DNA of 38,659 bases from Chloroflexaceae bacterium (GTDB lineage Bacteria; Chloroflexota; Chloroflexia; Chloroflexales; Chloroflexaceae), in the NCBI GenBank assembly GCA_012031225.1, contig JAAUTZ010000030.1, positions 1 to 38,659 on the forward strand, given 5' to 3'. Positions 1 to 38,659 of this stretch are shown here, in pieces. The translations under genes were made by a program, and so were the position numbers. How positions within the stretch are numbered: the stretch's first letter is position 1; the number at the start of each line of letters is the position of its first letter. The notes below the pieces were generated by a model. That model ran no database searches. It had not been told where the DNA came from and worked only from the letters and a program-made list of their open reading frames with translations.

Positions 1-2
1 TG

Positions 3-140
3 CGCGATGTGCCGATCCTGCTGCTGCGCGGGCAGACGGCCGATGGGGTGTGGGGGCCAGTGCGGGCCGTGCCCTTGCCGCCGCGCAGTGCAGCCCCCGT
101 GCAGCGCGTGTATGTGCCGCTCGTGGTGCGGGGGGCGTGA
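3..140 (+). CDS. C-terminal fragment of a probable secreted or surface protein
   Basis: An open frame enters from the left edge and stops at TGA 138-140, so only about 45 C-terminal residues are visible. They include RGQTADGVWGP followed by a Pro-rich stretch and end RVYVPLVVRGA. A short terminal (Y/F)xPLVVR-type tail is something I associate with exported proteins of Chloroflexota, but it identifies no domain. The fragment lies directly upstream of the promoter for the AAA ATPase gene and reads the same way. The parent protein cannot be named. The frame is supported by continuity and GC-rich codon use only. Confidence 0.5.
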   Translation, partial: RDVPILLLRGQTADGVWGPVRAVPLPPRSAAPVQRVYVPLVVRGA

Positions 141-149
141 TGCTATACT
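141..149 (+). promoter_or_regulatory. Extended -10 promoter for the AAA/DUF4276 pair
   Basis: TGC followed by TATACT (144-149) forms an extended -10 about 45 bases before the ATPase start. It begins directly after the stop of the preceding gene. No good -35 is visible, as expected for an extended -10 promoter. Confidence 0.5.
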
Positions 150-195
150 GTGATGTATTACGAGACTGATCATAAATCGAGCGCGGAGGTGGGCA

Positions 196-1602
196 ATGCT
201 TACGAGAATCGAAATAGATGGCTTCAAAACATTTCAAAAATTCTCGCTCGACCTCGGCCCGTTTCACGTCATTGTGGGTGTGAATGGCACCGGCAAGAGC
301 AACCTGTTTGATGCGCTGCAACTGTTATCGCGCCTTGTGGATGCAGATCTATTAACTGCATTCCAAGCGATGCGCGGCGAGGCGGGTGAGCTATTTCGGG
401 TGCTGCCTGATGGCACGCGCAGCGACACGATAACATTGGCGGTGGAGTTGTTCATCAATCGGCGCATCCGTGACCAATGGGGCGACGAGGTAGAACTTAA
501 GTATACGCGCCTACGCTATGAAGTAGCCATCCAGCGTCGCCAAGATAGTCGAGGGTTGGAGCGACTCTACGTGACCCACGAAAGCCTAAGACTGTTAGCT
601 CGCAGTGAAGATCCATGGATCAACCAGTATCTCGGCAAAGAACGTACTACGTGGCTACCAAAACTTAGCGGTGGCCGCGGCCCATTCATATCAACTGTCC
701 CAACAAGTGATGCAGACGAGGGGGCAACCAACAATGTCGAAATCGCACTGCATCAAGATGGGCGCGGTGGCAAGCAATCGAGTATTGCTGAGCGGCTTGA
801 GCGCACGGTACTTAGTGGGGTCTCGCGCACCGATTTCCCCCATGCGCTCGCAGTGCGTGAAGCGTTGCGCTCGTTGATGTTCTTGCAACTCAATCCTGAA
901 GTCATCCGCCAGCCCAGCTCAATGCTTGACAAGGATCGGATAGCTTCTGATGGACGGTATATCGCTAGTACGCTGGCCCGCCTGAAGCGCGAGGATGAAG
1001 GCATTCTGACTGATATTTCCCGCGATCTTGCTAATTTCGTGCCGGGCATCATGCAAATTGATGTCCGTGAAGATCGTGCGCGTGATGAGTATCTTGTGTA
1101 TGCCCGCACGGAAGACAATAACGAGTTTTCTTCGCGGGTGCTATCAGACGGAACCCTGCGCCTGCTTGCGCTGACGGTACTCAAGCACGACCCTGCGTAT
1201 CACGGGGTACTCTGTTTTGAGGAGCCGGAAAACGGCGTACACCCCTCACGCCTAAAACGGACTGCCGCGCTGCTGCGTGAACTGACAACCGATTTCAGCG
1301 ATCCTGAGCAGGTGGATCAGCCATTACGCCAGTTGCTCGTGAATACCCACTCGCCAGTGTTTGCCGCCCAACCCGATGTGCGGGATGGGTTGATGTTTGC
1401 CGAGATGGTGCAACATGTGGAACCCCACCAAAACACACCACCTGCGCGTGTCACCCGCATCACGCCGATACCATTACAGGATAGCTTCTCGTCCGAGTTT
1501 GATCGGCATGGCCGGCGACAGTTGCACGAAGTCATCCACTTCCTCGAGTGTGCCGATCCATCAGATGCGATTGGGGTCTTACAGAAAACTGGGCGGGTAT
1601 GA
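196..1602 (+). CDS. AAA family ATPase (AAA_21/OLD-like ABC-type ATPase)
   Basis: A 468-residue ABC/SMC-type ATPase of the AAA_21 group. The N-terminus has the RecF-like start [12 protein letters not shown], then the P-loop GVNGTGKS (about 28-35). The lid region in the middle is unremarkable. The signature-like [11 protein letters not shown] lies near 316-326, Walker [14 protein letters not shown] near 338, and the H-loop NTHSPVF near 382-388. This is the motif set of OLD-family and PARIS AriA-type ATPases. There is no Toprim domain in this protein; one is encoded by the next gene, whose ATG overlaps this stop (ATGA). The start has a GGAGG (184-188) eight bases upstream of the ATG. It is probably a nucleic-acid-responsive sensor or motor controlling the partner. 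A role in phage defence or repair is inferred from the architecture. Confidence 0.88.
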
Positions 1603-2240
1603 GCGATGTCGTGCTAGCACTGTATGTTGAAGGCACTACCGATGAACGGTTTTTGCCGATTGTTGTACGGCGTACTGTGGAACAACTAGTTACCCAACGC
1701 GGGCGCACAGCGACAGATATTCTCGATCCGGTTGTGTTCCGTAAATCAGACAAGGGGGGCTTTGCCGATGCCATCGCAGCAACGCGGGGCTATCACGCCC
1801 TGATTGTTCATCTCGATGCCGATGACCGCACCGCTGACAAAGCCCGCTCGATTTACGCCAGTATGAACGCTACCGTCGCGCCTCACGCGAATAATCCAAT
1901 CCTGATCCCGCTGATCCCGATCCGCGAGATGGAAGCGTGGGTACTTGCCGATGCCAATGCGCTCGAACAAATTCTTGGCAGGGGTTCTCTCAGCACATCC
2001 CATCTCAGCCAAATCTCTCCCCCACGCATGGTTGAGAGCGTGCGCGACCCGAAAGCACTCCTCGATGCGATTATTGCCGCCATCTGCTCAGCACGGCGGC
2101 GGCGTAGCATCCAACGTGCTGATGTATACGAACCGCTTGCTCGCACTGTTAAGCTAGATGTTCTTCAGAATGTACCTTCCTACCAGCAGTTTGTTGCTGA
2201 CTTGACAGCCGTTTTCTTGAAACTGCACGTTATTGTGTAG
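1599..2240 (+). CDS. DUF4276 family protein, Toprim-like
   Basis: A 213-residue protein. I place the start at ATG 1599, which overlaps the ATPase stop as ATGA, instead of at a longer upstream frame. Visible family features are [12 protein letters not shown] with Glu11, LIVHLDADD with Asp73 and Asp75, and [11 protein letters not shown] (about 108-118). The E...DxD layout after beta-strands resembles the metal site of Toprim nucleases, and the EMEAW motif is typical of DUF4276. Translational coupling to an OLD-like ATPase suggests a two-subunit version of the ATPase-Toprim proteins, comparable to the separate subunits of PARIS. Nuclease activity is inferred. The stop lies two bases from the converging gpmI stop. 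Confidence 0.85.
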
Positions 2241-2242
2241 CC

Positions 2243-3874
2243 CTACCCCACCCGCACGATCAGGCTTGCACCCGTCATCTCTGGCGCAGGCGGCAAGCCC
2301 AGCAGATCCAGCAGCGTCGGCACCACATCCGCCAGCCGCCCACCGCCCCGCAGCGTCACCGCGCCTTTGTGCAAGCCTAAGCCATCCGCTGCCACCAGTA
2401 TGCACGGCACGGGATTGGTCGTGTGCGCCGTGTGCATTCCCCCCGATTCTGGGTCTACCATCATCTCAGCATTGCCATGATCAGCGATAAGCAAAGCCGC
2501 CCCGCCGCGGGCCACAATCGCTGGCACGACCTGCCCCAATGCCGCATCCACCGTGCTACAGGCCGCGATGATCGCTTCGGGCACACCCGTATGCCCAACC
2601 ATATCTGGGTTGGCATAGTTGGCAATCAGCAAGTCGTAGGTATCGCTAGCGATGGCTTTGAGTAGCTCCTCAGTCACCCCCGCCGCGCTCATCTCTGGTT
2701 GCAGATCGTAGGTAGCCACTTTGGGCGACGGCACCAGCACCCGATCTTCGCCAGCAAACGGCTGCTCGCGCCGCCCATTGAAGAAGAAGGTAACGTGGGG
2801 GTACTTCTCGGTCTCGGCAATGTGAAACTGGCGCAACCCAGCACTGCTGACAATCTGGGCAATCGGATGCTCGACATTGTGCGGCGGGTAGGCAATCTGC
2901 ACTGGCAAGCCTTCCTCGTAGCGCGTCATCGTCACATAATACAGGTCATCCAGCATCGCCCCGCGCTGCCAGATCTGCGCTGGCATGGCTTGCCCTTCGG
3001 CTGCCTGCTGCTGGTAGTGGGCTTGCACCCGCGCATCCAGATCAGGTAACACGAAGGCTTGCGTCAGCTGCCGCCCGCGATCTGGGCGGAAGTTGGTAAA
3101 GATGATCGCATCGCCGGCCTGCACCGTCGCCACTGGCTGGCTCGCGTGTTGGATGATCGCCGGCAGCATAAACTCATCGCTGACATCAGCGGCATAGGAT
3201 GCTTCAATCGCTTCTCGCGCACTAGCAAACGGTGTGCCTACGCCATCTACCAGCGCGGCATACGCCCGTCCGGTGCGCTCCCATCGCTTATCCCGATCCA
3301 TTGCATAGTAGCGCCCGATCACGGTGGCAATCGTGCCCACGCCAATCTCGCGGATCGCCTGTTCCAATGCGGGCAGAAAATCTATCGCACTGCGCGGCAA
3401 CACATCGCGCCCATCCAGAAACAGGTGGATGTACACCTGCTCAAGGTGGTGCTGTTGGGCCAGCCGCAGCAGGGCGTGCAGGTGATCTTGGTGGGCATGC
3501 ACCCCGCCGGACCCAAACAAGCCCATCAGGTGCAGCTTGCTGCTGCGCTGCTGGGCATGCTGAATCGCCCCCACCAGTGCCGGATTGGTGAAGAAATCGC
3601 CGTCACTGATGGATTTGTTGATGCGGGTGTAATCTTGATAGACGACCAAGCCCGCCCCCAGATTCAGATGCCCAACTTCCGAGTTGCCGATCTGCCCTTC
3701 TGGTAGCCCGACATCCATGCCCGATGCACCGAGCGTCGTAAAAGGGCAGGTTGCACTCCAGTGATCTACATTGGGCGTATCCGCCAGACTCACGCCATTG
3801 GTCGGGCTTGGCTCCGCTAGCCCCCAACCATCCATAATAATCAGGGCAATCGGGCGCGGACGGGTCTCACTCAT
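2243..3874 (-). CDS. gpmI: 2,3-bisphosphoglycerate-independent phosphoglycerate mutase
   Basis: This enzyme interconverts 3- and 2-phosphoglycerate in glycolysis and gluconeogenesis using two Mn ions. At 543 residues it is slightly longer than the common 510-515. Alkaline-phosphatase superfamily motifs are complete: IMDGWG with metal ligand Asp15, IGNSEVGHLNLG with nucleophile Ser65, the phosphate-binding region with FLDGRD and NFRPDRGR, and the late ADHGNAEMM metal motif with a following HT. The start at 3874 is preceded by a strong GGAGGAGAG site. The gene stands alone; its end nearly touches that of the convergent DUF4276 gene, with no room for a separate terminator. Confidence 0.97.
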   Translation of the reverse strand: MSETRPRPIALIIMDGWGLAEPSPTNGVSLADTPNVDHWSATCPFTTLGASGMDVGLPEGQIGNSEVGHLNLGAGLVVYQDYTRINKSISDGDFFTNPALVGAIQHAQQRSSKLHLMGLFGSGGVHAHQDHLHALLRLAQQHHLEQVYIHLFLDGRDVLPRSAIDFLPALEQAIREIGVGTIATVIGRYYAMDRDKRWERTGRAYAALVDGVGTPFASAREAIEASYAADVSDEFMLPAIIQHASQPVATVQAGDAIIFTNFRPDRGRQLTQAFVLPDLDARVQAHYQQQAAEGQAMPAQIWQRGAMLDDLYYVTMTRYEEGLPVQIAYPPHNVEHPIAQIVSSAGLRQFHIAETEKYPHVTFFFNGRREQPFAGEDRVLVPSPKVATYDLQPEMSAAGVTEELLKAIASDTYDLLIANYANPDMVGHTGVPEAIIAACSTVDAALGQVVPAIVARGGAALLIADHGNAEMMVDPESGGMHTAHTTNPVPCILVAADGLGLHKGAVTLRGGGRLADVVPTLLDLLGLPPAPEMTGASLIVRVG

Positions 3875-4027
3875 CGCGGCTCTCCTCCTCGCATATAGGC
3901 ACTAGGGATCGCATGGGTGGCAGGGATCGGTTCCTGCCAATTGTTTGTGGCTATTGTAGCACACCTCAGGGGTGGGGCTACGTGTGGCGCATGTCGTGGG
4001 CCGCCGTGTACGTTCAGACATTGCGGA

Positions 4028-4333
4028 TCAGTGGAGGTCTTGATCACGATAGGAGATTCCCCGCAGCTGCCGCAGGTGCACCACCAGCTGCTGCGCTAGC
4101 GCATACTCCCCAGCCCACTGGACATACTCATCATCCCCGCCAACAAGGTCTTCAGCGTCCATCGTTGCCGCAAACTCAGCCGATGTCACCGCGTAGCGTT
4201 GCTCGAATGGGCGCAAGCGTTGCAGTACTAACGCATACGCCAACTCCAAGTAGGCAATCTCGCGCTCAATCGCAGTTGCCACAAGGGCCTGCACTTGGCG
4301 GGCATCATCGCGTGTTTCAAGGTAAATGGTCAT
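4028..4333 (-). CDS. Small conserved hypothetical protein (antitoxin-like)
   Basis: A 101-residue acidic, helical protein beginning MTIYLETRDDARQVQ. Its middle has FEQRYAVTSAEF followed by an acidic stretch and WAGEYALAQQ. The pattern (long N-terminal helix, FE-x2-Y, an acidic linker, then WxGEY) recalls small cyanobacterial and Chloroflexota proteins often encoded beside a toxin-like partner. No partner is present on either side here. The ATG at 4331-4333 has a GGGAGG upstream. Function unknown; the antitoxin comparison is only a resemblance. Confidence 0.65.
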   Translation of the reverse strand: MTIYLETRDDARQVQALVATAIEREIAYLELAYALVLQRLRPFEQRYAVTSAEFAATMDAEDLVGGDDEYVQWAGEYALAQQLVVHLRQLRGISYRDQDLH

Positions 4334-4416
4334 ACGTCACGCCTCCCTCGTACCGTCCGTCGGCTGTCAGGTTCGGCTGATCGCGGTATCCGCATTATAC
4401 CCGCCCCCAGCCGAGA

Positions 4417-4446
4417 TTGCACAAGATGCGCGGTATGGGGTATAAT
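4417..4446 (+). promoter_or_regulatory. Sigma70-type promoter of the glycosyltransferase operon
   Basis: TTGCAC (4417-4422), an 18-base spacer and a perfect TATAAT (4441-4446) lie 36 bases before the glycosyltransferase start. Confidence 0.65.
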
Positions 4447-4481
4447 CTGCGAGCAGAACCAACAGCAGGTAAGGAACCGTC

Positions 4482-5369
4482 ATGAAGCCAAGCCCCAGTA
4501 TCAGCGCATTTTTCCCCGCCTACAACGATGCGGGCACGATTGCCAGTATGGTTGTCACCGTCTATAAAACCCTCGAAGATCTGACCGATAATTTCGAGGT
4601 GATCGTCGTCGAGAATGGTAGCACCGACCACACCGTCGAGGTACTCGAAGAGCTTGCGCCGCACTACCCGCGCCTGCGCCTGCTCACCCACCGCCAGCCG
4701 CTCGGCTATGGTGGCGCGTTGCGCGTCGGCTTTGCCAGTGCCACCCGCGACCTGATCTTCTACACCGATGGCGATGCCCAGTATGACCCACGTGAGCTAA
4801 AGCTGCTGCTGCCCGCCATGCGCGATGATGTGGATATTGTGAATGGCTGGAAGATCGACCGCAGCGATCCCCTGCACCGCATCATCATCGGGCGCGTCTA
4901 CAACCGCTTCGTGAAGACCCTGTTCCGCCTGAACCTAAAAGACGTAGATTGTGACTTCCGCCTGATCCGCCGCACCGTCTTTGATGTGATTGACCTCGAA
5001 TCGGATAGCGGCACGATCTGCCTCGAATTTGTCAAAAAGACGGAAGATGCGGGCTTTCGCTACGCCGAAGTGCCGGTGCATCACTACCACCGCGCCTACG
5101 GCAAAAGCCAATTCTTCAACTTCCCGCGCCTGTGGCGCACCGGCATCCAGCTACTCCAGCTGTGGTGGAAGCTGAATGTACGCCGCCTGCACATGCGCCA
5201 GATTACCCGCCGCCGCGCCGCGCTTGCAGCCCACCCACCCCACAGCACGCCTCCGCCTGCCCCGCCCAACCCATCGAGGAACAGGTCTCGTGAGCGGGCC
5301 CGCCAGCCTGCACCATCACTTTCACGGGGCGCGGGTCCTCGTTACGGGCGGCATCGGCTTTATCGGTAG
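4482..5369 (+). CDS. GT2 family glycosyltransferase (DPM1/DolP-mannose synthase-like)
   Basis: A GT-A fold glycosyltransferase without membrane segments. Residues 5-50 hold the family start ISAFFPAYND and VVENGSTDHT. The nucleotide-sugar and metal site is YTDGDAQYDP (about 94-103), followed by a CDFRLIRR acceptor-region motif and CLEFVKK. It probably transfers a sugar from a nucleotide or to a polyprenyl phosphate carrier. The next gene, an SDR epimerase, begins inside this frame. After about residue 240 the reading becomes Pro/Arg/Ser rich and overlaps the epimerase by 80 bases. An alternative frame ends at TGA 5291-5293, exactly overlapping the epimerase GTG, so the annotated tail may result from a one-base deletion. 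The body of the call is secure; the C-terminus is not. Confidence 0.88.
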   Translation: MKPSPSISAFFPAYNDAGTIASMVVTVYKTLEDLTDNFEVIVVENGSTDHTVEVLEELAPHYPRLRLLTHRQPLGYGGALRVGFASATRDLIFYTDGDAQYDPRELKLLLPAMRDDVDIVNGWKIDRSDPLHRIIIGRVYNRFVKTLFRLNLKDVDCDFRLIRRTVFDVIDLESDSGTICLEFVKKTEDAGFRYAEVPVHHYHRAYGKSQFFNFPRLWRTGIQLLQLWWKLNVRRLHMRQITRRRAALAAHPPHSTPPPAPPNPSRNRSRERARQPAPSLSRGAGPRYGRHRLYR

Positions 5370-6294
5370 CAACCTTGCCCACCGCCTCTACGCCTGTGGC
5401 GCAGAACTGACCCTTGTGGATTCGCTGGTGCCAAACTACGGCGGCAACCTCCGCAACATTCACGGCATCGCCGAACAGGTGCGCGTGAATATCGCCGATG
5501 TGCGCGATCAGTATTCGATGAACTATCTCGTGCAGGGGCACGATTACCTGTTCAACCTCGCTGGACAGACCAGCCACCTCGACTCGATGCACGATCCCTA
5601 CACCGATCTCGAGATCAACTGCCGTGCCCAGCTTTCGATCCTCGAAGCCTGCCGCAATCACAATAACAGCATCAAAGTGGTGTATGCCAGCACGCGCCAG
5701 ATTTACGGCAAGCCCGACTACCTGCCCGTAGATGAACGCCATCTGCTGCACCCCACCGATGTCAACGGGATCAACAAGATGGCTGGCGAGTGGTATCACA
5801 TCGTCTACAACAATGTCTACGGGGTCCGAGCGACGGCGTTACGCTTGACCAACACGTATGGCCCGCGTATGCGCGTGAAGGATGCTCGCCAAACCTTTCT
5901 CGGCATCTGGCTCAAGCGTGTGCTGGATGACGAGCCGATCCTTGTCTTTGGCGATGGCTTGCAGATGCGTGACTTCACCTACATTGACGATTGTGTGGAT
6001 GCGCTCCTGCTCGCGGCAGTTAGCCCTGAAGCCGACGGGCAGGTGTTTAATCTGGGCAGCCACGAGACGATCAATCTCCGCAACCTTGCCGAACTGCTGA
6101 TCGCCATTCACGGGAGCGGGAGCTACGAGATTGTGCCCTTCCCGCCCGAACGCAAAGTGATCGACATTGGCGACTACTACGGCGACTACCGCCTGATCCA
6201 AGGGCGGCTGGGCTGGCAGCCTACCATCAGCCTACGCACCGGCTTGCAGCGCACCCTAGATTTCTACCACGAGCATCGCACCTTCTACTGGTAA
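5290..6294 (+). CDS. NAD-dependent epimerase/dehydratase (extended SDR)
   Basis: A 334-residue nucleotide-sugar epimerase or dehydratase. I start it at GTG 5290, with GAGGA nine bases upstream; the longer upstream frame is out-of-phase glycosyltransferase. The Rossmann motif is VTGGIGFIG (Gly20, Gly23, Gly26). YASTRQIYGKP contains Ser134/Thr135. The position of the catalytic Tyr (25 after Ser134, four before Lys163) is Asn159, giving NxxxK in DVNGINK. LRLTNTYGPR and DFTYIDDCVDA follow the GalE/RmlB pattern. Coupled to the upstream glycosyltransferase, it probably prepares or modifies a sugar for surface glycan or glycolipid synthesis. The substrate cannot be read. Confidence 0.9.
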   Translation: MSGPASLHHHFHGARVLVTGGIGFIGSNLAHRLYACGAELTLVDSLVPNYGGNLRNIHGIAEQVRVNIADVRDQYSMNYLVQGHDYLFNLAGQTSHLDSMHDPYTDLEINCRAQLSILEACRNHNNSIKVVYASTRQIYGKPDYLPVDERHLLHPTDVNGINKMAGEWYHIVYNNVYGVRATALRLTNTYGPRMRVKDARQTFLGIWLKRVLDDEPILVFGDGLQMRDFTYIDDCVDALLLAAVSPEADGQVFNLGSHETINLRNLAELLIAIHGSGSYEIVPFPPERKVIDIGDYYGDYRLIQGRLGWQPTISLRTGLQRTLDFYHEHRTFYW

Positions 6295-6394
6295 ATCCTC
6301 TGCAACATCAGCCCCGCACCCGGCGTATCATAGGCGGAACCGCTACCACTTGTTGGTAGCCAATGCACGATGCTAGAGAATATGAGGAAACCAA

Positions 6395-6946
6395 ATGAAC
6401 CAACCAACACCACGCCTCCAACGCAGCCGCACCGATAAAATGCTCGGTGGCGTATCGGGCGGTCTCGGCGTGTATTTCAATGTTGATCCGGTGATTGTCC
6501 GCCTGATCTTCGTCACGCTCACCCTGACAACCGGCTTGGGCTTGCCGCTTTACATCATTATGTGGATCATCATGCCGCTTGAGCCAGCCCACACCGGCGC
6601 ACCCGCCGCCTTGCCTGCGCCCGATCCGGCCCGCAAACCAGTCGCGCAGGCTGAGCCGTTTTATGCCTATACCAGCGCAACCCGCCGCGTCCATGTCAAC
6701 CCGCTGACAGGCAACCCAGAGGATGCAGAGGAGATTCCGGTGCAGAATGTCAACCCAGATCCTGCGGGCAGTACGTCGCCATCCGCGAGCAACGATGATG
6801 CTACCCTGCGCCGTAACCGCATCTTGGGGCTGATCCTGATTGGGGTGGGCGCATTCTTTGCCCTGAAGACGTTGCTGCCCGCGCTGATGCCGTTTGTGCT
6901 GCCCGCGCTGCTGATTGCTGCTGGCATCTGGGTACTCCGCAAGTGA
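6395..6946 (+). CDS. PspC domain membrane protein with LiaF-like C-terminal helices
   Basis: A 183-residue membrane protein. Residues about 8-65 form a PspC domain: RSRTDKMLGGVSGGLG, then YFNVDPVIVRLIFV and a hydrophobic segment ending IIMWIIMPLEP. A soluble Pro/Ala-rich linker leads to a C-terminal pair of hydrophobic segments (ILGLILIGVGAFFALK and VLPALLIAAGIWVL), resembling the DUF5668/LiaI-LiaF transmembrane region. PspC proteins act in envelope stress sensing, and no pspA is nearby. The ATG has GAGGAAA upstream, and the stop overlaps the next GTG. Confidence 0.85.
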   Translation: MNQPTPRLQRSRTDKMLGGVSGGLGVYFNVDPVIVRLIFVTLTLTTGLGLPLYIIMWIIMPLEPAHTGAPAALPAPDPARKPVAQAEPFYAYTSATRRVHVNPLTGNPEDAEEIPVQNVNPDPAGSTSPSASNDDATLRRNRILGLILIGVGAFFALKTLLPALMPFVLPALLIAAGIWVLRK

Positions 6947-7632
6947 GGAGCCAGCCCCTCGCCACCCAGCTTGCCGCGCTTGTGCAGCCCGTGCAGGCTC
7001 TGATCCTTGATATGGATGGGGTGCTGGTAGATAGCGAACAGGCGCACATGGATGCGCTGAACATGATCCTCACCCGCCCAACCAGCCCCGCCGAATTTGC
7101 GGCACTGGTTGGGCTTGGCGCGGCGGATACGTGGGCGTGGCTCCACGCCCACCACTTCACAGCGGCTCCGCTTGACCAGTTCTTGGCGGAGTACGATACC
7201 GCTATCGTGCGCCGCCTTGCACAGAGCGTACCTCTTGTGGAGGGGATTGAACAGGTGATCCACGCGGCAACCGCCGCCAGATTGCCGCTTGCCCTTGCTA
7301 CTTCCTCGCGGCGGGTGTGGATGGAAGCGACACTACGTGGCAGTCAGCTCACCCACATTCCCTTCCAAGCGATTGTATGCGGCGATGAGGTTGCCCACCC
7401 CAAGCCGGCTCCCGACGTGTTTCTCCGCGCCGCCGCGCTGCTCAGGGTCGCGCCTGCCGCGTGCCTCGTGATTGAGGATACGCCAACCGGCGTGCAAGCC
7501 GCCCGTAGCGCAGGCATGCCTGTGATTGCCCGCCGCAGCGCGTGGATTGACCCGCACCGCCTGCACGCTGCTACCTTGCTGGTGGATGACCTGCACCCCA
7601 TCGCCACCGCCCTCAGCACACGCGGGGCGTAG
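6943..7632 (+). CDS. HAD family hydrolase (beta-phosphoglucomutase-like)
   Basis: A 229-residue haloacid dehalogenase superfamily phosphatase starting at GTG 6943, overlapping the PspC stop as GTGA. Motif I is LILDMDGVLVDSE with the two catalytic Asp residues. Motif II is ATSSRR, motif III the Lys in HPKPAPDVF, and motif IV VIEDTPTGVQAA. The helical cap sits between motifs I and II, as in subfamily IA beta-PGM/phosphatase enzymes. The substrate is probably a small sugar phosphate or similar. Pairing with PspC is by translational coupling only and gives no functional clue. Confidence 0.92.
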   Translation: MRSQPLATQLAALVQPVQALILDMDGVLVDSEQAHMDALNMILTRPTSPAEFAALVGLGAADTWAWLHAHHFTAAPLDQFLAEYDTAIVRRLAQSVPLVEGIEQVIHAATAARLPLALATSSRRVWMEATLRGSQLTHIPFQAIVCGDEVAHPKPAPDVFLRAAALLRVAPAACLVIEDTPTGVQAARSAGMPVIARRSAWIDPHRLHAATLLVDDLHPIATALSTRGA

Positions 7633-7654
7633 CGAGCAGGGGTCACGGGGTCAG

Positions 7655-7760
7655 GGATACCCGCCGCCCGCCGCCTGCCGCCTGTCACCCGCCGCCTGCC
7701 ACCCGCCACCCGTCGCCTACTCACCCGCCGACTAGCACCCACCGCCTACTCACCCGACTA
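7655..7760. repeat. Low-complexity degenerate tandem repeat
   Basis: About 100 bases of irregular units such as CCCGCCGCCTGCC, CACCCGCC and CCTACTCACCCG follow the HAD gene stop. The units are seven to twelve bases long and vary. A similar CACCTGCC / ACCTATCACC mixture recurs in the convergent gap near 29300-29385. No gene is present. Confidence 0.6.
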
Positions 7761-7778
7761 GCACAAAATTCCGATCTA

Positions 7779-7787
7779 TGGTATACT
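7779..7787 (+). promoter_or_regulatory. Extended -10 promoter
   Basis: TGG plus TATACT (7782-7787) lies about 70 bases before the small hypothetical gene at 7858 and follows directly on the repeat tract. Confidence 0.5.
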
Positions 7788-7857
7788 AGAAAACACTTGT
7801 ACTGATAGACATCATCGGCATCAAAACGATACCTATACCATAACGAAGGAGAACGCC

Positions 7858-8163
7858 ATGCCCACCGAAACGGAAACTGTGACCCGTCGCCCGCGCACCC
7901 AGCGCAGCCGTGTGCTGCTTGTCGAAGCTCCCGACGCATCGGCTGTGCGGGCCACTATTCGGGCGATGTGGCTGAAAGAACGGCGCACTGGCAGCTATGC
8001 CCCGACCGATGAACTGGTGCTTGATCTGGATCAGCTTGATCTCGGCGACCTGCTGTCCCTGAAAAATACGATCCGCGCCCGCCTGACAGCGTGCATGCTG
8101 CCGGTGCAATCCGGCTCCGAAGCTGGGCGGAGTCGGCAACTTGTGGTGTTTGCCCGCCCCTGA
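7858..8163 (+). CDS. Hypothetical protein
   Basis: A 101-residue protein with a basic, Thr/Arg-rich N-terminus (about 20 residues), then VLLVEAPDASAVRATIRAMWLKERRTG and an acidic DELVLDLDQLDLGDLLSLK segment. I recognise no family. A clear ribosome site, AAGGAGAACGCC, precedes the ATG, and an extended -10 promoter lies upstream. It is monocistronic: a separate promoter precedes the next gene. The basic tail followed by an alternating beta-alpha pattern suggests a small soluble protein. No function is proposed. Confidence 0.7.
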   Translation: MPTETETVTRRPRTQRSRVLLVEAPDASAVRATIRAMWLKERRTGSYAPTDELVLDLDQLDLGDLLSLKNTIRARLTACMLPVQSGSEAGRSRQLVVFARP

Positions 8164-8209
8164 GCCAAGCAGTGCGCTACTAACGATGGTGCGGGTGCAG
8201 GGGCGGTGA

Positions 8210-8239
8210 TTGCCGAAAGGCAGATGAGCGTGCTATAAT
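8210..8239 (+). promoter_or_regulatory. Sigma70-type promoter of the pseudokinase gene
   Basis: TTGCCG (8210-8215), an 18-base spacer and TGC-TATAAT (8234-8239) lie 79 bases before the start codon. Confidence 0.6.
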
Positions 8240-8317
8240 ACGGGGTATTGTTTTCGCATATCCCGATCAGTGCTGGGTGGGGCTTGTTGAGGTGAACCCC
8301 ACGCTGCATCGAGCTGC

Positions 8318-9733
8318 ATGAATACATCTGCCGTGAGTGCGACACCACCGCTTCTGTTCGGGCGATACCGGCTTCTCGAAAAGCTCGGAGATGGTCGCCT
8401 TGCTTCGGTATACCGCGCCTTCGATGAACGCTTGCACCGGCAGGTATTGCTGCATGTCTTGCGTAAGGAGTTGATCGGGCAGAGCCGCCTGCATCAACGC
8501 TTCCTCGATGAGATCAACGCCAACGCCCAGATCAGCCACTCCGCCCTGCTCGAAGTGTTCGATAGCGGCGAAGTCAACCAACGCCCGTTTATGGTCACGG
8601 AGTATGTATCCGGCAACATCCTGCATGGCAGTGGTGCGCTCGTGCCAGCCCGCGCCGCCGAGTGTATGCGCCAGATTGCCAGTGCCGTCGCTATGTGCCA
8701 GCTGCGCGGGCTACCGCACCCACCGATCAGTAGCCGCAATGTGTTGCTGATTGGCGAGAACCGCGTCGAGTTGATCGAAAGTTGGATGATTACGCCGGAA
8801 GCGGCTGCGCTCGATTTTGCCTACTACCGCGCCCCTGAAATCACCGCCGGATCGCCCCCCACGCCCAGCAGCGTGGTGTATAGCTTGGGCTTGTTGCTGT
8901 ATGAGATGCTGACCGGCAAGCGGGCCGTGCAGGGCGCAAGTGCCCAAGAGCTAGCTGCCGCCCACACGCTGCTGCGGCTGCCCCCGCTCGCCGCGAGCAA
9001 CCCCGCCCTGCACCTGCCAGCCATAGATGAACTGCTGTGGAAGGCAACCCAGCGCAGCCCCGAACGGCGCATTGCCGATGCGGCCAGCTTTGCCGATGCG
9101 CTAGAGGTGGTTTGGCGCACGCATAGCAGCGAGACGCGCCGCCTCACCAAGCGCGTGCAGCCCGCCGCTGTGCCCCGCTACACGCCCAATCAGTATGCGC
9201 CCGAACCGACCGCGAGCGCACCTAGCCCTGCCTATCGGGGGGGCACGGGGAAGCCTGTTGCCAATCGCCCGCCTACCAATCGCCCGCCCACCAATCGCCC
9301 GCCCGCGATTATCGGGTGGCTGTTGCTGCTGCTCCTGATTGGCGGCGTTGGGCTTGCCAGCTACACGGGCGCAAGCTACCTCGCCGAGCGACTGTTTGCC
9401 ATTCGCCTGCCCCCAATCAGCATCAGCCTGCCAAGCATCCCCCAGATTCGCCCGCCCAACATTGGCCTCGATGTACCCGATTGGATCCAACTTGGGCCGC
9501 CCCGCGAGTACTACCTCGTGCGAATTGATGTCGGCGAGGGCTTGAATCTGCGTGATGCGCCCAGGCTAACATCGGTTATCATTGCAACCATACCAAACGG
9601 CGAGCGCGTAGAGAAACGCGGTGAGCCGGTTGCGGCGGATGGTGTGGAGTGGGTGCAGGTGCGTGTCCCCCGCCCTGATGGGCCGCCTTTGGAGGGATGG
9701 ATGTCGTTGAATTTCCTTGAGCAAGAACAGTAA
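8318..9733 (+). CDS. Membrane-anchored Ser/Thr kinase-like pseudokinase with C-terminal SH3 domain
   Basis: A 471-residue PknB-like protein. The kinase fold spans about 15-270: glycine loop LGDGRLASVY (23-32), YRAPEI (171-175) and VYSLGLLLYEMLTG. The catalytic residues are absent. The VAIK lysine is His46 (VLLH), the HRDxxxxN loop reads HPPISSRN (134-141) so the Asp is Pro136, and DFG reads ESW (154-156). It is therefore probably not a phosphotransferase. A Pro-rich linker with three NRPPT-type repeats leads to one transmembrane helix (about 331-355). A bacterial SH3 domain follows (about 397-467), with LNLRDAP and GWMSLNF. The layout suggests a cell-wall-sensing receptor signalling through a pseudokinase. 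Domain calls are firm; the role is inferred. Confidence 0.88.
   Translation: MNTSAVSATPPLLFGRYRLLEKLGDGRLASVYRAFDERLHRQVLLHVLRKELIGQSRLHQRFLDEINANAQISHSALLEVFDSGEVNQRPFMVTEYVSGNILHGSGALVPARAAECMRQIASAVAMCQLRGLPHPPISSRNVLLIGENRVELIESWMITPEAAALDFAYYRAPEITAGSPPTPSSVVYSLGLLLYEMLTGKRAVQGASAQELAAAHTLLRLPPLAASNPALHLPAIDELLWKATQRSPERRIADAASFADALEVVWRTHSSETRRLTKRVQPAAVPRYTPNQYAPEPTASAPSPAYRGGTGKPVANRPPTNRPPTNRPPAIIGWLLLLLLIGGVGLASYTGASYLAERLFAIRLPPISISLPSIPQIRPPNIGLDVPDWIQLGPPREYYLVRIDVGEGLNLRDAPRLTSVIIATIPNGERVEKRGEPVAADGVEWVQVRVPRPDGPPLEGWMSLNFLEQEQ
9261..9305 (+). repeat. Three 15-bp in-frame tandem repeats
   Basis: Three consecutive copies of CCAATCGCCCGCC(T/C)(A/G) encode NRPPT-NRPPT-NRPPA just before the transmembrane helix of the pseudokinase. 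The near identity suggests recent slippage. Confidence 0.85.
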
Positions 9734-9740
9734 TAGGTGT

Positions 9741-10478
9741 ATGATTGAAATAGCAACACAATTGATTGACCGCTTGCGCCAAGCGGAGCGGGTGACCGTC
9801 CTCACGGGGACGGGTGTAGCCCGCGAGAGTGGTGTGCCCACCGTGCGCGAAACGATGGTCGGTGAGTGGGCGGGATACGACATTGTTGATCTGGCAACGC
9901 AGCAGGGCTTTATCCGCAACCCGCGCCTTGTGTGGGAGTGGTACGCCTACCGGCGGGCGATCATCGAGCAGTGCCAGCCCAGTGCCTCGCACTATGCACT
10001 CGTTGATCTGGAGCAGTATTTCGAGCAGTTTCTGCTCATTACGCAGAACATTGATGGCTTGCACTGGCGTTCTGGCAGCCGCGATCTGGTCGAGTTGCAC
10101 GGCAGCATTATGCGGACGCGCTGCTTCGAGTGTGGGACCTACTACACGAGTTGGGCTGAGGACGAGTCCATCCCGCCGATTTGCGGGCGCGATGGCGGCT
10201 ATCTACGCCCAGATGTTGTCTGGCTGGGCGAAGGCCACCCCAAACACGAATTGAGCCGGGCCTATCGTGGCGTAGCGCAGGCGCAGGTGTTTCTCTCGGT
10301 GGGCACCACCGCACAGGTGCAGCCAGCGGCATCGCTGCCGCTCGTGGCAAAGCGGGCGGGCGCGGTGGTCGTGGAGATCAACCCAGAGGAGACGGCCCTC
10401 GCGGTGATTGCCGATTACTGGCTGCAAGGCGAAGCCTGCGAGATACTGCCAGAGCTGATTCGGCAGCTAACCACATAG
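9741..10478 (+). CDS. Sir2 family NAD-dependent deacylase-like protein
   Basis: A 245-residue sirtuin. I choose ATG 9741, after a weak AGGTG, over an upstream TTG inside the previous gene. NAD-binding motifs are GTGVARESGVPTVR (23-36; usually GAGiSxxSGIPTFR) and TQNIDGLHWRSG. Catalytic His120 sits in ELHGS. RPDVVWLGE and the late VEINPEET also match. The zinc site is altered: Cys128-x2-Cys131 is followed by Cys148-x2-Asp151 in place of a second CxxC. It could be a class III/U-type deacylase or an NADase-like variant. The gene follows the pseudokinase by seven bases, so the two may be co-transcribed. Confidence 0.9.
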   Translation: MIEIATQLIDRLRQAERVTVLTGTGVARESGVPTVRETMVGEWAGYDIVDLATQQGFIRNPRLVWEWYAYRRAIIEQCQPSASHYALVDLEQYFEQFLLITQNIDGLHWRSGSRDLVELHGSIMRTRCFECGTYYTSWAEDESIPPICGRDGGYLRPDVVWLGEGHPKHELSRAYRGVAQAQVFLSVGTTAQVQPAASLPLVAKRAGAVVVEINPEETALAVIADYWLQGEACEILPELIRQLTT

Positions 10479-10534
10479 TAGCCGAGCGACCATCGGGCGA
10501 TGTTGGTGACATTCTAGCTAGGGAGCGGTGCGCG

Positions 10535-11212
10535 ATGATAAACCTGACAGCAACCCGCACGTTTCTGTGTGAGGGTGAGCGCATTCGATTGCGCTGGTGG
10601 ACGACGCAGGACGATCAACGCCAGCGCAGCTGGCCCCAGTATCCAGAGCCGTGTAGCCACTTGTGGAATATTCCGCGCAGTGGCGCAAGTTCCGGCAGGC
10701 TGTTTGGGGGCTACGGCACAACATGGATTCGGCGGGCATGGGCCATTGAAGATCGGCAGGGCACCCTGATCGGGCGCATCTCACTCCGCGAAATTGACCA
10801 GCGCAGTGGGCGGGCGCGGCTCGGCATCTCGGTTGCCGCCCCGTATGTCAGTCAGGGCTTGGGCAGTGAAGCCTTGCGCGTCTTTCTCAACCATTTCTTT
10901 GTCGAGCTGAACTTTACCGTGATGGTACTCGATGTAGCGGCCTTCAATCGGCGGGCGGTGCGCTGCTATGAGCGGCTCGGCTTCACGGTCATGCAGAGCG
11001 ATTGGCGCCGGACTACCGCCGGACGGTGTGCCACTATGCTGACTGATCCGGCACACGCAGCAGTGCAGCAGTATTTCCGTCGGGATCGGTACGGCATCTG
11101 GGTCGAATTCTACGAGATGGAATTGACCCGGGTGGGCTGGGAAGCGGCGATGCTCCAGCGCGAGCACCAGATCACACGAGCCGGAACCTGTACGGCTCCG
11201 GCTCTGGCATAG
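10535..11212 (+). CDS. GNAT family N-acetyltransferase (RimJ/RimL-like)
   Basis: A 225-residue acetyltransferase starting at ATG 10535 with GGGAG nine bases upstream; the longer upstream frame overlaps the sirtuin gene. The acetyl-CoA fold is visible as AIEDRQGTLIGRISLRE, then LGISVAAPYVSQGLGSEAL (motif A, Q/RxxGxG/A as QGLGSE) and AFNRRAVRCYERLGF (motif B). The N-terminus (ERIRLRWWTTQD) is the RimJ/RimL-type opening. A roughly 60-residue C-terminal extension past motif B is unassigned. It lies 57 bases after the sirtuin gene, which makes an acylation/deacylation pair conceivable. The substrate is unknown. Confidence 0.85.
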   Translation: MINLTATRTFLCEGERIRLRWWTTQDDQRQRSWPQYPEPCSHLWNIPRSGASSGRLFGGYGTTWIRRAWAIEDRQGTLIGRISLREIDQRSGRARLGISVAAPYVSQGLGSEALRVFLNHFFVELNFTVMVLDVAAFNRRAVRCYERLGFTVMQSDWRRTTAGRCATMLTDPAHAAVQQYFRRDRYGIWVEFYEMELTRVGWEAAMLQREHQITRAGTCTAPALA

Positions 11213-11258
11213 ACGATAGCGCGGCATAGATCAGCGTGCCGCGCTGGTACTGCCTCGT

Positions 11259-11495
11259 TTAGCGCATGTGATTAGGCGCGGCGGGCAGCAGCGCAAGGTG
11301 ACGCGCACGCTTGATTGCCACTGCCAAACGACGTTGCATTTTGGCCGTGACACCGGTGCGGCGGCGGGGCATGATTTTGCCCTGTGGAGTGATGTACTTC
11401 TGGATGCGCCGAATGTCTTTGTAATCGGGCACAATTCCCAGCGTGGTAAATTCACACTCCTTCACCCTACGACGTGGACGTGATCGAAAAGCCAT
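11259..11495 (-). CDS. rpsR: 30S ribosomal protein bS18
   Basis: A 78-residue bS18 with the signature [18 protein letters not shown] followed by [17 protein letters not shown] and [13 protein letters not shown] basic N-terminus ([14 protein letters not shown]) retains the single Cys. It binds the 30S platform with bS6. In most bacteria rpsR sits in an rpsF-ssb-rpsR-rplI operon. Here it is alone: neither rpsF nor ssb lies upstream, and the downstream gene converges. AAGGAG precedes the ATG by 12 bases, and a dedicated extended -10 promoter lies about 75 bases upstream. Confidence 0.95.
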
Positions 11496-11569
11496 TGCTA
11501 CTCAATACTCCTTCATACACTCAGGTTTATCTGGATCTCCAAACATTTGCTGTTTGGTATAACCCTCTT

Positions 11570-11584
11570 AGTATACCACACCTG
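11570..11584 (-). promoter_or_regulatory. rpsR promoter, extended -10 with CAGGTGTG element
   Basis: Read on the minus strand this is CAGGTGTGGTATACT, an extended -10 (TGG-TATACT) about 70 bases before rpsR. Almost the same 15 bases precede rho (14462-14476) and lpdA (21290-21304). Confidence 0.6.
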
Positions 11585-11646
11585 TCTAGAGGCTCGTTTC
11601 GTTTGGATGTGCCCCCAGCGCAGCTTGGGCAGCTTCGGTGCCGCGC

Positions 11647-11675
11647 TTTACGAACTGCGTTATTCCTGCTATACT
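11647..11675 (+). promoter_or_regulatory. Orphan sigma70-type promoter
   Basis: TTTACG (11647-11652), a 17-base spacer and TGC-TATACT (11670-11675). It reads toward the roadblock gene 280 bases away, which has its own nearer promoter. The stretch between (11680-11820) holds only a 29-codon frame at 11698-11787 without a good ribosome site. Confidence 0.45.
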
Positions 11676-11820
11676 CAGTGATAAGACAAGTAAGCAGATG
11701 GCTATGAGGCGGCTCATTCCGTATGGGATGGATGGGTTACGAGAATTTGGGCACAGCGCGCGCACTATGCAGCACAGCGGCGATTGAGCCAGCCCCTTAC
11801 CCGGTTGGCTATCTTACTAG

Positions 11821-11849
11821 TTGCCCTCGATCAAAAAATGTAGTAGAAT
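11821..11849 (+). promoter_or_regulatory. Promoter of the roadblock gene
   Basis: TTGCCC (11821-11826), a 17-base spacer and TAGAAT (11844-11849), about 100 bases before the start codon. Confidence 0.55.
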
Positions 11850-11870
11850 AACCGCCAGATAGCGTTTTCT

Positions 11871-11890
11871 GCATTCCTGAAATGGAATGC
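11871..11890. promoter_or_regulatory. Inverted repeat in the roadblock leader
   Basis: GCATTCC, six bases, GGAATGC form a perfect 7-bp inverted repeat 22 bases after the -10 of the roadblock promoter. It is positioned like an operator or leader hairpin. Confidence 0.45.
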
Positions 11891-11951
11891 TTCACAGTGA
11901 TCTTGCACCTTGTATAGTTTCACGAGCTGACGGCCCTCAAGGAGGATATGA

Positions 11952-12320
11952 ATGGCAAGCAGAACCGAAGAGATGGTACGCCATCTTAAGGCCTTAAGTA
12001 TGAATACCCCGGATATTGAGGCATCGGCAGTGGTAAGCGTTGACGGTCTGATCATGGCTTCGGCTCTGCCAGCAGATGTAGAAGAAGATCGTGTATCGGC
12101 AATGAGTGCTGCGATGCTGTCACTGGGCGAACGTATCGCCAGTGAGCTGCGGCGTGGTCAGCTTGATCAGGTCTTTGTACGTGGCGAAGAAGGCTACGTG
12201 ATCCTTATGGCTATTGGTGAAGAAGCCGTGCTGACTGCCCTAGCGCATAGCCGTGCCAAGCTGGGCTTGGTCTTCCTCGATATGCGCCGCACTGCCAACG
12301 AGTTGATCAATCTCGTCTAA
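11952..12320 (+). CDS. Roadblock/LC7 domain protein (MglB-like)
   Basis: A 122-residue single roadblock domain. Visible features are the N-terminal helix (TEEMVRHLKALS), the central ASAVVSVDGLIMASALP strand-turn-strand, LSLGERIASELRRGQ, the strand pair VFVRGEEGYVILMAIGEEAVLTAL, and the C-terminal helix MRRTANELINLV. Such proteins regulate small Ras-like GTPases (MglA) in polarity and motility. No GTPase gene is adjacent, so its partner is elsewhere or absent. A strong AAGGAGG lies six bases before the ATG. It is monocistronic, with a hairpin terminator about 150 bases downstream. Confidence 0.93.
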   Translation: MASRTEEMVRHLKALSMNTPDIEASAVVSVDGLIMASALPADVEEDRVSAMSAAMLSLGERIASELRRGQLDQVFVRGEEGYVILMAIGEEAVLTALAHSRAKLGLVFLDMRRTANELINLV

Positions 12321-12468
12321 CGCCTACCGCCTGCGACATCGCATTCGCTCTTTGGCAATGCTATTGTACAGCTGCTAGGCTACGCCAAATAGCACACAAA
12401 TCATATCGGCTGCATGGGATTCGTGCAGCCGGATTTCTATGTTCTGCATGAAGTTCGACGAACAACCC

Positions 12469-12504
12469 AAGCCGGAACTGGCGTGATGCAGTTCCGGCTT
12501 TTGC
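12469..12504. terminator. Intrinsic terminator between roadblock and rho
   Basis: AAGCCGGAACT (12469-12479) pairs perfectly with AGTTCCGGCTT (12490-12500) around a 10-base loop, followed by TT. The flanking A and T residues allow function in both directions between these converging genes. The 12321-12468 stretch shows no convincing gene. Confidence 0.7.
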
Positions 12505-12606
12505 GCGGGGGAGAGCCACGTCGGTGATGCGGCTGATCTCGCCATGCAGGGCGAAGGGGCACTCCGTCACATCCAATCCATCTGCCTAATCTTTGCACAA
12601 CACGAC

Positions 12607-12629
12607 GAGACGTGCCGCTGGCACGTCTC
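12607..12629. repeat. Palindromic hairpin element GAGACGTGCC/GGCACGTCTC
   Basis: A perfect 10-bp stem with a GCT loop lies just beyond the rho stop codon. It has no T-tract. The core AGACGTGC...GCACGTCT recurs at 28415-28435, which suggests a dispersed palindromic element instead of a one-off terminator. Confidence 0.6.
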
Positions 12630-12660
12630 TACGAGTGGCTGATGTTCTTCTCAGACTGCG

Positions 12661-13908
12661 CTAGGTTTTGCTGAGGGTGGCAAGGAAATCGGTGTTGGTG
12701 CGGGTCTTTGCCATACGGGCCAGCACTAGCTCCGTGCCTTCATTTTCGCCCAGCATGCTGACCATGCGGCGCAGGGTCCAGACTTGGCGGAGGGCTTCGG
12801 TGCTGAGCAGCAGCTCCTCGCGGCGTGTGCCACTGCGCTGAATATCAATCGCGGGGAAGATCCGCTTCTCTGCCAGCCGCCGATCCAGATGCAGCTCCAT
12901 GTTGCCCGTACCTTTGAATTCTTCGTAGATCACATCATCCATCCGGCTGCCCGTATCCACCAGACAGGTGGCGATGATCGTGAGGCTGCCGCCATGCTCG
13001 ATGTTGCGGGCAGCACCGAAGAAGCGTTTGGGGGGATAGAGTGCGACGGGATCAATACCGCCGGAGAGCGTGCGCCCACTGGGGGGCATATCGAGGTTGT
13101 AGGCACGGGCAAGGCGCGTGATCGAGTCCATCAGGATAACGACATCTTGCCCACCTTCAACGAGCCGCTTGGCGCGTTCGAGGGTCATATCAGCGACTTT
13201 GGTGTGATCCTCGACTGGCTCATCGAAGGTGGATGAAACGACTTCACCCTTCACACTGCGGCGCATATCGGTGACTTCTTCCGGGCGTTCGCCGATCAGC
13301 AAGACCATCAGATGGGCATCGGGGTGGTTTGAAGTAATCCCATTTGCAATCGTCTTGAGCAGCAGCGTCTTACCGGCCTTGGGCGGCGAGACAATCAAGC
13401 CCCGTTGCCCCCGCCCAATCGGGGCGATCAAGTCAACAAGGCGGGTCGAGAGGATATTCGGCTCGGTCTCTAACTTAAACTGCTCATCGGGGAAAATCGG
13501 CGTAAGTTGATCGAACGACGGGCGTTTGCGGGCGGTTTCTGGATCAACGCCATTGATCATCTCCACCCGCAGCAGCGAGTAGTAGCGTTCGCTCTCTTTG
13601 GGCGGGCGCACCTGCCCCATCACCATATCGCCCGTGCGTAGCCCAAAGCGGCGAATCTGGGATTGCGAAACATACACATCGTTCTGGCCGGGTAACAGCC
13701 GACTGCCGCGCAGAAAGCCAAAGCCATCTTGAACTACATCGAGGTAGCCTTCACCGAGCGCGTTGCCAGCTTCTTCTGTTTGGGCTTGCAAGAGCTTCAC
13801 AATCAAGTCTTGCTTCTTCAGCCCGCTCACCCCTTGAATTTCGAGCTTGCGTGCCATTTCACGCAGATCGGTCAAGGTTTTTGATTCGAGTTCAGCCACA
13901 TTTACCAA
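12661..13908 (-). CDS. rho: Transcription termination factor Rho
   Basis: A hexameric RNA-DNA helicase of 415 residues, the standard length. The N-terminal Rho_N helix bundle (1-43, [18 protein letters not shown]) is followed by the cold-shock RNA-binding domain ([30 protein letters not shown]). The ATPase domain has Walker [12 protein letters not shown] (about 172-182), a [12 protein letters not shown] segment, Walker [18 protein letters not shown] and the Q-loop and R-loop region LSGGIDP. AGGAGAAG precedes the ATG. No rpmE follows. A 568-base gap lies upstream. Confidence 0.98.
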
Positions 13909-14476
13909 TGGTCTTCTCCTGCACTCTTGTCATGGTCGTTGGACTTAGCGGATATAAATATACATGCGTGCGCGTTATGCTGTTCAGTCATCATCGTTCG
14001 GGTTACAATTAGGCACGTTGTCTGTTGCTATTCATTGAGGTTGTTGTTGAAGGCCCACACGCGGCTTGCCTAGCACCACGCACATATGGCACGTTGCACG
14101 ATACGGTACAACACCGGTGCGCGGTGGCACAGTCGCACGACGGATCAGCTTTCGTTCGCGGCGTTCTTTCCTATTTGGATCTCGCTGGCGGGGATGATCC
14201 CATGACGGCTCAACCCAGCCCAATGCTCTGTCCGATCATCACCACGTTGGTGTTGAGGGGGATGCACGTTTCGGCAAGGTACGTGGGTTGCACTGCCTAT
14301 CGGCAGAACCCGTTGCAATCCTGATGCGCTGCACGCCAACCGCACAATGGAGGCTCTATTTCAGCTCAGCCCACAGGCACGATCACGCAAGCAATGTACG
14401 TTCTGATGTACGAGTGCAATATTCTGATCTGGTGCAGCAGAGGATACAATTTCCAATCCTTAGTATAGCACACCTG
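13909..14476. other. Long non-coding stretch upstream of rho
   Basis: This is 568 bases without a convincing gene; the frames present lack ribosome sites and family resemblance. Near its far end is a minus-strand extended -10. A nearer minus-strand candidate is TGAACA (13981-13986, read on minus) with an 18-base spacer and TATATT (13957-13962). Several short palindromes occur, for example CACCA-acg-TGGTG on the minus strand. It may be a long rho leader or hold a small RNA. Nothing is recognised. Confidence 0.4.
14462..14476 (-). promoter_or_regulatory. Minus-strand extended -10 promoter with CAGGTGTG element
   Basis: Read on the minus strand this is CAGGTGTGCTATACT, one base different from the rpsR promoter element. 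It would transcribe the non-coding stretch toward rho. It sits right at the end of tatD. Confidence 0.5.
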
Positions 14477-15283
14477 TCAAGTATGCAAAATACGAAAGAT
14501 CGTCTGGGCATTCTGCCAAATCTGCTCACTCACCGCTTCCGCCGTTTCGCCCCGCAAGTCCGCGATGCGTTCAACCACATAGCGCACGTAAGCCGGTTCG
14601 TTGCGTTCACCGCGATGCGGGTGCGGGGTAAGATACGGGGTGTCGGTTTCGGCCAGTAGCGCGGTGGCAGGCACGCGCTGCACCACCGTATGCAGGTCTT
14701 TCGCTTTGGGAAAGGTGATGGGTCCAGAGAAGGAGAGCAAGAAGCCGATCTCTAGGCACGCTTCGGCAAAGGCCCAATCGCCCGAAAAGGAGTGCATCAC
14801 GCCACGCACACCCTGCCCATCCGCCCGGAGCACCGCAAGCGTATCGGCGGCGGCTTCACGGCAGTGGATCACCACCGGCAGATCGAGTTCGCGGGCAATG
14901 GCCAGTTGCTCCCGAAAGATCGCCGCCTGCTGTTCAGGGGGAGCCTTCATCCAATGGTAGTCCAAGCCAATCTCGCCTAGTGCCACCACGTTGGGCTGGC
15001 CCAGCAGATCGTAGAGCTGGGCCTGCCAATCGCGGGGCAGGTCGTGGACGTGATTGGGCTGAATGCCAACCACTGCCGAGATTGGCGCGTGTGCCGCGGC
15101 GAGGGCGAGCGCGGTGCGGCTGGAGGGCAGATCATAGCCGATCTCGATCATGTGCTGCACACCCGCCGCCGCAGATCGGGCCAGCACCGCCGCCCCATCT
15201 GTATCGAACGGGATGAGATGGAGATGGGTATGGGTATCTATCAGGCGGAGCGATGGCTGCATTGGGGGCGATAGGCTGGACAT
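14477..15283 (-). CDS. TatD family metal-dependent hydrolase (3'-5' DNase-like)
   Basis: A 268-residue TIM-barrel amidohydrolase. Metal ligands are visible in order: DTHTHL (His18, His20), GEIGLDYHW (Glu), VIHCREA (His), GVMHSFSG (His) and ETDTPYLTPHPHRGERNEP (Asp). That is the complete TatD/YcfH set. Family members are Mg-dependent 3'-5' exonucleases or deacylases. The ATG at 15283 has AGGAACC upstream. An internal Met8 is possible but is less well placed. It lies nine bases after the transglutaminase gene, so it is probably the last gene of that operon, although its role seems unrelated. Confidence 0.92.
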   Translation of the reverse strand: MSSLSPPMQPSLRLIDTHTHLHLIPFDTDGAAVLARSAAAGVQHMIEIGYDLPSSRTALALAAAHAPISAVVGIQPNHVHDLPRDWQAQLYDLLGQPNVVALGEIGLDYHWMKAPPEQQAAIFREQLAIARELDLPVVIHCREAAADTLAVLRADGQGVRGVMHSFSGDWAFAEACLEIGFLLSFSGPITFPKAKDLHTVVQRVPATALLAETDTPYLTPHPHRGERNEPAYVRYVVERIADLRGETAEAVSEQIWQNAQTIFRILHT

Positions 15284-15292
15284 GGTTGGTTC

Positions 15293-16324
15293 CTACTGCT
15301 GCTGCTGTTGCTGCTGTTGCTGCTCAAGTAACAGCTCTTGGGCCAGCACCTCTGCCGGATCCCATTCGATCTCTGGCAGCAAGTCTTCGCTAGGAGCAAT
15401 CGGAGCCGCTGACGGGCTAACGCGCACGCCCACATCCAGTTCACTCTCGGCGGTGCCTCGAAATACGCCGCGTGTTGGCGGCACATCCTGATAGTCGCGC
15501 CCGATTGCGGTGCGGATGTGGCGATCCCGCACCACCAGATTATTCGTCGGATCAAAGCCGACCCAGCCCAGCGTCGGCAGCCACGCCTCTAGCCATGCGT
15601 GGGTGGCATCTTCTTCGGAGCGGTCGTGGTCTTCGACACCATGGAACAGGTAGCCACTGACGTAGCGGCAGGGGATCCCTAAGGCCCGCACCAGCGTAAT
15701 CATAATGTGGGCGAAATCTTGGCACACGCCGCGCCGCCGCGAGAGCGCATCCTCGATGGGTGAATCGACGCGGGTGCTGTGGGGGACATAATCAAACGCA
15801 TCGTAGAGCCGCTTGTTCATGATGAGCAGGGTGGTCAGGGGATCATCCATACGGAATAGCTCCAGCTCGCGCTGAAACTTCGCTAGCACACTACTCGGAC
15901 GTGCAAAGGCACTGGGTAGCAGAAAGTCGAGATGGGCATTATGTACATCAGGCTCATCATAGGTGGCCCACGTTGCCGGATTAAGGGCCGCGGGCAGTGG
16001 CTCAACAACAGCGGTCTCGATGATCGCTTCGGCCGTAATCGTGAGCTGCACATGCCGTCCGGGTACATTGAAGTGATGCACCGTATTGCCGAGATGATCA
16101 ACGTAGGAGAAGACTTCAGCCTGTGGATCGGTGATCAGGCTGAATTGCAAGCAGCGTTGCCGATCTTCGGTGCGCGGCTTCATCCACACCTCCATCGCAC
16201 TCTCGGTGATCGAGTGCGAGTAGCGGAAGCGGGTCATGTGGCGGATGCTGAAGTAGGAACGCGGGACGGAAACCGGAATGACTTCAGGGTGTGAATCAGT
16301 ATATGGTTCTGTTGCGTATTTCAT
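15293..16324 (-). CDS. Transglutaminase-like cysteine peptidase with poly-glutamine tail
   Basis: A 343-residue protein of the bacterial transglutaminase-like family. Residues about 20-110 are the N-terminal beta domain (FSIRHMTRFRYS, ...ESAMEVWMKPR). The catalytic core has Cys201 in RRGVCQDFAH, His242 in DATHAWLEAW and an Asp near 258 in GWVGFDPTNN. A short acidic linker ends in LLLE followed by nine glutamines, encoded by mixed CAG/CAA codons. Such tails are not part of the family. It is downstream of the alpha-E and ATP-grasp genes, a recurrent association proposed to make or process a peptide modification. It is probably a peptidase or amidase and not a classical crosslinking enzyme. Confidence 0.92.
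   Translation of the reverse strand: MKYATEPYTDSHPEVIPVSVPRSYFSIRHMTRFRYSHSITESAMEVWMKPRTEDRQRCLQFSLITDPQAEVFSYVDHLGNTVHHFNVPGRHVQLTITAEAIIETAVVEPLPAALNPATWATYDEPDVHNAHLDFLLPSAFARPSSVLAKFQRELELFRMDDPLTTLLIMNKRLYDAFDYVPHSTRVDSPIEDALSRRRGVCQDFAHIMITLVRALGIPCRYVSGYLFHGVEDHDRSEEDATHAWLEAWLPTLGWVGFDPTNNLVVRDRHIRTAIGRDYQDVPPTRGVFRGTAESELDVGVRVSPSAAPIAPSEDLLPEIEWDPAEVLAQELLLEQQQQQQQQQ
15296..15322 (-). repeat. CAG/CAA trinucleotide repeat (nine codons)
   Basis: Nine consecutive Gln codons end the transglutaminase gene; on the plus strand these are CTG units with two TTG interruptions. The length may vary by slippage. Confidence 0.9.
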
Positions 16325-16464
16325 ACCGTTGCTTTCCTCCTTGGTGGTTGTAGCATTCTCGCGCTGCCAGAGCGTGCTGCTCGTGCGCCGTTTACGCCAT
16401 TTACAACATTGCTATAGCCAAGTCCCATAGCGTGGGCTACGATCTCCTATCGCACACAACGGAC

Positions 16465-17448
16465 CTAACGATGGAGAGCTGCGTCAATCGTGTAATCTAT
16501 ATACGTCTGGTAGATCGCCGTGTGGATTTCGCTACACTGGCGATGGATCGAGCGCAAGAAGGTGGGCATATCTTGTAGGATCTCATCCACTTGGGCGTAA
16601 TCCAGCGAAGCGCGGAGCCGCCCCGCGAGCCGTTCGGCCTGCCCTTTGCTGCGCCCGCCGGATGAACTGGCAATCGCAAGCAGGGCATTCTGGGTTTGTT
16701 CTGCCGAGAAGCGCACTGAATGCGGGAAACGGTTGTTGAGCAGCAGAAACTCGACGATACAGTCGGGGCGAATGTCTGCGGTATACACCTTGCAGTAGGC
16801 TTCAAACGCCGTACACGAGCGCAGCAAGCCGATCCACGCCAGATAATCAAGCTCGTGGGTGACTTGGAAGTAGGCTTCGAGCAGGCCGGTGATCGCGATC
16901 ATCCGCTCCAGCGAACGCCCTACCTGAATAAACTGCCAGCCTTCGCTGTGGATCATCGTCGAGTCGGTAATCCCCTGAAACAGGTGTGAGCCGTGCTTGA
17001 CCATCAAAAAGAACTTGTGCGGCTGGGTGCGCCACTGGCGGCTCTTGCTTGTCCGGCGCACTTGCAGGTAGAGCTGGTTGATCTCCTGCCACATCTCGGA
17101 GCTGATCTGCTCGCGGATTTGGCGGGCATTCTCGCGGGCGGAAGCAATGTGGCTGACAATCGCCGCATCGTTCGTCTGGTCTACCGTAAGCCAGCGGATC
17201 AGGCGAAACACATCATCTGAGGCATCGGGGTAATCGTGGATGCGGAGGCTGGCCAGCACGCGGTTCCAGCGCAAGTCGCCCGATTTGGGGGTTTCATCAA
17301 GCATCTGATCCATATTCACATCCAGCACCCGCGCCGTATGTTCAGCTCGCTCAAGATAGCGGCTCATCCAGTACATACTATCGGCAACCCGCGAGAGCGT
17401 ACCTATGGCAACGACGGCACGCGGCGCAGTGATCGCTGTTACGGTCAT
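16465..17448 (-). CDS. Alpha-E domain protein (DUF403)
   Basis: A 327-residue all-helical protein. I start it at Met 17448, preceded by GAGGA nine bases upstream; the longer frame overlaps the upstream gene. The family opening is seen in TLSRVADSMYWMSRYLERAEHTARVLDVN, a run interrupted only by its helix boundary. Later motifs are WQEINQLYLQVR, FQGITDSTMIHSEGWQFIQVGRSLERM and CTAFEAYCKVY. DUF403 proteins nearly always accompany circularly permuted ATP-grasp ligases and transglutaminases, as here. The biochemical role is unestablished; a scaffold or partner of the ligase is inferred from context. Confidence 0.93.
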   Translation of the reverse strand: MTVTAITAPRAVVAIGTLSRVADSMYWMSRYLERAEHTARVLDVNMDQMLDETPKSGDLRWNRVLASLRIHDYPDASDDVFRLIRWLTVDQTNDAAIVSHIASARENARQIREQISSEMWQEINQLYLQVRRTSKSRQWRTQPHKFFLMVKHGSHLFQGITDSTMIHSEGWQFIQVGRSLERMIAITGLLEAYFQVTHELDYLAWIGLLRSCTAFEAYCKVYTADIRPDCIVEFLLLNNRFPHSVRFSAEQTQNALLAIASSSGGRSKGQAERLAGRLRASLDYAQVDEILQDMPTFLRSIHRQCSEIHTAIYQTYIDYTIDAALHR

Positions 17449-17500
17449 GGCAACGGTTCCTCTCTGCTTCCACCAGACATTGCTGCGTTGGGGCGATCCC

Positions 17501-18970
17501 CTAATATAATACCCACGTATCTTTACTGCCACCGCCCTGCGAAGAGTTGACCACCAATGAGCCGCGCCGCAGCGCAACCCGCGTTAAGCCGCCGGGCACA
17601 ATTTGAATGTCATCGCCGTAGAGGATGTACGGGCGCAGATCTACGTGGCGCGGCGAGACGTGCCCATCAATGAAGCAGGGCGCACGCGAGAGTTGCAGCG
17701 TCGGTTGGGCGATATAGTTGCGCGGATTAGCTTTGATCGCCCGCCGGAAATCTTCGCGCTGCGTGGCGGTACTGTGGGGGCCAATGAGCATGCCATAGCC
17801 ACCGGACTCGCCCACCGCTTTGACGACTAGTTGCTCAAGGTGTTCGAGCACATACCCAAGCTGCTTCGGCTCGTGCAGCAGGTACGTCTCGACATTGCTG
17901 ATGATCGTATCCTCGCCGAGATAGTAGCGGATGATCTGCGGGATGTAGGCATACACCGCTTTGTCATCAGCAACGCCCGTGCCAATTGCATTCGCCAGCG
18001 CAACGTTACCGGCGCGGTAGGCATTCATCAAGCCGGGTGCGCCGAGAATACTATCGGGGCGGAAGGCCAGCGGATCAATGAAGTCATCATCAATGCGCCG
18101 ATAGATTACGTCAACTTGGCGCAAGCCCGCGGTGGTACGCATATAGACAATGTTGTTATGCACGACAAGATCGCGCCCCTCGACCAGCTCAATGCCCATC
18201 TGCCGCGCAAGGTAGGTATGCTCGAAGTAGGCTGAGTTATACACGCCCGGCGTGAGCAGCACAATCGTTGGATCGGTGCGGTGGGCCGGCACAAACGAAC
18301 GCAGCGTATGCAGTAGCACCTGCCCATAGTGATCTATCGGGCGCACATTGTAGCTCGTAAACAGTACCGGAAAGACGTTCTTGATCACCTGCCGATTGGC
18401 GAGCATGTAGGAGACTCCGCTCGGCACGCGCAGGTTGTCCTCTAGCACCACAAACTCGCCCGTTTCGGTGCGGATCAAATCCGTACCGACAATCGCCACA
18501 TACACCCCTTTGGGTACATTCAAGCCGACCATTTCGCGGCGGAAGTGCTTGCAGGTGTAGATCAGATCACGCGGCACAACGCCATCCTTGAAGATTTTGC
18601 CCTCGTGGTAGATGTCATTCAGAAACAGATTGATCGCCGTGATGCGTTGTTTCAGCCCCTGCTCAATCGTACTCCACTCATCGTTGGTGATGATGCGGGG
18701 CAGCAAGTCATACGGAAAGATGCGCTCGGTGCCCTGATCATCGCTGTAGACCGTGAACGTCACCCCTTGATTCAGGAAGGTCATATCTGCGGCTTGCTGA
18801 CGTTGGCGCAACGTTGCGGCAGATAGCTCAAACAGACGTTGGTACAACGTCTGGTATGGCTCACGAGGCATACCCTGTGGATCGAACATCTCATCGTAAG
18901 CCCCATCGAGGAAGTAATCAGCGAACAGGGCGAAATGGCTCTGGAGTTGGCTTATGTCGTTTACTGCCAC
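17501..18970 (-). CDS. Circularly permuted ATP-grasp protein (CP_ATPgrasp_2, DUF404/407)
   Basis: A 489-residue amide-ligase-like protein, full length for the family. The N-terminal region has FDEMFDPQG-like sequence ([16 protein letters not shown]). Further motifs are [21 protein letters not shown], the ATP-grasp segments [22 protein letters not shown] and [10 protein letters not shown], a later [13 protein letters not shown] (glycine-rich loop), and [12 protein letters not shown]. The end [10 protein letters not shown] is typical of the family. It would couple ATP to peptide or amide bond formation; the substrate is unknown. It is the first gene of a four-gene minus-strand run with alpha-E (52 bases on), transglutaminase and tatD. 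A minus-strand promoter lies about 110 bases upstream. Confidence 0.94.
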
Positions 18971-19081
18971 AGCGTGTACTATCTTTATTCAAAGCGGCAT
19001 CTACCCGATGCGATTGAGCGGTGCAGGGTAGGGCGGTTTCGGCAACCAGAACATTTCGCGGTTTTAGAAATGCTTAGATGT

Positions 19082-19109
19082 ATTATAGCATAGACGGTCC
19101 CGATCAAGA
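19082..19109 (-). promoter_or_regulatory. Promoter of the ATP-grasp operon
   Basis: Read on the minus strand: TCTTGA (19104-19109), a 16-base spacer ending TGC, and TATAAT (19082-19087). It is interleaved back to back with the trkA promoter. Confidence 0.6.
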
Positions 19110-19114
19110 TTGGA

Positions 19115-19143
19115 TTGAGTCACTAGACTACATCGGCTATAAT
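19115..19143 (+). promoter_or_regulatory. Promoter of trkA-trkH
   Basis: TTGAGT (19115-19120), a 17-base spacer and a perfect TATAAT (19138-19143), 41 bases before the trkA start. Confidence 0.7.
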
Positions 19144-19183
19144 ATGGATTGTCCGAACAACACCCACACAGCAAGGGGAACCG

Positions 19184-19855
19184 ATGGCACGCCAGAATGG
19201 ACGACAACAAGAATTTGCCGTGATTGGACTAGGGCGGTTTGGCTTGAGCCTTGCCACCACCCTCGTTGAGCGGGGCTACTATGTACTGGGCATAGACCGT
19301 GAGCGCGACATTATCCAGCACGCAGCGGATGTGATTACGCAAGTGGTGGCCCTTGATGCTACCGATGAGAATGCGCTACGGGCAGTAGACATCGGCTCGT
19401 TTGATACGGTGATTGTAGCGATTGGCGAGAACTTCGAGTGCAACATTATGGCAACTGTCGCCTCGAAAAGTTTAGGGGTTCGCCGCGTGGTCTGCAAAGC
19501 CCGCACCGAACGGCAGCGCGACATTCTGCTGCGGGTGGGTGCGGATCATGTCGTCCTGCCCGAACACGAAGCTGGGCAACGCCTCGCGTATGTCCTCACC
19601 GGGCCCAACTTCCTCGATCAGATTGAGCTGGAGCCGGGCATCAGCATCACCGAGATCCGCGTGCCCAAAACGATGGTCGGCGAGACTCTGCTCGAATCCG
19701 ACCTGCGCCGCCGCTACGGAGTGACGCTGCTGGTTGTGAAGCACGGCAAGACGCTGGTGGTGCTGCCCGCTACCGATTATGTCTTTCAGGAGGAGGACCT
19801 GCTTGTGGTGATCGGCACCAACGAAGATATTGGCAGACTAAGTGAGACAAACTAG
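19184..19855 (+). CDS. trkA: Potassium uptake regulatory subunit TrkA/KtrA
   Basis: A cytoplasmic gating subunit of a K+ channel-transporter, 223 residues, the KtrA/single-RCK size. The RCK_N Rossmann domain begins FAVIGLGRFGLSLA, with the acidic ribose ligand in VLGIDRE. GSFDTVIVAIGENFECNI and VVCKARTERQRDIL follow. HVVLPEHEAGQRLA marks the hinge. The RCK_C domain (ISITEIRVPKTMVGETL to EEDLLVVIGTNEDI) binds a regulatory ligand. AAGGGGAA precedes the ATG. It lies eight bases before the membrane subunit gene. Confidence 0.95.
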   Translation: MARQNGRQQEFAVIGLGRFGLSLATTLVERGYYVLGIDRERDIIQHAADVITQVVALDATDENALRAVDIGSFDTVIVAIGENFECNIMATVASKSLGVRRVVCKARTERQRDILLRVGADHVVLPEHEAGQRLAYVLTGPNFLDQIELEPGISITEIRVPKTMVGETLLESDLRRRYGVTLLVVKHGKTLVVLPATDYVFQEEDLLVVIGTNEDIGRLSETN

Positions 19856-19863
19856 GCACACGT

Positions 19864-21249
19864 ATGACAACCCCTGAACGGTCTGGGTTATCCCGCAGCA
19901 ACACGCGCCAACGCCCCTTCCGCCGCCCAATCCCTGCTCCACTCCGCATCATCGGTGGGCTAGCCCTGATGATTGTCATTGGCACACTGCTGCTGTTGCT
20001 ACCGGGCGTGAGTACGGGCACCCGGCTCACGCCGATGGAAGCCGCATTTACCGCAACCTCCGCGCTGAGTGTTACTGGGCTTTCGATCATCACTCCCGCC
20101 ACTGACCTGACGCTGTTTGGGCAGATCATCCTGCTGCTGCTGATCCAGCTCGGCGGGGTTGGCTTTATGGTCACAGCCACGGTTGCCTTCTGGATGCTAG
20201 GGCGGCGCGTCTCGCTCCCTCAACGGCTCGCCCTGAGCGACTCGCTGGGCTTGATTATGCCCGGCGCAATCCTCACGCTGACACGCCAAGTGATGCTGAC
20301 GGTGCTGGCGATTGAAGGCATCGGCGCGTTGCTGCTGTGGCTGCACTGGCGCGATGAGCTAGGCCCCCAGCAGGCAATCTTCTATGCTATCTTCCACGCC
20401 ATCTCGGCCTTCTGCAATGCGGGCTTCGATCTCTTCGGCGGGCTGCCTGAATATCCGCAGGGCATCCCCAACGATAACTTGACGCTCACCCTCCTTGCCG
20501 CGTTGATCTTCATCGGCGGCTTGGGTATCCCTGTGCTAGGCGACCTGCTGACCTACCATACCGGCCGGCAGATCAGCCTGCACACGCGCCTGACCTTGAT
20601 GGTGGTGGTATCGCTAAACTGCGCGGGCGGCTTGGCCATCTTCCTTGCCGAGCAGGGCGAGGGACGCATCCTGCATGCCGAGCCGTGGTATCGGCAGCTG
20701 CTGCTGGCCTTCTTCCAAGCCATCTCCACCCGCACCGCTGGCTTTTCCGGCATCCAACCGCTTGATGCAATGTCGCCCGCATCCGAGCTGGTGATGGTCA
20801 CGCTGATGTTCATTGGCGCGGCTCCCGCCTCGATGGGTGGCGGGATCACTACTGGCACGTTCGTAGTCCTGACACTGGCACTGTGGGCTTACGCGCAGGG
20901 CTTGCCCACGGCCCAGATTGGCGGGCGCAAGATTGCCCCCGATATGGTGCGGAAAGCCTCGGCCGTGCTGACGATTGCCCTGTTTGCGGTGCTGCTGGCA
21001 ACGTGGCTGATCCTGATGACCAACCCGACTGCGCCGCTCGATCTGGTGGTGTTTGAAGTCGTCTCCGCTTTTGCGACGTGCGGGCTAACGCTGGCGTTCA
21101 CGAGTGAGCTAAATACCTTCGGGCAGCTGGTGATTATGGTCATGATGTTCTGGGGCCGGCTCGGCGCACTCACGATCATTCTAGGGCTAGCGCAGCTGCG
21201 CCACCAGCAGCTCTACGAATACCCAGAAGCGCAGATTCTGATCGGGTAG
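19864..21249 (+). CDS. trkH: Potassium transporter membrane subunit TrkH/KtrB
   Basis: A 461-residue K+ translocating subunit with four repeated membrane-pore-membrane units. The first hydrophobic helices (IGGLALMIVIGTLLLLLPG) lead to the pore loop AAFTATSALSVTGLSI. The second pore region has AISAFCNAGFDLF, the third FQAISTRTAGFSG, and the fourth SAFATCGLTLAF. Each carries the selectivity-filter glycine (VTG, NAG, TAG, TCG). Length and partner match the KtrAB type. A basic, cytoplasmic N-terminus of about 25 residues precedes helix one. The ribosome site is weak, consistent with coupling to trkA. Confidence 0.95.
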   Translation: MTTPERSGLSRSNTRQRPFRRPIPAPLRIIGGLALMIVIGTLLLLLPGVSTGTRLTPMEAAFTATSALSVTGLSIITPATDLTLFGQIILLLLIQLGGVGFMVTATVAFWMLGRRVSLPQRLALSDSLGLIMPGAILTLTRQVMLTVLAIEGIGALLLWLHWRDELGPQQAIFYAIFHAISAFCNAGFDLFGGLPEYPQGIPNDNLTLTLLAALIFIGGLGIPVLGDLLTYHTGRQISLHTRLTLMVVVSLNCAGGLAIFLAEQGEGRILHAEPWYRQLLLAFFQAISTRTAGFSGIQPLDAMSPASELVMVTLMFIGAAPASMGGGITTGTFVVLTLALWAYAQGLPTAQIGGRKIAPDMVRKASAVLTIALFAVLLATWLILMTNPTAPLDLVVFEVVSAFATCGLTLAFTSELNTFGQLVIMVMMFWGRLGALTIILGLAQLRHQQLYEYPEAQILIG

Positions 21250-21289
21250 CGCAAGGGGCAATGTGGAACGGTTCTATGCCATGTCGCAT

Positions 21290-21304
21290 CAGGTGTGGTA
21301 GAAT
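21290..21304 (+). promoter_or_regulatory. lpdA promoter, extended -10 with CAGGTGTG element
   Basis: CAGGTGTGGTAGAAT is an extended -10 (TGG-TAGAAT, 21299-21304) about 90 bases before lpdA. It matches the rpsR and rho-upstream elements at 13 of 15 positions or better. Confidence 0.5.
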
Positions 21305-21394
21305 TTGCGTGGAACCCGCCGTAAGCACAGGTGCGGCGGCTGATCCAGATCGCATCACTGGTGGCGCGATCAACAGCCTTGAAAGGACAAGCGT

Positions 21395-22801
21395 GTGAGC
21401 GAGACAAGGTACGATGTGATTATTATAGGTTCCGGCCCCGGCGGCTACGTCGCGGCCGTGCGGGCCGGACAGTTGGGGCTGAAAACGGCTGTAGTGGAAA
21501 AACAGGCTTTAGGTGGGGTGTGTCTGAATGTTGGGTGCATCCCTACCAAAGCCCTGCTCCACAGTGCCGACCTGCTCGAAGAACTCAAAGAGAGTAAGAA
21601 ATTTGGGGTGACTGTCGGCGATGTGACGTTCGATCTGGGCGGGGCAATGAAGCACAAGCAGACGGTGGTGCGCCAGAGTACGCAGGGCGTGGCGTTCTTG
21701 ATGAAGAAAAACAAGATTGATGTGATCGAGGGCTGGGGCACCCTCGCGGGAGCCAACAGCGTCAAGGTTGCGCTGAGTAGCGGCGGCGAGCAGGTGCTTG
21801 AGGCAACCACCATTATCCTCGCAGTGGGCGCACACCCGCGTGAGCTACCCCACATCAAGTTTGACCACGAGCGCATCCTCTCCTCCACCGATATGCTCAA
21901 CCTGACGGAAGTGCCGAAGAGCCTGCTGGTGGTGGGAGCCGGAGCGATTGGGGTTGAGTTTGCTTCGATGTTCCGCTCGTTTGGCTCAGAAGTGACCATT
22001 GTCGAGGCTCTGCCGCGTATCGTGCCGCTCGAAGACGAGGAAGTCAGTGCCGAACTGACGAAGGTGTTCAAGAAGCGCGGGATCACCGTGATGGCCGGTG
22101 CAAAGCTGAACGGAGCCGAGAACAACGGCGATCATGTGCTTGCCCGTGTGACTGATAGCAGCGGCAAAGACGTAGAGCTACGGGTCGAGCGCATGCTGCT
22201 CGGCATTGGCATTGCCCCCAACACCAGCGGCATTGGGCTAGCGGAAGTCGGCATCACGCTCGATCAGCGCGGCTTCATCGAGGTGGATGAGTACCTCCGC
22301 ACCAGTGTGCCCAACATCTACGCGATTGGCGATTGCATCGTGACCCCGTGGCTGGCCCACGTTGCGAGTGCAGAGGGCATTATGGTGGTGGAGCATGCGG
22401 CGGGGCATCACGTCCAGCCGATCAACTACACCAAGATTCCGGGCTGCACCTACTGCTACCCCGAAATTGCCAGCGTCGGCTTGACCGAAGCCAAAGCCCG
22501 CGAGCAGGGCTACGAAGTCAAGGTGGGCAAGTTCCCCTTCTCGGCCAATGGCAAGGCCCGCATTCTCGGCGATACCATCGGCTTCATCAAGATCGTGGCG
22601 GATGCCAAATACGATGAGGTGCTAGGGGTGCATATGATTGGCCCCCGCGTGACCGAGATGATCAGCGAAGGCGGGATCGCCCTCTCGCACGAAGCCACCG
22701 GCGAGAGCATGATGCACACCGTCCACGCCCACCCGACGCTGTACGAGGCGATTGGTGAAGCGGCCCACGCGACGGTACACGGCGCAGCTATCCATATCTA
22801 G
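21395..22801 (+). CDS. lpdA: Dihydrolipoyl dehydrogenase (E3)
   Basis: An FAD disulfide oxidoreductase that reoxidises dihydrolipoamide in 2-oxoacid dehydrogenase or glycine cleavage complexes. It has 468 residues and a GTG start with AAAGGA upstream. The FAD motif is IIGSGPGGYVAA (10-21). The redox pair is Cys43/Cys48 in GGVCLNVGCIPTK. The NAD-binding motif is VVGAGAIGVEFASMF, and the second FAD motif is IYAIGDC. The dimer-interface catalytic pair is HAHPTLYEAIGE (His and Glu). No E1 or E2 genes are adjacent. A strong terminator follows. Confidence 0.96.
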   Translation: MSETRYDVIIIGSGPGGYVAAVRAGQLGLKTAVVEKQALGGVCLNVGCIPTKALLHSADLLEELKESKKFGVTVGDVTFDLGGAMKHKQTVVRQSTQGVAFLMKKNKIDVIEGWGTLAGANSVKVALSSGGEQVLEATTIILAVGAHPRELPHIKFDHERILSSTDMLNLTEVPKSLLVVGAGAIGVEFASMFRSFGSEVTIVEALPRIVPLEDEEVSAELTKVFKKRGITVMAGAKLNGAENNGDHVLARVTDSSGKDVELRVERMLLGIGIAPNTSGIGLAEVGITLDQRGFIEVDEYLRTSVPNIYAIGDCIVTPWLAHVASAEGIMVVEHAAGHHVQPINYTKIPGCTYCYPEIASVGLTEAKAREQGYEVKVGKFPFSANGKARILGDTIGFIKIVADAKYDEVLGVHMIGPRVTEMISEGGIALSHEATGESMMHTVHAHPTLYEAIGEAAHATVHGAAIHI

Positions 22802-22839
22802 GGCAACCGCGAGTGGGATAAAGGCGCGCAAGGATACAG

Positions 22840-22863
22840 GGGGTAGCGGCGTGCTACCCCTTT
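22840..22863 (+). terminator. Intrinsic terminator of lpdA
   Basis: GGGGTAGC (22840-22847) and GCTACCCC (22853-22860) pair perfectly around a five-base loop, followed by TTT. It lies 39 bases after the lpdA stop. Confidence 0.75.
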
Positions 22864-22907
22864 GTGCTAGGCGCGGCAGCGGATACGCATAGCATGGGGG
22901 CGCGGCG

Positions 22908-23528
22908 ATGTGGCTGATCGAATATCTCAGCGAGACCGAACTTGACCTGACTTCTGGACTTGGCTTGGTGATTGCACTGATCGCACTGATCTTTGCCTTG
23001 TATCAGTATCGGCAAGGGCAACGCTGGACCGCGATTGAATTTGTCTCAGCCGAGATCAAAGAGTTCCTCGAAAACCAAGATGTGCGGAATACCATGATTA
23101 TGCTGGACTACAGCCTCGCCCCGATCACTGTGACGAACGTGAGCGATGGCGAACTCCGTAGCGAGCGGGTGATGATCAACGACGCGATGGTCATCACCGC
23201 GCTGATCCCGCGCTTTCAGCAGGATAAGATGATCGGCATCAACGAACACATCCGCCGTTCGTTCGAGGTCTTCTTTGATTATCTCGCCCAGTTTGAACAC
23301 TACATCAATGCGTCGGGCTTGCTGCGCTACGAGGATTTTCAGCCCTACCTCAGCTACTGGCTGAAGCTGCTCTCGGCGGAGGACAACCAGCGCAAATCGC
23401 CGGAGTATGTGCGCCAGCTGCACATCTTCCTTGAGGCGTATGAGTACCAATCGGTGCTGCGCCTGATCCGCCGCAACGAGGAGTACAACCGCCGCCAGCA
23501 CCGCCGCCAGCGGCGGCAGGGTGGGTAG
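22908..23528 (+). CDS. Membrane-anchored hypothetical protein (DUF4760-like)
   Basis: A 206-residue protein with one N-terminal transmembrane helix (about 18-36, LGLVIALIALIFALYQY), then a cytoplasmic helical domain. It begins YRQGQRWTAIEFVSAEIKEF and continues with DVRNTMIMLDYSLAPI. The topology and this RW-x-x-x-EF-x-x-x-x-I-x-x-F pattern resemble DUF4760, but I hold that assignment loosely. It ends with a basic tail rich in Arg and Gln (RRQHRRQRRQ). No function is known. It stands alone between lpdA and the HerA-like gene, each of which has its own signals. Confidence 0.7.
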   Translation: MWLIEYLSETELDLTSGLGLVIALIALIFALYQYRQGQRWTAIEFVSAEIKEFLENQDVRNTMIMLDYSLAPITVTNVSDGELRSERVMINDAMVITALIPRFQQDKMIGINEHIRRSFEVFFDYLAQFEHYINASGLLRYEDFQPYLSYWLKLLSAEDNQRKSPEYVRQLHIFLEAYEYQSVLRLIRRNEEYNRRQHRRQRRQGG

Positions 23529-23681
23529 GTGCATTCCTGTCTATGGAACGTAGAGACAACCTTCTTGCCAAGCATACTCCAAATCAAAACACATGTCCTA
23601 TAATCTGATATTGTTTTACGCTCGCCACCCCACCTGTGTCGGGTTTCATGCGCCGCTAAGATATATCGCCCCTACGACAAC

Positions 23682-23710
23682 TTGCCGAATTGGAAAACTG
23701 ATGCTATACT
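23682..23710 (+). promoter_or_regulatory. Promoter of the HerA-like ATPase gene
   Basis: TTGCCG (23682-23687), a 17-base spacer ending TGC, and TATACT (23705-23710), 73 bases before the start. Another TATAAT at 23596-23601 lacks a good -35. Confidence 0.65.
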
Positions 23711-23782
23711 GCCATATGTGTTCGGCATCTTTGTGCGAAACATCGGTGTCGCTAAATCAAGCAGCACGGAGGCAGGCTAGCG

Positions 23783-25531
23783 ATGGATAAAATTATCCGC
23801 TACCCGATTGCAGTGATTGGCTCGCCCAATAGCACGACCACCTTTACGGTAGATATTCTTGAAACCGCCCGTGATCGCGCCCTCGATCATGCGTGGGTTA
23901 CATTTGAGGTGATTGAACGCTTCAATGGCAAAGCCTATCGCAAGCGGGCGTTATGCCAACTCGGTGGCATTGTCACCCGCAATCGCTGGCACGAAGACCC
24001 GGTGATCCGCGCCGTGATTAAACATCAAGGGGCAATCCCCGCGCTGAGTGGCGAAAGCGACCTGACCAGTGCCCAACTCACGGCACTGGGTGTGTTCCTG
24101 CTCGACGATCAGGGGTATGTGCGCCGCCGTACCACGCTCTCAATCCCGCCCCCAAGTGGCACGCCCGTCTACCCCGCCGATGCCGAAGCCCTGCAAGAAT
24201 TGGTGCATACCGAGCCGGGCATCTTCTACGCCGGGCAATCGCCGGGCGATGGCTTGCCGGTGCCCCTCACGCTGCGGCACTTCGGCAAAACCGAAGAAGG
24301 CGGCTTCGGCGAAGCCGTGATGCTCGGTATTTTCGGGCAGACGCGCAGCGGCAAAAGTATCCTCGCCGCGCAGCTCCTCGCGGGCTTTGCCGCCAATCCG
24401 AGTATGGGCTTGCTGATCCTCGATCCGCAGGGCGAATTTGGGCAAGATCGGTTTGCGGCGGGCGATCATCGCGTAGATTTCAGCATCCGGCGCATGCTCG
24501 GTGCGCTGCAACACCGGCGCGAGATCATCGTCACCAACACCAACGAAGTCGCCCTCGAAGGCACAGAAGCCTTCACCGAGATGCTACGGCGGGCGAGCTT
24601 CTTTGCCACGCTCGGCTTTAAGGGGCACAACAAAGAGCGCGAGGCAAGCGAGCGGCTGGCAACAATCCTGAGCGAACTGCACGACAGCAACGGCAAACAC
24701 CGCCCGATCCGCGATCTGCGCGGAAGCGACCTGCCCGGCTTGGTGCGCGATCTCGCTAAGTTTGCCGATGTAATCTATGCCACGCGGCCCGGCACCACGC
24801 CCGGCGAAGGGCAACGTGCGCTGGATGTCCTTGCCCGTTACCAGCTCGACGAATTGCGCCTCAAGCGGGTGTGGGGCGAAACCTTGAACGCCTTCCGCAC
24901 CGATGACGGGCGCACCCCCCTCTCAACGCTGATCCAGCAAGTTCTCACCGAACGCGCCGTCGTGGTGCTGTCCTTCGCGCAAGAGGGCGGTAAACACGAT
25001 GTCCCCTACTTCCTGCTCAATGAAATCCTCACACGCCTGCGCCATGTGATCCACCGCAGCTTCCAGCACGGACAAACCAGCAATGCGCTCGTGCTGCTCG
25101 ATGAAGCCCACCTGTTTGCGGGCGAACACGCCAACGATACCGCCGATGGCAGCCGCACGCGCACGATGCTCGCGCAGAGCGTGCGGATGACTGGCAAGTA
25201 CGGCGTGGGCTGGTTCTTTGTGACGCAGACGTTGCACGACTTCGACAAGACAATCCTGCGCCAGCTCCAAGTCAAAATCTTTGGGCAGGGCTTCAAAGTC
25301 GGAGCCGACCGTGAATACGTGCAGACTGAATTGGGCACCGAAGGATTCACCCGCTATTGCTCGCTGCCTGACCCCAAACGCACTGGCCGCTACACCTTCA
25401 TGATCACAGGGCCAATTGTTGCGCTCGGCTCGCTCGGCACACCGCTCGTATTGCAGAGCTTTCGTTCGGGAATGGACCTTGTGCATGCCAACCCGCGCTG
25501 CTTCGCGTCCATCGAGCTAACCGTATCGTGA
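23783..25531 (+). CDS. HerA-like ATPase (DUF87, FtsK/HerA superfamily)
   Basis: A 582-residue DNA-translocase-type ATPase. An N-terminal beta-rich, HAS-barrel-like region (about 1-80) precedes the P-loop GIFGQTRSGKSILAAQLL (about 183-200). The strand LLILDPQGEFG (about 210-220) is the usual HerA motif following the P-loop. Walker B is NALVLLDEAHLFAGEH (about 433-448), then VGWFFVTQTLHDFDKTILRQLQ with sensor and arginine-finger positions. HerA normally works with the nuclease NurA; none is present. The next gene, 343 bases on, encodes a PHP phosphoesterase with an AlbA_2 domain. GGAGG precedes the ATG by nine bases. A DNA motor in repair or defence is inferred. Confidence 0.88.
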   Translation: MDKIIRYPIAVIGSPNSTTTFTVDILETARDRALDHAWVTFEVIERFNGKAYRKRALCQLGGIVTRNRWHEDPVIRAVIKHQGAIPALSGESDLTSAQLTALGVFLLDDQGYVRRRTTLSIPPPSGTPVYPADAEALQELVHTEPGIFYAGQSPGDGLPVPLTLRHFGKTEEGGFGEAVMLGIFGQTRSGKSILAAQLLAGFAANPSMGLLILDPQGEFGQDRFAAGDHRVDFSIRRMLGALQHRREIIVTNTNEVALEGTEAFTEMLRRASFFATLGFKGHNKEREASERLATILSELHDSNGKHRPIRDLRGSDLPGLVRDLAKFADVIYATRPGTTPGEGQRALDVLARYQLDELRLKRVWGETLNAFRTDDGRTPLSTLIQQVLTERAVVVLSFAQEGGKHDVPYFLLNEILTRLRHVIHRSFQHGQTSNALVLLDEAHLFAGEHANDTADGSRTRTMLAQSVRMTGKYGVGWFFVTQTLHDFDKTILRQLQVKIFGQGFKVGADREYVQTELGTEGFTRYCSLPDPKRTGRYTFMITGPIVALGSLGTPLVLQSFRSGMDLVHANPRCFASIELTVS

Positions 25532-25651
25532 GCCGGGCTGCGACAAAGCCTGTGCAATCCGCACCGCACTGCTTTGCGGGATTCGGCACAATGACCCAAA
25601 ATAAGCTATAATAGCACTATACAATCTACGTTCCTAAGTGCGCCGCATAAG

Positions 25652-25680
25652 TTGTCATGCAGCGTGCTTTGCGGTATGAT
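25652..25680 (+). promoter_or_regulatory. Promoter of the PHP-AlbA_2 gene
   Basis: TTGTCA (25652-25657), a 17-base spacer and TATGAT (25675-25680), 195 bases before the start codon. A further TATAAT at 25607-25612 lacks a well-spaced -35. The rest of the 25532-25874 gap has no gene. Confidence 0.55.
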
Positions 25681-25735
25681 AAAGGAAATACACCACCTGC
25701 ACTGCACCCAACCAGAACGCCAAGAGAGAAGAGGG

Positions 25736-25755
25736 GCATAGCTGGTTAGCTATGC
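25736..25755. promoter_or_regulatory. Perfect inverted repeat in the PHP gene leader
   Basis: GCATAGCT, GGTT, AGCTATGC form an 8-bp stem and four-base loop, 55 bases after the -10 in the long untranslated leader. It could be an operator or leader hairpin; there is no T-tract. Confidence 0.45.
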
Positions 25756-25874
25756 AGATACGCGAAAACCACGCGAAACGCAACCAAATGCTTGTCTATC
25801 GCACGGGTGTGGAGTGAATACAGAGAGCAAAATTGTGAAAATGCCAGCTTGCATACGATTGGAGAACAACGTGT

Positions 25875-28367
25875 ATGAGTACGACATCCAAAGAACGCAA
25901 TGGGCAGCGTTGGATACGAGTTGATTTGCACATACACACGCCAGCTTCCGAAGATTATGCCGAACCCGATGTCGCCTACCTCGACATGCTCCGCGAAGCT
26001 GAACAGCGTGGCTTGGAACTGATCGCCTTCACCGACCATAATACGGTACACGGCTATGAGCAGTTCCAACGCGAAATTGAATTTCTGCAAACCCTCGAAG
26101 CAGCTGGGCGGCTGACTGATGCAGAAGCAGTGCAGCTTGCCGAGTATCGGCGGTTGCTCACCAAAATTACGGTTCTACCCGGATTTGAATTTACCTCTCA
26201 CTATGGCGCACACATTTTGGCGATCTTCTCGCCGCAGCAGCCGCTGAGCCTGATGGAAGCGACGCTGTTGCAGCTTGGCATCCCCCCCGAAATGCTGAAG
26301 AAAGGCGCGTGCAGCGTCCCCGATACACGCTATGCGGCCGAAGCCTATGAGATCATTGCGCGAGCCGGTGGGCTAGTCATTGCCGCGCACGCGAATGGCC
26401 CCAACGGCGTGATTACCGAAACCCTGCGGATGGGCACGAGTGGCCAATCTCGTGTCGCTGCGACCCAGAGCCAACACCTCAGTGCGCTCGAATTTATCAA
26501 CTTCTACACCGATCACGATAAATTCACCTCGCCCGGCTTCTACAATGGCAAGACGGAACACTACGAGCGGCGTATGTTCTGCATTCAAGGCAGCGATGCT
26601 CACCGCCTGCGCCGCCTGCCCGATAGCGAGCTACACATCAGCCATCGGCAGGGCATCGGAGATCGTTATGTCGAAATGCTGCTGCCCGAAGCGAGCTTCG
26701 AGGCCTTGCGTCAGCTCTTCGGCAGCGATGAGTTTGAGCGGGTGCGCGTGCCCAAGCGCGATCAGAAGCTATGGGAAGTTGATGCACTGCGCTTCGGAGC
26801 CGTCTCCGAACGGCAGATTCTCCGCAGCGTAGGCACGGGCGCACCGATGGAAGCGGCGATCCGCGAGCTGTGGAAGGATGTAGCGGCACTGGCGAATGCC
26901 GGCGGCGGCGTGCTCATCGTTGGCTCAGAGCCGGGCGGTCAGGTGAGTGGCGTAGAGCGGCCTGATCTGGTGAGTGAGCTGTTGCGCCAGAGTGTGCAGG
27001 AGCAGCTGGAGCAGCAGCCCTACATTTCGCTGGAGCTACTCAACTACGAAGGGCGCGACATTGTGCGGGTCGAGGTTCGGGCAGAAGGATTGCCGCCCTA
27101 CGTCAGCACCAACGGCGTGATCTACGTGCGCCGCGCCAATGCTACTGCGCCTGCCACCCGAGCCGAAGTGATGCAGCTCTGTCGGCGGGCACTGGCAGAG
27201 GATGGGCAGATCGAAGATACCTCCAATCCACTGGAGTTGCCCCATAGTGGCGTAGAAGTGGTGGATGCCCAACTGCGCGGCGATATGTGGTATTACGAAG
27301 TACGGGATCTCCGCACGACGGCTGGCGTAACCCGCGACAAGGCACAGGGGCTGTGGTCCTATGCCATTGCCCGCCACGAGGATCTCCGTGAGAAGCGCGT
27401 AGACTTGCATAGCCAAGTGCGCTGGCGGGGGCAGTTCGGGGTGTGGCGAGCTTATCGGCAGGGCAACCGCGTGAAGTACGATCTCGTGCATCGGGATAGC
27501 AACGGGGTTGTACAGCGGGTTTTCTACGGCGTGTCTGATTGGGGCTTGGGCGAGGAGTGGGCAAGTTTGCTGAGTGAACGCCCCGCCGAAGAATTCGAGC
27601 CAGAACTCCAATACGTCGAACACGGCGACAGTGCCAGCAACGGGGGCAACAGCGGCAACGGCGTACACGGCAGCAATGGCAGTGGGGATAGCGGCAATGA
27701 GCACAGCACAAGTGGCAATGGGCAGAGCAACGGCAGCACGCTGAGCCACGCCGACAACAGCAACACCCCCATCTTCATTCCCGGCAATTCGCTGGATGAC
27801 TTTGACCAGTTGCCAGAGCTAGCTACCCCGTGGGGCGAACGACAGTATCGCTGGCGGGGGCGGGGCGGGCTGTGGCGCATCTACACCGATGAGCAGGGGC
27901 AGGTGCGCTTTGATCTGGCGATGCGCGACAAAGATGGCAACAACTACCAAGAGTACCACCACGTACCGCAGAACAAGCTCACCGATGCATGGCTGGGGAT
28001 GATCCGCGTGCCGCGTCCGCGCACCGGCATTGAGGTGGTGAGTGCCGCCCCCGATGATACCGCTGAGTGGCGGTATGTGTTCCGCGATCTGCGAACGGGC
28101 GACAGCAGCGGTGCGCCGTGGCGTATGCAGGATATTAAATCCGGCACGGTGCGCGAGTATGCGGCTCGGATGTATCTGCAAGATTTGCCGCTTGATGAGA
28201 TGGGCGTGCGCTGGTGGGGCAACATCGGCTATCTGCGCCCAATGCGGAGCCAAGTTGATCTGGTCTACCGCGACGAACACGGCATTGACCACCTGTTCTA
28301 TGCCGCTCGCCGCGATGAGCTTCAGGGCGACTGGCGCGAGCTATTGGAGATTTACGGCGAGATGTAG
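25875..28367 (+). CDS. PHP phosphoesterase - AlbA_2 (Schlafen-like) protein with novel C-terminal repeats
   Basis: An 830-residue multidomain protein. Residues about 12-265 are a PHP domain: VDLHIHTPASE (His19, His21), AFTDHNTV (Asp54, His55), a His in TSHYGAHILAI, AAHANGPNG and GSDAHRLRR. Residues about 310-430 look like an AlbA_2/Schlafen-type nucleic-acid-binding domain: REL-WKDVAALANAGGGVLIVG, VRVEVRAEGLPPYVS, GVIYVRRANATAPAT. The C-terminal half holds two unfamiliar modules. Module B (about 453-513, 716-776) begins GxEVV and contains a ...RDLRT core. Module A (about 514-565, 657-710, 777-825) begins (V/Y)RW-x-G. A 65-residue Gly/Ser/Asn linker (about 583-645) separates the halves. GGAGAAC precedes the ATG. 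It is probably a nuclease-like effector or repair factor. Confidence 0.85.
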   Translation: MSTTSKERNGQRWIRVDLHIHTPASEDYAEPDVAYLDMLREAEQRGLELIAFTDHNTVHGYEQFQREIEFLQTLEAAGRLTDAEAVQLAEYRRLLTKITVLPGFEFTSHYGAHILAIFSPQQPLSLMEATLLQLGIPPEMLKKGACSVPDTRYAAEAYEIIARAGGLVIAAHANGPNGVITETLRMGTSGQSRVAATQSQHLSALEFINFYTDHDKFTSPGFYNGKTEHYERRMFCIQGSDAHRLRRLPDSELHISHRQGIGDRYVEMLLPEASFEALRQLFGSDEFERVRVPKRDQKLWEVDALRFGAVSERQILRSVGTGAPMEAAIRELWKDVAALANAGGGVLIVGSEPGGQVSGVERPDLVSELLRQSVQEQLEQQPYISLELLNYEGRDIVRVEVRAEGLPPYVSTNGVIYVRRANATAPATRAEVMQLCRRALAEDGQIEDTSNPLELPHSGVEVVDAQLRGDMWYYEVRDLRTTAGVTRDKAQGLWSYAIARHEDLREKRVDLHSQVRWRGQFGVWRAYRQGNRVKYDLVHRDSNGVVQRVFYGVSDWGLGEEWASLLSERPAEEFEPELQYVEHGDSASNGGNSGNGVHGSNGSGDSGNEHSTSGNGQSNGSTLSHADNSNTPIFIPGNSLDDFDQLPELATPWGERQYRWRGRGGLWRIYTDEQGQVRFDLAMRDKDGNNYQEYHHVPQNKLTDAWLGMIRVPRPRTGIEVVSAAPDDTAEWRYVFRDLRTGDSSGAPWRMQDIKSGTVREYAARMYLQDLPLDEMGVRWWGNIGYLRPMRSQVDLVYRDEHGIDHLFYAARRDELQGDWRELLEIYGEM
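27640..27765 (+). repeat. Gly/Asn/Ser-codon low-complexity tract
   Basis: Irregular repeats of GGCAACAGC / GGCAACGGC / AGCAATGGC units encode the flexible linker inside the PHP protein. The frame is kept, so this is a slippage-prone coding repeat. Confidence 0.75.
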
Positions 28368-28414
28368 CGGTGTCGGGGGCGGGTGATTTGGTGCGCGAGA
28401 GATTAGATCAAGTG

Positions 28415-28437
28415 AGACGTGCTGGGGGCACGTCTTT
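28415..28437 (+). terminator. Hairpin after the PHP gene, related to the 12607 element
   Basis: AGACGTGC (28415-28422) and GCACGTCT (28428-28435) pair perfectly around TGGGG, followed by TT. It sits 48 bases after the PHP stop. The same core occurs beyond rho at 12607-12629. Confidence 0.6.
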
Positions 28438-28467
28438 CGCATCTCTGTCACGCCCCACAAGCCAATA

Positions 28468-28476
28468 TGCTACAAT
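28468..28476 (+). promoter_or_regulatory. Extended -10 promoter of the hydrolase gene
   Basis: TGC plus TACAAT (28471-28476) lies 60 bases before the start codon. No well-spaced -35 is present. Confidence 0.5.
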
Positions 28477-28535
28477 AGGAGCAAGGGCGTTGCGTCGGGC
28501 AACGTCTGTGGAGATATACCTAAAGCAACATACCT

Positions 28536-29285
28536 ATGGAAACAGTAGATACCCGCCACGGGCATTTAGCTTACATCCACACCGGACACGGCACACCGTT
28601 TGTCTTGTTGCACGGCAACACCATGACGGCTAGCAGCCAAGAGCGGCTCGCGCAACGCTTCGCCGATAGCCATACCGTGTATAGCTTCGATCTGCTGGGG
28701 CACGGGCATTCGGCGCACCCGGCCTACCTGTTCCGCGAGGAGTATTTCAGCATGCAGGGCGAGAGCCTTGCCGATGCGTTGACGCGGCTCTTTCCAAAGC
28801 AAGCCGTGCCCGTCTTTGGCATGAGTGCGGGGGGCGTATCGGCAATGAATGCGGCGTGTCATGTGCCCGAACGGATCGCCGCGCTGATCCTTGATAGCGT
28901 CTTTGCGTATGCGGGACCGGAGACCCTCGCCGCGCACCGCGACAGTGTGGCGAATATGTCGGCAACGTGGGATACCTACCTCGCCAAACAGCACGGAGCC
29001 GAGTGGTGGCCCACGCTCAATGCGGGCTTGTTGCATGTGATTGAGCTACTCGAAGCCTCGCGCCGCCCAGTTGTGCCGTGCCTTGCCAACATCACCATTC
29101 CGACGCTGATCTTTCAAGGCGGGCAAGACCCCTTCGTTGCGGCGGAGCAGGGTACGCTGCTAGCTGAGACGCTGCCGAAAGCTCGCCTGATCTTCGATGC
29201 GGAGTGTGGGCACATCTTCGCGTGGCGCGATCCGGCTGGCTTCCGCGAGACGGTGCGCCAATTCCTGCACGACCTGCCAAGCTAA
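28536..29285 (+). CDS. Alpha/beta hydrolase
   Basis: A 249-residue alpha/beta-fold hydrolase. The oxyanion strand is VLLHGNTMTAS, with DLLGHGHSAHP. The nucleophile elbow is GMSAGG with Ser97. The acid is Asp198 in FQGGQDPFV, and the base is His226 in ECGHIFAW. The triad is complete and correctly spaced, and a cap region lies around 130-170. Substrate unknown; esterase, lipase or C-C hydrolase are all possible. It is a single gene with its own promoter, converging on the hemN operon. Confidence 0.92.
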   Translation: METVDTRHGHLAYIHTGHGTPFVLLHGNTMTASSQERLAQRFADSHTVYSFDLLGHGHSAHPAYLFREEYFSMQGESLADALTRLFPKQAVPVFGMSAGGVSAMNAACHVPERIAALILDSVFAYAGPETLAAHRDSVANMSATWDTYLAKQHGAEWWPTLNAGLLHVIELLEASRRPVVPCLANITIPTLIFQGGQDPFVAAEQGTLLAETLPKARLIFDAECGHIFAWRDPAGFRETVRQFLHDLPS

Positions 29286-29301
29286 CGACTCTGCGGTGGC
29301 A

Positions 29302-29383
29302 GGTGATAGGTGGCAGGGGCAGGTGGCAAGCTCGCCTATCGCTGAGACCTAACACCTATCACCCGAACCCTGACACCTGCCCC
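29302..29383. terminator. Interleaved inverted repeats between convergent genes
   Basis: GGTGATAGGTG (29302-29312) pairs with CACCTATCACC (29353-29363). GGGGCAGGTG (29316-29325) pairs with CACCTGCCCC (29374-29383). The arms are in the order A-B-A'-B', so both stems cannot form as one nested hairpin. They lie between the converging hydrolase and hemN stops. Terminator function is inferred; no T-tract is present. Confidence 0.5.
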
Positions 29384-29389
29384 CGAGCC

Positions 29390-30772
29390 TTACACGGTGC
29401 GCGAGAAGAGCGGCTTGCTCTCCGCCGGATCGAAGTAGGCATCGAATGCCATCGCAATATTCCGCAGGAAGAACTGCCCCAACGTCGTCACCTGTAGCCG
29501 TTCGCCGTCTACGGTGAGCCACCCCTCCTCGATAAACGTCTCCATCTGAGCCATCGGATCAGGCAGCAAGTCCGAGAGTGTGCCGCCAAATTCGGGGAGC
29601 GATAAGCTCTCTGGCAACTCCAGATTGCACATCAGATGATTGATCGCAAGGCGGCGCAGGCGATCATCCGTCGTCAGGCGATGCCCACGCACCACCGGCA
29701 ACTGCCCCGCATCTACCGCCTTTTGATAGCTGCCGAGCTTGGCATCATTCTGCACGTAGGTATCCGCCAGATCGCCAATCGCACTCATCCCAAAGGCGAG
29801 CACATGCGGAATGCGCCGCGCTGTGTAGCCCATAAAGTTGCGGTGCAGGCGACGCTCCTGCAAGGCTATCGCTAGATCATCATCGGGCAGCGCAAAGTGA
29901 TCCAAGCCAATCCAGATGTAGCCCGCCGCTTCAAGCAGCTCGATAGCCATATGCAGCAGGCGCATGCGGGTTGGCGCATCGGGCAGGTGGGTCACATCTA
30001 CGTACTTCTGATTGGTGCGTACCCATGGGACGTGGGCGTAAGCAAAGGTGGCAATGCGATCTGGCGCAAGCGCGATGATGCGTTCCAGCGTGCGCCGGAA
30101 GGTCGCCTCATTCTGCTCTGGCAAGCCATACACCAGATCAAGGTTGATACTCTCGAAGCCGAGTTCGCGGCACGCGGCATAGCTGGCATACGTCTGCGCT
30201 TCGGGCTGGATCCGCCCGATAGCCTGCTGCACCGCCGGATCGAAATCTTGCACGCCCAAGCTAACGCGCTGGAAGCCAAGCGCATGATAGACCGCAAACT
30301 GCTCCGGCGAGGCGATGCGCGGGTCAACCTCGACAGATAGCTCGGCGCGCGGATCGAATGCGAAGTGCCGCGCCAGAAAGCCGTGCAACCGGCGCGTCTG
30401 TGCATTATCAAGGAAGTTGGGCGTGCCCCCGCCCCAGTGCATCTCGACTACGCGCCGCCCATGCCCGACGTGGGCTAGCACTAGCTCGACCTCACGCTCC
30501 AGCCGATCAAGGTACGTATCTACCACATGCGCGTGGCGCGTTACGGTGGCATTGCAGCCACAGTAGTGGCAGCGTTCGACACAGAACGGGAGATGCACAT
30601 ACAGCGCGAGTGGCTCATCGGGCTGCTGCGCCACCTGCCCCAAGGCCTGCACATAATCGGCAGTGGTGAAGCCATCCGCCCATGCCGGAACTGTCGGGTA
30701 GCTAGTGTAGCGCGGGCCCGGGCGGTTGTAGCGGTGCAATAGTTCCGGCGTAATCACAGGGAGTTGGCTCAT
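29390..30772 (-). CDS. hemN: Oxygen-independent coproporphyrinogen III oxidase HemN
   Basis: A radical SAM enzyme that converts coproporphyrinogen III to protoporphyrinogen IX without oxygen, cytosolic, 460 residues. The true HemN signature is present: RPGPRYTSYPTVP near the N-terminus, and the cluster motif PFCVERCHYCGC with Cys64, Cys68, Cys71 and the extra Cys73. MHWGGGTPNFL and SVEVDPR (SAM binding) follow. The C-terminal HemN domain is present (NHLMCNLEL). This separates it from HemW, which lacks the fourth Cys. Its ATG overlaps the bchE stop, so it is the third gene of bchJ-bchE-hemN and supplies precursor for the same pathway. Confidence 0.96.
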   Translation of the reverse strand: MSQLPVITPELLHRYNRPGPRYTSYPTVPAWADGFTTADYVQALGQVAQQPDEPLALYVHLPFCVERCHYCGCNATVTRHAHVVDTYLDRLEREVELVLAHVGHGRRVVEMHWGGGTPNFLDNAQTRRLHGFLARHFAFDPRAELSVEVDPRIASPEQFAVYHALGFQRVSLGVQDFDPAVQQAIGRIQPEAQTYASYAACRELGFESINLDLVYGLPEQNEATFRRTLERIIALAPDRIATFAYAHVPWVRTNQKYVDVTHLPDAPTRMRLLHMAIELLEAAGYIWIGLDHFALPDDDLAIALQERRLHRNFMGYTARRIPHVLAFGMSAIGDLADTYVQNDAKLGSYQKAVDAGQLPVVRGHRLTTDDRLRRLAINHLMCNLELPESLSLPEFGGTLSDLLPDPMAQMETFIEEGWLTVDGERLQVTTLGQFFLRNIAMAFDAYFDPAESKPLFSRTV

Positions 30773-32445
30773 ACGTTGAGTTCCTCTTTGTCTATAAATT
30801 CAAGCGTGGCAACCGTCGGTTGAGCCGGTTGAGCCGGTTGGGTGGGCTGCTCCGGCAAATTGGGCTGATCCTCGTGCAACTCACGGGGGCCCGGCACCAC
30901 CTTGCGTGCGCCAAATTCCATATCGGCGAGCATCTCTGGGCGATCTGTCGCAAGCGTGGCAATCTGTTCGCGGGTCAGGATGCGCGTATCATCAAAGCCC
31001 AGATCTACCGTTGTCTGCAAGCCCTTCTGCTGCACGCGCCCAATATCATAGAAGCGGCGCGTAAAGGTGGTGACGGCGAAGGCCTTCAGACAGCCGAGCA
31101 TATAACGCCGCTTGTACGGATCGCGGATAAACGGGTAGGCAAGGGTCTTGCGGCTGTAGAAGCGGGCATAGCACTTGAGCACATGCTTCAGCACCTCTTC
31201 GCGCTCCATGTCATCCGGCTTCATAATCGGGGTGACGAAGTTGTAGCGCGAGTAGTCCCGCACCTCAACCCGATCCCCTAGCTCCTCGAATAGCTCAGCA
31301 AAGGGCCACGGCGTATACATCGTCCAGTTGGCCATATCGGGATCCCAATCCATCGTGAGCCGGAACGTCTCCTCAATGCTTTCGGGCGTTTCGTTCTCCA
31401 TGCCCATAATGAACTGCGCCTCTGCCACGATGCCATGCTTCTTGAGCAGTTGGATCGCCTTCTTATTCTGCTCAATCGTGGTCTCTTTGCGGAAGCGATC
31501 AAGGTTCATCTGGCTGGCGGCTTCGGTGCCCAGCGAGACATGCACCATCCCCGCTTTGCGATACAGCGCGAGTTCGGCTTCGTCGCGCAGAATGTCGGTC
31601 ACCCGGGTATTGATGCCCCACTGCACTTTGTCGGGCAAGCCGCGATCAATCAGCTCTTGGCACAGGGCGATAAACTTCTTCTTGTTGATCGTTGGTTCTT
31701 CGTCGGCAAGGATGAAGAAGCCGACCCCATGATCACGCACCAGCGTCTCAATCTCATCCACAAATTTCTTGGGCGAGCGGGTGCGGTAGCGTCGCCAGAA
31801 CTTCCACTGCGAGCAGAAGCGGCAGGTGAACGGGCAGCCGCGTGCGAAGTTGGGCACGGCAAGGCGTGCGCCTAGCGGAATGTAGATGTACTTGCTCCAA
31901 TCAAGAATGCTCCAATCAGGGGTGAGGTCATCGAGATTGGCAATTGGCGGGTGCGCGGGGGTGGCCATCACTTGGTCTTGCTCAATATAGGCTAGCCCCT
32001 TAATGTTGCCGCGCTCTTCCAAATCTGTGCCTGCGGCGATAGCCTGCATCAGATTGACGACGATCTCCTCGCCCTCGCCCCGCACGATGTAGTCAATCCA
32101 CGGGGCTTCGGTCAGCACTTGGGCATACATAAAGGTGGGGTGGATGCCGCCCAGAATGAGCTTGGCATTGGGCTGGGCTTCGCGGGCAAGGCGCAGCGTA
32201 TCTTGGGCTTTGTAGATCATGGGGGTGATGGCCGTTGCGAGAACCACGTCCGGCTTATTGGCGCGGATGATCTCGGCAAGTTGCTCATCGGCTATGTCAT
32301 CCGTCATGGCATCTACAAAGCGCATGTTGGTAAAGCCAACATGTTTGAGTGCGCCGCCAATATAGGCGACCCAACTGGGCGGCCAGCTACCGGCGATTTC
32401 GGCTCCACCGGCGTGATAATTGGGCTGGATCATTAAGATACGCAT
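30769..32445 (-). CDS. bchE: Anaerobic Mg-protoporphyrin IX monomethyl ester cyclase BchE
   Basis: A B12-binding radical SAM enzyme that forms the isocyclic ring of bacteriochlorophyll using water instead of O2. At 558 residues it is typical. The N-terminal cobalamin-binding domain starts MRILMIQPNYHAGGAEIAG, a near match to proteobacterial BchE. LGGIHPTFMY and DYIVRGEGEE follow. The radical SAM motif is ARGCPFTCRFCSQWKFW with Cys204, Cys208 and Cys211. FILADEEPTINKKKF and NWTMYTPWPF are strongly BchE-specific. The C-terminus adds a Pro/Gln tail (QPTQPAQPAQPT) from short DNA repeats. It overlaps bchJ upstream (13 bases) and hemN downstream (4 bases). Confidence 0.97.
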   Translation of the reverse strand: MRILMIQPNYHAGGAEIAGSWPPSWVAYIGGALKHVGFTNMRFVDAMTDDIADEQLAEIIRANKPDVVLATAITPMIYKAQDTLRLAREAQPNAKLILGGIHPTFMYAQVLTEAPWIDYIVRGEGEEIVVNLMQAIAAGTDLEERGNIKGLAYIEQDQVMATPAHPPIANLDDLTPDWSILDWSKYIYIPLGARLAVPNFARGCPFTCRFCSQWKFWRRYRTRSPKKFVDEIETLVRDHGVGFFILADEEPTINKKKFIALCQELIDRGLPDKVQWGINTRVTDILRDEAELALYRKAGMVHVSLGTEAASQMNLDRFRKETTIEQNKKAIQLLKKHGIVAEAQFIMGMENETPESIEETFRLTMDWDPDMANWTMYTPWPFAELFEELGDRVEVRDYSRYNFVTPIMKPDDMEREEVLKHVLKCYARFYSRKTLAYPFIRDPYKRRYMLGCLKAFAVTTFTRRFYDIGRVQQKGLQTTVDLGFDDTRILTREQIATLATDRPEMLADMEFGARKVVPGPRELHEDQPNLPEQPTQPAQPAQPTVATLEFIDKEELNV

Positions 32446-33080
32446 GAGGTCTGTTCCTTTCTGGCGGGCATCAAATGCAACCTATATAGGCATTTCACAT
32501 AGCTTTCGGCAGGCGCGGCGGGGGCTTCCCATGCACCTAGTTCCACCTGACAAGCAGGGGTGATCAGGACTTGAAAGAGGCGGCGGAAGGTTCCCGCGTA
32601 GAATGTCGCCACTGGCGCACGCGCTATCGGCGGCAGGCTCAGGTGCAGGGTGGGGGTAGGGGCGGAGAGAATGCCAGCGGTGCTGAAGCTGCCACTCCCC
32701 GCGAATGTCCACGCATGCTGCTTGATCGCCACCAGAAATAGCCACAGCCCAGCCCGTTTGGGCAAGGGGCGCACTACTGCTTGGAAGGGGCGCGGAATGC
32801 GATGAGCGAGCAGGTAGTCGGCGGTCTGTTTGCCTGCCTGCTCTAGCATGGCGGCAGTCGGTGCAGGACCGAGTTGTTGCTCTAGCTCCGCGACAAGCGC
32901 GTGAAACAGCGTCTCTGGAACCATCGTTTCGGGGAGTGCCTCTGGCAGGTGGCGCAGGGCGGGGTGGCTACTCTGGTGCAGCAGGGCAGTGGTGGCACTG
33001 TTGCCATAGCGTTGCTGCAACACGCGCACGCTCTGGATGATTGCATTGGGGCCAATCTGTGGTTCGGTTGCGGTTTGCAT
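32433..33080 (-). CDS. bchJ: Bacteriochlorophyll biosynthesis protein BchJ (V4R domain)
   Basis: A 215-residue protein matching BchJ in order: IGPNAIIQSVRVLQ, PETMVPETLFHALV, AGKQTADYLLAHRIP, LPKRAGLWLFLVAIKQHAWTF and the AGSGSFST motif. The C-terminal V4R small-molecule-binding domain follows, ending CLYRLHL. BchJ was first described as a 4-vinyl (now 8-vinyl) reductase; current evidence favours an accessory, substrate-delivery role. It is the first gene of the bchJ-bchE-hemN operon. Its stop lies 13 bases inside bchE, suggesting translational coupling. An extended -10 lies 100 bases upstream. Confidence 0.9.
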   Translation of the reverse strand: MQTATEPQIGPNAIIQSVRVLQQRYGNSATTALLHQSSHPALRHLPEALPETMVPETLFHALVAELEQQLGPAPTAAMLEQAGKQTADYLLAHRIPRPFQAVVRPLPKRAGLWLFLVAIKQHAWTFAGSGSFSTAGILSAPTPTLHLSLPPIARAPVATFYAGTFRRLFQVLITPACQVELGAWEAPAAPAESYVKCLYRLHLMPARKEQTSCVS

Positions 33081-33181
33081 ACGTTTTCCATCTGAGCTGT
33101 AGGTAGCACTCTGTACTACAGGGCCACAGCGATCAATGTATCACCAGAATTACGCGCTACTTCAACTACTCTGCTACGTGT

Positions 33182-33190
33182 ATTGTAGCA
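33182..33190 (-). promoter_or_regulatory. Extended -10 promoter of the bch operon
   Basis: Read on the minus strand this is TGC plus TACAAT (33182-33187), about 100 bases before bchJ. No consensus -35 is evident, so an activator or redox control is possible. Confidence 0.5.
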
Positions 33191-33306
33191 TGCCCACTGC
33201 ACTTGCGCGGTGTGCATGCGATAACCATGAAAGATTATTTCTTCACTCAAGGCTTGCCAGAATCAGGGGCATGTCATTATAATGAGAAGAAGGAGAAATG
33301 TTGCCA

Positions 33307-33798
33307 ATGGCGAATTTGCTGATAGACCGCAGAGTCCAGTTGCAGCACCAGCAGACACAGTATCAGCACCTCGAACAACTCCACTGCACGCTGATGCGTC
33401 AGGCAGCGACTGCCCCCGCAGAACAACCAACACTCGTGCAACGGATGGCCCTGCTCCGGGTGCAAATCGAACTCCCGCTCCCAGCATTGCGCTTGCCCGT
33501 GTTGCCGACGGTGGCGCAGTGGGGCGCGTTGCTCAGTCCTGACCAGCTGGAGTCAATCCTCGACAAGTATGAGTATGTGTGGAAGATTGAGCGGCGGCTG
33601 GATCAACTGCAACAGGCGATCTATGCCCACGTCCCGTTAGCCGATGTGCCCGTGTTCTGGTTGCTCTGGGCATGCCGCCTAGAGTTGCAGAGTATGCAGC
33701 TGCGCGAACAGCTTGTGCAGCACTTCAATGAAATCCATGCAAAAACCTATGCACCAACACCGACTCTATCAGGATTGAAAGTACGCGAACGAGGATGA
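33307..33798 (+). CDS. Hypothetical protein encoded ahead of the caspase gene
   Basis: A 163-residue helical, Gln/Leu-rich protein. I start at ATG 33307 because AAGGAG is then about 11 bases away; an ATG at 33298 is too close to it. The N-terminal half (RRVQLQHQQTQYQHLEQLH) looks like a coiled coil. The middle has QWGALLSPDQLESILDKYEYVWKIERRL, split by a helix break. The C-terminal part has PVFWLLWACRLELQSMQL. I recognise no family. It ends six bases before the caspase start, so the two are co-translated. It is probably an adaptor or partner of the protease. Confidence 0.75.
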   Translation: MANLLIDRRVQLQHQQTQYQHLEQLHCTLMRQAATAPAEQPTLVQRMALLRVQIELPLPALRLPVLPTVAQWGALLSPDQLESILDKYEYVWKIERRLDQLQQAIYAHVPLADVPVFWLLWACRLELQSMQLREQLVQHFNEIHAKTYAPTPTLSGLKVRERG

Positions 33799-33804
33799 TA
33801 AGCT

Positions 33805-34800
33805 ATGCCATTCACACAGGGCTACGCGCTGGTGGTAGGGGTGGGAGCCGATCTGCCCGCTACCGTGCAAGATGCAGAACAGGTTGCAGCATTCCTGCGT
33901 GATCCGGCTCGCTGCGCCTACCCGCCTGAACAGGTGACGGTGCTGACCAACGCGCAGGCAAGCCGCGCTAGCGTGCGGGCCGGCTTGGCCCAATTGGCGC
34001 AGGATGCCCGCACCGATCCACAGGCGACGGTGGTGGTGTACCTCTCCGGACACGGGGTGGCTACGCCGCACTTTGCCTTCCTGACGCACGGCTATGATCT
34101 CCAGAACCTGCCCGCCACAGCCATCGCTGAGGCTGAACTCAGTGCCGCGCTCCGGGCCATTCCCGCCCAACGCCTGCTGGTGCTGCTCGATTGTTGCCAC
34201 GCGGGGGGGCAAGTCACGCTGAAGTCGCCGGCTGGAGTGGCATTGTCCCCGGCTCTGCCTGCTACGGTGCTAACCGAATTGGGGCAGGGTGGTGGGCGCG
34301 TAGTGCTAGCTTCCTCACGGCAGGATGAGCGATCATACATTATGCCGGGGGATCCCCTCAGCCTGTTCACCAAGACGCTGCTTGAAGCCCTCGCGGGCTA
34401 CGGCACTGCCGAGCAAGATGGCTACGCCCGAGTGCTGGATGTCGCCGGCTATGTGGCTCGGCTGGTGCCTAGCCGCTATCCGCAACAGCACCCGATCATC
34501 TCTGCCAGCCACGCCGATAACTTTGCGCTTGCCTACTATGCTGGCGGGCAATCTCAGCCTAAAGCGGTGGCGTGGGATGCACAGCAACAACAGCCGATCC
34601 TGCTTGATACGCGCAATACCGATGTGCGTGCGTGGCAAACCCAGCTCAAAAACTACGAAGAGACGCTCCGCCTGTACGAAGAACGCTTCAGCCAATACGT
34701 CAATCAAATAGACATTCCCCTGCAACAGGTGCGCGACAAGCGGGGTATTGAGCAGAAGGTGCGCGAACTGCGCCAAAAGCTGGGCTTGCCGGAAGTGTAA
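33805..34800 (+). CDS. Caspase-like (peptidase C14) protease with coiled-coil tail
   Basis: A 331-residue bacterial caspase homologue. The p20-like domain (about 1-240) begins GYALVVGVGADLPATVQDAEQ. Catalytic His83 sits in VVYLSGHG and the catalytic Cys131 in LVLLDCCHAGG. ASSRQDERSY contributes the S1-pocket region. A C-terminal helical extension (about 268-331: WQTQLKNYEETLRLYEER, RDKRGIEQKVRELRQKLGL) looks like a coiled coil and has no enzymatic motif. Bacterial caspases often act in regulated cell death or phage response, activated through associated domains. It lies between a helical hypothetical protein (6 bases) and DUF4058 (21 bases). Confidence 0.9.
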   Translation: MPFTQGYALVVGVGADLPATVQDAEQVAAFLRDPARCAYPPEQVTVLTNAQASRASVRAGLAQLAQDARTDPQATVVVYLSGHGVATPHFAFLTHGYDLQNLPATAIAEAELSAALRAIPAQRLLVLLDCCHAGGQVTLKSPAGVALSPALPATVLTELGQGGGRVVLASSRQDERSYIMPGDPLSLFTKTLLEALAGYGTAEQDGYARVLDVAGYVARLVPSRYPQQHPIISASHADNFALAYYAGGQSQPKAVAWDAQQQQPILLDTRNTDVRAWQTQLKNYEETLRLYEERFSQYVNQIDIPLQQVRDKRGIEQKVRELRQKLGLPEV

Positions 34801-34821
34801 GCTGGATCGTGGGGAGAAGCA

Positions 34822-35613
34822 ATGCCGACTCCGTTTCCGGGCATGGACCCCTATCTCGAAGCGGCGGGGCTGTGGACCAATGTTCACAGTAGCGTGATTA
34901 TCGCCTTGCGCGATGAGCTTGCGCCACGCCTGCGCCCACGCTACTACGTAGCGGTTGAGGAGCGCACGCTACATTTGAGTAGTGATGACATGCCCATTGC
35001 GGCTCGTCCTGATCTTGCGATCATTGAGCGAAGCTCGCCAGTACCAGCAGCTGTAGCAGGTGGTGTAGTGCAGGGTGCAACAGCAGAACAAGTGGTAACG
35101 GTTGAAGTACCGCTCTCGGATGAAGTCCGGGAACTCTTTTTGGAGATTCGCACTGCTGCTAGCGAACAAGTCATTACGGTCATTGAACTACTCTCCCCCA
35201 CCAACAAAACCAACCCTACCGGTCGCGCTCAGTATGAGCGGAAACGGCTGGCATTGTTGGGTAGCCAGACCCACCTTGTTGAGCTTGATCTGCTACGGGC
35301 TGGCCCCCCGATGCAAGTACGTGGCTACGATCAGCCTAATGCGTATCGGATTCTCGTGAGCCGGGCTACGCACCGTCCCAAAGCTGATCTGCTCCCGTTT
35401 GACGTGCGCCAGCCCATCCCTCCCTTTCAGCTTCCGTTGGAGGCGGGCGATCCTGAGCCAGTTATTGCGTTGACCCCGCTCATGCATGCCTTGTATGATC
35501 GGGCGGGGTATGATCTGCGGATAGACTACCGCACCAACCCACCACCGCCAACCCTTACGCCAGATGATGCAGCGTGGCTTGATGCGCTGCTGCGTGCGGC
35601 GGGGCTACGCTAA
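34822..35613 (+). CDS. DUF4058 family protein
   Basis: A 263-residue protein with the DUF4058 opening PTPFPGMDPYLEAAGLW, then VHSSVIIALRDELAPRLRPRYYVAVEER. Conserved acidic and basic motifs follow: ARPDLAII (about 59-66), VIELLSPTNKTNP (about 120-132), YERKRLALLG and VELDLLRAG. The Asp ... Glu-x-LSP ... K/R ... ExD pattern resembles Uma2-type PD-(D/E)XK folds, though I know of no demonstrated activity. GGGGAGAA precedes the ATG. It is the third gene of the caspase operon. DUF4058 genes are common in Chloroflexota and cyanobacteria without clear roles. Confidence 0.9.
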   Translation: MPTPFPGMDPYLEAAGLWTNVHSSVIIALRDELAPRLRPRYYVAVEERTLHLSSDDMPIAARPDLAIIERSSPVPAAVAGGVVQGATAEQVVTVEVPLSDEVRELFLEIRTAASEQVITVIELLSPTNKTNPTGRAQYERKRLALLGSQTHLVELDLLRAGPPMQVRGYDQPNAYRILVSRATHRPKADLLPFDVRQPIPPFQLPLEAGDPEPVIALTPLMHALYDRAGYDLRIDYRTNPPPPTLTPDDAAWLDALLRAAGLR

Positions 35614-35728
35614 GCTGTAGCCCCACCACCTGAACTGTGCAAAGCCTGTGCAGATTGATTGACAGTTTCAGCAATTCTCCCTACACTACTTACAAGATAC
35701 CCAAACTGGGCCCATGAAAGAGGCGTAT

Positions 35729-36895
35729 ATGCTGTTTGCTGTGATTGTCGTGCTAGCTCTGTTGATTCTCTACGGACACATCCGTGAGTACCGCGCAATG
35801 CGGGCATTGCCGCATCTGCCGCCCGATCCAACTCCGTCGGAACATACGCCGCTGATCTCAATCATCATTCCCGCCCGCAACGAAGCACGCTGCATTGCAC
35901 GCTGCCTTGATGGGGTGCTGAACCAACACTACCCCAACTACGAAGTGATTGTGATTGACGACCACTCAACCGATGCCACCCCGCATATTCTGGCCCAGTA
36001 TGCCGCGCAATATCCGCACCTGCGCGTGCTATCTGGCACGGGGCTACCAGCCGGCTGGACGGGCAAAGCGTGGGCCTGTCAGCAGGCGGCGCAGGCGGCA
36101 CGCGGCGAGTGGCTCGTCTTTTTGGATGCGGATACCGCCGCCCAGCCCAAGCTGCTGCTGGCACTGCTTGAGTATGCCCATATGCAGGGGCGTGATGTTG
36201 TCAGTGTCTTTCCGTTCCTCGAATTGGGGAGCTTCTGGGAACGGCTGCTGCTGCCGCCCTTCCGCGCTATGATCTATGCCACCTACCCATTCCAGCGGGT
36301 CGCGGCGGAGGATGCCCACGCGCATGAGGTGATGGCGAATGGGCAGTGCATTCTGGTGCGCCAGCAATGCTACGCCGCGATTGATGGGCACGCTGCCGTG
36401 CGAGCGGCTGTGCTAGATGATGTCTGGCTGGCCCGCCACCTGCACGATGCAGGCGCACACGTTGCTGTCGTATTGGGCTGCGCTGCCGTGCGGGTACGGA
36501 TGTATACCAGCCGCAGCGAGGTGTTTGAGGGGCTGACCAAGAATGCCAGTGCAGGCTTTCGCAGTGCAGGCGGGCGGGCTTTGCTGGCAGGCACAGGGCA
36601 GTTTGCGCTGGCTCTGTTGCCGTTCTGGTTACTCCTCGCAACAGTGATCTACGTTGGCGAGGCAGGCTTCCAGCTCAGTAGCATCCTTGCCCTCTTGCTT
36701 GGGCTAGGAACGGTGCTAGCGGCACTGGTGCTACGGGCCCTGATCCTGCACCAGTTGTATCATTTGGTGTGGACGTATGCCCTGCTCTGGTCGTTGAGCA
36801 TCATTGCCTATAGTGGTATTCTCGCCCGCAGTGCGTGGCTCGTCGCTTCTGGACACGGTGTTCTCTGGAAAGGTCGGATCTATGCTGGAACCTAA
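35729..36895 (+). CDS. Membrane GT2 glycosyltransferase (CruC/CrtQ/HpnB-like)
   Basis: A 388-residue processive-type membrane glycosyltransferase. I favour ATG 35729, with GAGG five bases upstream, over ATG 35714, which has no ribosome site. An N-terminal helix (LFAVIVVLALLILYGHI) anchors a GT-A domain: ISIIIPARNEA, VIVIDDHSTDAT, GWTGKAWACQQAAQAA and FLDADT. LDDVWLARHL follows. C-terminal transmembrane helices are at about 300-375. The GWTGKxWA motif is shared by hopanoid- and carotenoid-associated transferases. With bch genes nearby, a carotenoid glycosyltransferase is plausible but unproven. The next gene overlaps by 14 bases. Confidence 0.85.
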   Translation: MLFAVIVVLALLILYGHIREYRAMRALPHLPPDPTPSEHTPLISIIIPARNEARCIARCLDGVLNQHYPNYEVIVIDDHSTDATPHILAQYAAQYPHLRVLSGTGLPAGWTGKAWACQQAAQAARGEWLVFLDADTAAQPKLLLALLEYAHMQGRDVVSVFPFLELGSFWERLLLPPFRAMIYATYPFQRVAAEDAHAHEVMANGQCILVRQQCYAAIDGHAAVRAAVLDDVWLARHLHDAGAHVAVVLGCAAVRVRMYTSRSEVFEGLTKNASAGFRSAGGRALLAGTGQFALALLPFWLLLATVIYVGEAGFQLSSILALLLGLGTVLAALVLRALILHQLYHLVWTYALLWSLSIIAYSGILARSAWLVASGHGVLWKGRIYAGT

Positions 36896-37358
36896 CGCCC
36901 CAACTTCTGAACCTACACCCGAACAAACCCCTGCGCCCGCAGCCCTGCCCACACCGCCGAGTGCGCCACCGGAAGGCTCGGCAGGCCGCATCGGGCAGAT
37001 GGTCAACGTGATGGAAGGCTGGTCGAAGAATCTCCGCACCGCCGATCAGTTTGCGTACTTGCTGGCCCGGCGCACGCCGATCACACTGGTGATCTGTCTG
37101 ACGTTGCTGCTCGCAGGGATCATTGGGTCACGCCTGAATGTGTGGCTAGAGCCATTCCTGTGGGGCATTCCCTCGCTCGGCGCGATCAGCATGGGCTTGG
37201 GCTTCTGGATCATCTCATCCACGATCCTGAGCCACCCCAACCTGACCAGCGATGCGCGGACGGTGTTGCAGCGGGCAGTGCGCCTGCAATGGGTGATGCT
37301 GGCTGCCGCCGCCTTGACGTTGGTATACTTCGTGGGCATGGCCTTCAATCTCTGGTAG
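36882..37358 (+). CDS. Small membrane protein, unknown function
   Basis: A 158-residue protein; I start at ATG 36882, overlapping the glycosyltransferase stop. An N-terminal Pro/Ala/Thr-rich stretch (about 40 residues) precedes an amphipathic segment (MVNVMEGWSKNLRTADQF). Three hydrophobic helices follow (TPITLVICLTLLLAGIIG, SLGAISMGLGFWIISSTIL, WVMLAAAALTLVYFVGMAF). No family is recognised. Coupling to the membrane glycosyltransferase suggests a shared membrane role. A strong terminator follows. Confidence 0.75.
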   Translation: MLEPNAPTSEPTPEQTPAPAALPTPPSAPPEGSAGRIGQMVNVMEGWSKNLRTADQFAYLLARRTPITLVICLTLLLAGIIGSRLNVWLEPFLWGIPSLGAISMGLGFWIISSTILSHPNLTSDARTVLQRAVRLQWVMLAAAALTLVYFVGMAFNLW

Positions 37359-37395
37359 CGGCTCGGCAAGCTGCGCTCAGATCGGGCAGAGAAAA

Positions 37396-37430
37396 GGGCG
37401 GCGTTCGTGCTGAACGCCGCCCTATTGTTT
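37396..37430. terminator. Bidirectional intrinsic terminator
   Basis: GGGCGGCGTTC (37396-37406) pairs perfectly with GAACGCCGCCC (37412-37422) around a five-base loop. A T-rich run follows on the plus strand, and AAAA precedes the stem for the minus strand. It serves both the small membrane protein gene and rplY. Confidence 0.85.
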
Positions 37431-37452
37431 TGGTTGGAATTGGCAGGAGCCT

Positions 37453-38022
37453 CTAAGCGCGTCGCTTGACCCCAGTGAGTGAGATCAGGATCAACTCCGG
37501 TTCGGACTCGATGACGTACTTGTCACTCGTGGGGAGATCTTTTACCTGCACCACCTGCGTCGGGCGGACCACGAGGGTCATATCCACTGGCATCGCAGGC
37601 GGCATATCGGCCGGCAACGCCCGCACCCGCACGGACGAAATCATCTGATTGACAATCGCATCGCCGCGTGCCACCACAGGTGAGGCACCCTGCAACGCAA
37701 GCGCAACATTCACCCGCACCGGACGATCCGCGTCTACCGCGCGGAAGTCGGCGTGAATAATGGCGCGGCTGACGGGATGGCGTTGCAGCATATGCACAAA
37801 CACATTGAAGCCTTCCCGCCCATCAATTTTCAAATCCACCAAGACCGAGTGGCCAATTTTGCGGTAGGTGTTCAGAAAATCCTTTTCGTTAATCTGGATC
37901 GCTAGCGGTTCGCGGTCTTTGCCATACACTGTAGCTGGGAGAATGCCTTCGCGTCGAAGACGGCTGACACCCTTCCCAAGGACAGTCCGCAGCTGCGCTT
38001 CCAGCTGTATCGGGGTACTCAT
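37453..38022 (-). CDS. rplY: 50S ribosomal protein bL25 (Ctc/TL5 type)
   Basis: A 189-residue two-domain bL25 that binds 5S rRNA. The N-terminal domain (1-93) has LEAQLRTVLGKGVSRLRREGILPATVYGK and NVFVHMLQRHPVSRAIIHADF, each interrupted by family-typical variation. The C-terminal TL5-like domain spans about 94-180: VRVNVALALQGASPVV, VRALPADMP, DMTLVVRPTQVVQVKDLP. The length is that of the general-stress Ctc/TL5 form, not the 94-residue E. coli form. AGGAGC precedes the ATG. Confidence 0.95.
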   Translation of the reverse strand: MSTPIQLEAQLRTVLGKGVSRLRREGILPATVYGKDREPLAIQINEKDFLNTYRKIGHSVLVDLKIDGREGFNVFVHMLQRHPVSRAIIHADFRAVDADRPVRVNVALALQGASPVVARGDAIVNQMISSVRVRALPADMPPAMPVDMTLVVRPTQVVQVKDLPTSDKYVIESEPELILISLTGVKRRA

Positions 38023-38083
38023 AACGCCGTTTTGCTCCTGATCGTGTCGTCAACTTGGGGCTGCTTGTGCAAGCCTAGCCTTA

Positions 38084-38114
38084 CAAAAAGAAACCGACGA
38101 TTGCACGTCGGTTT
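38084..38114 (-). terminator. Terminator of tRNA-Gly
   Basis: Read on the minus strand, AAACCGACG pairs with CGTCGGTTT (9 bp, six-base loop, 38091-38114), followed by CTTTTTG. It lies 20 bases after the tRNA. Confidence 0.75.
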
Positions 38115-38131
38115 ACCAGTTATGATCGAAA

Positions 38132-38207
<76 letters not shown>

Positions 38208-38219
38208 TTACGAAAGTAG

Positions 38220-38248
38220 AGTATAGCACACTCAGGATAATTTTGCAA
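38220..38248 (-). promoter_or_regulatory. Promoter of tRNA-Gly
   Basis: Read on the minus strand: TTGCAA (38243-38248), a 17-base spacer ending TGC, and TATACT (38220-38225). Confidence 0.7.
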
Positions 38249-38276
38249 GGGGCGATTTTGCCGGGGCGTGGGCCGC

Positions 38277-38305
38277 TTGACACTAGCCCTTGCATCCGCT
38301 ATAAT
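38277..38305 (+). promoter_or_regulatory. Consensus promoter of the tRNA-Leu/tRNA-Pro pair
   Basis: TTGACA (38277-38282), a 17-base spacer and TATAAT (38300-38305). Both hexamers are perfect consensus, as expected for a strong stable-RNA promoter. Confidence 0.9.
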
Positions 38306-38317
38306 CTCAGAGTTAGT

Positions 38318-38404
38318 GCCGAAGTGCTGGAACTGGCAGACGGGCCCGGCTCAAACCCGGGTGGAGGTGACTCCGTGTGGGTTCGAGTCCCACCTTCGGC
38401 ACCA
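38318..38404 (+). tRNA. tRNA-Leu (CAA)
   Basis: A class II tRNA. The acceptor is GCCGAAG/CTTCGGC with discriminator A and an encoded CCA. The anticodon stem is CCCGG/CCGGG around loop CTCAAAC (anticodon CAA). A long variable arm (about 16 bases, GGAGGTGACTCC core) and T loop TTCGAGT complete it. Confidence 0.95.
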
Positions 38405-38422
38405 GCATCATCATGTCCATAT

Positions 38423-38499
38423 CGGGGTGTGGCTCAGACTGGTAGAGCGCCGCGTTCGGGTCGCGGAGGTCGGTGGTTCAAATCCACTCACCCCGACCA
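38423..38499 (+). tRNA. tRNA-Pro (CGG)
   Basis: A 77-base tRNA including encoded CCA. The acceptor is CGGGGTG/CACCCCG with discriminator A. The anticodon stem is CCGCG/CGCGG around loop TTCGGGT (anticodon CGG), and the T loop is TTCAAAT. It is 18 bases after tRNA-Leu and probably shares its promoter. Confidence 0.97.
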
Positions 38500-38659
38500 C
38501 TTCCATTTGGTGGTCATTGTTGCACCGCAGATATTCCGCACCACCTCGCGTTTTGGGCTTGCTGGTGGGGAATAAAGGGTAGGAGCGCGAAGCCGCGTTT
38601 CAACGCTTCGACACCTGTGTTCCCCGCCTACGTCCTCACGTCCCTACTGTGAATGATAG
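38500..38659. other. Unassigned right edge
   Basis: No gene start or RNA is recognised after tRNA-Pro. A small inverted repeat GCGAAGC...GCTTCG (about 38588-38611) could end the tRNA transcript but has no T-tract. Confidence 0.4.

Follow-up and report, generated by a model that had tools for sequence, protein, structure and literature searches.

Domains of the PHP superfamily occur in the DNA-lesion nuclease endonuclease Q (EndoQ), in RNase AM (RNase RNM), in small-molecule phosphatases such as PsfC and in proteins of the Ppl and TrlF kind, in which a PHP domain is combined with a C-terminal ATPase. The AlbA_2 domain occurs in the Schlafen proteins (SLFN11-14), in which the motif E..E.K is the catalytic motif of the RNase. 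Here we describe a protein in which both domains are joined to a repeated C-terminal domain, termed BA below. It is encoded in a stretch of 38,659 nucleotides from a Chloroflexaceae bacterium (assembly GCA_012031225.1, contig JAAUTZ010000030.1), which is called the window throughout. An initial annotation had proposed an internal repeat built from two modules, A and B, in the C-terminal half of this protein. A literature search returned no paper on PHP-AlbA_2 proteins, on the BA domain or on the link to Lon that is reported below.

Domain architecture of the PHP-AlbA_2 protein

The open reading frame, its coordinates and its motifs match the sequence as annotated initially, and the proposed order of a PHP domain followed by an AlbA_2-like domain at the N-terminal side is borne out by Pfam (Table 1). 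PHP is found marginally at residues 17-106 (E 1.1e-5, 26.3 bits, just below the cut-off of 26.4; 27.7 bits in the orthologue L065, above it) and SLFN AlbA_2 clearly at residues 332-426 (49.9 bits, cut-off 25.3). By sequence, fold and presumed metal ligands the window protein belongs to the PHP superfamily. All nine residues that we take to be the metal ligands, placed from the PHP motifs as we know them (H19, H21, D27, H55, E105, H113, H172, D241 and H243), are present, and 37 of 42 orthologues in the alignment have the full set, which is lost in L059 and L082 and altered at a single position in each of L070, L065 and L115. In VIA fold comparisons, the PHP part is closest to EndoQ (PfuEndoQ, 5zb8 and 7k30; Z 20.1 and 19.9), followed by PsfC (Z 16.8), RNase AM (7ug9, 9etk; Z 15.0) and the AMP-bound PHP hydrolase 2yb1 (Z 13.8), and the NCBIfam and PADLOC matches of the protein are confined to this part. 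The AlbA_2 part matches Schlafen PDB chains by profile (best E 5.9e-9), and its fold matches include 3lmm (Z 12.3), 2kyy (Z 11.2), SAMD9 (Z 10.6) and Schlafens (Z 8.4-9.9, SLFN11 reaching 9.9). This domain seems to be without the Schlafen E..E.K motif: the stretch ESTHVEIK of SLFN12 sits opposite the consensus geserqil, in a weakly aligned region.

Table 1. Features of the PHP-AlbA_2-BA gene in the window
Feature	Residues	Positions	Strand	Basis
Whole open reading frame (PHP + AlbA_2 + BA + linker + A half + BA)	830 aa	25875..28367	+	
PHP phosphoesterase domain	about 12-295	25908..26759	+	Pfam PHP, presumed ligand set, EndoQ fold match
Schlafen AlbA_2 domain	about 296-440	26760..27194	+	Pfam and fold matches
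BA domain no. 1	456-566	27240..27572	+	independent HMM, 85.2 bits
B half of BA no. 1	about 456-512			
A half of BA no. 1	about 513-566			
Disordered S/G/N-rich linker	581-650	27615..27824	+	pLDDT <50; low identity
Lone A half	656-708	27840..27998	+	independent HMM, 23.2 bits, profile positions 57-107 of 109
BA domain no. 2	715-824	28017..28346	+	independent HMM, 26.7 bits, aligned 715-823

The C-terminal repeat and the BA domain

The three copies of A open with VRWRG, YRWRG and VRWWG, have the cores DLVHRDSNG, DLAMRDKDG and DLVYRDEHG and end with WASLL, WLGMI and WRELL, while the two copies of B open with GVEVV and GIEVV and have the cores WYYEVRDLRT and WRYVFRDLRT. When the pieces were aligned locally, with 1000 shuffles each, A1-A2 scored 88 (best shuffle 51), A1-A3 scored 71 (best shuffle 52) and B1-B2 scored 52 (best shuffle 48); A2-A3 taken alone was weak, its score of 40 being reached by 22 of 1000 shuffles, and none of the pairs of A with B stood out, the best (A2-B2) being reached by 70 of 1000 shuffles. 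A hidden Markov model (HMM) was built from 15 single-copy outgroup BA domains of other Chloroflexota and contained no window sequence. This independent HMM found three matches in the window protein (scores in Table 1), compared with a top score of 5.7 bits for 1000 shuffled C-termini. The two-part repeat is therefore real by the shuffle tests and by the independent HMM. The proposed layout B-A-linker-A-B-A was confirmed as well, but not the view of B and A as separate modules. Since outgroup proteins carry single copies of B followed by A, and since the HMM made from these matches the window protein, we conclude on sequence grounds that B and A are the two halves of one domain of about 112 residues, "BA", so that the array in the window reads as BA, an A half and BA. 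Descent of A and B from one ancestral half was considered and rejected, as hhalign of the halves gives a probability of 0.5%; both halves are predicted as strand-strand-strand-helix, and a duplication within BA at the level of the predicted fold is only suggestive.

BA appears to be a domain without a name so far, unmatched in the libraries that were searched. It is covered by none of Pfam, NCBIfam, PADLOC and PDB sequences, and Pfam at E 1 finds no match C-terminal of AlbA_2 in the window protein. Searched singly against Pfam, 31 BA units gave chance-level matches only (best E 0.045), and a profile of the same 31 units found nothing below E 0.6 among PDB sequences. AlphaFold2 predicts a single BA, from an alignment of 53 sequences, with a pLDDT of 94.2 and a pTM of 0.88; the model has strands at positions 7-15, 18-25, 31-35, 62-64, 67-75, 78-86 and 92-99 and helices at 42-53 and 105-110. 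The model of the full-length window protein (pLDDT 84.7, pTM 0.52) is of high confidence from residue 651 onward, and residues 569-650 in the linker region have a mean identity of 19% among Chloroflexales. Foldseek returned no match of the BA model at E 0.001, either in the PDB or in a viral library. Its best matches were SsgB structures (E 6e-3, TM 0.29), and VIA gave Z 3.3 for 3cm1 and Z 2.3 for PURA (8chv). The SsgB/SsgA-like fold (6suj, 3cm1), the top structural match, is strand-rich and of similar length like BA, but neither for it nor for the PUR and Whirly folds do the matches demonstrate a relationship. The YegP/DUF1508 and integrase-arm folds, which we had presumed to be candidate likenesses, are absent among the best 50 matches listed per BA fold search, and tyrosine recombinases were discarded as relatives, as plasmid matches reached only E 0.2-0.7. 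The initial annotation had looked to significant internal repeats, small strand-rich folds and lack of a Pfam match as its support, and all three are seen, the folds as predictions; the opposite outcome that it had named, a single known non-repeating domain over the C-terminal region, was not found.

Distribution, natural variants and gene neighbourhood

The gene is widely conserved and scattered through the Chloroflexota. It was found in 58 of 61 genomes comprising the window's own and its relatives, and in all 45 of good quality, and a scan with the whole window protein returned 14 relatives, all Chloroflexota by title. In a phylum sample of 400 genomes, BA was present in 63 and the PHP-AlbA_2 part (E 1e-10) in 66, with both in 62; four of the 66 (G160, G230, G339 and G474) are weak partial matches. 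Among 199 genomes from the class of genome G468, 119 had BA and 120 the N-terminal part (E 1e-30), 118 being common to both, and the N-terminal-only cases (G544, G611) are short open reading frames close to contig ends. The outgroup orthologues examined have 562-1082 residues and mostly one B followed by one A, and a further set of PHP-type proteins carries one BA each. A single BA is found in 15 of 20 orthologues fetched from the class, among which three have more than one (L070, L082, L083) and one has none (L077). In family f110, four genomes (G514, G543, G567 and G607) each encode a single-BA protein and a BA-A-BA protein. A FastTree phylogeny of the N-terminal part of 122 proteins, from which L060 (partial), L077 (no BA) and L129 (NYN) were left out, separates 66 single-BA from 56 multi-BA proteins as two groups with support 1.0; basic clusters of an RNA-binding-like kind in the linker or tail are present in just 10 of 122 proteins. 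BA was not found in phage records, and the three stretches of viral contigs matched by one peptide pattern include no relative. A search with a whole single-BA protein against plasmids yielded 463 records, none with 80% query coverage; the matches listed cover the PHP part only, and several are annotated as Ppl.

Genome G468 is the only BA genome in the 400-genome sample without a PHP-AlbA_2 match. It encodes a NYN protein of 509 residues with a C-terminal BA (L129, 1789-3315; Pfam NYN E 4.6e-32). Four other fetched members of its family have kept the PHP type, and the absence of the PHP gene could reflect an assembly gap, since the genome is 97% complete. A LOTUS-like middle of the NYN-BA protein, seen by eye, was dismissed because no Pfam family matches this stretch at E 0.1. 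The second variant is genus g21, represented by two sequences (L059 and L082, from genomes of about 3 Mb), in which nearly all nine presumed PHP ligands are gone. Identity of g21 to Chloroflexales is 28% in the PHP part and 34% in AlbA_2, compared with 72% and 56% among Chloroflexales themselves. The corresponding values are 72% vs 77% for the first B half, 60% vs 73% for the first A half, 47% vs 56% for the lone A half, 53% vs 67% for the last B half and 69% vs 74% for the last A half. As the array is conserved while the PHP ligands are lost, it seems to act in a way that is independent of catalysis by PHP.

The neighbourhood was surveyed in 40 chosen BA-positive loci (20 on long contigs, five of family f92 and the 15 heading the list for the G468 class). 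An upstream lon gene in the same orientation is present in 20 of 39 PHP-type loci of outgroups (outside Chloroflexales) from 13 families, a raw count of loci uncorrected for relatedness that includes L194, where the distance to lon is about 2.2 kb. Among these 20 loci, 15 have hsp20 preceding lon, and eight have a possible start codon -4 to +16 nucleotides from the lon stop; one Lon and one Hsp20 were confirmed by Pfam. In the 19 loci without upstream lon, the sequence available on that side is 4.2 kb or longer in 17 and shorter than 2.2 kb in two (L191, L196). CIRCE-like sites near lon were looked for and discarded, the best having 5 mismatches in 18 positions. Because both the class of the window (f7) and that of G468 include linked families, the linkage is probably ancient, with a later loss in Chloroflexales, whose loci have no constant neighbour among the matches listed; the window genome has two Lon_C matches, both on contigs other than that of the window. 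Near the lon-PHP genes of four loci (L168, L175, L176, L177) lie genes for AcnX and for an amino-acid-kinase-family protein that we take to be isopentenyl phosphate kinase-like, with a UbiD-type gene in three loci; these are presumably parts of an archaeal-type mevalonate route. In L054, a flavoprotein-family (UbiX-like) gene at 3057-3611 directly follows the PHP gene.

The window itself contains further genes of interest. A HerA-like ATPase gene lies upstream of the PHP gene at 23783-25531 (PADLOC HerA E 4.9e-12, mad8 E 1.4e-10), two adjacent genes at 196-2240 match PADLOC HEC-01A (E 4.4e-140) and HEC-01B (E 2.3e-38) as a candidate defence pair, and a caspase-like protein is encoded at 33298-34800 (PADLOC caspase, E 3e-18), preceded by a 166-residue open reading frame without PADLOC match.

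Candidate functions and comparison with known systems

We tentatively favour, as a possible reading that still falls somewhat short of probable, that the protein is a nucleic-acid phosphoesterase in which BA serves for recognition and which has a role in protein or heat stress. At its multi-metal site the PHP domain would hydrolyse bonds of the phosphodiester or terminal-phosphate type, nucleic acid would be held by AlbA_2, and the BA domain or array would set the target by binding either a structured nucleic acid or a partner protein. Catalysis, the nucleic-acid substrate, binding by BA, its ligand or partner and the role in stress are all points that we infer. They are suggested by the conserved presumed PHP ligands, by the proximity of the PHP fold to EndoQ and also to RNase AM, by the relationship of AlbA_2 to Schlafen proteins in profile and fold and by the NYN nuclease domain as the one other fusion partner of BA seen; g21 keeps BA as PHP decays, which would be expected if BA is a separable recognition part. 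The hsp20-lon cluster in many lineages points to heat or protein stress as the probable setting. Against a nucleic-acid phosphoesterase speak the occurrence of PHP in small-molecule phosphatases such as PsfC, the dispensability of catalysis in g21 implied by its lost ligands, the fact that no protein of known binding was a significant fold match of BA, and the neighbourhoods, as 19 of 39 outgroup loci are without upstream lon and the Chloroflexales loci scanned are without a common neighbour.

The same linkage, with its 13 families and the possible start codons close to the lon stop, can also be read as the sign of an accessory to Lon in protein quality control, in which BA would attach to Lon, to Hsp20 or to damaged proteins and the PHP-AlbA_2 part would be secondary, as a scaffold or regulator. 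The retention of BA without PHP ligands in g21 agrees with such a role, but the conservation of these ligands in most orthologues and the retention of the gene in Chloroflexales loci away from lon do not, and we regard it as doubtful. Quite unlikely in our view is a phosphoesterase for small molecules (a nucleotide or signal hydrolase) with BA as a regulating sensor: PsfC and 2yb1 are among its fold matches, whereas the best one is a DNA endonuclease, and nucleic acid is indicated both by AlbA_2 and by the occurrence of BA in a NYN fusion. Defence against phages in the manner of Ppl or TrlF, perhaps together with the upstream HerA-like gene, is very improbable. Curated NCBIfam models place the PHP part nearest to TrlF (105.3 bits, profile positions 1-277 of 944 only) and Ppl (63.0 bits, positions 1-210 of 882 only), but these scores are far under the cut-offs of 350 and 1000 bits, and by Pfam the open reading frame has no C-terminal ATPase part. 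Moreover, the gene is present in every good-quality relative, BA was not found in the phage records or viral contigs searched, and the HerA-like neighbour recurs only in the sister genome (L031) and was found in none of 30 other loci scanned over 6.5 kb (L038 and L062 being the same contig and several flanks short), so that HerA and PHP were rejected as a defence pair.

Extending the favoured nucleic-acid reading, BA may be a new Chloroflexota fold that recognises stress-related nucleic acid (e.g., stalled rRNA or tRNA). Its processing by an exchangeable nuclease, PHP-AlbA_2 or once NYN, would through BA be tied to Lon-mediated protein quality control, the g21 array then being a stand-alone regulator without PHP catalysis; we consider this extension unlikely. 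An unnamed domain is delimited here, with a confidently predicted structure and an associated gene cluster, in a gene conserved widely across a major bacterial phylum. Two natural experiments, one with the PHP site lost but the array retained and one with a swap to an NYN nuclease, allow direct tests of the role of BA. Should the connection with Lon prove functional, a nuclease-like enzyme would be joined to protein quality control.

Compared with known systems, the window protein shares the PHP fold with RNase AM/RNM, but it reaches 21 bits against the RNaseRnm cut-off of 375 in NCBIfam, and AlbA_2 or BA was not reported in the fold match. TIGR00375, which we take to be the NCBIfam model of EndoQ, does not match the protein up to E 1 and was found in none of 14 Chloroflexota genomes carrying the PHP-AlbA_2-BA gene, while the control was positive in three of 14 reference genomes. 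With Schlafen AlbA_2 proteins (SLFN11-14, 3lmm and CbCash, 9ylu) it has the AlbA_2 domain in common by Pfam, profile and fold, but it carries one such domain. EndoQ is the best fold match of its PHP part, and in place of the remainder of EndoQ the window protein has AlbA_2 and BA.

What the first reader, a model, noticed from the sequence alone, without database searches (positions are those of the whole stretch)
33307..35613. Three-gene caspase operon with an unknown helical protein and DUF4058
A caspase-like protease with intact His83 and Cys131 and a coiled-coil tail is coupled (6 and 21 base gaps) to an unrecognised helical protein and a DUF4058 protein. Bacterial caspases often execute abortive responses once a sensor is triggered. 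The first gene could be an adaptor pairing with the coiled-coil tail and the third a second effector or sensor.
Basis: partly seen in the sequence, partly recalled or inferred. Interest (0 to 1): 0.65.

Follow-up and report, generated by a model that had tools for sequence, protein, structure and literature searches.

The report
Caspase carrying a shared hairpin adaptor
A filamentous-bacterium (Chloroflexales) gene pair makes a caspase-type protease whose tail is a small two-helix plug that the same genome also attaches to at least six other, mostly sensor-like, proteins, suggesting a cell-suicide protease that different sensors can recruit through one common connector.

Summary
The three genes are real and spaced as described. 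The caspase (33805-34800) has an intact His83/Cys131 dyad and a confidently modelled caspase fold. Its 'coiled-coil tail' is not private to this operon. It is a ~58-residue helical hairpin (ESLxLIxERxAxYVxxTDVPLQLxxD...) that recurs in six other proteins of this genome (NACHT, nSTAND, NB-ARC, FGE-sulfatase, TCAD2, beta-helix). Relatives in 28 of 158 class genomes are fused to CHAT, TIR, SIR2, NB-ARC, WD40 and EAD2. No Pfam or NCBIfam model covers it. It behaves like an effector-associated adaptor domain (EAD), so the best reading is a caspase effector recruited in trans by hairpin-bearing sensor/switch proteins. The first gene is a genus-restricted helical protein, kept with the caspase under purifying selection in the only other species found; it is probably a dedicated partner, but it is not detectably a hairpin by sequence and no contact could be shown. 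DUF4058 is dispensable: in the sister species it is a decayed remnant while the other two genes stay intact, and no other caspase locus in the class has one nearby. So the core is a pair plus a genome-wide adaptor network, not a trio. Toxicity, recruitment and defence are inferred.

The parts
33254..33283 (+). Promoter-like site TTGCCA-18-TATAAT (11 of 12) in front of gene 1
   Evidence: largely kept in the sister species. Consensus match only.
33307..33798 (+). Gene 1 (g1): 163-aa all-helical protein, no known family; two predicted helical hairpins (helices 3-38/40-55 and 81-111/119-151, numbered from the 33298 start)
   Evidence: only relative found is in the sister species, 84% identity
33805..34800 (+). 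Caspase-type peptidase (C14), 331 aa, TAA-GCT-ATG coupling to g1
34051..34053 (+). Catalytic His83
34195..34197 (+). Catalytic Cys131 (motif LLDCCHAG)
34612..34788 (+). C-terminal helical-hairpin adaptor module of the caspase (aa 270-328), shared with six other proteins of the genome
34822..35613 (+). DUF4058 gene; ancestral to the genus but a decayed remnant in the sister species; probably not part of the core
35659..35687 (+). Promoter-like site TTGACA-17-TACACT before the next gene (glycosyltransferase, 35714), suggesting that the operon ends with DUF4058

Best explanation
The locus encodes a caspase effector of an EAD-like (death-domain-like) adaptor network. Shown: an intact caspase core; a C-terminal two-helix hairpin belonging to a homologous family of small modules; seven hairpin copies in this genome attached to different partners (NACHT, nSTAND, NB-ARC, FGE-sulfatase, TCAD2-containing, beta-helix, caspase); relatives elsewhere C-terminal to effector domains (CHAT, TIR, SIR2) or N-terminal to STAND/WD40 proteins. 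Inferred: when a hairpin-bearing STAND or sensor protein detects a threat, hairpin-hairpin contacts recruit and cluster the caspase; proximity activates it; it cleaves cellular proteins (probably after Arg/Lys, as metacaspase-type enzymes with DxCH motifs do) and causes dormancy or death of the filament cell. Gene 1, co-expressed and co-conserved, most likely binds the caspase directly as a chaperone, inhibitor or second adaptor. DUF4058 is an optional hitch-hiker.
For: Own-genome recurrence of the tail in other proteins. Fusions identified by Pfam. Hairpin family homology between the DVPLQ and YG branches: score 45.6 against at most 22.5 in 150 heptad-preserving shuffles. Lineage-specific expansion, often 2-12 copies per genome among 28 of 158 class genomes, with this genus's copies in one clade with a related genus, 100/98 support. 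In other genera, separate hairpin genes lie within 5 kb of caspase genes 4 times against 0.15 expected, flanking the caspase on both sides in G046. g1-caspase pair in conserved synteny with purifying selection. Caspase dyad invariant; caspase fold matches metacaspase 4, GSU0716 and MALT1. EAD principle as defined in PMC7159879 and PMC8195603.
Against: No interaction, proteolysis or toxicity evidence. The nearest caspase relative (G040, 55% identity) lacks the tail. The hairpin proteins of this genome are scattered, not beside the caspase operon. g1 is not significantly hairpin-like by sequence. Helical hairpins could instead simply dimerise or serve as generic scaffolding. The hairpin was modelled at only pLDDT 41-61.
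Confidence: 0.6

Rival explanations
1. Self-contained two-gene toxin-antitoxin-like module: g1 is an inhibitor or adaptor that binds the hairpin tail of the caspase, and the other hairpin proteins are unrelated users of a generic dimerisation motif.
For: Pair conserved with 3-6 bp spacing and in-frame TAA-GCT/GCA-ATG junction in both species; both under purifying selection; g1 restricted to the same genomes as this caspase version.
Against: The tail shares specific sequence with the six other modules, including near-invariant L, R, P, L and Q positions that generic coiled coils would not keep; only two species hold the pair, so its independence is hard to judge.
Confidence: 0.25
2. Three-gene defence operon in which DUF4058 is a second effector (its PDLAI...ELLSPTNK motifs look like PD-(D/E)XK Uma2-type enzymes) and all three act together.
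For: Gaps of 6 and 21 bases, no convincing terminator or promoter between the genes; remnants show that DUF4058 was ancestrally present in the sister species too.
Against: DUF4058 is decayed in the sister while g1 and caspase are intact; three other DUF4058 copies in each genome lie elsewhere, and none of the other caspase loci in the class is near a listed DUF4058.
Confidence: 0.07
3. Housekeeping orthocaspase used in stress or morphogenesis, with the hairpin serving to place it on cell structures, not in defence.
For: Hairpins also fused to PASTA, carboxypeptidase-regulatory-like and beta-helix proteins with no defence label; the locus sits between ordinary metabolic genes, not in a defence island.
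Against: Most informative fusions are STAND, CHAT, TIR and SIR2, typical of conflict systems.
Confidence: 0.2

Closest known systems
Effector-associated domain (EAD) coupled conflict systems (Kaur et al. 2020, PMC7159879; 2021, PMC8195603)
   Same: Small non-enzymatic helical domain, N- or C-terminal, repeated in one genome on effectors (caspase, TIR, CHAT, SIR2) and on STAND/WD40 proteins, with lineage-specific versions.
   Different: Two-helix hairpin of about 58 aa with a DVPLQ or YG..P turn; no Pfam EAD model matches significantly (EAD9 only at E=0.048 in 3 of 12 members, and no relation by profile comparison); not tied to MoxR-vWA or EACC1 here.
EACC1-caspase two-gene system
   Same: Caspase domain scores E=8e-30 to NCBIfam caspase_w_EACC1, and a small gene precedes it.
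   Different: 103.8 bits against a cut-off of 140; the small gene is all-helical and has no EACC1 match.
bDLD3-caspase plus AP-ATPase operons (bacterial death-like domains)
   Same: Caspase joined to a helical adaptor that is shared with a STAND NTPase.
   Different: Two helices instead of the six-helix death fold; the STAND partners lie elsewhere in the genome.
Metacaspases/orthocaspases (Arabidopsis metacaspase 4, GSU0716)
   Same: Caspase fold and His-Cys dyad.
   Different: C-terminal hairpin adaptor and linked gene 1.

Membership tests
Caspase (peptidase C14) | Caspase-fold domain over the family cut-off | tested here: met
   PF00656 53.7 bits against 21.4; Foldseek E about 1e-6 to metacaspase 4 and MALT1
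Caspase (peptidase C14) | Catalytic His-Cys dyad | tested here: met
   His83 and Cys131 invariant in 20 sequences
Effector-associated domain (functional class) | Small non-enzymatic domain | tested here: met
   About 58 aa, helical hairpin, no Pfam or NCBIfam enzyme match
Effector-associated domain (functional class) | Several copies per genome, fused to effectors and to core or signalling proteins | tested here: met
   Seven copies here with seven architectures; TIR, CHAT, SIR2, NB-ARC and EAD2 fusions elsewhere
Effector-associated domain (functional class) | Copy fused to a core component encoded in an adjacent gene | tested here: not met
   No hairpin detected in g1 or DUF4058; other copies lie on other contigs. 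In G046 and G047 hairpin genes are next to caspases. The definition says 'often', so this lowers but does not exclude membership.
Effector-associated domain (functional class) | Copies closer to lineage-specific versions | tested here: met
   Tree of 31 hairpins: G000/G022/G019 clade 100/98, G019 separate 96/93; only 57 columns
Effector-associated domain (functional class) | Homotypic binding | not testable with these tools
   No complex scores or coordinates available
EAD9 (PF19962) | Match to the family model | tested here: not met
   Best E=0.048, 3 of 12 members; no match in own genome; profile comparison score 13
EACC1-caspase system | EACC1 gene plus caspase over the cut-off | tested here: not met
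   Caspase 103.8 bits against 140; g1 no match
Conserved three-gene caspase/g1/DUF4058 operon | All three intact and linked in other genomes | tested here: not met
   Sister species keeps g1 and caspase, DUF4058 is a remnant; no DUF4058 near other caspases

The most novel reading that the evidence does not exclude
An undescribed family of two-helix hairpin adaptors acts as the death-domain equivalent of filamentous Chloroflexota: one caspase effector, paired with a genus-specific regulator, is shared by several different STAND and receptor-like proteins through the same connector.
Probability: 0.4. Interest if true: 0.72.

Novelty: new variant of a known kind. Interest (0 to 1): 0.55.

Why it matters
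If right, it adds a simple two-helix connector, absent from Pfam, to the known bacterial adaptors that join caspases, TIR, SIR2 and CHAT effectors to sensor ATPases, and it gives a compact system (one caspase, seven hairpins) for testing whether several sensors share one executioner. It also turns a 'coiled-coil tail' into a searchable marker for uncharacterised conflict proteins in Chloroflexota.

Tried and rejected
g1 as a hairpin copy: an eye alignment (aa 96-139, turn VPLADVP against VSPTDVPL) agreed with the predicted turn, but HMM scores were at most 1 bit, profile comparison was reached by 10 of 200 shuffles, and the broader profile lost it; kept as a hint only. g1 fused N-terminally to the G040 caspase: p 0.12-0.21, rejected. 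g1 related to the small genes beside caspases in G046/G047: p 0.13-0.98, rejected. EAD9 identity of the hairpin: rejected. Fusion model of g1+caspase (stop codons read through, the two genes being in one frame) gave per-residue confidence only, so no contact could be read. g1 relatives in viral contigs and plasmids: none. Hairpin consensus in plasmids: none. DUF4058 literature and solved structures: none.

Full report
What is there. The window belongs to a 4.2-Mb draft genome (contig 50 of 205) whose nearest named relative in the collections is an uncultured Chloroflexales bacterium. On the + strand, three ORFs follow one another: g1 (33298 or 33307 to 33798), a caspase (33805-34800) and a DUF4058 gene (34822-35613), with gaps of 6 and 21 bases. 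AAGGAG at 33290-33295 favours the 33307 start. A sigma-70-like site TTGCCA-18-TATAAT ends at 33283, and another promoter-like site stands before the following glycosyltransferase gene. Pfam finds Peptidase_C14 and DUF4058 and nothing on g1; PADLOC recognises only the caspase.

The caspase. His83 and Cys131 are invariant among 20 homologues. A model built on those homologues gives pLDDT around 90 over most of the core, and its closest solved structures are metacaspase 4, GSU0716 and MALT1. Beyond about residue 250 it has a linker and two helices, 272-300 and 306-326.

The tail is shared. Searching the genome with the caspase returned four other proteins matching only residues 246-327. A profile of those five copies found seven in this genome, four in the sister species G022, three in another genus of the family (G019) and weak matches elsewhere. 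The consensus is SL..Q......LRLI.ER.A.YV..TDVPLQL..D. Pfam labels the remainder of the other six proteins (or, for NACHT, the overlapping next frame of a fragmentary contig) as NACHT, FGE-sulfatase, nSTAND1, TCAD2, beta-helix and NB-ARC. In the sister there are also PASTA and beta-helix versions, and in G019 a WD40 version. The hairpin itself matches no Pfam or NCBIfam family convincingly.

A wider family. Profile comparison links the two branches with E=1.6e-9 and score 45.6; shuffles that keep heptad position never exceeded 22.5. The joint profile A6 hits 28 of 158 genomes of the class and 24 of 400 drawn from the phylum, often with several copies per genome, up to 12. A few of the weakest hits look spurious on inspection (L158, L159). 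Pfam on twenty hit proteins gave CHAT (three), TIR, SIR2, NB-ARC (three), other AAA/STAND domains, EAD2 and an Ig-like/carboxypeptidase-regulatory protein. The hairpin is C-terminal in TIR, SIR2 and two of the CHAT proteins, as in our caspase, and N-terminal in the NB-ARC ones. In G046 two separate hairpin genes flank a caspase, and in G047 and G045 one lies within 0.5 and 4.4 kb; four such pairs against 0.15 expected under uniform placement. A 31-row tree (57 columns, so coarse) puts all DVPLQ hairpins of this genus and G019 on one branch, 100/98, with G019's own copies apart, 96/93. These are the traits by which EADs were defined (PMC7159879, PMC8195603), except that no cognate copy is encoded next to the caspase here.

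Gene 1. Among 158 class genomes only G022 has it, 84% identical; nothing more appeared in genome, viral or plasmid collections. In G022 it again precedes the caspase directly, in the same chromosomal place. dN/dS is 0.20 for g1, 0.165 for the caspase and 0.16 for the tail. Residues 110-143 of g1 are identical in both species. The model of g1 is poor (pLDDT 52) but suggests two helical hairpins. I thought the second might be a diverged copy of the tail; the statistics do not support it.

DUF4058. In G022 the space behind the caspase holds sequence matching the first ~75 and the last ~200 bases of the region at 78-82% identity, with the middle lost and the frame broken. The gene was thus present in the common ancestor and has decayed in one lineage while g1 and caspase stayed intact. 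DUF4058 is common in the class (42 of 158 genomes), usually away from caspases: comparing the listed matches, no other caspase is near one (the closest is 90 kb away, in G032).

Interpretation. Shown: intact caspase core, adaptor-like shared hairpin, conserved g1-caspase pair, dispensable DUF4058. Inferred: homotypic hairpin contacts recruit the caspase to STAND or receptor-like proteins; activation by clustering; cell arrest or death; g1 as dedicated regulator. The caspase relative in G040 at 55% identity without the tail suggests that the tail was acquired or lost as a cassette, as expected of an adaptor.

Limits. No binding, cleavage or toxicity data; the structure tool gives no coordinates; g1 has only two sequences; the supplementary tables of the EAD papers and the CATRA paper (PMC7685563) could not be read, so an earlier description of this hairpin cannot be excluded.

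Noticed in passing
window 33081-33306: The divergent intergenic region is strongly conserved with the sister species (only a few changes in about 90 bases around 33140-33230) and holds an inverted repeat GCATGCCCACTGC (33188-33200) / GCGGTGTGCATGC (33207-33219), 11 of 13 paired, plus CTGTAG...CTACAG near 33098-33122: possible operators.
   Followed up: partly
window 32433-33080 (- strand): Divergent 215-aa protein without a Pfam family, dN/dS 0.075 against the sister species, followed by a radical-SAM gene and a coproporphyrinogen dehydrogenase-like gene.
   Followed up: no
L097 (G000:C178) 369-1325 and 2072-3401: The hairpin-nSTAND gene lies about 0.75 kb from what looks like a CARF-type CRISPR accessory nuclease and a Cmr6-like fragment on the same strand: a possible link of the hairpin network to type III CRISPR (read by eye).
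   Followed up: no
L094 (G000:C4) 11367-14154: The hairpin-FGE-sulfatase gene is followed by a C5-cytosine methyltransferase-like gene and a gene that may be its restriction partner; the FGE C-terminus has an N/S/Y/D-rich stretch reminiscent of diversified C-lectin regions, with no reverse transcriptase seen nearby.
   Followed up: no
L139 / L141 (G047:C10, G045:C31): Standalone 133-147 aa proteins made of two tandem hairpins, a natural bivalent adaptor.
   Followed up: no
L153 (G014:C48) 1171-1704: Hairpin fused to EAD2 in a 178-aa protein with no other domain: a bridge between the new hairpin and a known EAD.
   Followed up: no
window 34822-35613: DUF4058 carries ARPDLAI and VIELLSPTNK motifs that resemble Uma2-type PD-(D/E)XK proteins; no solved structure by sequence.
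   Followed up: partly
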